Shown in pieces: positions 1 to 64,000 of a stretch of DNA of 64,000 bases. Source of the DNA: an uncultured Bacteroidales bacterium (GTDB lineage Bacteria > Bacteroidota > Bacteroidia > Bacteroidales > P3). The position numbers and the translations under genes were made by a program. The DNA lies in the NCBI GenBank assembly GCA_947165255.1, contig CAMUZR010000009.1, positions 1 to 64,000 of the forward strand. The letters are read 5' to 3'. Every line of letters starts with the position of its first letter. The first letter of the stretch is position 1. Below the pieces are notes generated by a model that saw only the letters and a program-made list of their open reading frames with translations, was not told the DNA's origin and did no database searches.

Positions 1-107
1 AAAATTCTTGCTATCTTTGCACAACAGCGTTGCACTTCGAGGTTGAATCTATACCGCCTGTGGAGTCGGTCGCACACACAATAAAAGGCACAAAAATGCG
101 TTAAGCA

Positions 108-1592
108 ATGGTTATGAAAAAGGCAAAGTGGATATTACTTTCTATCACGCTGCTTCTGGCGGGATTTGCGCTCTTTGAGATTTATAATCTTTCGGAGCAG
201 ATTCGCAAGTCGGAGGAAGAAAAGGTGCGGCTTTGGGCCAACGCAATCAGCCAGAAGGCCCAGCTGATGAACTACTCGGAGGAGTTTTTTGCCCATGTGG
301 CCCTCGACGAGCACCGCAAGATGGAAATGTATACCAACATCCTACGCTCCTTCGACCGCATGGAAGGGGGCAGCGATGCCGACTTCAGCCTGGACTATGT
401 GCACTATATTGTCGACAGTTGCGAGACGGCTATCATCATTACCAATAAGGACTCTGTCATCACTGTGCCTAGCGAGTTGGCCGGGCAGAAACTGGAAGGC
501 CCACTGCTGGAAGAATTTGCACATAACGAGCCTTTTCATTATCGCATTTGGGGAATGCCCATGACGCTGTATTACAAGGAGTCGCGCGTGTACACCGAGT
601 TGCGCGCCGTGCTAGACGGTTTTAACGAGTCGCTCCTAAACGAGATTACTAACAATAGCGTGTTTGTCCCCGTGCTGATAGTGGACAGTCTGCAGGGCGA
701 GGTGCTGGGAAGCGGCAATATACCCGAGAGTGAGTTCAACTCGCCGGAGAAGCTGTCGGACAAACTCTGCGAGATGGAGGAGGCAAACGAGCCAATCGAG
801 TTCCGCCTGGCCAACAGCAGCCGGGCCTACCTTTACTATGAGAACACCCCCATGCTGAAATGGCTCCAATGGGTGCCGCTGTTGTATGTGTTTGTTTTCT
901 TGGTGCTGATATTGGTCACTTATTACCTTATTCAGACTTCACGCAACATGGAGCAGAACCGAATTTGGGTGGGCATGGCCAAGGAGACTGCCCACCAGTT
1001 GGGCACACCGATTTCTTCGCTGCTGGCATGGACGCAATATTTAGAAGGAAAGACTTTCGACGCCAGCTATGCTGCCGAGGTGAATAAGGACATACAGCGA
1101 CTGGAGACCATTACGCACCGTTTTTCAAAGATAGGTTCCGTTCCCGAACTGCAGAATGAGAATGTATGCGCCACGATTCAGGAGGCGATAAACTACCTTC
1201 AGACCCGCGTTTCGCACAAAGTGAAGTTCGTTACAAACTATCCTGAAGAGGACATACTGGTGCCACTAAACGCATACCTTTTTCAGTGGGTGATTGAGAA
1301 CATTTGCAAAAACGCAATCGACGCCATGGACGGGAAAGGCACGTTCTCGGTGATAGTGTCGGCCGACAGCCACCACGTCTATGTGGACCTTGCCGACACA
1401 GGCAAGGGCATGCCCGCTTCGATTCAGAAGCGCATCTTCGACTCAGGCTTTACCACAAAGCAACGCGGCTGGGGACTGGGGTTATCGCTGGCTAAACGCA
1501 TCATAAATCAGTACCATAAAGGCCGTATTTATGTCAAATACTCTGTAGAGGGGCAAGGCACCGTGTTTCGCATAGTGCTGAATAGAGAATGA
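108..1592 (+). CDS. Sensor histidine kinase (membrane-anchored, Bacteroidota type)
   Basis: N-terminal TM, second TM near residue 260, H-box AKETAHQLGTPISSLLAW, N-box ENICKNAIDAM, G-boxes DTGKGMP and GWGLGLSLAKRI. Confidence 0.9.
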   Translation: MVMKKAKWILLSITLLLAGFALFEIYNLSEQIRKSEEEKVRLWANAISQKAQLMNYSEEFFAHVALDEHRKMEMYTNILRSFDRMEGGSDADFSLDYVHYIVDSCETAIIITNKDSVITVPSELAGQKLEGPLLEEFAHNEPFHYRIWGMPMTLYYKESRVYTELRAVLDGFNESLLNEITNNSVFVPVLIVDSLQGEVLGSGNIPESEFNSPEKLSDKLCEMEEANEPIEFRLANSSRAYLYYENTPMLKWLQWVPLLYVFVFLVLILVTYYLIQTSRNMEQNRIWVGMAKETAHQLGTPISSLLAWTQYLEGKTFDASYAAEVNKDIQRLETITHRFSKIGSVPELQNENVCATIQEAINYLQTRVSHKVKFVTNYPEEDILVPLNAYLFQWVIENICKNAIDAMDGKGTFSVIVSADSHHVYVDLADTGKGMPASIQKRIFDSGFTTKQRGWGLGLSLAKRIINQYHKGRIYVKYSVEGQGTVFRIVLNRE

Positions 1593-1607
1593 TGCTGGAG
1601 TATATAT

Positions 1608-1646
1608 AAAAGGGACTCCGTCGTGAGATGGGGTCCCTTATTGTTT
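1608..1646. terminator. Bidirectional intrinsic terminator between convergent histidine kinase and rho genes
   Basis: AAGGGACTCC...GGGGTCCCTT hairpin with T-runs on both strands. Confidence 0.8.
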
Positions 1647-1677
1647 TTGCCCCGGAGGGCAGGATATGAAGGAAAAA

Positions 1678-3762
1678 CTACTTGTCCATGGTGAAGAGGA
1701 ATTCCTCGTTGCTGCGGGTGGGTGCCATGTTTTTGAGGAGGAAATCCATAGCCTCGAGAGGTGTCATGTCGGTGAGCAGGTTGCGCAGAGCCAGAATGCG
1801 GGAGAGCATGTTCTTGGGAACCAGAAGGTCGTCGCGGCGGGTGCTGGAAGCAGCCAGGTCGATGGCCGGATAGATGCGCTTGTTGGCCAACTTACGGTCG
1901 AGTTGCAACTCCATGTTGCCAGTGCCCTTGAATTCCTCAAAGATGACGTCGTCCATCTTGCTGCCGGTTTCGGTAAGGGCGGTGGCAATAATGGTGAGCG
2001 AGCCGCCATTTTCGATATTACGGGCGGCACCGAAGAAACGTTTGGGCTTTTGAAGGGCGTTGGCCTCGACACCACCGGAAAGGACTTTGCCCGAAGCGGG
2101 CTGGACGGTGTTGTAGGCACGAGCCAAGCGGGTGATGGAGTCGAGAACGATAACCACGTCGTGGCCGCACTCGGTGAGGCGTTTGGCTTTTTCCAAAACG
2201 ATATTGGCAATACGCACATGACGGTCGGCCGGCTCGTCGAAGGTGGAGGCAATGACTTCGGCCTTGACGCTCCGCTGCATGTCGGTGACCTCTTCGGGGC
2301 GCTCGTCGATGAGAAGGACCATGAGGTAGACTTCGGGGTGGTTGTAGGCAATGGCGTTGGCCACTTCCTTCAGGAGAGTGGTCTTACCGGTTTTGGGCTG
2401 TGCCACGATCAGGCCGCGCTGTCCCTTTCCGATGGGCGTGAACATATCGATGATGCGGGTGGAGCGAGTCTCGCTGGGATGGCCGGTGAGTTTGAATTTC
2501 TCCTCGGGGAAGAGGGGCGTGAGCGATTCGAAGGGGACACGGTCGCGAATGCGGTCGGGATCCAGGCCATTGACTTCGATAATCTTAGCCATGACAAAAT
2601 AGCGGTCGTTTTCCTTTGGAGGACGAACCATACCGCGGATGGTGTCGCCGGTTTTGAGGCCGAAATTATGAACCATCTGAACGGATACGTAGACGTCGTC
2701 GGGCGAAGCCAGATAGTTATAGTCGGAAGAACGCATGAAGCCGTATCCGTCAGGGGCCAGTTCTAAAACGCCTTCCACTTCTACAACGCCTTCGGTTTCG
2801 AAAGGATAGACTGGCTTAGGAGCAGTTTCGACCTCTGCATTCTGGTTATCGCCAGATTGGGATGGGGCACCTGCCTTGCCGTGCTTACGGTCGAACTTTT
2901 TCACCCATACCTTCTTCACTGGCTCGGTGGGCTCTTTAGTAAGTTCGGCGGGTTGCACCTCGGCAACGGGCTCCTCGGCAGCAGGCGCTTCGGTTTCGAC
3001 AGGACGGCTGGAGGCTACTGGCTGCGCATTGGGGCGGATGTGTTCGCGATGTTTTCGCGCCTTGGGAGCATCGCTATCTGTTTCGGAGGCCACGGGAGCT
3101 GGGGTGACAGCTGGAGTGGCATCTTCTTGAGGCTCTTCTTTTTTTGGCTTGTCGTCTTTAGGTTCCTCGGTTGGCTGGGGGACGGGGGTGACTGGTTCGG
3201 CAGGAGCCGACTTGGCATCGGATTTCTTTGGACGGCCACGTTTTTTCTTCTGAGGGGCACTTTCAGCAGGAGCGGTCTCGGATTCGGTATTTTGAGCTTC
3301 GTCAGAGGTTGCGCTCTCGCCCCTACGGATAAGGTGGCCAGATGGGCTGACCACATCTGGCACATTGGGAATGACGGGGATTTCTAAATCTTCGATATTG
3401 ATGCCTAGGGAGTCAAGGTCGATGGGGGAAGTAATGTCTTTGTTGACTAAGGTGGTGGGGTGATCGGACTGAGCCGAGGATGCCTTACGGCTGTGTTTGT
3501 GAAGCTCGGGATTGTTCATTGAGGACTCGGCCAGGAGGGTTGGTTTGATTCTAGCACGTTTGGGACGCGATGCGGCAGCTTTTTCTTTTTGCTGCATTTC
3601 CTGCTCCTTGGTAAGGGCTTTGGGGTTCTCGGACTGTAAGGCTATAATCTTGTAGATTAAATCCTGAGGATTGAGCGTTGCGGCACCTGCTATACCTAAT
3701 TCTTTTGCGATATTGATGACTTCGACCTGTGCCTTCGCCTCTAATTCTGATTTGCTATACAT
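1678..3762 (-). CDS. rho: Transcription termination factor Rho with long low-complexity N-terminal insertion
   Basis: [27 protein letters not shown] Walker [30 protein letters not shown]; Pro/Glu/Lys/Ala-rich insertion after the N-terminal region; ends on TAG. Confidence 0.96.
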
Positions 3763-3944
3763 ATAATAATATGTGCTATGATGTTTTTGAAAAAATTGTA
3801 TGCCAATAAAATATTAATGGAACGCCTTGATTTCCAGTATTTAAATCTAGAAAATACCTCAAATCCTGACGACTTTTGATGCTACAAAAATAAAAAAAAA
3901 ATCTCACATGGACAAAAAAATTTTGTTGAATGGACTAAAATTTG

Positions 3945-3952
3945 TACTTTTG
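3945..3952 (+). promoter_or_regulatory. Bacteroidota -7 element (TACTTTTG) upstream of gcvH
   Basis: TAnnTTTG match at suitable distance from the CDS. Confidence 0.6.
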
Positions 3953-3997
3953 CAGAAAATTTAAGAACAAATAAAAAACACTTAATTAAGTAATACA

Positions 3998-4375
3998 ATG
4001 AACATTCCTCAGAATTTAAAGTACACCCAGGACGACGAATGGGTAAGAGTTGAAGGTGAATTTGCTTATGTTGGTATCACTGACTATGCTCAACACGAAT
4101 TAGGCGACATCGTTTTCGTAGACGTTGACTGCGAAGGTGAGACCATCGATGGCGGCGAGGCATTTGGTAGCCTTGAGGCCGTAAAGACCGTGGCCGACCT
4201 TCTCATGCCCGTCACCGGCGAAGTGGTCGAGTTCAATGCCGACCTCGAAGAGGCCAGCTCCATTAATAACGACCCCTACGGCGCAGGCTGGATCATCAAG
4301 ATCAAACCCGCTAACGTAGCCGACATCGACGGCCTGCTGGACGCCGAAGCTTACAAGGCAAAAATCGGTGCTTAA
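3998..4375 (+). CDS. gcvH: Glycine cleavage system H protein
   Basis: [34 protein letters not shown]; lipoyl-lysine context [14 protein letters not shown]; size 125 aa. Confidence 0.97.
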
Positions 4376-4400
4376 TCACATTTAGGCATACACACTCTAG

Positions 4401-4436
4401 TCAGCGCCCCGTCCCTGTCGGAGCGCTGATTTTTTA
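4401..4436 (+). terminator. Intrinsic terminator of gcvH
   Basis: TCAGCGC...GCGCTGA stem followed by TTTTTTATT. Confidence 0.85.
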
Positions 4437-4503
4437 TTCTCTCCCCCACCCTGCCGCCCTGCCCTACCAGACCATTTTCTATTGAGCTCCTGTCCGTCGC
4501 CCC

Positions 4504-4542
4504 GCAAAGTAGAAAAAAAGTGGCAAAGTAGGAAAAAAAGTG
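4504..4542. repeat. Two tandem copies of a 19/20-bp unit GCAAAGTAG(g)AAAAAAAGTG
   Basis: 4504-4522 and 4523-4542 nearly identical, directly upstream of a -7 element. Confidence 0.75.
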
Positions 4543-4550
4543 TATATTTG
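4543..4550 (+). promoter_or_regulatory. Bacteroidota -7 element (TATATTTG)
   Basis: TAnnTTTG match; precedes structured region 4551-4763. Confidence 0.6.
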
Positions 4551-4763
4551 CAATGGATTCGGAACATATTGTTCTCAATCCATTTTATTGAAATACGAAG
4601 CGTTATGCTTTTCTTGTGTCTGAAAACGTGAGAAATTTTCGATGTAATGCAAGAAAGTATGATGGTTCGCGCAATTAGCGTGGACTGTTTGCTGCATCTT
4701 CATTACAAGGTTTTTCTCACGACCCTCAGACAAAGAAGTGGTATATCAGCACCACGCTTCTTT
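4551..4763 (+). ncRNA. Putative structured non-coding RNA or long 5' leader
   Basis: Hairpin AATGGATT/AATCCATT; long-range stems TGTCTGA/TCAGACA, CGTGAGAAA/TTTCTCACG, TGTAATG(c)AAG/CTTCATTACA; terminal hairpin AAAGAAGTGGT...ACCACgCTTCTTT. Confidence 0.55.
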
Positions 4764-4807
4764 ATTGACTGCTCTTGGGGTGCTGGAGAGTAATAATCAG
4801 TAAGAAA

Positions 4808-5506
4808 ATGAAACGATTATTGTTTGTTGTTTTTCTGTTTATTTCATACGTGAGCCTTGCTCAGGATGATGTAACCAAGTTCCTCGGTATCCCCGTTGAC
4901 GGAACAAAAACTGACATGATTCAAAAACTTAAAGAAAAGGGTTACACATACAATTCCCAATTGGATTGCCTAGAAGGTGAGTTCAATGGTTACAATGTAA
5001 GATTACATGTTGTAACCAATAATAATAAGGTATATCGAATATTAGTAGAAGACGCTTTTGGGGTGAATGAAACAGCAATCAAAATTAGGTTCAACAATTT
5101 ATGTAGGCAATTTGGACGGAACAGTAGATACTCAGGCATAAAAGAAAATCAAGAAATACCTGATAATGAAGATATCTCATATGAAATGATTGTTAACAAT
5201 AAGAGGTATGAGGCCATCTTTTATCAAACAGAAATGACCATTGATACAGATTTATTTAAAAACACTATTTTGGAGTTTGCAAAAGGGAAAATATCAGAGA
5301 ATGAATTGGCCGAACTATCTGATAGTGAAAAAGAACAGCTAGTAATGGTTGTTTTAAATGAGTATCAAGATGAGTTCAAAGAGTATTACGTGGCCAATAA
5401 TCCTTTGAAAATAGTATGGTTTACTATTGCTGAACTATATGGTGACTATCGCATCGCTATGTATTATGACAATGAGAAAAATAAATCTAATGGTGAGGAT
5501 TTATAA
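4808..5506 (+). CDS. Hypothetical secreted protein (signal peptide), AT-rich gene
   Basis: MKRLLFVVFLFISYVSLAQ signal peptide; supplied ORF begins at 4775 but the signal peptide Met is at 4808. Confidence 0.75.
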   Translation: MKRLLFVVFLFISYVSLAQDDVTKFLGIPVDGTKTDMIQKLKEKGYTYNSQLDCLEGEFNGYNVRLHVVTNNNKVYRILVEDAFGVNETAIKIRFNNLCRQFGRNSRYSGIKENQEIPDNEDISYEMIVNNKRYEAIFYQTEMTIDTDLFKNTILEFAKGKISENELAELSDSEKEQLVMVVLNEYQDEFKEYYVANNPLKIVWFTIAELYGDYRIAMYYDNEKNKSNGEDL

Positions 5507-5518
5507 TTAACAATCAAA

Positions 5519-6133
5519 ATGAAGAAAAAAATTATTATTTATACCTTGACTTCCTTTATCCTCATGGGTTGTGGTAGTAGTACTGAGAAGAAAGTGGAGA
5601 AACTATTAAAAGAAGAAATCCAAAGCACCTTGTACTATCCAGAGAGCTATGATCCTGTAGAGACCACAATTGATAGTGCTTTTTCGCCTTTAGATAATTC
5701 AATTTACTTGAACCACTTTATATTGCTAACAGAGATAAGTGGTGAATTGAAAAAATTGGAATTTAGAGCCGACAGGAGTAAGTCAAGCATGGCTATATGG
5801 GGCAATAAAGGATACTATTACTCTGATTTTGAAAGAGCACAATATCAAGAAGCAAAAAAGGAATATGACAATGTTTTGGTTCAAAAAAAGATGTTACAAA
5901 ATAAGGTAGAAGAGATTCTCTTAGAAATGCAAGAAATTGTTGAGGAAGGAGTGTATTTTATTGGTTATAAAGCAAATCACAGATATAGATCAAAGACTAA
6001 TACTGGGGAAATCACTATAAATGACTTGGTCATATTACTGGATGAAGATATAACTGAAGTAATAGCCACATACGATGCCGTCCATTATAATGGCATACAG
6101 GAAGCAATAGAGTTCATATCAAATTACCAATGA
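5519..6133 (+). CDS. Hypothetical lipoprotein, AT-rich gene
   Basis: Lipobox-like ILMGCGSS at N-terminus; closely follows previous ORF. Confidence 0.75.
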   Translation: MKKKIIIYTLTSFILMGCGSSTEKKVEKLLKEEIQSTLYYPESYDPVETTIDSAFSPLDNSIYLNHFILLTEISGELKKLEFRADRSKSSMAIWGNKGYYYSDFERAQYQEAKKEYDNVLVQKKMLQNKVEEILLEMQEIVEEGVYFIGYKANHRYRSKTNTGEITINDLVILLDEDITEVIATYDAVHYNGIQEAIEFISNYQ

Positions 6134-6235
6134 AAACTTTTGAGTGGGGAAAAACTGCGTAAATATAAGCGATAAGGACATCCTACAAGCATTCAAGACA
6201 TTGTAGCAGCCTAACTTGACATTCATTGATAAGTA

Positions 6236-6271
6236 AAAAACGTCTGCAAGCATTGGTTTGCAGACGTTTTT
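6236..6271. terminator. Bidirectional intrinsic terminator
   Basis: AAAAACGTCTGCAA...TTTGCAGACGTTTTTG hairpin. Confidence 0.85.
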
Positions 6272-6294
6272 GTGTTATGCTATAACGAAATGGG

Positions 6295-7767
6295 TTAGTA
6301 GGCGCGGGCGAAGATGACGCGGCGGTGGGAGGGTTTGCCTGTGAGGATGCACTTGCCTTCCTCTTCGGGGGCGTCGTAGGGGATGCAGCGGATGGTGGCC
6401 TTGGTGAGTTCCTTGACCTTCTCCTCGGTCTCGGTGGTGCCGTCCCAGTGGCAGAGCAGGAAGCCGCCCTTCTCGATCTCGGTCTGGAACTCCTCCCATG
6501 TGTCCACTTTGCGGGTGTTGGCGGCGCGGAAGTCGGCGGCACGCTGGAAGAGGTTCTTCTGAATCTCCTCCATCAGGCTGAGCACGTGGTCGGCAATGCC
6601 CTCGATGGGCATGGTAATTTTCTCCAGAGTGTCGCGGCGGCAGACTTCGCAGGTGCCGTTCTCTAGGTCGCGGGGGCCAATAGCCAGACGGACGGGCACG
6701 CCCTTAAATTCATACTCGTTAAACTTCCAGCCGGGTTTGTACTCGGTGCGGTTATCGTACTTGACGGTGAGGCCTTTGGCCTTGAGGGCGTCGATGATGG
6801 GGGCGATGTGGGCGTCGAGTTCGGCCATCTGCTCACTGTTCTTGCAGATGGGCACGATGGCCACCTGGATGGGGGCCAGCTTGGGCGGCAGGACGAGGCC
6901 GTTGTCGTCGGAGTGGGTCATGATGAGGGCACCCATCAGTCGGGTGGAGACACCCCATGAGGTGGCCCAGACGTATTCGAGCTGGTTCTCCTTGTTGAGG
7001 AACTGGACCTCGAAGGCCTTGGCAAAGTTCTGCCCAAGGAAGTGGGAGGTGCCGGCCTGCAGGGCCTTGCCGTCCTGCATCATGGCCTCGATGCAGTAGG
7101 TGTCGAGGGCACCGGCGAAACGCTCATTGGGCGACTTGACGCCACGAACCACGGGCACAGCCATCCAATTCTCGGCAAAGTCGGCATAGACATCCAGCAT
7201 ACGGCGGGCTTCGGCCTCGGCCTCTTCGCGGGTGGCGTGGGCGGTGTGGCCTTCCTGCCAGAGGAATTCGGCGGTGCGGAGGAACATGCGGGTGCGCATT
7301 TCCCAGCGGACGACGTTGGCCCACTGATTGCAGAGGATGGGCAGGTCGCGATAGGATTTAATCCAGTTCTTATAGGTGCTCCAAATGATGGTTTCGGAAG
7401 TGGGACGAACGATGAGTTCCTCCTCCAGTTTTGCGGCAGGGTCGACCACCACACCAGAGCCGTCGGGGCTGTTCATCAGGCGATGGTGGGTGACTACGGC
7501 ACACTCTTTGGCAAATCCTTCGACGTGTTCGGCCTCACGGCTGAGAAAGGATTTGGGGATGAAAAGGGGGAAATAGGCATTTTGGTGGCCGGTAGCCTTG
7601 AACATATCATCCAGAGCGCGTTGCATTTTTTCCCAAATGGCATAGCCATAGGGCTTGATGACCATACATCCGCGGACGGCCGAATTTTCGGCCAGGTCTG
7701 CTCTTACAACTAACTCGTTATACCATTCGGAATAATTTTCGGAGCGCTTTACAAAATCTTTTGCCAT
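6295..7767 (-). CDS. proS: Prolyl-tRNA synthetase (archaeal/eukaryote-like short form)
   Basis: [46 protein letters not shown]; class II motifs [28 protein letters not shown]; start chosen at MAKDF (7767). Confidence 0.95.
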
Positions 7768-7818
7768 ATAATTAAAGTATTTTTTATTTATTTTTTCGTT
7801 GTTTTCAAATAAATTGCG

Positions 7819-7826
7819 TATTTTTG
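7819..7826 (+). promoter_or_regulatory. Bacteroidota -7 element (TATTTTTG) for 7885 gene
   Basis: TAnnTTTG match upstream of 7885 ORF. Confidence 0.5.
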
Positions 7827-7857
7827 CAAAATGAATTGACCCGAACTTTCGAGCCTG

Positions 7858-7865
7858 CAAAATTA
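7858..7865 (-). promoter_or_regulatory. Bacteroidota -7 element (TAATTTTG on minus strand) for proS
   Basis: TAnnTTTG match upstream of proS. Confidence 0.5.
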
Positions 7866-7884
7866 CGAAATTAATATCATATTA

Positions 7885-8736
7885 ATGAAAATCAGAGAAA
7901 AAATATTTCGCCCAGTTCTGCTGCTAGGACTTTTCATTTGTGTCTCATCTCCTGCCGTCCATGCCCAAATAGACCTCCACCTGGATACCATTGAATGCCA
8001 CATCGTGGGATTTAATTTTGGGATGAAGTTCCCCTCCTCCCTCTACTCTTTTGAAACCACGCCCGACGGTACACACAGCCAACTGGGCACTGCGGCCAGC
8101 CTGTACAAGGCTCCGTGGATGGACTACGGCATCAATGCCATATACAAATATAAAAACAACTGGCTCGTGACCCTGGATGGGAATATGTGGATAGGAAACG
8201 ACAACCTGCAAAACAGACTCGAACGCATGGGCTCGATTTATACGAGAGACAGCATAGTCATTAGCACTGGCGGATACGACGCAGTGGTGACATGTTTCAA
8301 CCGCGGACTTAGTTTCATGGGAGGGGTGGGTAAAATATTCCCTCTATTACCTGAGAAAAATCCCAACTCGGGTTTTTTTGCCCGTCTACAAGGTGGGTAT
8401 ATGTTCCAGCAAACCATTTTTAAGCTGAACCACGCACAAGCCCCTCAGCTTGACCACGATTACGCCCTACTCTATGACCACCAACGCCAAGGGTTCATTT
8501 TGGGCGAAGGACTGGGCTTTTGGTTCATGAGCAACCACGCTAACCTTATAAATTTTTATGTCGAGCTGGGTTTGCAGCAGTGCTGGAGCCATTCAACACG
8601 CGACTATACCATTGACTACCACCTGGGGCTTCAGGGAAAAGATAATAATCACTACTTTGACATGATATATTCACTTAAACTGTGCTGGATGTTCCCACTG
8701 AAAGGGCGACAGGCACATGATATTTACTTCTACTAA
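7885..8736 (+). CDS. Hypothetical secreted/outer-membrane protein
   Basis: Signal peptide VLLLGLFICVSSPAVHAQ; beta-rich aromatic C-terminal half. Confidence 0.75.
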   Translation: MKIREKIFRPVLLLGLFICVSSPAVHAQIDLHLDTIECHIVGFNFGMKFPSSLYSFETTPDGTHSQLGTAASLYKAPWMDYGINAIYKYKNNWLVTLDGNMWIGNDNLQNRLERMGSIYTRDSIVISTGGYDAVVTCFNRGLSFMGGVGKIFPLLPEKNPNSGFFARLQGGYMFQQTIFKLNHAQAPQLDHDYALLYDHQRQGFILGEGLGFWFMSNHANLINFYVELGLQQCWSHSTRDYTIDYHLGLQGKDNNHYFDMIYSLKLCWMFPLKGRQAHDIYFY

Positions 8737-8757
8737 TACCAACGTTTAAGAAACCGA

Positions 8758-10014
8758 ATGCGAATACTTTACTCTATAGGAATACACTGCTATGCATTGG
8801 GCGTAAGGTTGACCGCTCCTTTTAACAGCAAGGCACGACTTATGGTGAAGGGATGGAAAGAAACTTTCGGGCGACTATCCATGGCATCTGTTGGTAAAGG
8901 CAATACGGCGTGGTTTCACGCTTCTTCCTTGGGTGAATTTGAGCAGGCACGACCCGTGTTAGAACAATTCCGCCGCGAAAACCCAGGCTATCAAATCTGC
9001 GTCACATTCTTCTCTCCCAGCGGTTACGAAGTACGTAAAAACTATCCTGAGGCTGACTTCATTTGCTATCTTCCGATGGACACACGCAAAAATGCCCGCC
9101 GTTTTGTGAATCTGTTGCGCCCATCGGTTGTTTTTTTTGTCAAGTACGACTTCTGGTTCAATTACTTGGAGCAGTTGCGACTGAGGGAAATACCTACAGT
9201 AATCTTTTCTTCCATCTTTCGTCCCGACCAATACTTTTTCAAATTATACGGTCAGTGGTTTCTGAAACAGCTGGGGCTCTGTTTCACCCACATCTTTGTA
9301 CAAAACGAAGAGTCGGTTCAACTACTCAAGAGCCATGGCATCACACAGGTTTCTATTGCCGGCGATACACGTTTCGACCGAGTACATGCCATCGCTCAGG
9401 AGTCCTGCCGATTCACCAAAATTGAAGACTTCCTAGAGCATCATAAGGGAAGCAAAGTGCTTTTAGCTGGGAGTTCGTGGGAGCCCGATGAAGCCAATCT
9501 GAAAAAGTATTTCGACCACCGCCATCACGACCTACTTTTGGTGCTGGCGCCTCACGTCACTTCCGAGAGCCATATAAACTACATTCTCAACCTCTTTGGA
9601 AAAGAAAACTGCTCACGCTATAGCCAGCTCGATAAAGCGAACCCTAATTCCCGCATTCTCATTATCGATACCATCGGTATTTTGGCATCACTTTATCGCT
9701 ACGCTCACGTAGCATACATCGGTGGCGGATTTGGCAGAGGCATACACAACATTCTTGAGGCCATTACTTTTGGCAAGCCCGTTGTTTTTGGACCGAACTA
9801 TCAGAAATTCAAAGAAGCCAAAGACATTATTTCTCTTGGCGGAGGGTATTCATACCAACAATATGAACAACTGCAGCGAACCCTGGACGCCCTGCTTGAC
9901 GACGAAGCTTATTACTTAAAATCGTCCAAAGTCTGCACACAATACCTTAATCAGAATCTCGGTTCTGCCGAAATAATACTATCCACTATCAGCAAGTATA
10001 TCAACAAGGCATAA
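8758..10014 (+). CDS. waaA: 3-deoxy-D-manno-octulosonic acid (Kdo) transferase
   Basis: WFHASSLGEFEQARPVLEQFR, FFVKYDFWFNYLEQL, YIGGGFGRGIHNILEAITFGKPVVFGPNYQKFKEA. Confidence 0.95.
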   Translation: MRILYSIGIHCYALGVRLTAPFNSKARLMVKGWKETFGRLSMASVGKGNTAWFHASSLGEFEQARPVLEQFRRENPGYQICVTFFSPSGYEVRKNYPEADFICYLPMDTRKNARRFVNLLRPSVVFFVKYDFWFNYLEQLRLREIPTVIFSSIFRPDQYFFKLYGQWFLKQLGLCFTHIFVQNEESVQLLKSHGITQVSIAGDTRFDRVHAIAQESCRFTKIEDFLEHHKGSKVLLAGSSWEPDEANLKKYFDHRHHDLLLVLAPHVTSESHINYILNLFGKENCSRYSQLDKANPNSRILIIDTIGILASLYRYAHVAYIGGGFGRGIHNILEAITFGKPVVFGPNYQKFKEAKDIISLGGGYSYQQYEQLQRTLDALLDDEAYYLKSSKVCTQYLNQNLGSAEIILSTISKYINKA

Positions 10015-10029
10015 GGAATTCACATTAAA

Positions 10030-12498
10030 TTGAAAAGAATAGCCGCCATAATACTTCTCATAACCGTTCTGCTCGTCTTTTCGTCGTGCAACGTTGACAA
10101 ATATCTACAGAACGACCAACGCATTCTGCGCAATAATAGTATTGACATTACGATGGCCGACAGCACTTCTGTCACTTCGGAAATCCGTTCAGCACTCTCA
10201 AATGCCTCACAATACTACATCCAAAAGCCCAACAAAAAAATACTATTCATTCCGTTTAATCGTATCTTATATTGTATTCCTACTCCCGAAGACAGTTCTT
10301 TTTGGGGCAAACTATGGCACAAGGCAGGCAAACCTCCTGTCATTTACGACAGTCGTGATGCTTATAAGACCGCTGCCCAACTCAACACACTTCTAAAAAC
10401 CAAAGGTAGTTTTAACTCTATTGTCAAAGTCGATACATCCCACCGAGGCAAATCTTATGTCGACGTCACCTACAGGGTCATTGCCTCTCATCGTTATACT
10501 ATTGACGAAGTCCGCTACCGATGTCTACAGCAAGACATAAACGACCTTCTCCAGCAGTGGAAAGCTGATTCGTATCTGAAAGCTGGAGACTACTATGACC
10601 AAGACCTTATGACCCTTGAGCAACAACGTATCGTAGACCTTCTGAAGAGTCAAGGTTACTACCACGCCACTAAAGAAATGGTTCATTTCCTAGTCGATAC
10701 CACTTATATTCCCATGAAAATGGGAATCCTACTCTCCGTTCGAATTCCTCAGAACGCCGAAGGCAAAGAAGGCAATAACGTTCTTCATAAATACTACATT
10801 GGCGACATTTACATATATCCCAACGTCTCCACCGCCCTTAGTCCTTTAAATTATCAGTTCGACACCCTTTTATACCAATACCGCCACCTGCGCGGCCTTT
10901 CCGACCTCTATTTCATTCACACCGACAAAATTACTCCATCTCCCAAAGCTATCAGCCGCTCACTCTTTGTCTTCCCAGAAATGCCCTATCGACCTCAGAT
11001 ATCCTCTAACACTTCAAATTCCCTCTTGGGACTACACAACTTTAAGTATGTAGATATCAGTTTTGTCGAGTCACCACGCAGCTCTGACACACTTAAACTC
11101 CTTGATACTCGCATCCGCTTACTTAACAGCAGCCGCCATCGCGTTAGCCTCTCATTCGAACTTACTAACTCTTCTGACCTAGGTACCTCCTCTGGCCACG
11201 GTAACATAATTACCAGCGGCAACCTAGGACTAGGCACCTCCGTCGGATACGAAAACAGCAACCTTTTTGGCGACGCTGAAAGGTTCAATCTTAGTGGCGG
11301 TCTAACATTTGATTTCCCTAAGAAAGTGTTTTCATCAAAAGCCACAACCTTCTACGACATATTCTCTAATTTTGAAGGCGATGTCACAGCCTCTCTCGAT
11401 CTCCCTAGTTTCCTTGCCCCATTTGCTGCTGAACTGGTCTGGCAGAGCTTCAAACCCCACACCCTAGTCCAGCTCAGTTATAACTATCTCTTCCGCTCGC
11501 TTAGTGTGCCCGTTACCGACCCATTTGGCGCTACCACAGCGACCGACATTCAGCTTGAACGTGTACGTTTAGGTGAATCATTTGGCTACTCTTGGAACCA
11601 AGGAAGAAAAATACACCATGTGCTTCTCCCCCTAAACCTCTCATACTCACGACTTATTTCAGGTGAGGAATACTACAGACATCTTTCAGAACTCACTCAC
11701 GACAGACAATTCCTATATCAAACACGCGATTTTGTCCTGCTAAACACCCACTACGAATTCACATATACAGACCAAGACCTCTCCAAACGTGGCAATTTCA
11801 GCTATTATCACTTCTCGGTCGAAACCGCTGGCAATGTCTTAAACGGCATTGCCAACCTGATAGGCAAATCGCCTTCCGTCAACAGCAATGGTAAACGTAT
11901 TGAATTTTCTCAATATTTCCGTTTCGAGAGCGAATATAAAAAATACTTTTACCTTGGACAAAACAACACATTAGTCCTTCGTCTTCTGGGTGGCTTCGCT
12001 CTGCCCTATGGAAAATCGGCAGAAGTCCCTTACGAAAAAATGTTCACCGGAGGAGGTCCTACATCTATGCGCGGATGGTCTCTGAGACACCTTGGACCCG
12101 GACAGCGTAACCCCGACTCTGCCAACTACATCTGGGGGGTGGCTCCTATCCAGTTAGTATTCAATATCGAAGAGCGTTTCCCTCTCTTCGGTATCTTCGA
12201 AGGAGCAGTCTTTGCCGACCTGGGTAATGTTTGGGAATGGCAATCCTGGGGAGTAAACACTCGCCACAATTCATCTCGTCAAGTACAAAACTACAAATTC
12301 GAACCGTTGGAGATTCTCAAAGGGTTCGCCCTCGACGCTGGTTTAGGGCTTCGTGCCAAAATATCCGTGATCACCCTACGACTCGACCTTGCACTACCTA
12401 TTTACGACCCCAACTACGGCCCCGATCAAAGATGGTTCAACACCCATTGGGCATGGAATATTTTAGCCCTCAACTTCGGAATCAATTACCCCTTCTAA
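10030..12498 (+). CDS. BamA/TamA-family outer membrane protein with POTRA-like N-terminus (surface antigen D15 family)
   Basis: Lipobox VFSSCNVDKYL; C-terminal barrel with GGGPTSMRGW and ...LNFGINYPF terminus. Confidence 0.9.
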   Translation: MKRIAAIILLITVLLVFSSCNVDKYLQNDQRILRNNSIDITMADSTSVTSEIRSALSNASQYYIQKPNKKILFIPFNRILYCIPTPEDSSFWGKLWHKAGKPPVIYDSRDAYKTAAQLNTLLKTKGSFNSIVKVDTSHRGKSYVDVTYRVIASHRYTIDEVRYRCLQQDINDLLQQWKADSYLKAGDYYDQDLMTLEQQRIVDLLKSQGYYHATKEMVHFLVDTTYIPMKMGILLSVRIPQNAEGKEGNNVLHKYYIGDIYIYPNVSTALSPLNYQFDTLLYQYRHLRGLSDLYFIHTDKITPSPKAISRSLFVFPEMPYRPQISSNTSNSLLGLHNFKYVDISFVESPRSSDTLKLLDTRIRLLNSSRHRVSLSFELTNSSDLGTSSGHGNIITSGNLGLGTSVGYENSNLFGDAERFNLSGGLTFDFPKKVFSSKATTFYDIFSNFEGDVTASLDLPSFLAPFAAELVWQSFKPHTLVQLSYNYLFRSLSVPVTDPFGATTATDIQLERVRLGESFGYSWNQGRKIHHVLLPLNLSYSRLISGEEYYRHLSELTHDRQFLYQTRDFVLLNTHYEFTYTDQDLSKRGNFSYYHFSVETAGNVLNGIANLIGKSPSVNSNGKRIEFSQYFRFESEYKKYFYLGQNNTLVLRLLGGFALPYGKSAEVPYEKMFTGGGPTSMRGWSLRHLGPGQRNPDSANYIWGVAPIQLVFNIEERFPLFGIFEGAVFADLGNVWEWQSWGVNTRHNSSRQVQNYKFEPLEILKGFALDAGLGLRAKISVITLRLDLALPIYDPNYGPDQRWFNTHWAWNILALNFGINYPF

Positions 12499-12508
12499 CA
12501 TAATTGTT

Positions 12509-13474
12509 ATGAAAAAACTATTAGACAAAGTAAAACTAATATTTGATCAAGAACAGTTCGTACACGAACCAAAAGAACTCTACGAGCCCATCGAATATAC
12601 ACTTCGCTTGGGTGGTAAACGTATACGCCCCCTTCTGTTGCTGGCCGCCAACCAAATGTTCGGGGGAGAGGAGGATCAGGTACGCTATGCAGCCATCGGT
12701 ATTGAGACCTTCCACAACTTTACTCTGCTTCATGACGATCTAATGGACAAATCCCCCCTTCGCCGTGGAAAGCCCACCGTCTACTGCAAATGGGACGAAA
12801 ATACTGCCATCCTCTCAGGCGATACCATGTACGCCCTAGCCTGGCGCTATTTCCTTCGTCTGCCACATCCCAATTTGCAAACAATTCTCAACTGCTTCAA
12901 CGAAACCTGTATCAAAGTATGCGAAGGTCAGCAGTTCGACATGAACTATGAACACAAAGACGAAGTAACTATTGCCGAATATCTTATGATGATACGTCTG
13001 AAGACCGCCGTTCTTTTGGCCGGAGCACTAAAAATTGGGGCTTTATACGCCAATGCCGAAGCATCAAACGTGGAAAATCTTTACCAATTTGGCATCCATC
13101 TAGGGCTGGCATTTCAACTCCAAGACGACCTGCTCGACTGTTATGGAGACATGGCCGTTTTCGGCAAGAAAACAGGACAAGACATCCGTGATAACAAAAA
13201 GACATACCTCATACTTAAGGCCCTTGAGATAGCCACCCCTAGTCAGCAAGAAGAGCTTCACCGCCACTTCGCATCTTCACCTGAAAATTGCGAGGCTAAG
13301 GTTGGCCGGGTATTAGATATTTATAACCAAATCGGCATTCGACAGCATGTCCAAGATGCTATACAAAAAGAGTTCGAATTGGCTAAAACATATCTCGATA
13401 ATGTACAAGTAGATCCAATACGAAAAAAACCATTATTAGAACTCATGAACTCACTTTTTGAACGCAAAAAATAA
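12509..13474 (+). CDS. Polyprenyl (trans-isoprenyl) diphosphate synthase
   Basis: GGKRIRPLLLLAA, FARM-like LLHDDLMDKSPLRRGKPT, SARM-like FQLQDDLLD. Confidence 0.93.
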   Translation: MKKLLDKVKLIFDQEQFVHEPKELYEPIEYTLRLGGKRIRPLLLLAANQMFGGEEDQVRYAAIGIETFHNFTLLHDDLMDKSPLRRGKPTVYCKWDENTAILSGDTMYALAWRYFLRLPHPNLQTILNCFNETCIKVCEGQQFDMNYEHKDEVTIAEYLMMIRLKTAVLLAGALKIGALYANAEASNVENLYQFGIHLGLAFQLQDDLLDCYGDMAVFGKKTGQDIRDNKKTYLILKALEIATPSQQEELHRHFASSPENCEAKVGRVLDIYNQIGIRQHVQDAIQKEFELAKTYLDNVQVDPIRKKPLLELMNSLFERKK

Positions 13475-13513
13475 AAAAAACAAAGAAAAGTTCATTGATT
13501 CCGAAAAATAACG

Positions 13514-13521
13514 TATATTTG
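13514..13521 (+). promoter_or_regulatory. Bacteroidota -7 element (TATATTTG) upstream of exbB
   Basis: TAnnTTTG match. Confidence 0.55.
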
Positions 13522-13585
13522 CACAAATATTGATAGAAATCGAATTCAAATTAACTAATTAATAATTAATTCATTAAATTAAATC

Positions 13586-14416
13586 ATGAAAAAAGTAATT
13601 GCTTTGATGTCAATCGTTGGATTATTGACATTCACCAATCTCAATGGTGTCATGGCCCAGGATCAGGCAGCCGCCACCGACCAGCCCGCCACCGAACAAG
13701 TAGAGCAGACCACCGACAGCGCCGTTGCCGAAGCACCCGCTGTTGCAGAACCCGAAACTGCTCCCGTAGCTGCTCCCGAAGAGCACAAATCCTTCCACCA
13801 GGTCCTGAAAGAGAAATATATTCAGGGTGGTGCTGGCTGGATGACCCCCGTGCTCCTCTGCCTCATCTTCGGTATGGCCCTCGTTATCGAGCGTATCCTC
13901 TACCTCAACATGGCTACCACCAATGTACAGAAACTCCTCGAAGGCATTGAAGAGAAGGTCCAGAAGGGCGACTACAACGGTGCCAAAGAACTCTGCCGCG
14001 ATACCCGTGGCCCCGTGGCCTCCATCTTCTATCAGGGTCTTGACCGCATCGACGAAGGTCTTGACAACGTCGAAAAAGCCGTCACCTCTTACGGTGGTGT
14101 CCAGATGGCCCGCCTGGAGAACAACATGACTTGGATTGGCCTGTTCATCGCTCTGGCTCCTTCCTTCGGATTCCTCGGCACCGTCGTAGGTATGGTCCAG
14201 GCATTCGATGACATCGAAGTCGCTGGTGACATCAGCCCGACCGTTGTTGCTGGTGGTATGAAGGTTGCTCTGTTGACCACCATCTTCGGTCTTATCGCCG
14301 CTATCATTCTTCAGATTTTCTACAACTATATCCTTACCAAAATCGAGAGCCTCGTTGCCCAGATGGAAGATGGTTCCATCACCTTTATGGACATCCTCGT
14401 TAAGAACAAGAAATAA
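13586..14416 (+). CDS. exbB: MotA/TolQ/ExbB proton channel family protein
   Basis: Three TMs; APSFGFLGTVVGMVQAFDDIE and TVVAGGMKVALLTTIFGL motifs; Ala/Pro-rich periplasmic N-terminus. Confidence 0.93.
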   Translation: MKKVIALMSIVGLLTFTNLNGVMAQDQAAATDQPATEQVEQTTDSAVAEAPAVAEPETAPVAAPEEHKSFHQVLKEKYIQGGAGWMTPVLLCLIFGMALVIERILYLNMATTNVQKLLEGIEEKVQKGDYNGAKELCRDTRGPVASIFYQGLDRIDEGLDNVEKAVTSYGGVQMARLENNMTWIGLFIALAPSFGFLGTVVGMVQAFDDIEVAGDISPTVVAGGMKVALLTTIFGLIAAIILQIFYNYILTKIESLVAQMEDGSITFMDILVKNKK

Positions 14417-14473
14417 TAGTTATAAGGAATCTCTAAATTAATCAATTTAAAAAACGTAAATCCTTTAACTGTT

Positions 14474-14914
14474 ATGAAAGAGAAAACTGACAAAATGTTA
14501 ACGTTAGTGATGCTGTTGCTCGGCGTGCTGTGTGCGGTTTTCGCATTCTTCTTCGCCGTCAACGTTGAAACTAACCCCCAATCCGGCCTCTTCGACATCG
14601 TCTTCTGGATCCTTGTCGCCATGATAGCCGTTTCAATTGTTGCTGCACTCATTTTCATGTTCAAGAGCTTGGCTGAAAAAGGCAAACTACTGAAGTTCTT
14701 CATTGGACTCATTGCCGTTGTTGCAGTATTATTTGTACTGTACCTTCTCTCCAATGGTTCCGACATTTCTGCCGGCATGCTGGACCGCTATGGTGCAACC
14801 GAAACAACCTCCAAGTGGATTGGCGCTTTCTGCTACCTGGTATACATTCTAGTTATCGGTGCCGCCTGCGCTATCCTCTACACGGAGATTGCTAAATCAT
14901 TCAAGAAAAAATAA
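14474..14914 (+). CDS. Hypothetical multi-TM membrane protein in exbB-exbD cluster
   Basis: Four hydrophobic segments; flanked by exbB and exbD. Confidence 0.8.
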   Translation: MKEKTDKMLTLVMLLLGVLCAVFAFFFAVNVETNPQSGLFDIVFWILVAMIAVSIVAALIFMFKSLAEKGKLLKFFIGLIAVVAVLFVLYLLSNGSDISAGMLDRYGATETTSKWIGAFCYLVYILVIGAACAILYTEIAKSFKKK

Positions 14915-14920
14915 TTAACT

Positions 14921-15496
14921 ATGGGAAGAAAAACACCTGGTCTAAACACCAGCTCAATGTCCGACATCTCGTTCCTGTTGCTGGCCTTCTTCCTGTTGGT
15001 CTCCAACATCAATACAGATCAGGGTATTGCACGTCGTTTGCCCCCACCTCTTCCTAAAGAACAAAAAGAGGATATACAGATTAAGGAGAGAAACATTTTC
15101 GTGGTCAAGATCAACTTTGCCGACCGCATCCAGTTCAATGGTGAACTGGGCGACATCCACGATCTCAAAGACCGTGCTAAGGAATTCCTCGGCAACCCCA
15201 ACAATGATCCCAACCTCCCCGAAAAGACCCAAATTGACATACCCCTGCTAGGCAAGATGGATGTCTCTAAAGGTGTCATCTCCCTTCAGAACGACCGCGG
15301 TACCTCGTATGATGTGTATATTGCTGTCCAAAATGAACTCACTGCGGCAATCAACGAGATGCGTGACGAACTTTCACGAGAGAAGTTCGGCAAGAAGTAT
15401 TCTGACCTTAATGACAAACAGCTTGACGCTATCGACATGGCAATCCCCGTTGCTATTTCCGAGGCCGAGCCCACTAAGATAGGAGAGAAAAAATAA
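14921..15496 (+). CDS. exbD: ExbD/TolR-family biopolymer transport protein
   Basis: LNTSSMSDISFLLLAFFLLVSNI: single N-terminal TM with conserved Asp. Confidence 0.9.
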   Translation: MGRKTPGLNTSSMSDISFLLLAFFLLVSNINTDQGIARRLPPPLPKEQKEDIQIKERNIFVVKINFADRIQFNGELGDIHDLKDRAKEFLGNPNNDPNLPEKTQIDIPLLGKMDVSKGVISLQNDRGTSYDVYIAVQNELTAAINEMRDELSREKFGKKYSDLNDKQLDAIDMAIPVAISEAEPTKIGEKK

Positions 15497-15969
15497 TGGC
15501 AAGATTCACAGGTAAAAAAGCAAAAGAGACACCCGCACTCAACATGGGTTCGATGTCTGACATTATTTTCATGCTCCTCTTCTTCTTCATGACTATCACC
15601 ACCATGCGTGAAAGCTCATTGTATGTGAAGATTACTGTACCAAAAGCTACTGAGACAGTCAAACTCGAAAAAAAGAGCCTGGTCAGTTACATCAACGTGG
15701 GTGTCCCCATGCAAGGTGAGTTCCAGAAGAAATACGGTACAGAAAGCCGTATTCAGCTCAACGACATGATTTCCGAGGTATCCGACATTCCCTTGTTTGT
15801 CGAAAGCGAACTGCAGGCACGCGTCGAAGCCGACCGTCCCTTCGTCACTTTCTCAATCAAGGCCGACAAGGACACAAAGATGGGTCTCATCAGCGACATT
15901 AAGGAGGAACTGCGAAACACCGGCGCATTTAAGATTTTCTACAATGCTGCCAAAGGCGAGCGTAAATAA
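15496..15969 (+). CDS. exbD: ExbD/TolR-family biopolymer transport protein (second copy)
   Basis: LNMGSMSDIIFMLLFFFMTITTM; overlaps previous stop (TAATG). Confidence 0.9.
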   Translation: MARFTGKKAKETPALNMGSMSDIIFMLLFFFMTITTMRESSLYVKITVPKATETVKLEKKSLVSYINVGVPMQGEFQKKYGTESRIQLNDMISEVSDIPLFVESELQARVEADRPFVTFSIKADKDTKMGLISDIKEELRNTGAFKIFYNAAKGERK

Positions 15970-15995
15970 AAACACTACGTCTACTCTATAACAAG

Positions 15996-16030
15996 GAAAG
16001 ACCACCTCCCAAGGGTGGTCTTTCTTTTTA
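15996..16030 (+). terminator. Intrinsic terminator after exbD cluster
   Basis: GAAAGACCACC...GGTGGTCTTTC then TTTTTAT. Confidence 0.85.
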
Positions 16031-16141
16031 TAAAACAGAAAAAATGTAGAATACCTATAATTAGGTGAAAACAGAAAAGCTAATGCGTCTATAGCTCAAT
16101 TCAGAAATTAACAAATGTTCGTAAAATAAGAAAATATTTAG

Positions 16142-16149
16142 TACCTTTG
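16142..16149 (+). promoter_or_regulatory. Bacteroidota -7 element (TACCTTTG)
   Basis: TAnnTTTG match, short 5' UTR to 16172 ORF. Confidence 0.6.
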
Positions 16150-16171
16150 CATTTATAATAAAAAACAATAT

Positions 16172-17290
16172 ATGAAAAGATACACCTTACTTACAGCACT
16201 TTGCCTTTTAATAACCCTACCAATAAGTGCCCAAAACATTCACACCTGGAAGATGGGACCACTCACATGGAACGATTTCACGCCCAATTCTGCCATTGAA
16301 AAACAAGTCTCACACCTTGAGTATTACATGGGCATCGAATCCAAACATAAAGTTGTGGATGGCATCCTCTACAACAAACCAACCGCCTACGCCTACACAA
16401 CCGCCGAATACTCGTGGGTAGATACCAATTACCTCAGCGAAGAACTACTGCAATACAACCAGTGCATCTTCGATGCCGTTGAGTGCTATCGACGCCAACT
16501 AGATAGCAAGCTGCAAGACAGCTCCATCTTCACTCATGGTCAACTACTCGACGCAACCATGCGTCAATTAGCCGACGACGTCCGTCGTATCGAACTAGAA
16601 ACACAATATGGCACCGATACTGCCGCACTACACCGCTGGCAGAATCGGCTTAAAACCAAACTTTCCGAAAGTACCCCCAACCCAACATACGGCTATGAGG
16701 ATGCCCCATTCTCTTGGGCTATGACCCTCGATGCCGATTTTCTCTACACTGGAGGTCAGCTGCACGACTACTTCCGCAACGGAGGCGGCATGTCTTGGAA
16801 CTTTGAGATAGGCTACCATCGCGCCATCTTTGGCTTTGGACTAGGCATTGGTGGTTCCAGAAGCAAACAAGATACCATCTACACTGTTAATCCAGACAAC
16901 GAACTCTGGCGGTCCGACCATCTCACTTCACTCAACCTCTACGCCTACTGCGGCTATTCCGTTATTAACCGTAGCCGCCTCCGCCTCACCCCCTTCGTCG
17001 GTTACGGCCTGCTCGGCTACTACTGCACCCCCGACGAGGGCAGCTCCTTCGGCCCTTCTAACGGCTGCTTTCACTTCGGCATTGACTACAACCATATCTT
17101 CAGCAACCAAATAGACTACTGGGGGCTTTCCCGCGACTATTACAACTCAGAGCACGACAAACTCTACCTCGACGTGCGTCTCTTCGGCACCTACAACAAT
17201 TTCAACTCCATCATCGACGCCCCCACTGGCTTCACCCTCAATCTACAAATCGGCATTGGATTTGGCATCGGTCGCGCACACTGCAAATAA
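16172..17290 (+). CDS. Hypothetical secreted protein with outer-membrane-like C-terminus
   Basis: Signal peptide LLTALCLLITLPISAQ; glycine/aromatic rich C-terminal part. Confidence 0.75.
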   Translation: MKRYTLLTALCLLITLPISAQNIHTWKMGPLTWNDFTPNSAIEKQVSHLEYYMGIESKHKVVDGILYNKPTAYAYTTAEYSWVDTNYLSEELLQYNQCIFDAVECYRRQLDSKLQDSSIFTHGQLLDATMRQLADDVRRIELETQYGTDTAALHRWQNRLKTKLSESTPNPTYGYEDAPFSWAMTLDADFLYTGGQLHDYFRNGGGMSWNFEIGYHRAIFGFGLGIGGSRSKQDTIYTVNPDNELWRSDHLTSLNLYAYCGYSVINRSRLRLTPFVGYGLLGYYCTPDEGSSFGPSNGCFHFGIDYNHIFSNQIDYWGLSRDYYNSEHDKLYLDVRLFGTYNNFNSIIDAPTGFTLNLQIGIGFGIGRAHCK

Positions 17291-17321
17291 GCTTTTTTTT
17301 CGCTATTTCAAAAAAAAAATG

Positions 17322-17329
17322 TACTTTTG
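17322..17329 (+). promoter_or_regulatory. Bacteroidota -7 element (TACTTTTG) upstream of corA
   Basis: TAnnTTTG match. Confidence 0.6.
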
Positions 17330-17411
17330 CAAACTGAAAATTCATAAATAACTAAGCGAATGTAGAAATCAGACCACATAGTGATCGTAACGTCAGAAGG
17401 GAGATCAACTC

Positions 17412-18341
17412 ATGATAGAGACCATCCAGTACCAGTCCATTAAATGGCTACAAATCACAAACCCCAGCGAAGACGACTATCGCTACCTACTTGAAGACTA
17501 TCAGTTCCACCCTCTGGATATTGAGGACTGCCGTGGCTCCAACCAACGACCAAAACTGGACGAATACGACGACTATTATTTCCTCATTCTGCACTTTCCT
17601 TATTTCGACAAAGGCAATAAATTCATCCGCATCCGCGAGGTGAAAATATTCTGGGGAAAAGACTATATCATCACCATCGGCAAGTCGCATTGGGTGGTCA
17701 AAAAGCTCTTCGAGGAGATGCAGGAAGACCTGCACGACGAGGACGAGGACGCACAGGCCAAATTCGCTTCCAGTGATATTCTCCTCTACACCATCCTCGA
17801 CCGCCTGATGCTCGAGACCTACACCCTCATCATGCGCATCGGTGCCGAAGTGGACCTTATCAACTACGACATCTTCAACAAAAAGGCCCGCAGCATCATT
17901 GAGCTCATATCTGTCACCCGGCGCAACATCATCATGCTCAACACCTCCTTCAAACCCCAGCTGCGTGTGCTGCACATGTTCGAAGGCGGTGCCATCAAAG
18001 GATTTGTCGACCCCGAAGTACTCGATATGGAAGACTACTGGGGCAACATACTCGACCAGTACCAGAAAATGTTTGACTCCATCGAAGACTACGGCGAGTT
18101 GGTCGAAGGACTCTCCAGCACTTTCGACTCACTACAGACCAATCGCACCAACGACATCATGCGATTACTCACCATTTTCAATGCCGTCCTCCTTCCGCTC
18201 ACCGTCGTTACGGGCATCTTCGGAATGAACCTCGACTTCCCCTTCATCACCAACGTCCGCGCCTTTTGGATAGTCATAAGCGCCATGGTTCTCATAACCC
18301 TCGCTCTCGTCTTCTTCTTCAACCACCAGACTCGCAGGTAA
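17412..18341 (+). CDS. corA: CorA-family magnesium/cobalt transporter
   Basis: Two C-terminal TMs with TGIFGMNLDFP (GMN motif). Confidence 0.95.
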   Translation: MIETIQYQSIKWLQITNPSEDDYRYLLEDYQFHPLDIEDCRGSNQRPKLDEYDDYYFLILHFPYFDKGNKFIRIREVKIFWGKDYIITIGKSHWVVKKLFEEMQEDLHDEDEDAQAKFASSDILLYTILDRLMLETYTLIMRIGAEVDLINYDIFNKKARSIIELISVTRRNIIMLNTSFKPQLRVLHMFEGGAIKGFVDPEVLDMEDYWGNILDQYQKMFDSIEDYGELVEGLSSTFDSLQTNRTNDIMRLLTIFNAVLLPLTVVTGIFGMNLDFPFITNVRAFWIVISAMVLITLALVFFFNHQTRR

Positions 18342-18365
18342 CTACTCTGTACTTATTTTGTAAAC

Positions 18366-18588
18366 TTGGGCACAATATAATAGGTAGCATCCACGCATTA
18401 TCTAATTATACCACTTCAGTATTTTCTTAATCTTGACAGACTCCGTTTTACCGAATTGAAAAAAAGCAAAAAGGTCTAATTTTCAATAAAAAACAATGGT
18501 TTAGACCGCAACATCAGTTGGTACTATTTCTAATGTAAAGTCTATAATAACTCATACTTTTTCCAATAAAGTTCAACATTGTGCCCAA
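18366..18588. repeat. Intergenic region bounded by a perfect 11-bp inverted repeat (TTGGGCACAAT/ATTGTGCCCAA) with an internal 7-bp hairpin
   Basis: 18366-18376 and 18578-18588 are reverse complements; internal GGTCTAA (18473-18479)/TTAGACC (18501-18507). Confidence 0.5.
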
Positions 18589-18762
18589 AAATGCAGCACT
18601 GCGTTTATTTAGATGAACACATAATGTGCAATCTGTGCATACCCAATGCTTTTGTTGAAAACTTTTTGTCAGTAATTTCATTATTTTTCTTATTTTTGTA
18701 CATTAATTAAATTTAATCGTAGGTTATAATTTTTTGATTATTAATAATAAATAAAATATAAT

Positions 18763-19215
18763 ATGGAAATATCAGGTAAGTTAATTAAAATTTTACCCGA
18801 AACACGAGGCGAAAGTGCCCGTGGACCATGGGTGAGAGGCACTTTTGTTATCGAGACCGACGGCGACTATCCTCGCAACGTTGCCTTCACCACTTTCGGC
18901 GAAGATCGTCTGGCCATGGTCAACAGCATTCCGCTGAACAGCCCTGTGATAGTCTCGTTCAACCCCGAATCACGCGAGTATCAAGACCGCTGGTATACAG
19001 ACCTGCGTTGCACCCGCATCCAAAGCTATGTGCCAGGGCAGATGCCTTCACAAAACATTGGCTATGCCTGGCCGGCAGCTGCTGCTCCTGCTCCTTCCCC
19101 CATGGCACCCCCTGTGGCTCCTGCTGCTGCTCCAGTGCAGCCCCAGCAAACCGCCCCTGCCAGCACCCAGCCCTTTGCGTCTCCCCTGAAACCCGAAGAA
19201 GACCTACCTTTCTAA
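18763..19215 (+). CDS. DUF3127-like OB-fold protein with SSB-like acidic C-terminal tail
   Basis: MEISGKLIKILPETRGESARGPWVRGTFVIET... N-terminal domain, Ala/Pro-rich linker, terminal EEDLPF. Confidence 0.8.
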   Translation: MEISGKLIKILPETRGESARGPWVRGTFVIETDGDYPRNVAFTTFGEDRLAMVNSIPLNSPVIVSFNPESREYQDRWYTDLRCTRIQSYVPGQMPSQNIGYAWPAAAAPAPSPMAPPVAPAAAPVQPQQTAPASTQPFASPLKPEEDLPF

Positions 19216-19249
19216 CGGTTTTACCTCAAAGAAGCAAAGCATAATCACT

Positions 19250-19786
19250 ATGGACAAAAAAGAACTACGCAAACAAATAAGGGCGGCAAAAAAAGCCGTC
19301 CCTTTTTATGAAAAGTGCAGCCGCTCAGCCCCCATTATGCGGCAGGTGGAAGAACTGCCCCAATTTCAAGAATCTCAGACCATTCTGCTCTATTGGTCAA
19401 TGGAAGACGAAGTGCAGACCCACGACTTTGTCAACCGCTGGTACAAAGAGAAAACCCTTTTGCTGCCCTGTGTGGACGGCAACGACCTACGCCTACGCCA
19501 GTACACCGGACCTGAGTGCCTGAAAGAAGGAGAGCAGTTCGGCATTGGCGAACCCACTGGTCCCGAATACACCACATTGGACAATGTACAAATGATAATC
19601 GTACCGGGCGTGGCCTTCGACCGCTCAGGCAACCGAATGGGCCGTGGGCGTGGATTCTACGACCGCCTGCTGAAGAGTACCCCTCGGGCCTACAAGGTAG
19701 GCGTAGCCTTCAACTTTCAAATGGTCGACCATGTTCCTATCGAGGACTTCGACGTGCCCATGAATGCGGTCATCGCTGAGCCCTAA
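19250..19786 (+). CDS. 5-formyltetrahydrofolate cyclo-ligase
   Basis: LRKQIRAAKKAV, IIVPGVAFDRSGNRMGRGRGFYDRLL. Confidence 0.94.
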   Translation: MDKKELRKQIRAAKKAVPFYEKCSRSAPIMRQVEELPQFQESQTILLYWSMEDEVQTHDFVNRWYKEKTLLLPCVDGNDLRLRQYTGPECLKEGEQFGIGEPTGPEYTTLDNVQMIIVPGVAFDRSGNRMGRGRGFYDRLLKSTPRAYKVGVAFNFQMVDHVPIEDFDVPMNAVIAEP

Positions 19787-19829
19787 TCAAACCCAATAAT
19801 TTTGTAATACAACACCAAACCAACTTATC

Positions 19830-20354
19830 ATGTTTGAAGTCGAAAAGCCCCGCCGATTCCATTACGAGCCCCGTTTCTACGATCCGGAAAAAGAAAAATG
19901 GGAAGCCTTAAAAAAGAAATATGCCATCGAGCAGGAGCGAAAAGAAGCGCAGGAAGGCAAGATGGCCGGTTCCGAGGGCAAGATGGCCGGGGACGATGAC
20001 CTGCAATATTTCGAGCAACGTCTGAAAGACCTGGACAAAGAGGAACGAGCCAATGCGTCAAAACTCACATGGCGCGATCTTTTCCGCAAGCGTGAAATGC
20101 CTAGGTTCCACTATCAGCCCCGCTTTGTGGACGGAATTGACACGAAAGCCACGACCGAAAGCGGCAAGGAGCAACTCCCCCCAAACGACGACGAGTCGCT
20201 GGCCGATAAGTACCGTGCTGCCAGGCATCAAATCAAAATCAAACGTCGGTTCGACATCTCCGATTCCGAGTACATGAAGCCCATTTCAGGCACCAAAATC
20301 ATCCTGTATTGCTTCATCGTCTTCCTCCTGATAAGTCTCATCATTGCCTTCTAA
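19830..20354 (+). CDS. Hypothetical protein with C-terminal TM
   Basis: Charged body with two RFHYxPRF repeats; C-terminal hydrophobic helix ILYCFIVFLLISLIIAF. Confidence 0.75.
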   Translation: MFEVEKPRRFHYEPRFYDPEKEKWEALKKKYAIEQERKEAQEGKMAGSEGKMAGDDDLQYFEQRLKDLDKEERANASKLTWRDLFRKREMPRFHYQPRFVDGIDTKATTESGKEQLPPNDDESLADKYRAARHQIKIKRRFDISDSEYMKPISGTKIILYCFIVFLLISLIIAF

Positions 20355-20399
20355 TGCCCCTTCTATCTGCTGCAAAGGCAATATATTAAAATAAAAACG

Positions 20400-20407
20400 T
20401 ATCTTTG
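20400..20407 (+). promoter_or_regulatory. Bacteroidota -7 element (TATCTTTG) upstream of panD
   Basis: TAnnTTTG match ending 15 nt before the panD ATG (20423). Confidence 0.6.
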
Positions 20408-20422
20408 CAAAAAAATTATAAT

Positions 20423-20767
20423 ATGCTGGTTAACGTTTTAAAATCTAAAATACATAGAGTTACAGTCACCGAAGCCAATCTCGACTACATCGGCAGCATC
20501 ACAATCGACGAAGCCTTAATGGAGGCTTCCGGCATCATAGAGAACGAACAAGTAGATATTTACAATATCACCAATGGTGAGCGTTTCCACACCTACGCCA
20601 TCAAAGGCGAGCGTGGCACCGGGGTCATCGGACTGAACGGTGCCGCCGCACACAAAGCCCCCGTCGGCTCACTCATCATCATCGCCTCATACGCCCTAAT
20701 GGATTTCGAAGAGGCCAAGCAATGGCATCCCACGGTCATCTTCCCACAGAACAACCAACTTCAGTAA
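20423..20767 (+). CDS. panD: Aspartate 1-decarboxylase
   Basis: [38 protein letters not shown] with Gly-Ser processing site; supplied ORF uses an upstream TTG (20405). Confidence 0.95.
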
Positions 20768-20773
20768 CCCCTT

Positions 20774-21823
20774 ATGGCAGAAGCCACAACCCATACTCGC
20801 ACCAAGAAAAGCCTGCTGGGCGACATAGTCAAACTGATTGTGTTCCTAGGTATCGGCTTTTTCTTTATCTATTGGTTCCTACTGAAGCTCGATTCCGAAC
20901 AGAAACAGGCCATCTGGGACTCCTTCTCTCACGCCAATTACTTCTGGGTAGCCATGGTGATGCTCTGCGTGATGGTGGCTCACTTTGCCCGTGCGCTACG
21001 GTGGCGCCTACTCTACGAGCCTATGGGCTATCGCCCGGGGCTGAACAACACCTTTGGAGCCGTGGTGGTTACCTACATGGCCAACCTCGCCTTCCCCCGC
21101 CTAGGCGAAGTGCTCCGCTGCGCCCTGCTACGCACTTCTGACAACATTCCTGTGCAGAAGTCCCTTGGCACCGTGGTCACCGAGCGTTGTTTCGACATCC
21201 TTGCCTTCGGCGTGGTGGTTCTCATCGGACTCCTATTCATGTACGGGCAAGCCCGCGAGTGGCTGGTAGAAGCACTGCAGCAGAAAAGCGAAGGTCTGCC
21301 CGGCCTGGCCACTGTTGCCATTGTGCTAGTGGCGGCCATCGTACTTTTTGTGGTACTTTACCGCCTTCTCCGCAAACCACTCCTCAGGTTCAAACTATTC
21401 CGTAAGGTAGACGACATCATCATGGGTGGCCTTGACGGACTCCGTAGCATTTTCCACCTCTCTCCTCATGCAGTGGTACTGTTCATTCTCTACAGCATCG
21501 TCATCTATCTTTTCTACATAGCCGGAGGCGTAGTCATCCTTCGAGCCTTCCCCGAAACCGTCGGACTAGGCTTCGGCGCCGCCTTCGTGCTGTACCTTTT
21601 CGGCTCCGTCGGCATGACCATCTCTCAGGGCGGTCTCGGTGCCTATCCTGCATTAGTGATGGAAGCCTTAGCCCTCTACGGCATCAGTCAGACAGTCGGC
21701 TTGGCGGCAGGATGGCTCCTTTGGGCCTCCCAGCAGGCTATAGTCATCGTCGTAGGCCTTGCCTATCTTGTCTACTTCTCCCTCGTCAAGAAGAAAGTCA
21801 AAGCGCAGGAGCCCATTCAATAA
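20774..21823 (+). CDS. UPF0104 / lysylphosphatidylglycerol synthase TM-region family membrane protein
   Basis: Multiple TMs; FPRLGEVLRCALL, GTVVTERCFD, SQGGLGAYPALV. Confidence 0.88.
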   Translation: MAEATTHTRTKKSLLGDIVKLIVFLGIGFFFIYWFLLKLDSEQKQAIWDSFSHANYFWVAMVMLCVMVAHFARALRWRLLYEPMGYRPGLNNTFGAVVVTYMANLAFPRLGEVLRCALLRTSDNIPVQKSLGTVVTERCFDILAFGVVVLIGLLFMYGQAREWLVEALQQKSEGLPGLATVAIVLVAAIVLFVVLYRLLRKPLLRFKLFRKVDDIIMGGLDGLRSIFHLSPHAVVLFILYSIVIYLFYIAGGVVILRAFPETVGLGFGAAFVLYLFGSVGMTISQGGLGAYPALVMEALALYGISQTVGLAAGWLLWASQQAIVIVVGLAYLVYFSLVKKKVKAQEPIQ

Positions 21824-21870
21824 TCAAACAGTTGAGTCAAATAAAAAATAAATAAAAGGAAACACCTATT

Positions 21871-22803
21871 ATGGAACACACACGTTGTCTTATCATTGGA
21901 TCTGGTCCTGCCGGCTACACAGCAGGTATCTATACTGGTCGCGCCGACCTTAAACCCGTACTTTACGAAGGCATGCAACCCGGTGGTCAGCTCACCATCA
22001 CCACCGAGATTGAAAACTTTCCCGGCTATCCCGAAGGAATCTCTGGCACAGAAATGATGGCCCAACTCAAACAGCAGGCCCAGCGTTTCGGCACTGATGT
22101 ACGTACCGGCTATATCGTCAAGGCCGACTTCTCACAACGTCCATTCCACCTTGTCGACGACCACGACAACGAAATTGAAGCCGAAGCCGTCATCATTGCC
22201 ACCGGTGCCTCTGCCCGCTGGCTGGGACTCGACAGCGAGAAGAAACTCTACGGTCAGGGAGTCAGCGCCTGTGCCACATGCGACGGCTATTTCTACAAAG
22301 GTCTCGAGGTGGCCGTAGTCGGTGGCGGCGACACCGCCTGCGAAGAAGCCAACTACCTTTCCACCCTCTGCAGCAAAGTCTACCTCATCCACCGCCGCAA
22401 CGAGCTGCGCGCCTCCAAGTCCATGCAGCACCGTGTCCTCACCAATCCCAAAATCGAAGTCATCTGGGACTCCACCACCAAGGAAATCTGCGGCAACGAC
22501 CTCGACGGTGTCACCGGCGCCGACCTTCAGAACCTCAAAACCGGCGAAATCCGTCATATCGACATCGCCGGCTTCTTTGTAGCCATCGGACACAAGCCCA
22601 ATACCGACTTCATCAAAGGGCAGATCGACCTCGACGAGCAAGGCTATATTAAAGTGTCCAATCCCAGCAGTGCCACCAATATCCCCGGCGTGTTCGCCGC
22701 AGGCGACGTCTGCGACCCCCATTACCGCCAAGCCATCGTGGCCGCTGGCAAAGGCTGTGTCGCCGCCATGGACGTAGAGCGATTCCTTCAAGAGAACAAA
22801 TAA
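21871..22803 (+). CDS. trxB: Thioredoxin-disulfide reductase
   Basis: IIGSGPAGYTAGIYTGRADL, CATCDG redox motif, VVGGGDTACEEA. Confidence 0.97.
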   Translation: MEHTRCLIIGSGPAGYTAGIYTGRADLKPVLYEGMQPGGQLTITTEIENFPGYPEGISGTEMMAQLKQQAQRFGTDVRTGYIVKADFSQRPFHLVDDHDNEIEAEAVIIATGASARWLGLDSEKKLYGQGVSACATCDGYFYKGLEVAVVGGGDTACEEANYLSTLCSKVYLIHRRNELRASKSMQHRVLTNPKIEVIWDSTTKEICGNDLDGVTGADLQNLKTGEIRHIDIAGFFVAIGHKPNTDFIKGQIDLDEQGYIKVSNPSSATNIPGVFAAGDVCDPHYRQAIVAAGKGCVAAMDVERFLQENK

Positions 22804-22810
22804 CACCCTC

Positions 22811-24994
22811 TTGTATTCCAAACGGTTCATACTGCTACTATCACTGCTGATGCTCACCACCCTCTCATGGGGACAGGTGAACATCAGCAATTTGCCCAAT
22901 ATTTCCAACACCCTCAACGGGCTGCCCGCCCGCAACAACGCTCTTTCCAACAACGCTGTTCCCGACTCCAACAAATCTTCCTCCGACTCCTCCTCTGCCC
23001 AGTCATCAATGATGGGCATCGAATACCATGTCGACATCCCCGACAGCGTCCTGCAGGCCTCCGTCTTCATGTTCCACCGGCGTTCGGGACAGGTGAAAAT
23101 CATGGCCATCGAGCACCCCACCCTCAACCTCACCGGCAGTCAGTTTCACGACTGCCTCGACGCATTCAACGGCGACTACTTTCTAACCGTCTCAGAGCTC
23201 GGCCATCCTCATTACTCAATCTTCCCCTCCTTCAGCGCCACCCCCGGGCTCAAGTACAAACAAAGCCTTTTTCCTGGCTACTACAAAACACCCGACAACA
23301 TCACCTTCTATCAGGTAAAAACACCCTTTGCCGTCCTCTCCTACAACAGCTCACTCAACCAGTCCTATCAACTACACGTCACCCACACCCAGAACATCAA
23401 CAACCACTGGAACTACGCCCTCGACTACCACCTGCTCAATCCCCAGGGAGCCTTCTCCAACAGTTCTGCCACTGACCATGTTTTCGACTTCAACACCAAC
23501 TATTATTCTGCCGATGCCCGCTACCAACTCTCTGCCGGTGCCATCTGGCAGCGCATGGCAGTAGGCGAAAACGGAGGCCTCTCCTACCCTTCCGCCTATT
23601 ACAACAAAACCTTCCGCAACACTACAGGCATCCCCGTCATCAGCACCAACGGCCTAAGTTGGTCCAACGACGTCACCCTTTTTGCCCGCCAATCATTCAA
23701 CACCGTGCGGCAGTTTGAGTGGTATCGTCCCATCAAAGAGCAGTTTGTCGACACCGTCACCGATTCCTCTATCGTCCAAGTGCCCTATTTCGACTCCGTC
23801 ACACTCGACTCCCTTCAGCGCGACTCTACCGTCTACACCCTACGCTACGAACTGGTAGACACCATCGTCGGCTACGACACCCTCTACCCTCACGACCCCC
23901 ATATATACAACACAGGAGTCTTCGCCCTTGAACTCCAATGGGACCGCCAAAAATACCGCTATGCCGTCCAAGACTCTTCCCTTTACAATAGGCTCTCCGC
24001 CTCGCTTTTCTGGACCAACGACGCCTACATGGACCACCGCTGGCGCAACGCCCTCAAACTCTATGGCGGCATCCGTCCCCAACTATCGTGGCTACGGCTC
24101 AATCCCGCACTCTACAGCGACACCCTCCTCCGGCGCGTGGCTTTTTACCCCTTTGCCCGAGTAGAAATAAGTCCTTGGCCGGCCGCCGAACTAAGTGTCT
24201 ACGGTGAGGCTGCCCCCAACCTCTCCGAGTACAACCTCGACGCCCACCTCCTTTTCCCCTTCCGCGACACTGTAGGCCACTCCAAGCACAGTCTCAGCCT
24301 CCGTGCCGTGGTCAAAGCCTATCGACCCGAACTCATCTACTCTGCCCAATGCCTCTATTCCGCCCACCCCGTCAGCGACGCATTCAAATCCGTCAGTGTA
24401 CGCAAAATCGAGGCCGACTACCACCATGAGGGTCTCTTCGACATACACCTCTCCGCCAACCACATCAGCCACAACATCTGGTTCGAAGAGGTCGACATTA
24501 ACGGTGGCGCATCCACCTACCAAGCCTCTCAGGCCTCCGGCAGTGCCCTACTCCTCCAAGGCCGTGTCAACCTATATCTAAAACTCTTCAGCTGGCTCCA
24601 CTACGATATGCAGCAACATGTCCAGTTCAGCAGCGACCAAGACCAAATCCGCGTCCCTCTCTTCGCCAGCAAAAACTCCCTCTACTCCGACTTCAAACTC
24701 TTCCACGATGCCCTTCGGGTACAGATAGGCTTCGACCTTCGCTACCATACCCGCTTCTATGCCGATGCCTACAACCCCAACTTGGGCATATTCTATCGTC
24801 AGGACGAAGAGCAAGTGGGCAACTACCTTTGGGTCGATGCCTTCCTCAACCTGCAAATCAAGCGCGCCACCATCTATGTCAAGGCCGGCCACCTCAACAC
24901 TTTCATCGAGCAAAACGCCTACTGCATCATTCCCAACTATCCCGCGCAGCAATTCGGCCTCTTCTACGGCCTCACGTGGAAATTTTTCGACTAA
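22811..24994 (+). CDS. Putative porin (large outer-membrane beta-barrel)
   Basis: Signal peptide; alternating aromatic/polar pattern; terminal FGLFYGLTWKFFD; immediately downstream of trxB. Confidence 0.8.
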   Translation: MYSKRFILLLSLLMLTTLSWGQVNISNLPNISNTLNGLPARNNALSNNAVPDSNKSSSDSSSAQSSMMGIEYHVDIPDSVLQASVFMFHRRSGQVKIMAIEHPTLNLTGSQFHDCLDAFNGDYFLTVSELGHPHYSIFPSFSATPGLKYKQSLFPGYYKTPDNITFYQVKTPFAVLSYNSSLNQSYQLHVTHTQNINNHWNYALDYHLLNPQGAFSNSSATDHVFDFNTNYYSADARYQLSAGAIWQRMAVGENGGLSYPSAYYNKTFRNTTGIPVISTNGLSWSNDVTLFARQSFNTVRQFEWYRPIKEQFVDTVTDSSIVQVPYFDSVTLDSLQRDSTVYTLRYELVDTIVGYDTLYPHDPHIYNTGVFALELQWDRQKYRYAVQDSSLYNRLSASLFWTNDAYMDHRWRNALKLYGGIRPQLSWLRLNPALYSDTLLRRVAFYPFARVEISPWPAAELSVYGEAAPNLSEYNLDAHLLFPFRDTVGHSKHSLSLRAVVKAYRPELIYSAQCLYSAHPVSDAFKSVSVRKIEADYHHEGLFDIHLSANHISHNIWFEEVDINGGASTYQASQASGSALLLQGRVNLYLKLFSWLHYDMQQHVQFSSDQDQIRVPLFASKNSLYSDFKLFHDALRVQIGFDLRYHTRFYADAYNPNLGIFYRQDEEQVGNYLWVDAFLNLQIKRATIYVKAGHLNTFIEQNAYCIIPNYPAQQFGLFYGLTWKFFD

Positions 24995-25052
24995 CTCCCA
25001 AACCCCACAAACCCATTTCGACAACTCACACTTATCCCCAAAAGATATAACA

Positions 25053-26585
25053 ATGGCAAATCAAGAAGATTTTTTCAAGAAAGTAGTATCCCACGCCAAA
25101 GAGTATGGCTTCATCTTCCCGTCCAGTGAAATCTACGACGGGCTGGCCGCTGTCTACGACTATGGCCAACTGGGCACCGAGCTCAAAAATAACATCAAAC
25201 AGTACTGGTGGCGCGCCATGGTGCAGTACCACGAAAACATCGTAGGCATCGACTCCGCCATCTTCATGCACCCCAAGATATGGAAAGCCTCCGGTCACGT
25301 CGACGCCTTCAACGACCCCCTCATCGACAACAAGGACTCCAAGAAGCGCTACCGTGCCGACGTCCTCATCGAAGACCACATCGCCAAAATTGAGGACAAA
25401 ATAAACAAAGAGTGCGCCAAAGCCGCCAAACGCTTCGGCGACGCCTTCAACCGCGAGCAGTTCGTCACCACCAACGCCCGCGTTCTCGAACATCAGAAAC
25501 AAATCGACGAAATCCGCGAGAAATATGCCGAGTGCATGAACGCCAACGACCTCGCCGGCCTCAAGCAACTCATTCTCGACCTCGGAATCGTCGACCCCAT
25601 AAGCGGCACCCGCAACTGGACCGACGTCCGCCAGTTCAACCTCATGTTCGCCACCAAGATGGGCTCCGTCATCGACGACAGCGACACCCTCTACCTCCGT
25701 CCCGAAACCGCCCAAGGCATCTTTGTCAACTTCCTCAACGTGCAGAAATCGGGCCGTATGAAGATTCCCTTCGGCATCGCTCAGATTGGCAAAGCCTTCC
25801 GCAACGAAATCGTCGCCCGGCAGTTCATCTTCCGCATGCGCGAGTTTGAGCAGATGGAGATGCAATTCTTCGTCCGCCCCGGCACCGAGCTTGAGTGGTT
25901 CAAACACTGGAAAGAAGAGCGCCTGCGCTGGCACCTTGCCCTGGGCATACCCGCCGAGAAGTACCGCTACCACGACCACGAAAAACTGGCGCACTATGCC
26001 AACGCCGCCACCGACATCGAATTTGAGTTCCCCTTCGGCTTCAAAGAACTGGAAGGCATCCACAGCCGCACCGACTTCGACCTTAGCCGCCACAGCGAAT
26101 TCAGCGGCAAAAAACTGCAATACTTCGACAGCGAACTCAACGAGAGCTATATCCCCTACGTCATTGAAACTTCCATCGGTGTCGACCGTACCTTCCTTGC
26201 CATCTTCAGCCATGCCCTCAAAGACGAGGTCCTGCCCGACGGCTCCACCCGCACCGTCCTCAGCCTACCTGCCGTCCTGGCTCCCTACAAAGCCGCCATC
26301 CTGCCCCTTGTTAAGAAAGACGGCCTGCCCGAAAAAGCGCGCGAAATCATGGACAGCCTCAAATACGACTACATGCTGCAATACGACGAGAAAGATGCCA
26401 TCGGCCGCCGCTACCGCCGTCAGGATGCCATTGGCACCCCCTACTGCATCACCGTCGACAACGACACCCTCAACGACAACAGCGTCACCGTTCGCGACCG
26501 CGATACCATGCAGCAGGAGCGCATTCCCATCGAAAATCTTTCCCTCTTTCTCCATCAGCACATCCAGCCCATCAAAGTGGACTAA
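25053..26585 (+). CDS. glyS: Glycyl-tRNA synthetase (single-chain class II)
   Basis: MANQEDFFKKVVSHAKEYGFIFPSSEIYDGLAAVYDYG; YLRPETAQGIFVNF, VIETSIGVDRTFLA; start at ATG 25053 rather than supplied 24759. Confidence 0.96.
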   Translation: MANQEDFFKKVVSHAKEYGFIFPSSEIYDGLAAVYDYGQLGTELKNNIKQYWWRAMVQYHENIVGIDSAIFMHPKIWKASGHVDAFNDPLIDNKDSKKRYRADVLIEDHIAKIEDKINKECAKAAKRFGDAFNREQFVTTNARVLEHQKQIDEIREKYAECMNANDLAGLKQLILDLGIVDPISGTRNWTDVRQFNLMFATKMGSVIDDSDTLYLRPETAQGIFVNFLNVQKSGRMKIPFGIAQIGKAFRNEIVARQFIFRMREFEQMEMQFFVRPGTELEWFKHWKEERLRWHLALGIPAEKYRYHDHEKLAHYANAATDIEFEFPFGFKELEGIHSRTDFDLSRHSEFSGKKLQYFDSELNESYIPYVIETSIGVDRTFLAIFSHALKDEVLPDGSTRTVLSLPAVLAPYKAAILPLVKKDGLPEKAREIMDSLKYDYMLQYDEKDAIGRRYRRQDAIGTPYCITVDNDTLNDNSVTVRDRDTMQQERIPIENLSLFLHQHIQPIKVD

Positions 26586-26622
26586 TCGCGCTTTCCGCAC
26601 GTCGTTCACAAGTACAATATAC

Positions 26623-26665
26623 AAAAAGAGAAGGCATCCACTATGGCAGGATGCCTTCTCTTTTT
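26623..26665. terminator. Strong intrinsic terminator downstream of glyS
   Basis: AAAAAGAGAAGGCATCC...GGATGCCTTCTCTTTTT. Confidence 0.9.
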
Positions 26666-26679
26666 ATATGTAACGAAAC

Positions 26680-29600
26680 TCATCGCAGCAACACGACCGT
26701 GCCACGTACCGTTTGGACACCGTTGGGTATCAGCTGGTCTGTATAGCGGCAATAATAGACATAGGAACCCTGCGGGCATGGACGGCCGTCCTTAGTCCCG
26801 TCCCAGCCTTGGGCCATATCGGTGCCATGGTACACAATGTCGCCCCTGCGGTCATATATCCAAATCTCATAAGTAAGCACACCCTTTCCCACGCCTGCAA
26901 AAGTATTATTCAAATTCTGTGAGGGCGTGAAGACATTGGGAAACAGAATGCCCGAACGCCGTATAGGCACATCCACCGTGGTTACGTAGGAACACGTCTG
27001 GCTAAAGACCTGGAGGGTAATCTGCACACTGTCTACCGCGGGCGGCACCTGTAAGGTGAGTACGGCATCAGTCGAAGTGAAGGACTGCACACCGTCGTAC
27101 CATACGTACCACAGGTGGCGACTGTAGCGCCCCTGGCTTCGGTTATAGGCCGTGATAGTCCGCTCGTCAAGAGTGATGTGGTCTGGCTCCAAGTCTATCT
27201 CAGGCGTCACTTTGAACAGGGGCGGCAGAAGGATGCTGTCGGCGGCTGGGCAGAGGGGGTCCTGACTGTAGTCGGCATAGAGATAGTACCAACTGCTGTC
27301 CGAAGGCGACACCGCTATCCGGCCTTCATTCTCCTGCCCCTCAAGGGCGGGATTATAGGGAATCGAATACCACTGGTAGTAGGGCACATCGGTCTTGGCC
27401 TCCAAGATATACATAGGTTCGGGGTCACACACATGCGACGTATCTATGGCCACAGAGGGAGGTGTCAGCACTTCCAGGTCGAGTTGCACCACCGTGTCGC
27501 CTAGGTAAAAATCGCCTGTAAAAATAGTGTCGTAGTAGGTCCCCGCATCGCTTACATATCGGTTGACAAACCAGAGCGAGTCGCCTTGGCACAGGCTGTC
27601 GGTCACATTGCGATGGACAATGTTGCGGCCGACAAGATGCAGCACCAAGGTCGAGTCGCAGCCTGAGGTGGTGGCATATACCACGCTATAGTCGCCCGGC
27701 TCGCTATAGGTGTGTCCCTCAAAAGCAATCGACTGGCCGAAATAGATCGTGTCGTAGAATTCGGCCATATAGGTGGGCAAAACGGAAAGGTGCAACGTAA
27801 CGACACTGTCGCAGCCATATTGTGAAGAAAGCAAATGCTCATAGTCGCCTGCAAGCGTATAGGCCAAGTCGACAAAGTATGAAGCACTGTTGTCGCAAAT
27901 GGTGTCGTAGAATTGGTGACTATATTCCGGCCGCACGTGCACCAGCATGGTAATGTTGCTGTCGGCGCCATGCACGGTTGGAATGACCGCATGGAGCGTG
28001 TCAGTAAGGGTCGGGAGGGACTCTCCGGGGATTAGGCCTGTGGCGGGCGAAAGGGTCGACGTCTGCCCGTTCCAGCTAAAAGTAGGAAGTGCGCCGGCAC
28101 AAATGGCCGTGTCGAGCGTGACAGACACATTGCGCCAAACATGCAGGCTATAGGTAATCACCGAGTCGCACCCAGCGGCATTCGGTATTATCATCTCCAC
28201 CCCCGACGTGTCGCCGTGCGAAATCAGGTAGATGTATTGCCGCGGCAGGAAGTTCTCCGGGCAGGAATCGTCCATCACAGCAAATGTGCGGTGGTGGAGC
28301 GTCAGATGCAGCGCCACCGAGCTGTCGCACCCCGCCGTGTTGAGGTAATGACGGTGCAACGTATCGAGTGCTGAGGCTGTGTACGTGTTGCCATACCACA
28401 AGAAGGTGTCGCAGGCCGTCGCCAAGGTATCACCCACCGTCGTGTCGAACACGGTAAGGTGTAACGTGCGGATGCTGTCGCATTGGGGTGTGGTAGACGT
28501 GTAGAGGTGTATGGGGTAGCTGCCTGCGACGGAATAGCTGCCTCCTTCAAAAGCCACTGACCCGTTGCTGCAGATGGTATCGAAAAACGAGAGGCTATAG
28601 GACGGCACAGTGTGGAGGTAAAGCGTAACCGTGCTGTCGGTGCCATGGCTGCTGGTGAGAACCACCGTGAGGGTATCGGCGGCCGAAAGACCCTGCCAAC
28701 TGAAAGTGTCCCACTGGTCGGAGCAGATGGTAGAGTCGAAAGCATGGCTCACATTGGGCCACACCTTCAGGTGGTAGGTAACGATGCTGTCGCACCCCGA
28801 CGGGCGCACCACCGTCAGGGACAGTACCGTGTCGTGGCTGAGGGCTATGCCGTTATAGCTCCAAGAGGCAGCCTGGTTCTCCACTATCGTGTCATACACG
28901 TTTTCAAAAGCCGTTGGGAGTACGGTCAGGTCGAGGGTGAAGAGGCTGTCGCATCCCTGGCTGTCCTGACGGGTATATCCGTAAATGCCCGACACGGCAT
29001 CGGACAGCAGTGTGTCGCGCCAGTGGTAGCCGCCTAGCATGTCGCTAGCGCAGACGGTGTCGCTTTCGTCAATCATCTGGGTGTAGTGGAGCGAGAGCGA
29101 CATCAGCCGTACCGTACTGTCGCACCCCACGCTATTGGAAGTCACGTATGTCAGCACACCTTCGGGCGCTGCATAGAGGGTCTGCCCCTGCCAGCTGAAA
29201 CTGTCGCAGGCGGTGGCATAAATATCCGTGGAGGACGACTGGCGGATGGTGAGGAAGAGCGTAAGGGTCGAGTCGCATCCATACACATTGGTGCCCAGTG
29301 AAGCAAGATCTATCGTGTCGGTGCCGGGAGCCGTATAGGTAGTGCCGCCGAAGGTAAAGCGGTCGCACACATCGGCCACCGTGTCGACATGGCTCGTCGG
29401 ATATACCACCAACGAAAGCATGCGTATGCTGTCGCATCCACCCACAGTGGTGTAGGTGTGTGTGTAGGTACCTGCCGCGCTGTAGTCCGTACCTTCGAAG
29501 GTGCGCGACTGATTACTGCAGATGGTATCTTCGAACGCAAAACCATACGTGGGGTTGACGTGGACGGTCAGCGTCAGGATGCTGTCGGAACCCAGGGGGG

Positions 29601-31965
29601 TGAGCACGGTGTCGTTCTGTGTGCCCGCCGCTGTGAAGGTGCGGCCGTGCCACAGCAGCGGCAACTGGTCGTCGCAGACAGTGGTGTCATGGAACGAGAA
29701 CCCATTGGGAATCACATGGAGGCTGTATGTGATAATGCTGTCGCAAGTGCCCTCGCCCGTCAGCCGGAAAATCCTCTCCGTCACCTCGCCCTCAAAAGTG
29801 GTGCCGTAGATAGTGTAGGGCAACTGATTTTCCACAATAGTATCGTGGAACGTGCGGGTGAAGATGGGATGGAAGGCAATGGTGAAAGAGGTATCAAAGA
29901 CATTGCCATCGTCGTCGTAGATATGGACAATATAGGTAATGGTAGTGTCGTGGTCAAGATTGGCAGGGGCGGTGATAGTGAAAGTAGTGTCGCTGTTGCG
30001 AGTGGCATATTGCCCCTCTAGCACGGCCTGGGCCACCGACGGTTCGTACTGCGTCCGAGCCAGTCGGTTGGGGTTCAGGGCCAGCTCCCAACCGAAGATA
30101 TAGCCGTTATCGATGCCCCAGCCATCGATAACCTCGATATACCATGTGCCGTTCATCGGGCAGCCTTCCAACGCCTCCAACGACTGTTCGGGGTGGTAGA
30201 AATTGGTGCCCGCGGCCACATTCGACGAGTCGAACGTGCTGCCTACCAGATTGTCGTAGCGGTAGATGATGCCGTCGCCCGGAGCATAGCTATAGCCCGC
30301 GTCGTTGCAATTGGACCAACAGTAGCGCCAGCCCGTGCCTGCCCTATTCTCTTCGCGTGTGGAGTCGCACGGATAGGTGTTATCCTCAGAATCATACGGA
30401 AGTCCTAAATAGCAGTTACCGCAGTTATTGCCACCAGACCAGCCGCGGTGTTCCATGCCAATGTGCGACGTGCAATCCGACGATCCGCTACCGCTGAACT
30501 TCAATATGTCGGCATTCTGTCCGTTAGGGCAGGTGATGTTGATATAGATGTCGCCGATATAGGAGTGCTCTATGTCCAGCATCACGTACCGAATATCGTT
30601 CACGTCGGTCATAAGCTGGTAGTTTCCAAAACCAGAAAATTCCAACTCCGAACGGTAGGAGCAACCGTGGTCCGAATTGGGGTCGCAGTCGACTCCGTCA
30701 GGCAGAAAGATACGGGTGGGGTCGGAAAGCGTGGCATCGTTGAAGCAGCTCACCCGCACATTGGCATCGGGACGCAGGCCCACATACACCTCCGTACTCT
30801 CGCCTGGGCAGAGATAACTGGGCAGGTCTATATTTATGTCCAATTCCACATTAGAAATGCCAAACCGAAGGGTGTCCGTACAGCCGCCGTTGGTATAGGC
30901 CACCAGCCAGTAATAGCCCGGCTGCCACACCTGTATCGACTGCGTCGTGGCGCCAGTGCTCCATCGGTAGCCGTCGGCAGGGTCGGCCGTCAGCGTAACC
31001 GTGTCGGTGCCAATCAAAGGCCTTATGCCGTTCACCCGGGCCTGATAGCAACGTGTACGCACCAACTGCGTCATGCCGCAACTGGTGCAGCACGTGTCGT
31101 CCAGCGGCAACACCGAATAGAGATAGGACGTATTGGGCTGGAGCCCCGTGTAGGTTATCTGCAGCGCCGAAGTCGTGTCGCTATGGGTGCCCTGGCTCAC
31201 CACATACTGGCCGGTGCTTTCCGAGGTCCAAGCCAAGGTAATGCTCGAATCTGTCACTTCGGGTGCACTGACCGAAGTGATGGCATTCTCGCACTGCGCC
31301 GTCACAAACGTAAGCGAACGCTCGCACTGAACTAAGGCGGTATCTGCCTCACTTCTCACCGTACACACATACGCGGTGTTGCGCGTCAGGTTGGTCAAAT
31401 TGCAATAAGCGTATGGCACCAGGGTGTCCTGGCCATTGACCGTCAGCACAAACGGACCGGTATAGTTTACCGCAGACCAGTTTACTCTACTCGTAGTAGT
31501 AGTGTACGAACTGCACCAAAATTGGCCTATACCGTTGCTGCAGCTCGACGGGTGCAGCAGGTAGTTCAGTTCAATACCCCCCTGCACAACACTTCCATCG
31601 GAGTAGAACGATACCATCATCAACCCGTTTAATACCATTAGATGTATCGTGTCGGAAGAGTAATAAGAATGCCACATGTCACCGTCGTAAACGGACACAT
31701 AGTCATACTGTGGTTCCAAATCCACACTTCCCCACAGTTCCAAGGAATCGCCGGGAGAGAAAATGAACTGCACCGACCCGGAAAAACCAACCGAATAGTT
31801 TCCCGTGGGGCCTCCGTCGTCATAAATGACACCCGCCGCGGAAGTGTCGCAGTGAATATAAAAAGTCTCGCCGTTGGACAGCAAAATAGTATCTTGCGCT
31901 GCAGAAGTAGTCCACAGCGAAATCAATAATATGGCAATCAAATATTTAAATACGAGAGGTTTCAT
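26680..31965 (-). CDS. Giant T9SS type B (gliding-motility C-terminal domain) secreted repeat protein, adhesin-like
   Basis: Signal peptide MKPLVFKYLIAILLISLWTTSAAQ (start 31965); many imperfect ...GCDSxxTLxLxV repeats; FN3-like and proprotein-convertase-P-like segments; C-terminal FPNVFTPSQNLNNTFAGVGKGVLTYEIWIYDRRGDIVYHGTDMAQGWDGTKDGRPCPQGSYVYYCRY. Confidence 0.9.
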   Translation of the reverse strand: MKPLVFKYLIAILLISLWTTSAAQDTILLSNGETFYIHCDTSAAGVIYDDGGPTGNYSVGFSGSVQFIFSPGDSLELWGSVDLEPQYDYVSVYDGDMWHSYYSSDTIHLMVLNGLMMVSFYSDGSVVQGGIELNYLLHPSSCSNGIGQFWCSSYTTTTSRVNWSAVNYTGPFVLTVNGQDTLVPYAYCNLTNLTRNTAYVCTVRSEADTALVQCERSLTFVTAQCENAITSVSAPEVTDSSITLAWTSESTGQYVVSQGTHSDTTSALQITYTGLQPNTSYLYSVLPLDDTCCTSCGMTQLVRTRCYQARVNGIRPLIGTDTVTLTADPADGYRWSTGATTQSIQVWQPGYYWLVAYTNGGCTDTLRFGISNVELDINIDLPSYLCPGESTEVYVGLRPDANVRVSCFNDATLSDPTRIFLPDGVDCDPNSDHGCSYRSELEFSGFGNYQLMTDVNDIRYVMLDIEHSYIGDIYINITCPNGQNADILKFSGSGSSDCTSHIGMEHRGWSGGNNCGNCYLGLPYDSEDNTYPCDSTREENRAGTGWRYCWSNCNDAGYSYAPGDGIIYRYDNLVGSTFDSSNVAAGTNFYHPEQSLEALEGCPMNGTWYIEVIDGWGIDNGYIFGWELALNPNRLARTQYEPSVAQAVLEGQYATRNSDTTFTITAPANLDHDTTITYIVHIYDDDGNVFDTSFTIAFHPIFTRTFHDTIVENQLPYTIYGTTFEGEVTERIFRLTGEGTCDSIITYSLHVIPNGFSFHDTTVCDDQLPLLWHGRTFTAAGTQNDTVLTPLGSDSILTLTVHVNPTYGFAFEDTICSNQSRTFEGTDYSAAGTYTHTYTTVGGCDSIRMLSLVVYPTSHVDTVADVCDRFTFGGTTYTAPGTDTIDLASLGTNVYGCDSTLTLFLTIRQSSSTDIYATACDSFSWQGQTLYAAPEGVLTYVTSNSVGCDSTVRLMSLSLHYTQMIDESDTVCASDMLGGYHWRDTLLSDAVSGIYGYTRQDSQGCDSLFTLDLTVLPTAFENVYDTIVENQAASWSYNGIALSHDTVLSLTVVRPSGCDSIVTYHLKVWPNVSHAFDSTICSDQWDTFSWQGLSAADTLTVVLTSSHGTDSTVTLYLHTVPSYSLSFFDTICSNGSVAFEGGSYSVAGSYPIHLYTSTTPQCDSIRTLHLTVFDTTVGDTLATACDTFLWYGNTYTASALDTLHRHYLNTAGCDSSVALHLTLHHRTFAVMDDSCPENFLPRQYIYLISHGDTSGVEMIIPNAAGCDSVITYSLHVWRNVSVTLDTAICAGALPTFSWNGQTSTLSPATGLIPGESLPTLTDTLHAVIPTVHGADSNITMLVHVRPEYSHQFYDTICDNSASYFVDLAYTLAGDYEHLLSSQYGCDSVVTLHLSVLPTYMAEFYDTIYFGQSIAFEGHTYSEPGDYSVVYATTSGCDSTLVLHLVGRNIVHRNVTDSLCQGDSLWFVNRYVSDAGTYYDTIFTGDFYLGDTVVQLDLEVLTPPSVAIDTSHVCDPEPMYILEAKTDVPYYQWYSIPYNPALEGQENEGRIAVSPSDSSWYYLYADYSQDPLCPAADSILLPPLFKVTPEIDLEPDHITLDERTITAYNRSQGRYSRHLWYVWYDGVQSFTSTDAVLTLQVPPAVDSVQITLQVFSQTCSYVTTVDVPIRRSGILFPNVFTPSQNLNNTFAGVGKGVLTYEIWIYDRRGDIVYHGTDMAQGWDGTKDGRPCPQGSYVYYCRYTDQLIPNGVQTVRGTVVLLR

Positions 31966-31989
31966 GGCCGTAATAGTTTTTTCCGCCTG

Positions 31990-31997
31990 CAAAATTA
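31990..31997 (-). promoter_or_regulatory. Bacteroidota -7 element (TAATTTTG on minus) for giant adhesin-like gene
   Basis: TAnnTTTG match about 25 bp upstream of the start. Confidence 0.5.
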
Positions 31998-32299
31998 AAT
32001 ACTTTTTTGTAAATTTGCAAATCATTCGGCCAAAAAAAACCTTCGCTACCCTGACGTACCCTTCCTTCACGGCCAAGCCGTCCTCTACCCAGTCCACCGC
32101 CCCACCCTCCGTCGCCGTCCTTTTCGGTCCGCCCAAAGGCCGGCACCATTTCTCCAAGAAAGGTATTGATGGACACTCGTTCCCCTATTCTACAACGAAG
32201 AACAAAGGAACATCTATAGAGGATATATCAAGGATATAGAAAAGGTAGAGAGACCGCTGAGTGGGATGGGAAGGCCGTAGGCAGGTAGGTTTGTCCCCG

Positions 32300-32355
32300 C
32301 ACTGAACTGCGTTCGGTGCGGGGACAGGGGTATACCGTGCGCACAGCACGGTATG
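32300..32355. other. Pair of adjacent strong hairpins (GTCCCCGCAC...GTGCGGGGAC and ATACCGTGC-gcaca-GCACGGTAT)
   Basis: Two perfect inverted repeats side by side in the intergenic region. Confidence 0.7.
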
Positions 32356-32370
32356 AAAGGAATTGGAATC

Positions 32371-33111
32371 TTAGAATGTATAGCTGAAACCGAGGGTGAG
32401 CAGACGGGTGGTCAGCGAACGGACTCCGATGTCAAAATCGTTGGTGACGGTATGGCTGTACACCTGGCTTCCGTCGCTCAGCTCGGACTTTTCGCCAAAA
32501 AGCGTTCTGGTTTCACTCGTGAAGACCAGAGAGGCAAAATCCAGATAGGCATCCATGCTGAAATGACGGCTAAAGGCATAATTGAACACTGGCACCAGTT
32601 GCAGGGCGAAGCGTCCTGTCCGCACCTTATGACTTGTGACCACTTGGTCCAAAAAGCCCCAGCTGTTGTAGGCATACTGCGTGAGGGTGTGGGTGCCAAA
32701 GCCCATGCCATATCCTATGACGCCTTCGGCATGGAGCGAGAGTGAACCCCACGCAAAAAGACGTTTGCGCACAAATAGCCCCGCGTTTGCATCTAGTACG
32801 ACCTCCTGCTGCAGTTCGGACTGCTCCCATTCCATAGTGTTGGGATTGTAGAAGCCGTCGGTGTGGGCAATATCGGAATAGCCGAAGCCTAGGTCGATGC
32901 CCAGGGTGAGATGGTTTGCAAAGGTGTAGCCCAGGCGCGGTGCAAAGGCCAGGGAAAAGCCTTGCGGCAAGGTGCGGTCGAAAGCAGCCTGCCCCTTCTC
33001 GCTGTAGCTATAGTTGCTATTGTTGTAACTGAGGTTGGTGCTGACACTAAGTTGCGCTTTTGCCACCGCGAAGAGACACAGCAGCAGGAGCAAGGCGGAA
33101 GTTTTTTTCAT
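32371..33111 (-). CDS. Outer-membrane beta-barrel protein, hypothetical
   Basis: Signal peptide, beta-barrel pattern, terminal LTLGFSYTF. Confidence 0.8.
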   Translation of the reverse strand: MKKTSALLLLLCLFAVAKAQLSVSTNLSYNNSNYSYSEKGQAAFDRTLPQGFSLAFAPRLGYTFANHLTLGIDLGFGYSDIAHTDGFYNPNTMEWEQSELQQEVVLDANAGLFVRKRLFAWGSLSLHAEGVIGYGMGFGTHTLTQYAYNSWGFLDQVVTSHKVRTGRFALQLVPVFNYAFSRHFSMDAYLDFASLVFTSETRTLFGEKSELSDGSQVYSHTVTNDFDIGVRSLTTRLLTLGFSYTF

Positions 33112-33116
33112 GCCGT

Positions 33117-33761
33117 TTACTTAGCCTTGATGTTGGCTACCTTGTAGGTGGGATGCAGTTTCAGACCGGGCACGTACTGCACGATACCGGCCACCTGCTC
33201 CTTGTCGGTGTACTGCCAAATGCTGTAGCGGGTGGCAGGGAATTTGAGCCCGTTGCTGACGATGATAACGTGGAAGGAGGCGTAGCGCTCTAGGTTGAAA
33301 TATTTGAGGTAGGCCTCGGGCGAGCACATGATAAGAGGCTTGACACCGTAGGCCTGCTCCATGAGCTGCAGGAGCATGTCGAGACGCTTGACATTGATGT
33401 CGTAGGGCGAGTCGGGCACCACGTAAACGGCGGGAGCCAGTTCCATTTTGCAGTCCTTGACGGCAGCCTGGAAGTTGGCAAACTGGCCTTCGGCGGCATA
33501 ATGGCGGTCGTAGCGGAGGACGGCGCCTACGGGGAAACCGGCCTTGGCAGCCTGCGAGAGGTTGGTGCCGCAGCGGGAGTCGGTGATGGTGGCACCGGTG
33601 GCGGCCATGACGTAGACAAAGTCTAGGTCGTTCTCTTCATGCACTGCAGGCCAGTCGATGGTACCCTGATTCTGTGATACAAAAATGCCGTAGGGGGCAG
33701 TGGTTTGTGCGGCTGCCATCAACGGCAGAGCCAGCAAAAGGGTGAGTAATATTTTGCGCAT
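33117..33761 (-). CDS. Secreted GH25 (lysozyme)-like protein with degenerate active site
   Basis: YGIFVSQNQGTIDWPAV...DFVYVMAATG...AKAGFPVGAVL...YSIWQYTDKEQVAGI follows the GH25 layout; catalytic acids absent. Confidence 0.7.
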   Translation of the reverse strand: MRKILLTLLLALPLMAAAQTTAPYGIFVSQNQGTIDWPAVHEENDLDFVYVMAATGATITDSRCGTNLSQAAKAGFPVGAVLRYDRHYAAEGQFANFQAAVKDCKMELAPAVYVVPDSPYDINVKRLDMLLQLMEQAYGVKPLIMCSPEAYLKYFNLERYASFHVIIVSNGLKFPATRYSIWQYTDKEQVAGIVQYVPGLKLHPTYKVANIKAK

Positions 33762-33792
33762 AATTACTATTATTTTATTCTAAATTAATTTG

Positions 33793-33800
33793 CAAAGATA
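33793..33800 (-). promoter_or_regulatory. Bacteroidota -7 element (TATCTTTG on minus)
   Basis: TAnnTTTG match upstream of 33761 gene. Confidence 0.6.
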
Positions 33801-34010
33801 CATAAAAATCCTGACATAAAACAAAAAAAGATTTTCTTGACCGGCTTGGACATCATGATTGATGAATGAAAGCGGGGCAAAAGGGAAGTGGTTGTAAGGG
33901 GCTGTGCAACGGTGTGGAAGGGAAGAAAGTAGTCGTAGGAGCAAGGTTGGGCTATGCGCATTGCAGGGTGCGACGTATTGCCCGGGTTGATTCCTAAATG
34001 TGCTTTCGGA

Positions 34011-36943
<2,933 letters not shown>

Positions 36944-36952
36944 AGGGTTGTT

Positions 36953-38179
36953 CTATTTTTCTTGCCTCGGCAGTTCGGTCATAATCAGTTTCTTGCTGGT
37001 GAGCAGCACCAGAATGGAGCAGTAAATGATGGAGCAGAAGATAACCGCATAGGTTATGTGCTTGACGAAAGAGGCGTATGGGATGATGTTTTGGCCAACG
37101 GCTAGGTTTACCTGTTCGGGGATGGAAGCCAGGACGGCGGCAATGAGGCCTTTGGGAATCAATATGGACACTGAAAGGCGTTCCTCGGGGGTGTTTTCCT
37201 TACCCACGAAGACAATGAGAAGGAAGCGAACGAGATAGAGCACAGCGGCTATGATGGCGCCGTAGATAAAGGCCCAGGCGTTGGTGAAGGGGATGCTGAT
37301 GCCGATGTAGACAAAAAAATAGGTTTTGAGGATGAAAACTAACTCTTTGAAGAAACCTTTTTCGTTGTCCATGAGTGGGGTCATCTCGCCCAGCTTAAGT
37401 TTGCGCAGGAAGGACACTTGAAAATATTCGGGATTGCCCAACACAAGGCCGAAAGTGAGTGAAGCAATGGCGCCACTGAATCCGATGAGGTCTGTGACTC
37501 CATACATTACAAACACGAAGGCCGGCGTGAGAAACATGGAGTTTTCCAACTTGCGGACACGCTCCATCATGGACGACCAGAAAATGCCACCCGCCAGACC
37601 GATGATGAGCGAAACGATTACCGACGCCAGGACGTGCCCCACCATGGCAGGGACACTGATGTTGCCCAGCTTGAAACCTTCTATGAATGCCAGGGTGATG
37701 ACGATGGCCAGCATGCCTGAAATGGCCGATTCCAGAGTGAGGGTGATGCGGGCTTTTTCGGTCACCCGCATTTGGTTGACAAGTGGGATAACGATGGCGG
37801 CACCCGTACCGGCCACCATGGCGCCTAACATGATGGAAGTTTGCAGTTGGAAGCCAATTACGAAATATGACACAAGGGCAGCGGCGGCCAAAGAGACGGC
37901 ATAGGAGAGCAAGGTGACCTGGACCACTCCTGTCCAATAGCGACGCACTAGGTCGAGACGCATGTCGATGCCGCTGTCGAAGAGGATGAAGAGTAGGGTG
38001 AGTGACGAAAGAACGGGGCCCACGTCGGAAAGTTGTTCGGGCGTAATCCATCCCGTCACAGGACCCACTAGAATGCCTATGCCCATGAGCAAAAGCACGT
38101 CGGGAATTCGGCGACGGCTGAACCACGCGTTGAAAAGATGCGCGCAGAAAATAAGCAGTCCAAGGAAGATGTAGGTCAT
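36953..38179 (-). CDS. Cation:proton antiporter (CPA family)
   Basis: About 12 hydrophobic segments; FILFDSGIDMRLD, MVAGTGAAIVIPLV. Confidence 0.88.
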   Translation of the reverse strand: MTYIFLGLLIFCAHLFNAWFSRRRIPDVLLLMGIGILVGPVTGWITPEQLSDVGPVLSSLTLLFILFDSGIDMRLDLVRRYWTGVVQVTLLSYAVSLAAAALVSYFVIGFQLQTSIMLGAMVAGTGAAIVIPLVNQMRVTEKARITLTLESAISGMLAIVITLAFIEGFKLGNISVPAMVGHVLASVIVSLIIGLAGGIFWSSMMERVRKLENSMFLTPAFVFVMYGVTDLIGFSGAIASLTFGLVLGNPEYFQVSFLRKLKLGEMTPLMDNEKGFFKELVFILKTYFFVYIGISIPFTNAWAFIYGAIIAAVLYLVRFLLIVFVGKENTPEERLSVSILIPKGLIAAVLASIPEQVNLAVGQNIIPYASFVKHITYAVIFCSIIYCSILVLLTSKKLIMTELPRQEK

Positions 38180-38268
38180 ATCTTTACAATACTGGGTTCT
38201 TTTTTTGATTTCTAGTGGCTGCCAAGAAAGGGAAATCTCAGGAAGGGTAATTTAACATTGTTGCCGAA

Positions 38269-38889
38269 TCAATAGTCCACTTCTGGAAACAGCACTCGGA
38301 AGGTGTCGAGGGCAGGGTTGGATTTCTGCATCACGTCGTATTTGTCGCGGGGTGTGTATGCTACGGCTTCCTTCTCCTCATAGACGACCTCGGTCTTGCA
38401 GTTAAGGTTGGGACGGCCGCTCTTACCTCGCAGATAGGTGAGCATACGGATGAGGTGTGGTTTGATTTCGGACTCGATGAAGCTGTTGTTGACAATGATG
38501 GTGAAGAAGTCCTCTTCGTCCATGCGGAGTTCTTTGTCTTTGAGTTGCTCGGACAGTTTGGGCAGTTCGTTCTTCATGGCCTCTATCATAGCATCCCAGC
38601 ATCGGTGCAGCCCTTCTTGATTCAGCGGGGGACACTCGTTTTGCTCAGGTTGAGAAGGGGAGGTGGTATTTGCCTGAACCGCCTTGATGCTGACGCTACC
38701 CACGCGGCGACGTCTGCTAGAAAGTGATGGGGAAGGCTCTTGTGCAACGGGGGCTGCAACTGGCGGGACGGGGTCTTTGGGGGGCTCCTCAGGGCTGGGG
38801 ACGGGACTCGTCCCTGACACAGCAGGTGCAGGCACCGCAGGGGGTGCAGAAGGTTTGTTGCCGTGCTCCGCCTGAGGCGCTCTTGCAAT
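38269..38889 (-). CDS. dnaX: DnaX tau-specific C-terminal region, same frame as dnaX but separated by TAG
   Basis: Pro-rich linker then CWDAMIEAMKNELPKLSEQL...IKPHLIRMLTYLR...AYTPRDKYDVMQKSNPALDTFRVLFPEVDY; continuous reading frame from 38889; annotated ORF begins at GTG 38835. Confidence 0.75.
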   Translation of the reverse strand: MARAPQAEHGNKPSAPPAVPAPAVSGTSPVPSPEEPPKDPVPPVAAPVAQEPSPSLSSRRRRVGSVSIKAVQANTTSPSQPEQNECPPLNQEGLHRCWDAMIEAMKNELPKLSEQLKDKELRMDEEDFFTIIVNNSFIESEIKPHLIRMLTYLRGKSGRPNLNCKTEVVYEEKEAVAYTPRDKYDVMQKSNPALDTFRVLFPEVDY

Positions 38890-39990
38890 CTATGGGTTGG
38901 ACACCAGCGCCGCCATCTTCATCAGGGCCACTTCGACGAAGAGGCGTTTGTTGCCCGCATCTTTATAACGGTACTCGTAGTCGTTGGAGATGTCCAGCAG
39001 ACGCAACAGCAGCGGAAGACCGCAGTTGAGCGCTTGCTCGCCAAAACGCTGGGCGAGAGCCTCACCCGCCTCCAGCAGCTTGTGGGTAGCAGGGTCGAGA
39101 GCCACCATGAGGTTGCGAAGATGTTCGCTCAGGCCTGTGATAAAGTGCTGCCCGTCGAAACCTTTTTCTATCACATCTTGATAAAGTAGCAGAGAATGGG
39201 GTATGTCGCCCTGGCGGAAGAAGTCCACCAGACGGAAATAGTACTCAGAGTCGAGCAGGTTCAGGTTTTCGTTGCAGAGCTGGCGCGTGAGGTTGCCTTG
39301 AGTGAAGTTGACCAGTTGGTCGAAGGTGGAAAGAGCGTCGCGCAACCCGCCTTCGGCTTTGTGAGCGATGATGTGTAACGCTTCCTCTTCGTAACGGATG
39401 CCTTCGCGGTCGGCAATCTGGCGCAAATGGTTGAAAATGTCTTCGCTCTGGATGCGTTTGAAATCGAAGACCTGGCAACGCGAAAGGATGGTGGGAATGA
39501 TTTTGTGTTTCTCAGTCGTAGCCAAGATGAACTTGGCATAGGCGGGAGGCTCTTCGAGGGTTTTGAGGAAAGCGTTAAAAGCCTGTGTGGTGAGCATGTG
39601 CACCTCATCGATGATGTACACTTTATAGCGGCCCGCCTGCGGGGGAATGTTTACCTGCCTGACTAATTCGCGAATGTCGTCTACGGAGTTGTTAGACGCG
39701 GCGTCTAACTCGAAGATATTCATAGAAGTGCCGTCGTCGAAGCTTTTGCAGCTCTCGCATTCGTTGCAAGGTTCAATATCTGCCGTCAGATGGGTACAGT
39801 TAATGGTCTTTGCCAAGATGCGGGCGCAAGTGGTTTTGCCTACGCCGCGCGGCCCACAGAAGAGGAAAGCCTGAGCCAGTTGGCCAGTACGGATGGCATT
39901 TTGAAGGGTGGTGGTGATATGTTGTTGCCCCACCACGCTCTCAAAGGTCGTAGGGCGGTACTTTCGCGCTGATACTATGTAATTTTCCAT
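38890..39990 (-). CDS. dnaX: DNA polymerase III clamp-loader subunit DnaX, gamma-length product
   Basis: MENYIVSARKYRPTTFESVVGQQHI, FCGPRGVGKTTCARILA, Zn-binding C/C/C motif, IDEVHML; start at ATG 39990; stop TAG at 38890-38892. Confidence 0.95.
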   Translation of the reverse strand: MENYIVSARKYRPTTFESVVGQQHITTTLQNAIRTGQLAQAFLFCGPRGVGKTTCARILAKTINCTHLTADIEPCNECESCKSFDDGTSMNIFELDAASNNSVDDIRELVRQVNIPPQAGRYKVYIIDEVHMLTTQAFNAFLKTLEEPPAYAKFILATTEKHKIIPTILSRCQVFDFKRIQSEDIFNHLRQIADREGIRYEEEALHIIAHKAEGGLRDALSTFDQLVNFTQGNLTRQLCNENLNLLDSEYYFRLVDFFRQGDIPHSLLLYQDVIEKGFDGQHFITGLSEHLRNLMVALDPATHKLLEAGEALAQRFGEQALNCGLPLLLRLLDISNDYEYRYKDAGNKRLFVEVALMKMAALVSNP

Positions 39991-40014
39991 TCTCGTTGGC
40001 TGAAATTTTGTGTG

Positions 40015-40022
40015 CAAAGATA
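40015..40022 (-). promoter_or_regulatory. Bacteroidota -7 element (TATCTTTG on minus) for dnaX
   Basis: TAnnTTTG match about 25 bp upstream of the ATG. Confidence 0.6.
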
Positions 40023-40219
40023 CAACTTTTTTTGGTTTTGAAGGAAAAAAAAGTGGCAATATTGGCATGGCGGCCGACATAGGAAAAAAGAAATAATGGT
40101 GAGGAAAGGCATAGCACGAGGCGAAGGGGTGTTGGCATCACGGGGGAAAAAGAAAGGTCTGATTTATGTTTAAAGGGGAGAATTTTTTGTTAAATTATTT
40201 CTAATACCATTTTTTTTTG

Positions 40220-40227
40220 TATTTTTG
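40220..40227 (+). promoter_or_regulatory. Bacteroidota -7 element (TATTTTTG)
   Basis: TAnnTTTG match 27 bp upstream of 40255. Confidence 0.55.
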
Positions 40228-40254
40228 TAGTCTAAATCAAAAAAATCTGTAGGC

Positions 40255-43200
40255 ATGAAAACCACGTATGATATTTTCAAAGAGAGCGTTAGAGATATAA
40301 CAAGCTACTATCTTTTGCTTGTGGAGGAAACGAAATCGCAACGGCTAGTAGGCAGCACTAACGAGTGGGTGCTGGACAATTTTTATATGATAAGCGAACA
40401 GGAGAAGGTATTGAAGGTGGACTTGCGAGGCAAAGGGTTTCGCCAGATTGACCCCAGCCGGCTGCAGACTATTGAGAACCTGCTACTGTCGTCTTTCCGG
40501 AAGAGTCACTTCCAGATTGACAAGGGGCTTTTGTTCCGCTATCTTTCGCAAATACAGGCCAAGCAGCACGACTATCTTTCCTACCCCGAAGTGTGCGCGT
40601 TGCTACCGTTGGCCAAAACGCTGGTAATACACGAGTTGGCCACGCTGTGCAATCAGTTGACGGAGCAGGGAGCCTTCCACTACAGCCCAACCGACAAGTC
40701 GTCGGCCGATATGGACAAACTGAACGAGGCAGCCAAGGACAACCTGCTGATGATGAACCTTTTCGTTTCGCTGAAGAAGCTAACCAAGCTTTCCATGTCC
40801 GAAATACTGGACCAGGTGAGCTACTCTGAACGAATGCTGAAAAGCGAAAAAGTCGGCATGTACGACCAGATGTACGATAAGACCAAGGACGACTACCGGG
40901 CACAGATTGTGCGCTTGACCAAAAAGCGCCATATTGCCGAATACGACTTGGTGAAAGAACTGGTAGAACGAGCCGACCGCGAAGAGAAGCATGTCGGTTG
41001 GCAGCTCTTTCCGCCCAAACGTTGGAACCTGCGCGCTTATATATACATTGGGGTGATTGCGTTGGCCACGGTTTTGCTCGCAGCCCAGCTATCCTTTTGG
41101 GCCACAGGCGGCAACTGGTGGCTGACACTCATTTGCGGTGTGCTGGCGCTGGTGCCGATGAGTCAGATTGTGATAGACCTTTTCAACCAGTGCCTCTACC
41201 ACCTGCATAAGCCTGTAAGCACCTTTAAGATAAAGTTTAAGGACGGCCTGATACCCGAGGAATATGCCACAATGGTCATCATGCCCACCATCCTAAAGAA
41301 TAAAGAAAAGACTGTGCAACTGCTGGAGCAGTTAGAGGTTTATTACCTTTCGAATATCAACCGCGCTTCAGAAGGACAGCGACTGGAACGCAGGCAGCAG
41401 AATCTTTTCTACACCCTGATAGGTGACGCCGCGGCGGGCGACAAGGCCGACATGCCGTGGGACGACGAGGTGGCCGAAGCAGGTCTGGCCAAGGTGCGTG
41501 AACTCAACGCCAAATACGGCGCTCCTATTTTCAACTTCGTCTACCGCCGCCGTGCCTACAGCGAGGGCGAAGGCTGCTGGCTGGGCTTTGAGCGCAAGCG
41601 CGGCGCAATCCTGCACTTTAACGACCTAGTGCTCGGCAACCACAGTGACGAAGAAAGAGAGCGGTTTTTCCGCTGCGAGACCATTTCTGAATGGAAAAAG
41701 CAGGCAGTGCCTAAAATCACTTTCATCATCACCCTCGACACCGATACCGAACTGGTGCTTTTCTCTGCACAGAAGCTCATCGGCTCCATGGCGCATCCCC
41801 TCAATCGCGCCCGTCTTTCTTCCGATGGTCGCCGTGTCGACGGCGGCTACGGCATCATGCAGCCACGCGTGAATGTCGACGTCGAAGTGACCAACAAGTC
41901 ACGTTATGCACAGCTCTTTGCGGGTCTCGGCGGACTGGACGTATACACCACGGCCAGTTTCGAACTCTACCAAGACATTTTCAACGAGGGCAGCTTCTGT
42001 GGCAAGGGCATTTACGACCTAAAGGTATTCCAGCAAGTGCTCAAGGGAACCTTCCCTCAGAACCTTATCCTTAGCCACGACCTTATCGAGGGCTGCCATA
42101 TCCGCTGCGGCCTTATCAACGACCTGGAGCTCTTCGACGACAACCCATCCAACTATCTCGACGATGCCAAGCGCCACCATCGCTGGACCCGTGGCGACTG
42201 GCAGATTATCGGCTGGCTGCGCAACACCGTGCGCAACGAACGAGGCATGGAGGTGAAAAACCAAGTGAACACCATTGGCCGCTGGAAGATTTTCGACAAT
42301 CTCCGTCGTAGTGTGCTCAGCCTTGCCTGCATGGTGGCCATTTTCTTCGGCTTTGCTCAAGCCATCGGCAATCCCCATTCGGTCAACCCCGCCTGGTTCC
42401 TACTCACAGTACTGGTAGTAGTGGCCTTCCCCATACTCTTTTTCCTCATCGGACAAATCACCCGTCTGCCTCGGTTCAATCAGCGCTACCGTTACTACAT
42501 GACTCTTCTCCACGGCATCGGAGTGGTCATCTACCGCTCTGTGGTCCAGTTCGCTCTCCTTCCCAAAGAAGCCTGGATGTACACCGATGCCATCATCCGT
42601 TCCTGCTACCGCATGGCCTTCAGCCATAAGAACCTCCTCAACTGGGTGCCCAGCGACGAAGCTGCCAAAAGCACCAAAGGCACCCTCCCCGACTATCTAG
42701 GCAAATTCTGGTTCAACTACGTCTGCGCTGCGGTGCTCGCGCTTCTAACGGCCGCCATCTGCATGCAGCATTTTTCCGTCATCCTCATCATTTTCGTGGC
42801 CCTCACCTGCATCGTATGGGTCGGAGCGCCAGTACTGCTTTATTTCCTCGGCCGCAAATTCCCTCAGGACAAGAAAGAACTCAAGCCCGAAGAAACTGCC
42901 AATGTGAAACAATGGGCCGCCGACACTTGGAACTACTTCAACACCCTCATCACACCCGAAAACAACTACCTCATCCCTGACAACTACCAACTCAACCGTC
43001 AGAACAAAGCCGACTACAAAACCTCCCCAACCAATATCGGCTTTTCCCTCACGGCCATTATCTCCGCTGCCGAGCTCGGATTCATTTCCCACGACGAAGC
43101 TCTGCGCCGTCTCTCCCACGTCATCGACTCCGTCTGCCGTCTTGAAAAATGGAACGGCCATCTCTTCAACTGGTACCGCATCTCCGACCTTGAAAAACTC

Positions 43201-46200
43201 CCCAACTACTTCATATCCACCTGCGACAGCGGCAACTTCGTAGCCTGCCTCTACGTCCTCAAAGGCTATCTCTGCCATAAACACCCCGTCGACGGTCAGC
43301 CCCTCATGGCCTCCGTTGAGCGCCTCATAGCCGCCACCGACTTCTCCAAACTCTACAATCCCGAACTCAACGTCTTCAGCATCGGCTTCGACTACGGAGC
43401 CCAATCCCTCCTCCCCTATCATTATAACAACTTCGCCTCAGAGGCGCGCCTTACCAGCTTCCTCACCATATCACAAGGCGATGCCCCCTACAAGCACTGG
43501 TTCTGCCTTGATAAAACCCTCGTGCAATACAAAGGCTTCAAAGGCGTTGCCTCCTGGTACGGAACCCTTTTCGAGTACTTCATGCCCCTCATCTTCATCC
43601 CCACCTACCGTCATACCCTCATGGACGAAACCTACAGTTTCGCCATCCGTGCCCAGCGCTCCTTCATCACCAACATAGAGAAAGGACCACGCGCCTCCGA
43701 CGCCACTACCAACCTGCCTTGGGGCATATCCGAAACCGCCTACAACGAACTCGACGATGCTCAGAACTATAAGTATCACGCATTTGGCGTCCCCTACCTC
43801 AAGTTCCAAAACACTACCCCCGACCGCATCGTCATCTCCCCCTACAGCTCCCTCATGGCCATCGGCATCAACGACCGTGCCGTCTACGACAACATGCTTC
43901 GTTTCAAAAGCCTCAACATGTACGACAACATGGGGTTTTTCGAATCCTTCGACGAGGAAGACCACGTTCCCGTCCGTGTACACTACGCCCACCATCAGGG
44001 CATGATTCTGGCCAGCCTCACCAACTACCTGGCCGACCACTGCATCCAGCGCTATTTCATGAACGAACCCGTCATGAAGTCCATGGAAACCCTTCTGAAA
44101 GAAAAAGTGCAGATAAGACCCTACATTGACCTCAAAGTCACCCAGTTCAAACGCTACCAATACACCAAGGTACAGTCCGAGAGCGATGCCCGCGACTTCG
44201 ACGGCATCGCCCCCGTGCCCGAAATCGGCGTACTCAGTAACGGCGAGTATACCGTCCTCCTCAACGACCGTGGTGTCGGCTTCTCACGCTTCCGCGACAT
44301 CTTCATCAACCGCTACCGCAAAATCAGTGCTGACCACTACGGCCAATTCCTCTACGTCCGCGACCTCAGCAACGACAAACTCTGGAGCAACACCTACGCC
44401 CCCCTCGACGTAATGCCCGCCATGTACCGCGTCACCTTCGCATCCGACAAAATACAGTTCGTCCGCATCGACGAAGGCATCGAAACCAAAACCGAAATCA
44501 CCGTCATCAAAGACCGTTTTGCCGAAATTCGCCGCATCACCTTCTCCAACAACAACGAACACGCCACCGACCTCGAACTCACCAGCTACATGGAAGTCAT
44601 CCTCTCGCCCCACCAAAACGACGAGAACCACCGTGTCTTCAACAGCATGGGCATCCTCAGCGAATACGATCCCGAACAGCAGGCCCTCTTCTGCCGTCGA
44701 AAGGTCCAGGACAATGTCGACAGCCAATTCTACGCCATGCACAGACTCTTCGTCCTCGACGACACCGACGACCAACCCTCGCCCCTGCCCGAATACGAAA
44801 CCTCGCGCCTTCGTTTCCTCGGCCGCGGCGGTAGCCTCATCCATGCCGATGTCATCGACGGCCACCGCACTCTCTCCGGCACCGTCGGCACCACCCTCGA
44901 CCCCATCATGAGCATGCGTCGCCGCATCCACATTCCCGCCGGCAAGCAAGTATCCGTCGTCATGCTCACAGCCTTTGCCAAGGCCCGCGAACAGCTCGTC
45001 CAAATAGCTGAGCTCTACCACGACTCCATCGACATCGACCATGCCTTCGAAACCTCCTCCGTCTTCAACAACATGCGCACCGCCATGTCCACCCTCAAAG
45101 GCTCGCAGATGAACCTCTACAACAGCATCTCCAAGTACATGCTGCAAACCGCCAACCTCGGCAACGACCGTCAGCAGTACCTTGCCCACAACAAACTGGC
45201 CCAAAACGCCCTCTGGCGCTTCGACATCTCTGGCGACCTCGACATCATTCTTCTCGAAATCGACGACATCAAGCGCTCCGGATTTGCCAAGGAAATGCTC
45301 CGGGCCTACGAATACTGGAAAGTCCACGGCCTCGCCCTCGACATTGTGTTCATCAACGACGAGCAAGGCGAAAACCGCGAAGGCCTCACCCATTTCATAC
45401 GCAACATTGCCAACACCGAGCACCTCTGGGCCACCCATCAAAACGGCGGCCGCGTATACATTATCAATGGCAACGAAATCACCGACGACGAGCGCACCCT
45501 CTTCCGCACCGTTGCCAGCCTTGCCTTCAACACCCACGACGGCATCAAAATATACGAACAACTTGACAAAGCCGAGCGTCTCAACCAGCACTATCAGGAC
45601 ATGGTCGAATACCCCGTCCTCAAGCCCAGCGCCAAATTCCACGTCTGGTCCTCACTCGAATTCTACAACCAATACGGCGGCTACGACAACCAAGGCCGCG
45701 ACTACGTAGTCACCAACACCAACACTCCCATGCCGTGGATCAACGTCATGGCCAACCCACGTTTCGGCTGCATCGTAAGTGCATCCATGTCGGGTTTCAC
45801 CTACGCCTTCAACGCTCAGCAGTTCAAACTCACCGGCTGGAGCAACGACATCGTCCGCGACAACTCCTCCGAAATGCTCCTCATCAACAAGCAGCAGTTC
45901 GTCCCCGCCACCGCCCGCCACGGACAGGGCTTCTCCTCCTTCGACGCCAAATACGACGACTTCAACGCCATGGTGCGCGTCTTCGTATCCACCGACCGAC
46001 TCGAAAAATACTACCAAATGTCCGTCCAAAACAAGACCGACCACCCTCTCGACCTCCAGCTCGATATGCTATACAAACTCGTCCTCGGCACCACCGAAGA
46101 GCAAACCGCACGCTATCTTTACACCCAGTGGCTCCCCGAGAGCAACAGCCTCATCGTGCGCAACACCTACAGCCAAATCTACCACAACATTCGCCTCCAA

Positions 46201-47919
46201 CTCACCTCCACCCTTCCCATCACCGACGTCGACATCGACTTCCCCAACCGCAAGCGCATCGGCTTCAACCTCTCTCTCGACCCCGGCCAGTCCAAAGAAT
46301 TCGCCTTTGTCCTCGCCGTCCTCGAACAACCCACCGACCAGCCTCGCCAAATCACCCTCTCCGACATCCACGAAGAGTACGACAAAACCATCCGATTCTG
46401 GGACGAGAAACTCACCAGCATCCAAGTCAAAACCCCCGACAAGTCCTTCAACTACATGCTCAACCGCTGGTACCTCTACCAAGTCTACTCCTCACGTCTC
46501 TTCGCCCGTGCCGGCTTCTATCAGGTAGGCGGTGCCACCGGCTTCCGCGACCAGCTCCAAGACATCATGTCCGTCCTCTACAGCGACCCCGCCTACGCCC
46601 GCCGTCAGATACTCGAACATGCCGCCCACCAGTTCACCGAGGGCGACGTCCTCCACTGGTGGCACGAAACCATGCACCTTGGTGCCCGCACCACCTTCAG
46701 CGACGACTACCTCTGGCTCGTCTACGTCACCTACCAGTATGTCCACGTCACCGGCGACACCTCCATCCTTAGCGAACAAGTATGCTTCTGCCAGGCCGAC
46801 CACCTCGCCAATGGCGAAGCCGAACGCTGCGTCACCTACAGTGTCCCACAATACAAAGTAGCCACCTCTATCGACAAGCACGACTTCAACTTCGAATACG
46901 CCACCCTCTACGAACACCTCCGCCGCTCCACCAGCCGTGCCATGAACCGCATCGGTGCCCACGGCCTGCCACTCATGGGCTGTGGCGACTGGAACGACGG
47001 CATGTCGCGTGTCGGAGTCCAAGGCAAAGGCGAAAGCGTCTGGGTGGCCTTCTTCCTCTGCGACATCCTACCCAAGATGGAACACCTCACCCAGCTCGTC
47101 CAGGGCGCCGACCTTTCCTACGTCACCGACCTCACCGCCTTCCGCGCCCGACTGGTCAAAGCCCTGCAGGAAAACGCCTGGGACGGCGCCTGGTTCCTCC
47201 GTGCCTACTTCGACAACGGCCAGCCCATGGGCTCGCGCAACAACACCGAGTGCCAAATCGACCTCATTTCCCAGGCCTGGAGCATCCTCACCGACGTCGC
47301 CACCCCGCAGCAGAAAGAATCCATCTTCCGCGAGACCGACGCCCGCCTTGTCAACCGCGAACACGAAATCATCGAACTCCTCACACCTCCCTTCCAGCAC
47401 TCCACCAACAATCCCGGCTACATCATGAACTATCCCGAAGGCGTCCGCGAAAACGGCGGTCAGTACACCCACGGCGCCATGTGGTACATCATGGCGCAAA
47501 TCAAAGAAGGCCGCACCGACATGGCCTACTTCCTCTACTCACTCATCAACCCCATCCATCGCACCACCACCCTCGCCGACGTGCTCAAATACAAAGTCGA
47601 GCCCTACTGCATAGCCGCCGACATCTACAGCAACCAGCAGCACCCCGGCCGCGGCGGCTGGACCTGGTACACCGGCTCCGCCTCCTGGGCCTACAAGACC
47701 GGCATCGAATACATCCTCGGCCTACAGAAACAGGGCGACCAACTCACCCTCAACCCCTGCATCCCCTCCGACTGGGATTCCTTCTCCATCAGCTACCGCT
47801 ACGGCAGCGCCACCTACAACATCACCTACCGCCGTCCCGCCTCCGGCCATCCCGATGCACCCTCCGTCATCCATCTCGTCGACGACGGCCAGCAGCACCA
47901 AATCACCCTCAACAGCTAA
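40255..47919 (+). CDS. Cyclic beta-1,2-glucan synthase-like protein (GT84 + GH94)
   Basis: 2554 aa; TM pairs; DTDTELVLFSAQKLIGSMAHPLNRA, LSHDLIEGCHIRCG, RHHRWTRGDWQI; C-terminal GH94 phosphorylase-like GCGDWNDGMSRVG and GRGGWTWYTGSASWAYK. Confidence 0.9.
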   Translation: MKTTYDIFKESVRDITSYYLLLVEETKSQRLVGSTNEWVLDNFYMISEQEKVLKVDLRGKGFRQIDPSRLQTIENLLLSSFRKSHFQIDKGLLFRYLSQIQAKQHDYLSYPEVCALLPLAKTLVIHELATLCNQLTEQGAFHYSPTDKSSADMDKLNEAAKDNLLMMNLFVSLKKLTKLSMSEILDQVSYSERMLKSEKVGMYDQMYDKTKDDYRAQIVRLTKKRHIAEYDLVKELVERADREEKHVGWQLFPPKRWNLRAYIYIGVIALATVLLAAQLSFWATGGNWWLTLICGVLALVPMSQIVIDLFNQCLYHLHKPVSTFKIKFKDGLIPEEYATMVIMPTILKNKEKTVQLLEQLEVYYLSNINRASEGQRLERRQQNLFYTLIGDAAAGDKADMPWDDEVAEAGLAKVRELNAKYGAPIFNFVYRRRAYSEGEGCWLGFERKRGAILHFNDLVLGNHSDEERERFFRCETISEWKKQAVPKITFIITLDTDTELVLFSAQKLIGSMAHPLNRARLSSDGRRVDGGYGIMQPRVNVDVEVTNKSRYAQLFAGLGGLDVYTTASFELYQDIFNEGSFCGKGIYDLKVFQQVLKGTFPQNLILSHDLIEGCHIRCGLINDLELFDDNPSNYLDDAKRHHRWTRGDWQIIGWLRNTVRNERGMEVKNQVNTIGRWKIFDNLRRSVLSLACMVAIFFGFAQAIGNPHSVNPAWFLLTVLVVVAFPILFFLIGQITRLPRFNQRYRYYMTLLHGIGVVIYRSVVQFALLPKEAWMYTDAIIRSCYRMAFSHKNLLNWVPSDEAAKSTKGTLPDYLGKFWFNYVCAAVLALLTAAICMQHFSVILIIFVALTCIVWVGAPVLLYFLGRKFPQDKKELKPEETANVKQWAADTWNYFNTLITPENNYLIPDNYQLNRQNKADYKTSPTNIGFSLTAIISAAELGFISHDEALRRLSHVIDSVCRLEKWNGHLFNWYRISDLEKLPNYFISTCDSGNFVACLYVLKGYLCHKHPVDGQPLMASVERLIAATDFSKLYNPELNVFSIGFDYGAQSLLPYHYNNFASEARLTSFLTISQGDAPYKHWFCLDKTLVQYKGFKGVASWYGTLFEYFMPLIFIPTYRHTLMDETYSFAIRAQRSFITNIEKGPRASDATTNLPWGISETAYNELDDAQNYKYHAFGVPYLKFQNTTPDRIVISPYSSLMAIGINDRAVYDNMLRFKSLNMYDNMGFFESFDEEDHVPVRVHYAHHQGMILASLTNYLADHCIQRYFMNEPVMKSMETLLKEKVQIRPYIDLKVTQFKRYQYTKVQSESDARDFDGIAPVPEIGVLSNGEYTVLLNDRGVGFSRFRDIFINRYRKISADHYGQFLYVRDLSNDKLWSNTYAPLDVMPAMYRVTFASDKIQFVRIDEGIETKTEITVIKDRFAEIRRITFSNNNEHATDLELTSYMEVILSPHQNDENHRVFNSMGILSEYDPEQQALFCRRKVQDNVDSQFYAMHRLFVLDDTDDQPSPLPEYETSRLRFLGRGGSLIHADVIDGHRTLSGTVGTTLDPIMSMRRRIHIPAGKQVSVVMLTAFAKAREQLVQIAELYHDSIDIDHAFETSSVFNNMRTAMSTLKGSQMNLYNSISKYMLQTANLGNDRQQYLAHNKLAQNALWRFDISGDLDIILLEIDDIKRSGFAKEMLRAYEYWKVHGLALDIVFINDEQGENREGLTHFIRNIANTEHLWATHQNGGRVYIINGNEITDDERTLFRTVASLAFNTHDGIKIYEQLDKAERLNQHYQDMVEYPVLKPSAKFHVWSSLEFYNQYGGYDNQGRDYVVTNTNTPMPWINVMANPRFGCIVSASMSGFTYAFNAQQFKLTGWSNDIVRDNSSEMLLINKQQFVPATARHGQGFSSFDAKYDDFNAMVRVFVSTDRLEKYYQMSVQNKTDHPLDLQLDMLYKLVLGTTEEQTARYLYTQWLPESNSLIVRNTYSQIYHNIRLQLTSTLPITDVDIDFPNRKRIGFNLSLDPGQSKEFAFVLAVLEQPTDQPRQITLSDIHEEYDKTIRFWDEKLTSIQVKTPDKSFNYMLNRWYLYQVYSSRLFARAGFYQVGGATGFRDQLQDIMSVLYSDPAYARRQILEHAAHQFTEGDVLHWWHETMHLGARTTFSDDYLWLVYVTYQYVHVTGDTSILSEQVCFCQADHLANGEAERCVTYSVPQYKVATSIDKHDFNFEYATLYEHLRRSTSRAMNRIGAHGLPLMGCGDWNDGMSRVGVQGKGESVWVAFFLCDILPKMEHLTQLVQGADLSYVTDLTAFRARLVKALQENAWDGAWFLRAYFDNGQPMGSRNNTECQIDLISQAWSILTDVATPQQKESIFRETDARLVNREHEIIELLTPPFQHSTNNPGYIMNYPEGVRENGGQYTHGAMWYIMAQIKEGRTDMAYFLYSLINPIHRTTTLADVLKYKVEPYCIAADIYSNQQHPGRGGWTWYTGSASWAYKTGIEYILGLQKQGDQLTLNPCIPSDWDSFSISYRYGSATYNITYRRPASGHPDAPSVIHLVDDGQQHQITLNS

Positions 47920-47935
47920 CAAAACTAAATTCCCC

Positions 47936-47995
47936 AGTTCTGAACACTGAGTTCCAAGTGGTCACCACACCACTTCGAATTCAGCGTTCAGAACT
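47936..47995. repeat. 60-bp imperfect palindrome (family member A)
   Basis: AGTTCTGAAC...GTTCAGAACT outer arms plus internal AAGTGGT/ACCACTT. Confidence 0.75.
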
Positions 47996-48016
47996 CCTTT
48001 TTAACTCATCATCAAC

Positions 48017-50497
48017 ATGCACCCCATCCAAGGCACTTCCACCCACATCCGGGCACTCCTCATCCTCCTGCTCGCCCTCCTTTCCTTAACCGCCATGGCC
48101 CAACAGCCTCCCGAAGCCGCCTACCCCTATCGGCGCGACATCGAGAAATACAAATTCGAGCGCACCGAGCAGAAACTCTTCCGCCACCTCAGGCGCGACA
48201 GCAACAACCTCGAATGGCACTACAGCGCCTACCAGCTCTACTCCACTCCCGCCTATCCGCGCTACAACACCGACAGCGCCTACCACCACCTCGTCCTAGC
48301 CCGCCGCCTTTACGACCGCGCCGAACCCAAAACCATCGAACGCCTCGAACGTGACAGCTACAGCGGCGCCCTTTTCGACTTCAGTTTCCGGCGCCTTGCC
48401 TCCATGGCCCTCGCCGACGCCCACACCCACAACACCCCTGACGCCTACCGCCATTTCCTCCAAGTCTACCTTCTCGCACCCGACGACATACTGGACAGCG
48501 CCGTCCGTTTCCGCGACTCGGCCGAATACCGCATCGCCCTCATCGCCGACACCCGCCAATCACTCGACGATTTTATCACACAGCACCCCACCTCCCACCT
48601 CATCGCCCAGGCCGTCCACCGTCGCGACAGCATAGCCTTTGCCGAGGTCGACCGTACCCACACCGCCTCGGCCTACGCCCAGTTCTGCTCCGCCTATCCC
48701 AACTCACACCTCTACGGCCGTGCCACCGACAGCCTCTACCTTCTCGACTTCCGTAGTGTGCGCCGCCTCGACGCCGAGCGACACTACCGTTCCTACGCCG
48801 ACCGCTATCCGCTCAGCCCCTATACCGCCCAGGCCCTCTGGCTGGCCGACAGCATCCAGTACCTCCGTTTTGTCGACACCGCCGAGTGGTTCAGCCTTGT
48901 GCAGTATGCCGCCCTCCACCCTGCAGGTGCCTGGGGCGACACCGCCCTTCATGCCCTCGCCCGCTACGCCCTGCGCCACCGCGACGTCCAGGCCGCCTCC
49001 ATTGCCGCCGACCGACTGGCTCCCGGCACCGCCCTCCGCGCACAGATAGCCCTCCTCCTCCACCATGCCTACCTCCACACCTCCATACGCAACTACCACC
49101 GTTTCTACCGTCGCTTCCCCGACCTCATGACCCCCGATACCCGCCACCGCGACTCCCTCGCCTACCTCTGCAATCAAAGCTACGACTTCCGCCACGCCGA
49201 CAGCTGCATACGTGCCGTAGCCCCCTCCCACGACGCACTCATCATGCTCCAGCAACTCCTCAAAGACGACATCGACCACGGCCGCCTCCATGCAGCCAGC
49301 CTCACCGCCAAGCAATACGCGCAAGCCTTCGGCTACGACTACGACTACCTACAGCTCCTCGCCAACCTCTCCCCCGACTCCTCGCCCCTCAAAGGCCTAG
49401 CCTCCGAACTCGCCTCCAAAGCGCCGCAACCCCTCCCCGGCCACGTCAACACCCCTCGGGGCGACGAATATGCCCCCGTGCCCACCGCCGACGGACGCAC
49501 CCTATACTTTGCAGCCAAAAACCGTCCTGAAAACCTCGGTGGCGAAGACATTTTCGTCGCCCGCCGCACCAAGAACGGATGGGCCGAACCCCAGCTCGAA
49601 ATCGACCTCAGCCACACCTACGGCAACGAAGCCCCCCTCTCCGTCTCGGCCGACGGCCAAACCCTCCTCCTCTACCAAACCGGCCTCCTCTACCGTGCCG
49701 ACCGCACCGCCGAGGGCTGGAACATTACACCCCTCTCCCCCTCGCTGCCCGGCAGCCACCGTCTCGTCGACGCCTCACTTGCTGCGGGCGGACGGGTGCT
49801 CCTCCTCACCACCATGAGCCGCACACCCCGCGAGGTCGACTCCTCGCTCAACATCTACGTCTCGTTCCTCACCGACAGCGGCCAATGGACATCCCCCGTC
49901 GAACTAGGCCCAACGGTCAACACACCCTTCGACGAGCGCTCTCCCTACCTACACCCCGACATGCGCACACTCTATTTCTCCTCCGAGGGGCACGGCTCGC
50001 TGGGCCAGATGGACCTCTTCGTCACCACCCGCCTCGACGACACCTACACACGCTGGAGCACCCCCGTGGGCGTAGCCCCACCCATCAACACCTCCGGCGA
50101 CGACTGGGGGCACACCGTCACGCCCAACGGCAAACACTGCTACCTCTCGCGCCGCGGCGCCTCACAAGACATCTACACTCTCCCCGTCCCCTCCCATGCC
50201 CGGCCTGAACCCGTCGTAGCCGTTAGCGGCAGCGTCAAAGACCCCGCCGGCCGTCCCGTCGCCGTCCGCCTGCGCTGGCAGGACCCCGTCAGCGGCAACA
50301 CCCTCGGATGGAGCAGCACCCACCCCGTCCAAGGCACCTTCTACCACCTCCTACCGCTGGGCAGCCAATACACCCTCCTTATCGACGACCCCCGCTACCT
50401 GCCCGACGCCCACCCCGTCGACCTCACGCCCGCCGCACCCTCCACCCGGTCGCCCATCACCGTCAACCTCATCGCCGTCCCCTCAGACTCCCAATAA
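48017..50497 (+). CDS. Secreted PD40 (WD40-like beta-propeller) repeat protein, hypothetical
   Basis: Signal peptide LLALLSLTAMAQQ; DGRTLYFAAKNRPENLGGEDIFVAR, DMRTLYFSSEGHGSLGQMDLFVTTR, NGKHCYLSRRGASQDIY. Confidence 0.85.
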   Translation: MHPIQGTSTHIRALLILLLALLSLTAMAQQPPEAAYPYRRDIEKYKFERTEQKLFRHLRRDSNNLEWHYSAYQLYSTPAYPRYNTDSAYHHLVLARRLYDRAEPKTIERLERDSYSGALFDFSFRRLASMALADAHTHNTPDAYRHFLQVYLLAPDDILDSAVRFRDSAEYRIALIADTRQSLDDFITQHPTSHLIAQAVHRRDSIAFAEVDRTHTASAYAQFCSAYPNSHLYGRATDSLYLLDFRSVRRLDAERHYRSYADRYPLSPYTAQALWLADSIQYLRFVDTAEWFSLVQYAALHPAGAWGDTALHALARYALRHRDVQAASIAADRLAPGTALRAQIALLLHHAYLHTSIRNYHRFYRRFPDLMTPDTRHRDSLAYLCNQSYDFRHADSCIRAVAPSHDALIMLQQLLKDDIDHGRLHAASLTAKQYAQAFGYDYDYLQLLANLSPDSSPLKGLASELASKAPQPLPGHVNTPRGDEYAPVPTADGRTLYFAAKNRPENLGGEDIFVARRTKNGWAEPQLEIDLSHTYGNEAPLSVSADGQTLLLYQTGLLYRADRTAEGWNITPLSPSLPGSHRLVDASLAAGGRVLLLTTMSRTPREVDSSLNIYVSFLTDSGQWTSPVELGPTVNTPFDERSPYLHPDMRTLYFSSEGHGSLGQMDLFVTTRLDDTYTRWSTPVGVAPPINTSGDDWGHTVTPNGKHCYLSRRGASQDIYTLPVPSHARPEPVVAVSGSVKDPAGRPVAVRLRWQDPVSGNTLGWSSTHPVQGTFYHLLPLGSQYTLLIDDPRYLPDAHPVDLTPAAPSTRSPITVNLIAVPSDSQ

Positions 50498-50571
50498 TCC
50501 CTCTCCTACCCCCATCCCGTACTCTTCCGTTCGGCCGCCCTTCATCGTTAGTTCTTTATTTCTGCATAGAA

Positions 50572-50604
50572 GAACTATAGAACATCTATAGAATATGTAT
50601 AGAA
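50572..50604. repeat. 11-bp periodic TATAGAA tandem repeats
   Basis: ctatagaacat / ctatagaatat / gtatagaacaa. Confidence 0.65.
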
Positions 50605-50699
50605 CAACGAGCGAAGGAACAGCGACGGACGGCGGAGCGTTTCCCTTAAATCGCTTGATGCTTTTTTGCTGGTAAAACGGTTTGGATTGTCATATTTCC

Positions 50700-50743
50700 T
50701 CATGCCATACTGGACGGCTTGTCATGCCGTACCGGATCGCTTG
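50700..50743. repeat. Two 22-bp imperfect tandem repeats
   Basis: TCATGCCATACTGGACGGCTTG then TCATGCCGTACCGGATCGCTTG. Confidence 0.7.
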
Positions 50744-50798
50744 ACAGGGATGATGACAATGGATAATGCAGAGCCGTCTCAGGCTGTATAGCACAGTT

Positions 50799-50825
50799 GG
50801 GGCGGGAAAGTGTTTTTCCCGCCCC
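50799..50825. terminator. Strong GC-rich hairpin, candidate terminator or 3' UTR hairpin
   Basis: GGGGCGGGAAA-gtgtt-TTTCCCGCCCC; no immediate T-run. Confidence 0.5.
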
Positions 50826-51071
50826 GAAGACTTTTATTCACAGATTAAAAGATTGGCATTAGGATTGCCCAAGTATGGTCCAGATGCCATACCACACCAC
50901 AGCCTCTGCCGATTGTTTCAGAATACGCCCCAGGAGCATTCTTTGGCCGAGGAAGTAGTCTGAAAAAGGCTCACCTGCCAAGCCGAAACAGTGGCCATAG
51001 CGGCAAGGAGTAGGTGTTAGGAAAGGCTTTTTTTCAAAAGGCGAATGGGTTTCACCCTCGCTTTTTCTTGT

Positions 51072-51509
51072 TCAGTCGTCATCGTCGTCCCAGTCGTCGT
51101 TTTCCATGGGTTGCACCATTTGCCCCATGCCTTCACGGACTTCTGTACCCAGCTCGTCAGCGTAGCCTTCCATGAAATTGGCGCCCTCTTCAATGTCGTC
51201 GCTAAGACCCTTCAGCGCACTGGCGGCACGAGCCTTTGCATACTTGGCCGCACAGCGTCCCAGCGTCTTCTGGTCAGCGGGGGTTAGTTTGTCGGCAAAA
51301 CGCTCGTAGTAGTCTTCGGTGTAGTTTTCAAAACGGTCGTCGGCTTTCTCCCATTCCTTTAGGGTGTAGTTGGATCCGTTGGCTTCGACCTCTTCCACGA
51401 AGGCGACAAAACCTTTCACATACCCGTCTTTACTCATGGGAACGTTGCAACTGGTGGTGATGCAAAGCAGCACCGCACTCAAAATGACAAAAAAGGTGAT
51501 TCTTTTCAT
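51072..51509 (-). CDS. Small lipoprotein (DUF6565-like), hypothetical
   Basis: MKRITFFVILSAVLLCITTSCN lipobox; FVEEVEANGSNYTLKEWEKADDRFENYTEDYYERF; Asp-rich C-terminus; start at 51509. Confidence 0.75.
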   Translation of the reverse strand: MKRITFFVILSAVLLCITTSCNVPMSKDGYVKGFVAFVEEVEANGSNYTLKEWEKADDRFENYTEDYYERFADKLTPADQKTLGRCAAKYAKARAASALKGLSDDIEEGANFMEGYADELGTEVREGMGQMVQPMENDDWDDDDD

Positions 51510-51696
51510 AACTACTTTATTTAAGATTATTCTTATTAATGATAATAACGACACTCAGTGTTTATTATTGTCCCAACAGGCTCATAATTACTTTTAAATC
51601 ACTTTGCCGGCGATACTTTCGGTGGAGAGGAAGCATTGACGGCTATCATTTGGACTGAAAAAAAGGTGTGATAGTAGTATGAAAGCATAAAAAACA

Positions 51697-51724
51697 CCTA
51701 GGAGTCCAAAAAGGACCCCTAGGC
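51697..51724 (-). terminator. Intrinsic-terminator-like hairpin on minus strand
   Basis: On minus: CCTAGGGGTCC-TTTTT-GGACTCCTAGG followed by TGTTTTTT. Confidence 0.6.
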
Positions 51725-51952
51725 AGCAATCAAAAACCAATAAAAAAGCCAATTTTAAAATTGACACTTTATTATGTACATTAATTTCAGTATTTCTTGC
51801 ACATAGTAGGAATTTTTTTTTCAATGACAAAAGGGAGGCCTGCAGGTTTCGACGAATGGGCATGAAAAAGTGTATGCGAAGTTTTTTTTTGAGGGGTGAG
51901 GTAATATTTTATGCTTTTTTGCGTAATATAATGTATAAATGTAATATAAGGT

Positions 51953-52456
51953 ATGAATTACGACGACGGAAAAACAGGTTCGAATGATATTAGGGAACGA
52001 GTGAAGGTGATGATTACGGACGCAACGATGACGACAGGAATGTGGAAAGAGTTGATGAGGAAAATGGTGTCGGAGCGACCCGAAACGGCCGAATGGCTTT
52101 ACGAAGCGATTTCGCAGCTATCGGCTCCGCGCCCCTCGCCTTCGGCCGAAGGGGAGTCCATTTCAGTGCCGACAGTAGGCGCAGAGAGTCATACGTTCAA
52201 TGCTGCAGAGGGCGATGACCCGCTTCACAGAGAGTTGCTGGAACGACTGGACAGCATTGACGAGGACGCACTGCTGAGTTGCCATAGCAATGCCTTGTGG
52301 GTGCTGCGCCTGACGATGCAGATGGGCAGTTTGGAGAAAGCCCTGAAGGCCGCGGAAATGGACAGGAGTGTCTTCCTGCGCAATGTGACCGAAGCCCTCG
52401 GATATGACGAGGCAGAGCGGTTTAGAATTAACAATTACCTGAGAAGGTACGTCTGA
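51953..52456 (+). CDS. Hypothetical protein
   Basis: Plausible coding composition; low-complexity linker around SAPRPSPSAEGES; no recognised family. Confidence 0.65.
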   Translation: MNYDDGKTGSNDIRERVKVMITDATMTTGMWKELMRKMVSERPETAEWLYEAISQLSAPRPSPSAEGESISVPTVGAESHTFNAAEGDDPLHRELLERLDSIDEDALLSCHSNALWVLRLTMQMGSLEKALKAAEMDRSVFLRNVTEALGYDEAERFRINNYLRRYV

Positions 52457-52500
52457 ATGAAATGAATAATGGGTACAGGGTGGCCGACCCGACTCAGAAT

Positions 52501-53112
52501 TCAGTTTTTAGACCCTAGCATTATCTGTTCGTGCACATACTGCACTTGGCGAGTGCGGGGATTGCCTTCGTAATTGAGGATTACGTAGTCGGCGCGCATC
52601 ATTTTTTCTTCGGCCGACAGCTGGTTGCGCATTCGGGCCAGGAGCTGCTCACGGGAGGCATGGTCGCGCAGCTGAAGACGGCGAAGGCGTTCTTCCTTTT
52701 CTAGATAGACACACACGACTTGGTCGACGAGGCGGTCGAAGCCATACTCGTAGGCAATGGCGCTTTCAAAAATGACGTAGGGGTCATGGGGGTGCTGGCC
52801 GACAAAGTGCTGGAAGTCGTTCCACACACGTGGATGAATGAGCTCATTCAGCCGACGGAGCTCTTCGGGGTTATTGAAAACGATGGAGGCAATGGCCCGC
52901 TTGTCGGCAGTGCCGTCGGGCAGAATGACTGAAGGACCAAAGAGAGTCTGTATATTTTGCAAGAATGCAGGGTCGGAATAGTAGGCTCCGGCCACTTGGT
53001 CGGCTACGAAGCAGGGCACTTCCAAGCGGCAAAACTCTCGTAAGACGGTGGTCTTTCCGCAGCCGATACCTCCGGTGAGGGCTACTAAGCGAGGACGTGC
53101 AGTTGTCGACAT
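52501..53112 (-). CDS. coaE: Dephospho-CoA kinase
   Basis: LVALTGGIGCGKTTVLREF, VADQVAGAYY, LIHPRVW. Confidence 0.95.
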   Translation of the reverse strand: MSTTARPRLVALTGGIGCGKTTVLREFCRLEVPCFVADQVAGAYYSDPAFLQNIQTLFGPSVILPDGTADKRAIASIVFNNPEELRRLNELIHPRVWNDFQHFVGQHPHDPYVIFESAIAYEYGFDRLVDQVVCVYLEKEERLRRLQLRDHASREQLLARMRNQLSAEEKMMRADYVILNYEGNPRTRQVQYVHEQIMLGSKN

Positions 53113-53135
53113 GGCAGGGGAAGAGGGCTTTTCAA

Positions 53136-54050
53136 TTACTTGATAATAACGAAACTGATGGAGGCCGGGGCGACGGATTTAATGCGTGACTGGGCGGGGA
53201 AGCGGGTGATGTAGACTGGCAAGGAGGTGAGTGAGGATGTAGGGTCGTAACGCACCACGGCTTCTATATGCGACTCGGATAGCGCCTGATAGTCGCTCAA
53301 CGGAACCCATAGGGTGACGTCGACATGGTCAGGATAGAGACGCACCTGGCGGCTGGCTCCGTCGCTTTTGAAAAGGACCGGCACGGAAACGGTGGTTTCG
53401 ACATAGCGGTCGGCAGGAACGAATATGGTGACGCTGTCGGTGGAGGGGTAGACGTTCGGAAAGTGTTTCCACACGGGTTTGAGTGCCAATTGGAAGTAGC
53501 CGCTGTCGGAAATATTTGCGATGGTGGCAGGGGCGGTAACAACCTCGGTGATGCGCTGAAGCGATGCCGTGTCGCCATAAAGCCATACGGTGTCGGGCTG
53601 AAGTATGGGTTGGCCGGACAGCCCCGACTGGCTGGCAAAAAGGAAATCGACATCCCGCAGCTGCGGCACAAAACCGCGGCGGTGACGCTCAGTGGTAGCA
53701 AAGCAGAGTGTTTCGACCGTGCTGGAAATGCCGTGGGTGCCGGAAAAACCCATCTGGCGGCTGAGATCGTCAAAAAGGGCATTACCTACCTTGATCACTG
53801 TGTCGCCGTCGACATGGATGACGTATGCCTTGTTGCGAATGGATAGGTAACGGTCGATAGCGTTGAAACAGTTAGAAGTGACTACCAATGGCAGCACCGT
53901 GTCGGCCTGGGTGACGATAAAACGTGAGGCATCGATACCTGTCCACCGGACAGGCACGTCAATAGGATAGTCGCTATGTTCCGACATGGTGACTACGAAC
54001 CATACAATGGTCGTGAGAAAGAGGATTATCCAGAAGTGGCGATGCCTCAA
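53136..54050 (-). CDS. YbbR-like domain protein
   Basis: Single N-terminal TM; cluster context coaE-ybbR-yajC typical of Bacteroidota. Confidence 0.75.
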   Translation of the reverse strand: MRHRHFWIILFLTTIVWFVVTMSEHSDYPIDVPVRWTGIDASRFIVTQADTVLPLVVTSNCFNAIDRYLSIRNKAYVIHVDGDTVIKVGNALFDDLSRQMGFSGTHGISSTVETLCFATTERHRRGFVPQLRDVDFLFASQSGLSGQPILQPDTVWLYGDTASLQRITEVVTAPATIANISDSGYFQLALKPVWKHFPNVYPSTDSVTIFVPADRYVETTVSVPVLFKSDGASRQVRLYPDHVDVTLWVPLSDYQALSESHIEAVVRYDPTSSLTSLPVYITRFPAQSRIKSVAPASISFVIIK

Positions 54051-54081
54051 AACAGATTATTCGTTTGAATTTATAAATAAG

Positions 54082-54143
54082 GAATTCTGAGTTCTGAATG
54101 GCAATCTTACCACTTAGAATCCAAAATTCAGAACTCAGAATTC
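54082..54143. repeat. 62-bp palindrome with perfect 18-bp arms (family member B)
   Basis: GAATTCTGAGTTCTGAAT (54082-54099) / ATTCAGAACTCAGAATTC (54126-54143). Confidence 0.9.
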
Positions 54144-54155
54144 GAGATATGATTT

Positions 54156-54482
54156 TTATTTCTTGCTAGGTTGGGCGGGTTGCTCGGGCAGAGGCTGTAC
54201 CATGGATTTCTCGACGGTGACCACTACGCCGTTGGCAATTTCGACGTCAATGGTGTTTTCGGCAATTTCATGCACCTTGCCATAGATGCCGCCGCTGAAG
54301 CTGACTCGGTCACCTTTCTTGAGGTTCTCGCGAAACTCACGTTCTTTCTTGGCCTGTTTCTGCTGAGGGCGAATCATGAGGAGCCACATAATGACGAAGA
54401 TAAGGATGAGCCAAATGAGCATGCTGCTGCCACCTTGGCCACCGGCAGCCGATTGAAGGAGGATGAATAAGGGAGTGTTCAT
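54156..54482 (-). CDS. yajC: Preprotein translocase subunit YajC
   Basis: MLIWLILIFVIMWLLMIRPQQKQAKKEREF, GDRVSFSGGIYGKV. Confidence 0.94.
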   Translation of the reverse strand: MNTPLFILLQSAAGGQGGSSMLIWLILIFVIMWLLMIRPQQKQAKKEREFRENLKKGDRVSFSGGIYGKVHEIAENTIDVEIANGVVVTVEKSMVQPLPEQPAQPSKK

Positions 54483-54514
54483 TTTGAAAAGGAATTATAA
54501 ATTAAAACAAATGA

Positions 54515-54961
54515 TTAATTAGCTACTTGGGCGGTGATTTTAATCACCTTGCGGGAAGGCTGGGCATTGGAGGAAACGGTAACCTCCTGATACTGCTGCC
54601 CCATCTTGCCACGGGAATTGAACGAGACGGTCACGTAGCCGTCTTTTCCTGGGGCAATACGCCCCTTGGGGTAGTCGGCCACCGTGCAGCCACAACTGGC
54701 GCTACAGCCCGAAATTATCAGGTCGCCCGTGCCTTTGTTCGTAAAATGAAAACTATAGGAGATGCTCTCGCCCTCGGAGATTCGTCCGAAGTCGTGAAGG
54801 TCGGAATCGAAGACCAAAACGGGAAGCCCGGCAGACTCGTCGTAACCTGCAGCGGAATTGGGGTTCTGGATGAGGTCGACGTCAACGTCGGCGGCACCCC
54901 CTCCGGCAGAATTGCACGAAAGGAGAAAGAACAGGGCCAAGAGAGGCAAAAGTCGTTTCAT
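54515..54961 (-). CDS. DUF1573 domain lipoprotein
   Basis: Lipobox LLSCNSAGG; HDFGRISEGESISYSFHFTNKGTGDLIISGCSASCGCTVADYPKGRIAPG; start at 54961. Confidence 0.9.
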   Translation of the reverse strand: MKRLLPLLALFFLLSCNSAGGGAADVDVDLIQNPNSAAGYDESAGLPVLVFDSDLHDFGRISEGESISYSFHFTNKGTGDLIISGCSASCGCTVADYPKGRIAPGKDGYVTVSFNSRGKMGQQYQEVTVSSNAQPSRKVIKITAQVAN

Positions 54962-54968
54962 GGGGAAA

Positions 54969-56006
54969 TTAATTTTCGGGGAATTGGATGTTGGCGACAT
55001 TGGGGTCAGAAAAATCGGAAGTATCAGCCTCATCGGAATCGAACAAGGCGGGGTTGAGAAGTCCGCGTCCCGACTTGTGGATACGACCGGCGGAACGGAG
55101 CTCGATAATGAATTTATCTAGAATGCCGTTGATGAAGAGCTTGCTGCGCTCGGTTGAGAACTCTTTCGAAAGTTCGATGTACTCGTCAACGGTCACCCGC
55201 TCGGGAATACTGGGGAATTCGGTGAACTCGGCCACTGCCATATTGAGCAGCAGGACGTCCATCAAAGCCACACGGTCGTATTCCCACCCATTGAGGTGGT
55301 CGCGAATCATCTTCTCGACTTCGGGGAAATGGCGCATGGTGGCCAAGAGCAAGTTGCGCGAAAAATCATAGGCCTCGTCGTCCTTTTCAAAACGAAGGTC
55401 GTTCACCAAAGGTATGGGGGTAGCCTCATCGGTAGTATCATCGAGAGCCTTGAGCATCATGAAGTTATACTGGGCAATCTGGTCGAAATCGTCTTCCCAC
55501 AGGAGACTTTGAGGGTAGAGGCTCTCGCGGAAGAGGTCGAAATTCATCAGAAACTTAAAGATGTTAAGGGCGAACTTTTGGTCGGTTTCGAACGAAGGCT
55601 CGGTGGCAAGATATTGCTTATACTCAGGGAATTTGACAAAAGCGGCATAGGCCTGACGGAAAATCTGGTCGTTGTCGACGCCGCCCCAGTTGACATTAGC
55701 AGCCTCGCTATGCCGGCGTAGGTCGTAGTTATCGGCCAGACGCAGGATAAAAATATTCTCGGGAATGCGGCGAACGGGGTTGAGTTCCTCATCGGTAGGA
55801 AGGAACTTATGCTGTGCCTCGTCCATAATGATGCCGGAGAATTCGGCAAAATGGACCAACGCGGCCAACTGAATAGTTCCAAGGTCGTTGAGGCGGGCAA
55901 TCTGGTGCTTGTAGTTTTTCTCAACGACATTAAGGTCGACGGGGTCGGTCTTGGCAGCATAGAGTGCCTGAAGGACTTTGGCACGGAGGAAATGACGACT
56001 TAGCAT
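54969..56006 (-). CDS. nusB: NusB-family transcription antitermination protein (long Bacteroidota form)
   Basis: LSRHFLRAKVLQALYA N-terminus; C-terminal RVTVDEYIELSKEFSTERSKLFINGILDKF. Confidence 0.9.
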   Translation of the reverse strand: MLSRHFLRAKVLQALYAAKTDPVDLNVVEKNYKHQIARLNDLGTIQLAALVHFAEFSGIIMDEAQHKFLPTDEELNPVRRIPENIFILRLADNYDLRRHSEAANVNWGGVDNDQIFRQAYAAFVKFPEYKQYLATEPSFETDQKFALNIFKFLMNFDLFRESLYPQSLLWEDDFDQIAQYNFMMLKALDDTTDEATPIPLVNDLRFEKDDEAYDFSRNLLLATMRHFPEVEKMIRDHLNGWEYDRVALMDVLLLNMAVAEFTEFPSIPERVTVDEYIELSKEFSTERSKLFINGILDKFIIELRSAGRIHKSGRGLLNPALFDSDEADTSDFSDPNVANIQFPEN

Positions 56007-56061
56007 AAAATAGTTTTGCGAAAAATGTTACGATATAGCGATAAAAAGAGAGATCAATATA

Positions 56062-58914
56062 TTACAATACTATATTAATAATCTTATTGGGAACGAAAAC
56101 GACGCGTTTGGGCTGCTTGCCGTCGAGCCATTTTTGAGCCAGCTTGTCTGCAATTACGGCGGCCACGGCATCTTGTTGCGAAATGCCGTTGGGAAGCTCG
56201 AGCGTGAGGCGCATCTTGCCATTGAAGGAAACCGGATAGGTAAAAGTGTCCTGAACCAGCATAGCGGGGTCGTACTCAGGCCACTGAGCATCGTACACCG
56301 AGGTGTCGTGACCCAATTGACTGTAAACCTCCTCGGCAATGTGGGGTGCGAAAGGAGCCAGCAAAATGGCGATGGGCTCTATCACCTGGCGCGAGACCGA
56401 GCCAAGGGCAGAAAGGTCGTTCACACAAATCATAAAGGTCGACACCGACGTGTTGAAGGAGAAACGCTCAATGTCGTCAGTAATCTTCTTAATGGTCTGG
56501 TGAAGAATCTTCAACTGGGGCTTGGTGGCGGGGGTGTCGGTGCTGGACTCGAAAAGCTTCCAAAACTTCTTGAGGAAACGGAACACACCCTCAATGCCAT
56601 TGGTGTCCCATGGTTTGGCCTGCTCGACTGGACCTAGGAACATCTCGTAGAGGCGGAGCGTGTCGGCACCGTAGCGGGCAACGAGGTCGTCGGGGTTCTG
56701 CACATTGAACATCGACTTGGACATTTTTTCCACCTCCCAGCCGCAGACATACTTACCGTCTTCCAACTCAAAACGGGCGTCGGCAAACTCTGGCCGCCAC
56801 TGGCGGAATTTCTCTATATCCAGTATGTCATTGTTGACAATATTGATGTCGACATGGATGGGCACCGTGTTTTCGGCGCAGCCAGGCACATTTTTCGAGA
56901 TAAACAGATTATTGTCAGTCTTGCTGCGATAGACAAAATTCGAGCGCCCCTGAATCATGCCCTGGTTGACCAGTTTGTGGAAAGGTTCCTGCTTCACGGC
57001 GAGGCCGATGTCGAAGAGAAATTTATTCCAGAAACGGGCATAAATGAGGTGTCCGGTGCCGTGTTCGGCGCCGCCGACATAGAGGTCCACATTCTGCCAG
57101 TAGTTTACAGCCTCGGGGCTGAAATAGGCCTGGCTGTTGTGTGGGTCCATATAGCGCAAATAGTAGCCGCTGGAGCCGGCAAAGCCGGGCATAGTGCTCA
57201 GTTCGAGGGGGAACACGTTCACGTTATCGATGAGGTTCTTGTCGACCACCTTGCGGTTCTTCTCATCCCAGGCCCACACCTGAGCATGGCCCAGCGGGGG
57301 CTCGCCTGTGGCAGTGGGTTTGAAGTCCTTAACCTCGGGCAGTTCCAGAGGCAGGCACTCCAACGGAAGCATATAGGGGCGGTCGTTCTTATAGTATACC
57401 GGGAAAGGCTCGCCCCAATAGCGCTGGCGGCTGAAGATGGCGTCGCGCAGGCGGAAATTGACCGTGCGGCTGCCAATGCCCATCTCCTCCACCTTGTCGA
57501 TGACGGCCCGCATAGCGTCCTTCACCTTCATACCGGTTATAAAGCCGCTGTTGACCGAATAGCCGCTCTTGCTGTCGATGCTTTCCTCCCACGTGTTGGG
57601 GTCGGTGAGGTGCTCAGGGTTGGGGTCGGCGGCCACCACCTGGCGAATGGGCAGGTGGAAATGGCGCGCAAAGGCAAAGTCGCGGCTGTCGTGGGCGGGG
57701 ACGGCCATGATAGCGCCCGTGCCATAGCCGGCCAGGACATATTCAGAAACCCAGATGGGTATTCTCTCACCCGTGAGGGGATTGACAGCGAAAGCACCGG
57801 TGAAAACGCCCGAAACCTTCTTCACCTCGGCCTGGCGCTCGCGTTCGGAGCGGTTCTTGGCCCAGGTGACGTAGGCTTCCACCTCGGCGCGCTGTTCGGG
57901 TGTGGTGATTTGGTCAATCATCTCATGTTCGGGACAAAGCACCATGAAGGTGACGCCGAAAATGGTGTCGGGGCGGGTAGTGAAGATTTCAAAAGCATTT
58001 TCGGGTATGGGCTCGCCCTGACCCTGATAGGCCTGCATTCCGGGCAGGAGGTTGGCTTTCTGGTCCACGGCCAGGGGGAACCAAACGGAGGCGCCTTCGG
58101 AGCGTCCAATCCAGTTGCGCTGGATTTCCTTGAGACTTTCGGTCCAGTCAACCTCTTCCAGCCCGTCCACCAGACGCTGGGCGTAAGCGGTGATGCGAAG
58201 GCTCCATTGGCGCATGAGCTTGCGCTCGACGGGATAGCCGCCACGGACGCTGAGGCCGTTGACCACCTCGTCGTTGGCCAGCACCGTGCCCAATCCGGGG
58301 CACCAGTTGACGGGGATGTCGGCCAGATAGGCCAGGCGGAAGTTCATCAGGTAGTCCTGACGTTCCTCCTCCGACATATCTTTCCACGACTTTTCGGCCT
58401 GCGCCTCAAGGGTGCCGTTGTCGAGCTGTTCCACCAGTCGGCTGATGGGCATGGCCTTGTCCAGTTCCTTGTCGTAGTAATGGTTGAAAAGTTGCACGAA
58501 GGTCCATTGGGTCCAATGGTAGTAGGAGGGGTCGCAAGTGCGCACCTCGCGGTCCCAGTCGAAAGAGAAGCCAATTTTATCGAGCTGCTCGCGATAGCGG
58601 GCTATGTTGCGCTCGGTGGTGATGGCCGGATGCTGGCCTGTTTGAATGGCATACTGCTCGGCGGGGAGACCATAGGCATCGTAGCCCATGGGGTGCAGCA
58701 CATTGAAGCCGCGCAGGTGTTTGTAGCGCGAAAAAATGTCGGAGGCAATGTAGCCCAGCGGGTGACCCACATGAAGGCCCGCACCCGAGGGATAGGGAAA
58801 CATGTCCAAGACATAAAAATGAGGTTTGTTAGAGCTGTTGGAGCAACGGTAAGTATGATGCTCGCGCCAATAATTCTGCCACTTGGGCTCGATTTCATTG
58901 AAATTGTAATCCAT
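56062..58914 (-). CDS. leuS: Leucyl-tRNA synthetase
   Basis: [26 protein letters not shown]. Confidence 0.97.
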
Positions 58915-58980
58915 CGTTCTCTTCGGTTAACCTTTGTGCAATAGCCTATTACAATACTTTACATAAAAATAGGCAAAGTG

Positions 58981-58988
58981 CAAATATA
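58981..58988 (-). promoter_or_regulatory. Bacteroidota -7 element (TATATTTG on minus) for leuS
   Basis: TAnnTTTG match upstream of leuS. Confidence 0.55.
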
Positions 58989-59204
58989 CGTTTTTTTTAC
59001 AATTAATAACGTTTTTTTTCTCAAAAAGCCCAGAAAGTGCCTGCACCAGCCGCCGCCAGCCGCCCCTTCCATATAGCCAGCCCGCGCCAAGCCCTGCGGC
59101 ACAGGCTGTCCATCACCACCCAATCCCCAGGCTAGCCACACCTTTTCATTAGTATTTGATTTTTGTTTATTCAATATTTAGTTTTTGAAGGAAAAACAAA
59201 ACAT

Positions 59205-59237
59205 AAACTAAATGCAAACTAAATGCAAATAAAATAC
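59205..59237. repeat. 11-bp tandem repeats AAACTAAATGC x2 plus degenerate third unit
   Basis: 59205-59215, 59216-59226 identical; 59227-59237 partial. Confidence 0.75.
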
Positions 59238-59425
59238 TGGAGAAAGAGTGGAGAAACAGACCATTGGGGCCGACACGACGGGAAACCTCCGAAGAACCCT
59301 GACGGGGTGTGGGCAACAGGGGTAACGGAGGGATGGAGGGTGAGGCTGCCGACAGAAAGGCCGGCAAAAGGTGGATAGGAAAGTAAATAATGTTTTACAA
59401 TGTTTGCTACATTAATTTTTTTTTG

Positions 59426-59433
59426 TATTTTTG
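59426..59433 (+). promoter_or_regulatory. Bacteroidota -7 element (TATTTTTG)
   Basis: TAnnTTTG match upstream of 59523. Confidence 0.5.
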
Positions 59434-59522
59434 CATTCCGCCACTAAGGCGTAGTAAACCCGATAAAACGTCTGCAACGTAATGTTACAGAACTAATTCT
59501 AAACACAAGAAAAAACCCAATT

Positions 59523-61505
59523 ATGGAAGAACTGAACGAAAAGCAGGGAACCGTAGAGAACGAGGAACTGCAACCTGTTGTCGAGCAAGTTGCTAATGAC
59601 AATGACTCTAACACAAGCGTAACCCCCGAGCCCGCCTCAGAGGCTGCAACAGAAGAACCCACAGCCACGCCAGAGCCCGCCGCTGCCGAACCCGCAACGA
59701 CTGCACCCGCCGTTGAAAACACCCCCGCCGAGCACGAGAGCGCCCCCGCCGAACCCGAGGAGGAGCCCGTAGTCGACTACAGCCAAATGAACCGCGAGGA
59801 ACTGCTGGCCGCCTTTAACGAGCTGATGCAGCTAGAGGTGTCCCAAATCCGCAACCGCGTAAGAGCCATCCGCGACCAATTCGCCATCCTGAACAAGGAG
59901 GTTGAGCAACAAGCCGCCAAGGCCTTTGAGGAACAGGGCGGAGATAAGGCCGACTTTAAATATGAGAACGACGCGGTGGCCCAGGAATTCTACAAACTGT
60001 GCGACACCTACCGCACCCGCCGCCAGAAGATGCAGGAGGAAATCGACGCCCAGAAGCATCAGAACCTGGAGGCAAAACGCCAGATTTTGGAAGAGCTGCG
60101 TTGCCTGATTGACAAGGACGAGGAAACCCTGAAACAGACCTACGACGAATTCAACGCCATACAGGAGAAATGGAAAGGCATTGGCGACGTGCCCAGAGAA
60201 GACATGAACGACCTTTGGCAGAACTACCATTTCCTAATCGAACAGTTTTTCAATAAAGTAAAGATTAGCAAAGAGTTGCGCATGCTGGATTTGAAGCGCA
60301 ACCTTGAGCAGAAGATACAGTTGTGCGAACGCGCCGAGGAATTGATTGTGGAGACATCGGTGGCCAAAGCTTTCAAAGCGCTGCAGGACCTGCGCGCCCA
60401 ATGGAAGGAGATTGGCCCCGTGCCCTCGGAACAGAGCGACGAGATATGGCAGCGCTTTAACAATGCCGCAAACCAGATTGACGAGCGCCGCCGCGAATAC
60501 TACGACCAGCGCAAAGAGGAACTGGAGCAGAACCTCCTGGCCAAACAGGCCCTGATTGCCAAAGCCGAAGAGGCCACCCAGAACCCACCACAGTCCACCA
60601 AGGAATGGAACGACACCACCGAGGCCCTGGACGAACTGCTGAAACTGTGGAAGAGCATCGGCCCCGTCCCAAGAGAGAACAACGAGGAGGTTTGGGCCAA
60701 ATTCAAAGGCATTATAGATAAGCACTATGCCGATAAGAAGGCCCATTTCAGCCAAATGCGCGACGAACAGAGCGAGAACTACAATAAGAAGGTGGACCTT
60801 TGCCTGAAGGCTGAGGCCATTGCCAAACGCGAGGACTGGAAGAACGCTACGGAAGAGCTGCTGCAACTGCAGGCCGAGTGGAAGACCATTGGCCCCACCA
60901 GCCGCAAGGTGAGCGACAAGGTTTGGCACCGCTTCCGTTCCGCCTGCGACGAGTTCTTTGCCAAGAAGAGCGACTACTTCAAAGGCATCCGCAGCAGCGA
61001 AAGCGAGAACCTGGAGAAGAAAACCGCCATTATTGACGAGCTGAAGGCCTACGCCTTTGGTGACGACAAGGAGGAGAACCTCAACGCCCTGAAGGAATTC
61101 CAACGCAGATGGCTCGAGATAGGCCACGTGCCCATGAAAGAGAAAGACCGCATCGTGAAAGAGTTCCGTGGTTTGCTGGACGGCATTTTCGAAAAGCTGA
61201 AGATTTCGGCCCGCGAGGCCGACGAGGCCATGCTCCGCTCGCATCAGCGCAACGGTGGTTCGGGCAGAAAGACTTCGGGCAACGAGTCGCACGACATGTC
61301 CAGCCGTATTGAAAAGCTGAAAGCCGACCTCAAACTATGGGAAAACAATATCGGTTTCCTGGCCAACAGCAAGCAGGCCGACCTGCTGAAGGAAGAAATG
61401 GAGCGTAAGATGGAGGCCACCCGCCAGGAGATTGCCCTGCTGACCGCCCGTATGAAACAGAAAGAGCAGGAAGAGGAATCGGAAGGCAACGAAACGGCCG
61501 AGTAA
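59523..61505 (+). CDS. DUF349 domain-repeat protein
   Basis: Repeated W-K-x-I-G-P/D-V-P...W..F units (EKWKGIGDVPRE, AQWKEIGPVPSE, KLWKSIGPVPRE, AEWKTIGPTSRK, RRWLEIGHVPMK). Confidence 0.92.
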   Translation: MEELNEKQGTVENEELQPVVEQVANDNDSNTSVTPEPASEAATEEPTATPEPAAAEPATTAPAVENTPAEHESAPAEPEEEPVVDYSQMNREELLAAFNELMQLEVSQIRNRVRAIRDQFAILNKEVEQQAAKAFEEQGGDKADFKYENDAVAQEFYKLCDTYRTRRQKMQEEIDAQKHQNLEAKRQILEELRCLIDKDEETLKQTYDEFNAIQEKWKGIGDVPREDMNDLWQNYHFLIEQFFNKVKISKELRMLDLKRNLEQKIQLCERAEELIVETSVAKAFKALQDLRAQWKEIGPVPSEQSDEIWQRFNNAANQIDERRREYYDQRKEELEQNLLAKQALIAKAEEATQNPPQSTKEWNDTTEALDELLKLWKSIGPVPRENNEEVWAKFKGIIDKHYADKKAHFSQMRDEQSENYNKKVDLCLKAEAIAKREDWKNATEELLQLQAEWKTIGPTSRKVSDKVWHRFRSACDEFFAKKSDYFKGIRSSESENLEKKTAIIDELKAYAFGDDKEENLNALKEFQRRWLEIGHVPMKEKDRIVKEFRGLLDGIFEKLKISAREADEAMLRSHQRNGGSGRKTSGNESHDMSSRIEKLKADLKLWENNIGFLANSKQADLLKEEMERKMEATRQEIALLTARMKQKEQEEESEGNETAE

Positions 61506-61551
61506 TGGTGAAAACCTCACGAATGAAAACTGAATTGTAAAAAAAATCCGA

Positions 61552-62529
61552 TTGATTACGAAAAGGTTTTTCATACAACTGGCAGTACTGGCGCTGGTTG
61601 CGACAATGAGCGCCTGCCGCCACACATCTGACGAAGCGGTGCAACTGCACCGCTTCGAAAAGGTGTTGTTCGACACCCCCGTGGAGCAACTGCAAGGTAA
61701 ACTGCTATCGGTGGGCAGCGAGTACGGCACCGAGCTGCTGAACATTCGTCCCGAAAACCCAGAGTATATGCAAATGCTGGCCGGATTTGTGCAAGACCCG
61801 ACCATGCGGGAGGTGTATCGGCTGGTGGACAGCGTGTTCGGCGACATGCAGGAGGAGTCAGTGGCACTGGGCAAAGCCCTTGCCAAGGCCCAGGAGCTAT
61901 CCCCAACCCTGCGTTACGACAAGGTGTTCACTTTTATTTCTGGCATGTTCGACTACGACATGCGCGTTGGGTGTAACAGCCATGAGTTGGTTATAAGCTT
62001 GGACCAATACGTACTGCCTTACACTCAGAAATTCAACTACTTCAACAGTCCTCTCTTCCTAGTGCAGCAGAGCCGACCCCAATATTTGGTAGCCGACTGC
62101 ATGGAAGCCATTGGCCGCCAGCACATTGCCATCCCCCAAGAGGGTGAGATGACCCTGCTGGACTACATGGTGGCCGAGGGCAAGGCCATTTATTTTGCCC
62201 AACAAACCCTGCCGGACACTCCGGACAGCATTCTTATGCGCTATTCGAAGGTGCAGATGGAATGGATGAAGAAAAATGAAAGCAACGTGTGGAGCTATCT
62301 GCTGCAGAACAAGGTGCTGTACGACATAGACTACATGCGCTTCCACAACCTGATTGACGACGCGCCCAAAACCAACGCTTTCCGCGATTCGTCGCCCCGA
62401 ACCCCTTACTATATTGGCTGGAAAATTGTCAGCCAATACGTCAGCAACACGGGGGCATCTATAGATGAACTATTTGAAGAAACAGACTCTCAGAAGATAC
62501 TGAGCCAGTCAAACTATCGTCCTAAATGA
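61552..62529 (+). CDS. gldB: Gliding motility lipoprotein GldB homologue (TTG start)
   Basis: Lipobox TMSACRH; FEKVLFD...; LISLDQYVL; terminal STGASIDELFEETDSQKILSQSNYRPK. Confidence 0.85.
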   Translation: MITKRFFIQLAVLALVATMSACRHTSDEAVQLHRFEKVLFDTPVEQLQGKLLSVGSEYGTELLNIRPENPEYMQMLAGFVQDPTMREVYRLVDSVFGDMQEESVALGKALAKAQELSPTLRYDKVFTFISGMFDYDMRVGCNSHELVISLDQYVLPYTQKFNYFNSPLFLVQQSRPQYLVADCMEAIGRQHIAIPQEGEMTLLDYMVAEGKAIYFAQQTLPDTPDSILMRYSKVQMEWMKKNESNVWSYLLQNKVLYDIDYMRFHNLIDDAPKTNAFRDSSPRTPYYIGWKIVSQYVSNTGASIDELFEETDSQKILSQSNYRPK

Positions 62530-64000
62530 GAAGAGAAAAACGTCCTTGGTTAAGAACTAGTAATATATATATATACTTATTGTATAAGTCGCTGCTGGCA
62601 TTCATTGTGCTGCTGGCAGCGCAGGCTTTTTTCTATTTAGACAACACACGTATTTTCCACGTCGATGGTTTCCACGAATGGATGGGAATCATCTGGGGGA
62701 ACATGGTCTTCGGCATTGCCACTATCGGGTGCATGCTGCTGGCCTATTACGCACTGAACCTCATACCTTTCAACTTCCGCTGGAACCCGCATTACCACCG
62801 AATCACCGAGTTGGTGTTCTATTACCTGCCCATCATGGCCATGCTGGTGGCCGATATATGTGATTCGGCCTACTATCAGTACACCTACCGCCGGCTGAGC
62901 GGTGAGATTTTCCGTTATCTGGGCATCAGCGGCAATATGGGCGCCCTATGGCCACACTTCGTTGTAGACTACTGGCATTCCACCCTCTTTGCCATTATCA
63001 TCACTATAATTTTGTTCTGGCTGGGAGGGAAGGCAAAACTGCTGCCCCGCAACCGGTATCGGAAGCACAAGGCGAACGACCTGGTGGGACTGGTGCTAGG
63101 CGGCTTATGCGTTGTTTTCCTTCTGCGCGGCGGTTTCGGAAAGAACATCGAATGGCACGACACCACTAAGTATTGCCAGGCCAAGAACTGCGCCCTGGTG
63201 ACCAATAGTGGCTATAATATTGTTAGAACCTTCAACGGAGGCACACTGCAGGAGGTGGACTATATGGACGCACGTGAGGCCGAGGCATTGTACAACCCCG
63301 TCTTTGCGCCCGACAGCGCCATTGCCAATGCCCGTCCCGAACACTCACAGGGCTGGGCTCCCAATGCCGGGTGCTGGCTCCAGCCGGCAGCACCAGACTC
63401 GTTGGGTAGGGTTGTCCGAGAGGCAAATGTGATGCGCAAAAACGTGGTGATGATTGTGCTGGAAAGCTTCTCGCAAGAATATATGGGCTGCTACAACAAG
63501 GGCATTATGCCCAGTTTTACCCCCTTCCTAGACTCGCTTTACGAACACAGCGTGGTCTACCAGGGTCGCGCCAACGGCAAAAAGTCCATCGAAGGCATTC
63601 CGGCGGTGTTCAGTTCCATACCTACGCTCATGACGTTTCCGCTGAGTATGAGCGACTACCGTGACGATAGCATCAATGCCCTCCCCAATATTCTGCGCAA
63701 TAACGGCTACCACACTGCTTTCTTCCACGGGAGCTACAACGGGGTGATGAATTTCGACCGACTGTGCAAGAGATTGGGGTTTGAAGAATACTTCGGCAAA
63801 AATGAATATATGGCCGACCGCCACTCGCGCGAAAGCGACTACGACGGCTGTTGGGGCATTTACGACGAATACTACTTACAGTATATGGTGCGCAAGCTGA
63901 GCACCTTCGAGCAGCCTTTCATGTCGGGCGTGTTCACCCTTTCGTCCCACCACCCCTACACCATGCAGCCGGGGCACGAGAACGACTTTGTCGACGGGCC
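62526..64000 (+). CDS. LTA synthase-like membrane sulfatase/alkaline phosphatase superfamily protein, truncated by window end
   Basis: ATG overlaps gldB stop (ATGA); several N-terminal TMs; NVVMIVLESFSQEYMGCYN and ANGKKSIEGIPAVFSSIPTLM. Confidence 0.85.
   Translation, partial: MRREKRPWLRTSNIYIYLLYKSLLAFIVLLAAQAFFYLDNTRIFHVDGFHEWMGIIWGNMVFGIATIGCMLLAYYALNLIPFNFRWNPHYHRITELVFYYLPIMAMLVADICDSAYYQYTYRRLSGEIFRYLGISGNMGALWPHFVVDYWHSTLFAIIITIILFWLGGKAKLLPRNRYRKHKANDLVGLVLGGLCVVFLLRGGFGKNIEWHDTTKYCQAKNCALVTNSGYNIVRTFNGGTLQEVDYMDAREAEALYNPVFAPDSAIANARPEHSQGWAPNAGCWLQPAAPDSLGRVVREANVMRKNVVMIVLESFSQEYMGCYNKGIMPSFTPFLDSLYEHSVVYQGRANGKKSIEGIPAVFSSIPTLMTFPLSMSDYRDDSINALPNILRNNGYHTAFFHGSYNGVMNFDRLCKRLGFEEYFGKNEYMADRHSRESDYDGCWGIYDEYYLQYMVRKLSTFEQPFMSGVFTLSSHHPYTMQPGHENDFVDG

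Follow-up and report, generated by a model that had tools for sequence, protein, structure and literature searches.

The segment at 4552 to 4792 of a contig from an uncultured Bacteroidales bacterium is probably the 5' leader of an mRNA transcribed from a promoter at 4543, and it probably serves as a conformational switch, as one member of a dispersed Bacteroidota family that would gate mostly exported or accessory genes. Comparison among copies shows a strand-specific RNA fold, a leader position, three competing and conserved pairings, a wide distribution and a preference for exported proteins. From these we infer that the competing pairings are put to regulatory use, at transcription (through a helix adjoining a U-rich tract) and/or at translation (through a pseudoknot whose 3' end is some 16 nt from the ATG).

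Architecture of the leader and its locus

The window is the whole 64,000-nt stretch that was analysed (positions 1 to 64,000), which forms the beginning of contig 9 (CAMUZR010000009.1) in the 2.93-Mb assembly GCA_947165255.1 (genome label G000). Within it, the leader has gcvH as its upstream neighbour and is followed by two genes of unassigned function and then by an opposite-strand gene that, from its open reading frame (ORF), reads as proS (prolyl-tRNA synthetase). All leader features, and the two genes that follow, are on the plus strand. A Bacteroidota-type -7 promoter box, TATATTTG (4543 to 4550), is recognized from its sequence and from family-wide box statistics, and transcription would start a few bases past it, at the foot of a 5' hairpin (4552 to 4584) predicted by folding. 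The hairpin is formed by AATGGATT (4552) and AATCCATT (4577) with the inner pairing GAACA/TGTTC; among copies the hairpin is retained and its sequence varies.

The conserved rod of about 168 nt (4597 to 4763) was delimited with covariance models R1 and R2, and scores 175.5 bits with R1. Its helices are P1 (4597 to 4603 with 4754 to 4760), P1b (4604 to 4607 with 4742 to 4745), P2 (4617 to 4623 with 4726 to 4732), P3 (4627 to 4634 with 4714 to 4721), P4 (4644 to 4654 with 4697 to 4706) and P5 (4663 to 4672 with 4678 to 4687), and its nearly invariant unpaired bases include A4625-A4626, T4637, C4723-C4724 and C4752-C4753. The apical right strand, GCGTGGACTG (4678 to 4687), pairs with the apical left strand in P5 or, alternatively, with 4747 to 4757. 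This 3' strand, CAGCACCACGC, is common to the pairings with P1, with the apical right strand and with the loop of the 3' hairpin. Directly 3' of it lies a terminator-like U-rich tract (4758 to 4766), and then the 3' hairpin (4768 to 4792), whose loop GGTGCTG (4779 to 4785) is complementary to CAGCACC (4747 to 4753).

Much of this had been noticed in a sequence-only reading of the region, whose -7 element, 5' hairpin and three long-range helices, TGTCTGA (4617)/TCAGACA (4726), CGTGAGAAA (4627)/TTTCTCACG (4713) and TGTAATGcAAG (4643)/CTTCATTACA (4698), are all present. Its description of the region as heavily structured agrees with folding far beyond chance: the minimum free energy of 4543 to 4807 is -94.8 kcal/mol, versus -59.7 ± 4.1 kcal/mol for 200 dinucleotide shuffles (z = -8.65, 0/200). 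A 205-nt slice of the leader has a z score of -6.5, and the most extreme value among 158 other window slices is -3.9. The same reading ended the element at 4763, whereas the structure continues to about 4792, some 16 nt short of the ATG.

No ORF explains the region, as had been stated: those of at least 50 amino acids (aa) that overlap it are other-strand ORFs of 52 to 68 aa and the TTG-extended frame of the downstream gene. That first downstream gene (4808 to 5506) begins with ATG and encodes a putative exported protein of 232 aa; the product has homologues behind other leader copies, confirming the gene as real. The second gene (5519 to 6133) encodes a putative lipoprotein of 204 aa and is probably cotranscribed. 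The segment at 4494 to 7061, which takes in the leader, the two genes and part of the gene after them, is 98% identical to a relative (G030:C174, L324), and the adjacent gcvH side (3317 to 4479) is just 86% identical to the same genome. This step in identity likely marks a recombination tract with its border just upstream of the leader promoter.

Conservation, distribution and downstream genes

Compensatory changes, whose absence from homologous regions the earlier reading had taken to speak against its structured element, are abundant. When 58 copies are aligned with MAFFT alone, without structure, 28 of the 47 predicted pairs show two-sided compensatory change; the number is 38 of 47 in a model-based alignment of 100 diverse copies, which is biased toward the model structure. 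In the 100 copies, the covariation score is 0.635, versus 0.198 ± 0.005 for shuffled alignments and at most 0.11 for slid controls, and 94.4% of cells are paired (71.9% when shuffled). Frequent G-U pairs (one P5 pair is U-G in 84 of 99 sequences) identify the sense strand as the structured one.

The order of elements is constant: -7 box, 5' hairpin, rod, U-rich tract, 3' hairpin and, about 55 nt on, a same-strand ATG. Of 186 copies, 164 have a TAnnTTTG-type box no more than 80 nt upstream of the rod, at two preferred distances (5% for random places), and in 149 the 5' leader folds below -3 kcal/mol. A local 5' hairpin, GAAGC/GCTT, was considered and rejected, being just 68% paired within the order. 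Past CACGC, the U-rich tract has a family-wide median of 7 T in 10 nt. The downstream neighbor shares the leader's strand in 232 of 244 cases (95%), a median of 56 nt away, and the upstream neighbor does so in 106 of 233. With a covarying RNA, a promoter of its own and a same-strand gene close behind, the half of the earlier proposal that saw a riboswitch-like leader is well supported.

A second conserved motif lies just 5' of the start codon in about 30 of 264 copies; it reads GCCCGACA...GGG or AAAGTTGCGCCCGACACGnnnnAGGG, or is a GAGCCGACAG...GGC variant. Copies with a pre-ATG motif, which include L013, L019, L047, L051, L067, L081, L082 and others, have it between rod and ATG, where it is possibly a further hairpin. 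In copies L113, L117, L120 and L123, from outside the order, the nearest gene start is 230 to 275 nt away, much farther than in Bacteroidales, so that leader function is less clear in these few; judged by their N termini, the genes behind them look like SusC/TonB-dependent receptors.

The family is widespread and often repeated within genomes. A DNA search recovered three further copies in the source genome, and R1 brought the number to seven in all. DNA matches occur in 53 of 99 relatives, some of them to the short promoter region only; R1 matches 87 of 295 genomes drawn evenly from Bacteroidales (58 of 185 genera), and the broader model, R2, matches 41 of 348 genomes sampled across the phylum, five of them outside the class. 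Copies per genome by R2 reach 39, 30 and 26 (G333, G074 and G233), although some of the weakest R2 hits may come from the antisense strand, because the rod is nearly palindromic; the 9 matches in the source genome correspond to 7 sense copies. Named genomes that contain an exact leader pattern belong to Bacteroides, Phocaeicola, Parabacteroides, Butyricimonas, Prevotella, Alistipes and Porphyromonas; E. coli genomes gave no leader match, and as far as searched, the leader is confined to Bacteroidota.

Some copies are on records filed as plasmids. One of these, in Parabacteroides distasonis (NZ_OY725823.1, L270), lies directly 5' of an annotated DUF4433 gene, with annotated toprim and AAA genes close to it. 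At a divergent copy in the source genome (G000:C16:47307-47460, L128), the U-rich tract abuts the ATG of the next gene, which from its sequence reads like a DNA methyltransferase.

The genes behind the leader are diverse and share a tendency toward export. Signal peptides are called by a crude rule in 183 of 257 downstream genes (about 71%; 57 with a lipobox), versus 12 of 43 window genes; the rule is rough and the contrast is large. Pfam places 139 downstream proteins in 79 families, none with more than three members; among them are Ig-like, BACON, trypsin/HtrA, DnaJ, Sel1, DarT and lincosamide nucleotidyltransferase. This diversity gives no hint of the identity of a ligand. A link to defense systems was rejected, PADLOC matches being scattered. 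The 232-aa product at 4808 to 5506 has no match in Pfam or NCBIfam and is 49% identical to a protein that follows a leader copy in a different family of the order, and the 204-aa protein is 32% identical to one encoded directly behind copy L088.

Gene turnover behind a retained leader is visible at the same proS-side locus of a relative (L325, G021:C26, about 5540 to 5845, corresponding to 4514 to 4819 of the window). There the whole leader, promoter through ATG, is retained with compensatory changes (GCACC/GGTGC to GTGCC/GGTAC), the 5' hairpin is swapped for an unrelated one, and the downstream gene is replaced by an unrelated gene of 420 aa.

Competing pairings of the 3' strand and their interpretation

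The 3' strand (4742 to 4760) has three partners that are never all usable at once. With the 5' strand of the rod, it is 97% paired in P1 and 85% in P1b (100 copies). The second partner is the 3' hairpin, about 25 nt past CCACGC, the loop of which pairs with a stretch that begins just ahead of CCACGC and extends into it. This loop pairing averages 5.74 pairs, versus 4.92 ± 0.065 with permuted partners (178 copies), and occurs in more than 10 Watson-Crick versions, such as AGTTCC/GGAACT, AGCACC/GGTGCT, AGTGCC/GGCACT and AGAGCC/GGCTCT.

The third partner is the apical right strand, whose consensus GCGTGGnCTG can pair with CAGnnCCACGC. Pairing extends to 95.6% of cells, and whichever measure is used, no more than 1 of 500 shuffles reaches the same level. 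The duplex energy averages -16.2 kcal/mol, versus -14.68 ± 0.13 kcal/mol when partners are permuted between copies and -8.05 kcal/mol with a shuffled strand. Because many of its pairs are nearly invariant, most of this helix is backed by conservation and not by covariation. Within the source genome, the C7 copy has CCGTGA matched by TCACGG, the 3' and apical strands having changed together, with P1 weakened to -4.4 kcal/mol; the C16 copy has TCGTGG matched by CCACGA, with P1 at -2.2 kcal/mol; and the C5 copy has a 15-bp version of the pairing. The 3' strand thus mimics the apical hairpin's left strand, much as happens in strand-displacement switches.

The terminal hairpin AAAGAAGTGGT/ACCACgCTTCTTT, which the sequence-only reading had placed at the 3' end, can be drawn here, but it is not conserved: 73% of cells pair, and covariation hardly exceeds that of shuffles. 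Lacking a convincing excess of covariation, this local hairpin was rejected; the 3' strand claimed for it pairs instead with 4597 to 4603 (P1), 4779 to 4785 or 4678 to 4687.

The conservation of mutually exclusive pairings makes the leader look like an RNA switch. Two attributes of riboswitches are found: a conserved RNA structure within a 5' leader and, by sequence comparison, mutually exclusive pairings beside expression signals (the U-rich tract and the nearby ATG). In one state, the 3' strand would close the rod via P1/P1b, and the CAGCACC segment would be captured by the loop of the 3' hairpin, just 5' of the start codon. In the alternative state, the 3' strand would pair with the apical right strand GCGUGGnCUG in a strong helix abutting the U-rich tract, and the 3' hairpin would be released. 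A putative signal (a small molecule, protein or RNA) would bias the choice of fold and thereby set transcription read-through and/or translation start; the ON state could be assigned to either fold, and transcripts may also be cut short at the U-rich tract (4758 to 4766), giving an attenuated RNA.

The same observations might reflect a static leader in which the fold, with no regulated switching, shields or insulates the mRNA, makes it more stable or brings in a processive antitermination factor (put, EAR or LoaP-like). Such a role would suit an element that stands ahead of unrelated genes whatever their function, has a 5' hairpin at the promoter and presents polymerase with a U-rich tract to cross, but it hardly explains why one strand should have three mutually exclusive partners with matching changes, and we consider it unlikely. 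Equally, the promoter and leader might be a repeat behind which genes are swapped, either through homologous recombination of one copy with another or through an attC-like site of folded DNA, with RNA regulation secondary. Gene turnover at the proS-side locus, the near-palindromic rod, the extremely diverse cargo, including resistance-like and toxin-like genes, and the copies on plasmid-filed records are all consistent with a mobile cassette or recombination site. The G-U pairs, pseudoknots and start-codon spacing, however, indicate RNA, some copies retain homologous genes across families, and a nonsystematic look identified no terminal repeats or linked transposase or integrase, making this explanation very unlikely. 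An insertion sequence was suspected because many copies are close to contig ends in fragmented assemblies; the 20 copies examined, mostly in fragmented AT-rich genomes, differ from one another in promoter-proximal context and are followed by diverse genes, with borders compared at one locus.

The other half of the earlier proposal, an independent small RNA of about 200 nt (6S-like or trans-acting) ending at the U-rich tract, has in its favor a promoter of its own, a rod shape, a terminator-like 3' end and the finding that the two 6S models tried detect no 6S RNA elsewhere in the source genome. This half is not supported: the 6S and 6S-Flavo models give no match to the region, the source genome alone has seven copies and some genomes have many more, covarying structure extends past the U-rich tract and runs on to the next start codon, and a same-strand gene start follows in 95% of copies. 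A freestanding RNA is therefore the least probable of these explanations, and a highly improbable one.

The conformational switch remains the preferred reading. Its extension to a phylum-wide switch class, in which many unrelated exported and accessory genes per genome answer to one RNA-sensed signal and the leader doubles as a fixed regulatory socket for gene exchange, is plausible, if somewhat short of an even bet. Bacteroidota dominate the human gut and the rumen, and few regulatory RNA classes are known from the phylum; a conserved leader of this switch-like kind, with up to about 39 copies per genome ahead of genes for mostly exported proteins of unassigned function, would indicate that surface and accessory genes answer to a common signal. 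The covariance model, the three competing pairings and culturable hosts, including copy-bearing commensals such as Parabacteroides faecis, Bacteroides gallinarum and Butyricimonas synergistica, offer handles for finding that signal.

Comparison with known RNAs

Rfam 15 gave no match at the gathering cutoff in the 64-kb window or in 18 related loci. The covariance search with Rfam models, including those for 6S, that the sequence-only reading had suggested likewise gave no match in its region: with the 6S models, nothing reaches gathering level in the window, and even at E values up to 10 nothing appears in 4380 to 4860. Scans of the 98%-complete source genome with the 6S and 6S-Flavo models detect no 6S RNA. 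Like 6S and 6S-Flavo RNAs (RF00013 and RF01685), the leader is a rod-like RNA of about 170 to 200 nt with its own promoter; unlike them, it has no match to their models, is present in many copies and runs into a gene. 6S RNA ordinarily comes from a stand-alone gene, with no more than two copies per genome. An identity as 6S RNA was rejected on the failure of the models and on copy number (7 here and about 39 at most in relatives, with a gene following each).

JUMPstart, EAR and LoaP-bound antitermination leaders are elements common to many operons. The present leader resembles them in being a shared element, but it has a much larger, strongly covarying rod and pseudoknots, precedes mostly single exported-protein genes and matches no Rfam family. 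JUMPstart itself is RF01707 (PMC2864571). Several Bacteroidota motifs are also in Rfam, namely, Bacteroidales-1, Bacteroides-1, Flavo-1 and Bacteroid-trp (PMC2864571); they come from the same phylum, and some occur in leaders, but none matches the window or the 18 related loci. PMC8040213 presents thousands of candidate RNAs (HMP2_*), including many Bacteroidetes structures, some palindromic or upstream of genes; the likeness to the leader, as predicted Bacteroidetes structures, is one of description. Rfam 15 and the open-access literature searched yielded no prior description, although there may be an earlier prediction, for example, in the supplements of PMC8040213 or in other papers. Within these sources, the best reading is that the leader family is undescribed.

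An integron attC site lies after its cassette gene, whereas the leader precedes its gene and has a promoter before it. A closer parallel is with c-di-GMP (GEMM) riboswitches, which are structured leaders with alternative pairings that occur in many copies ahead of unrelated, often surface-related genes. The leader is likewise structured, multicopy, capable of alternative pairings and followed by unrelated genes; it differs in matching no Rfam riboswitch, in being restricted to Bacteroidota as far as searched and in having a ligand that is hypothetical. Because ligand binding is hypothetical, the leader is not filed as a riboswitch, but a second-messenger riboswitch class standing ahead of many surface genes is the most useful analogy for it.
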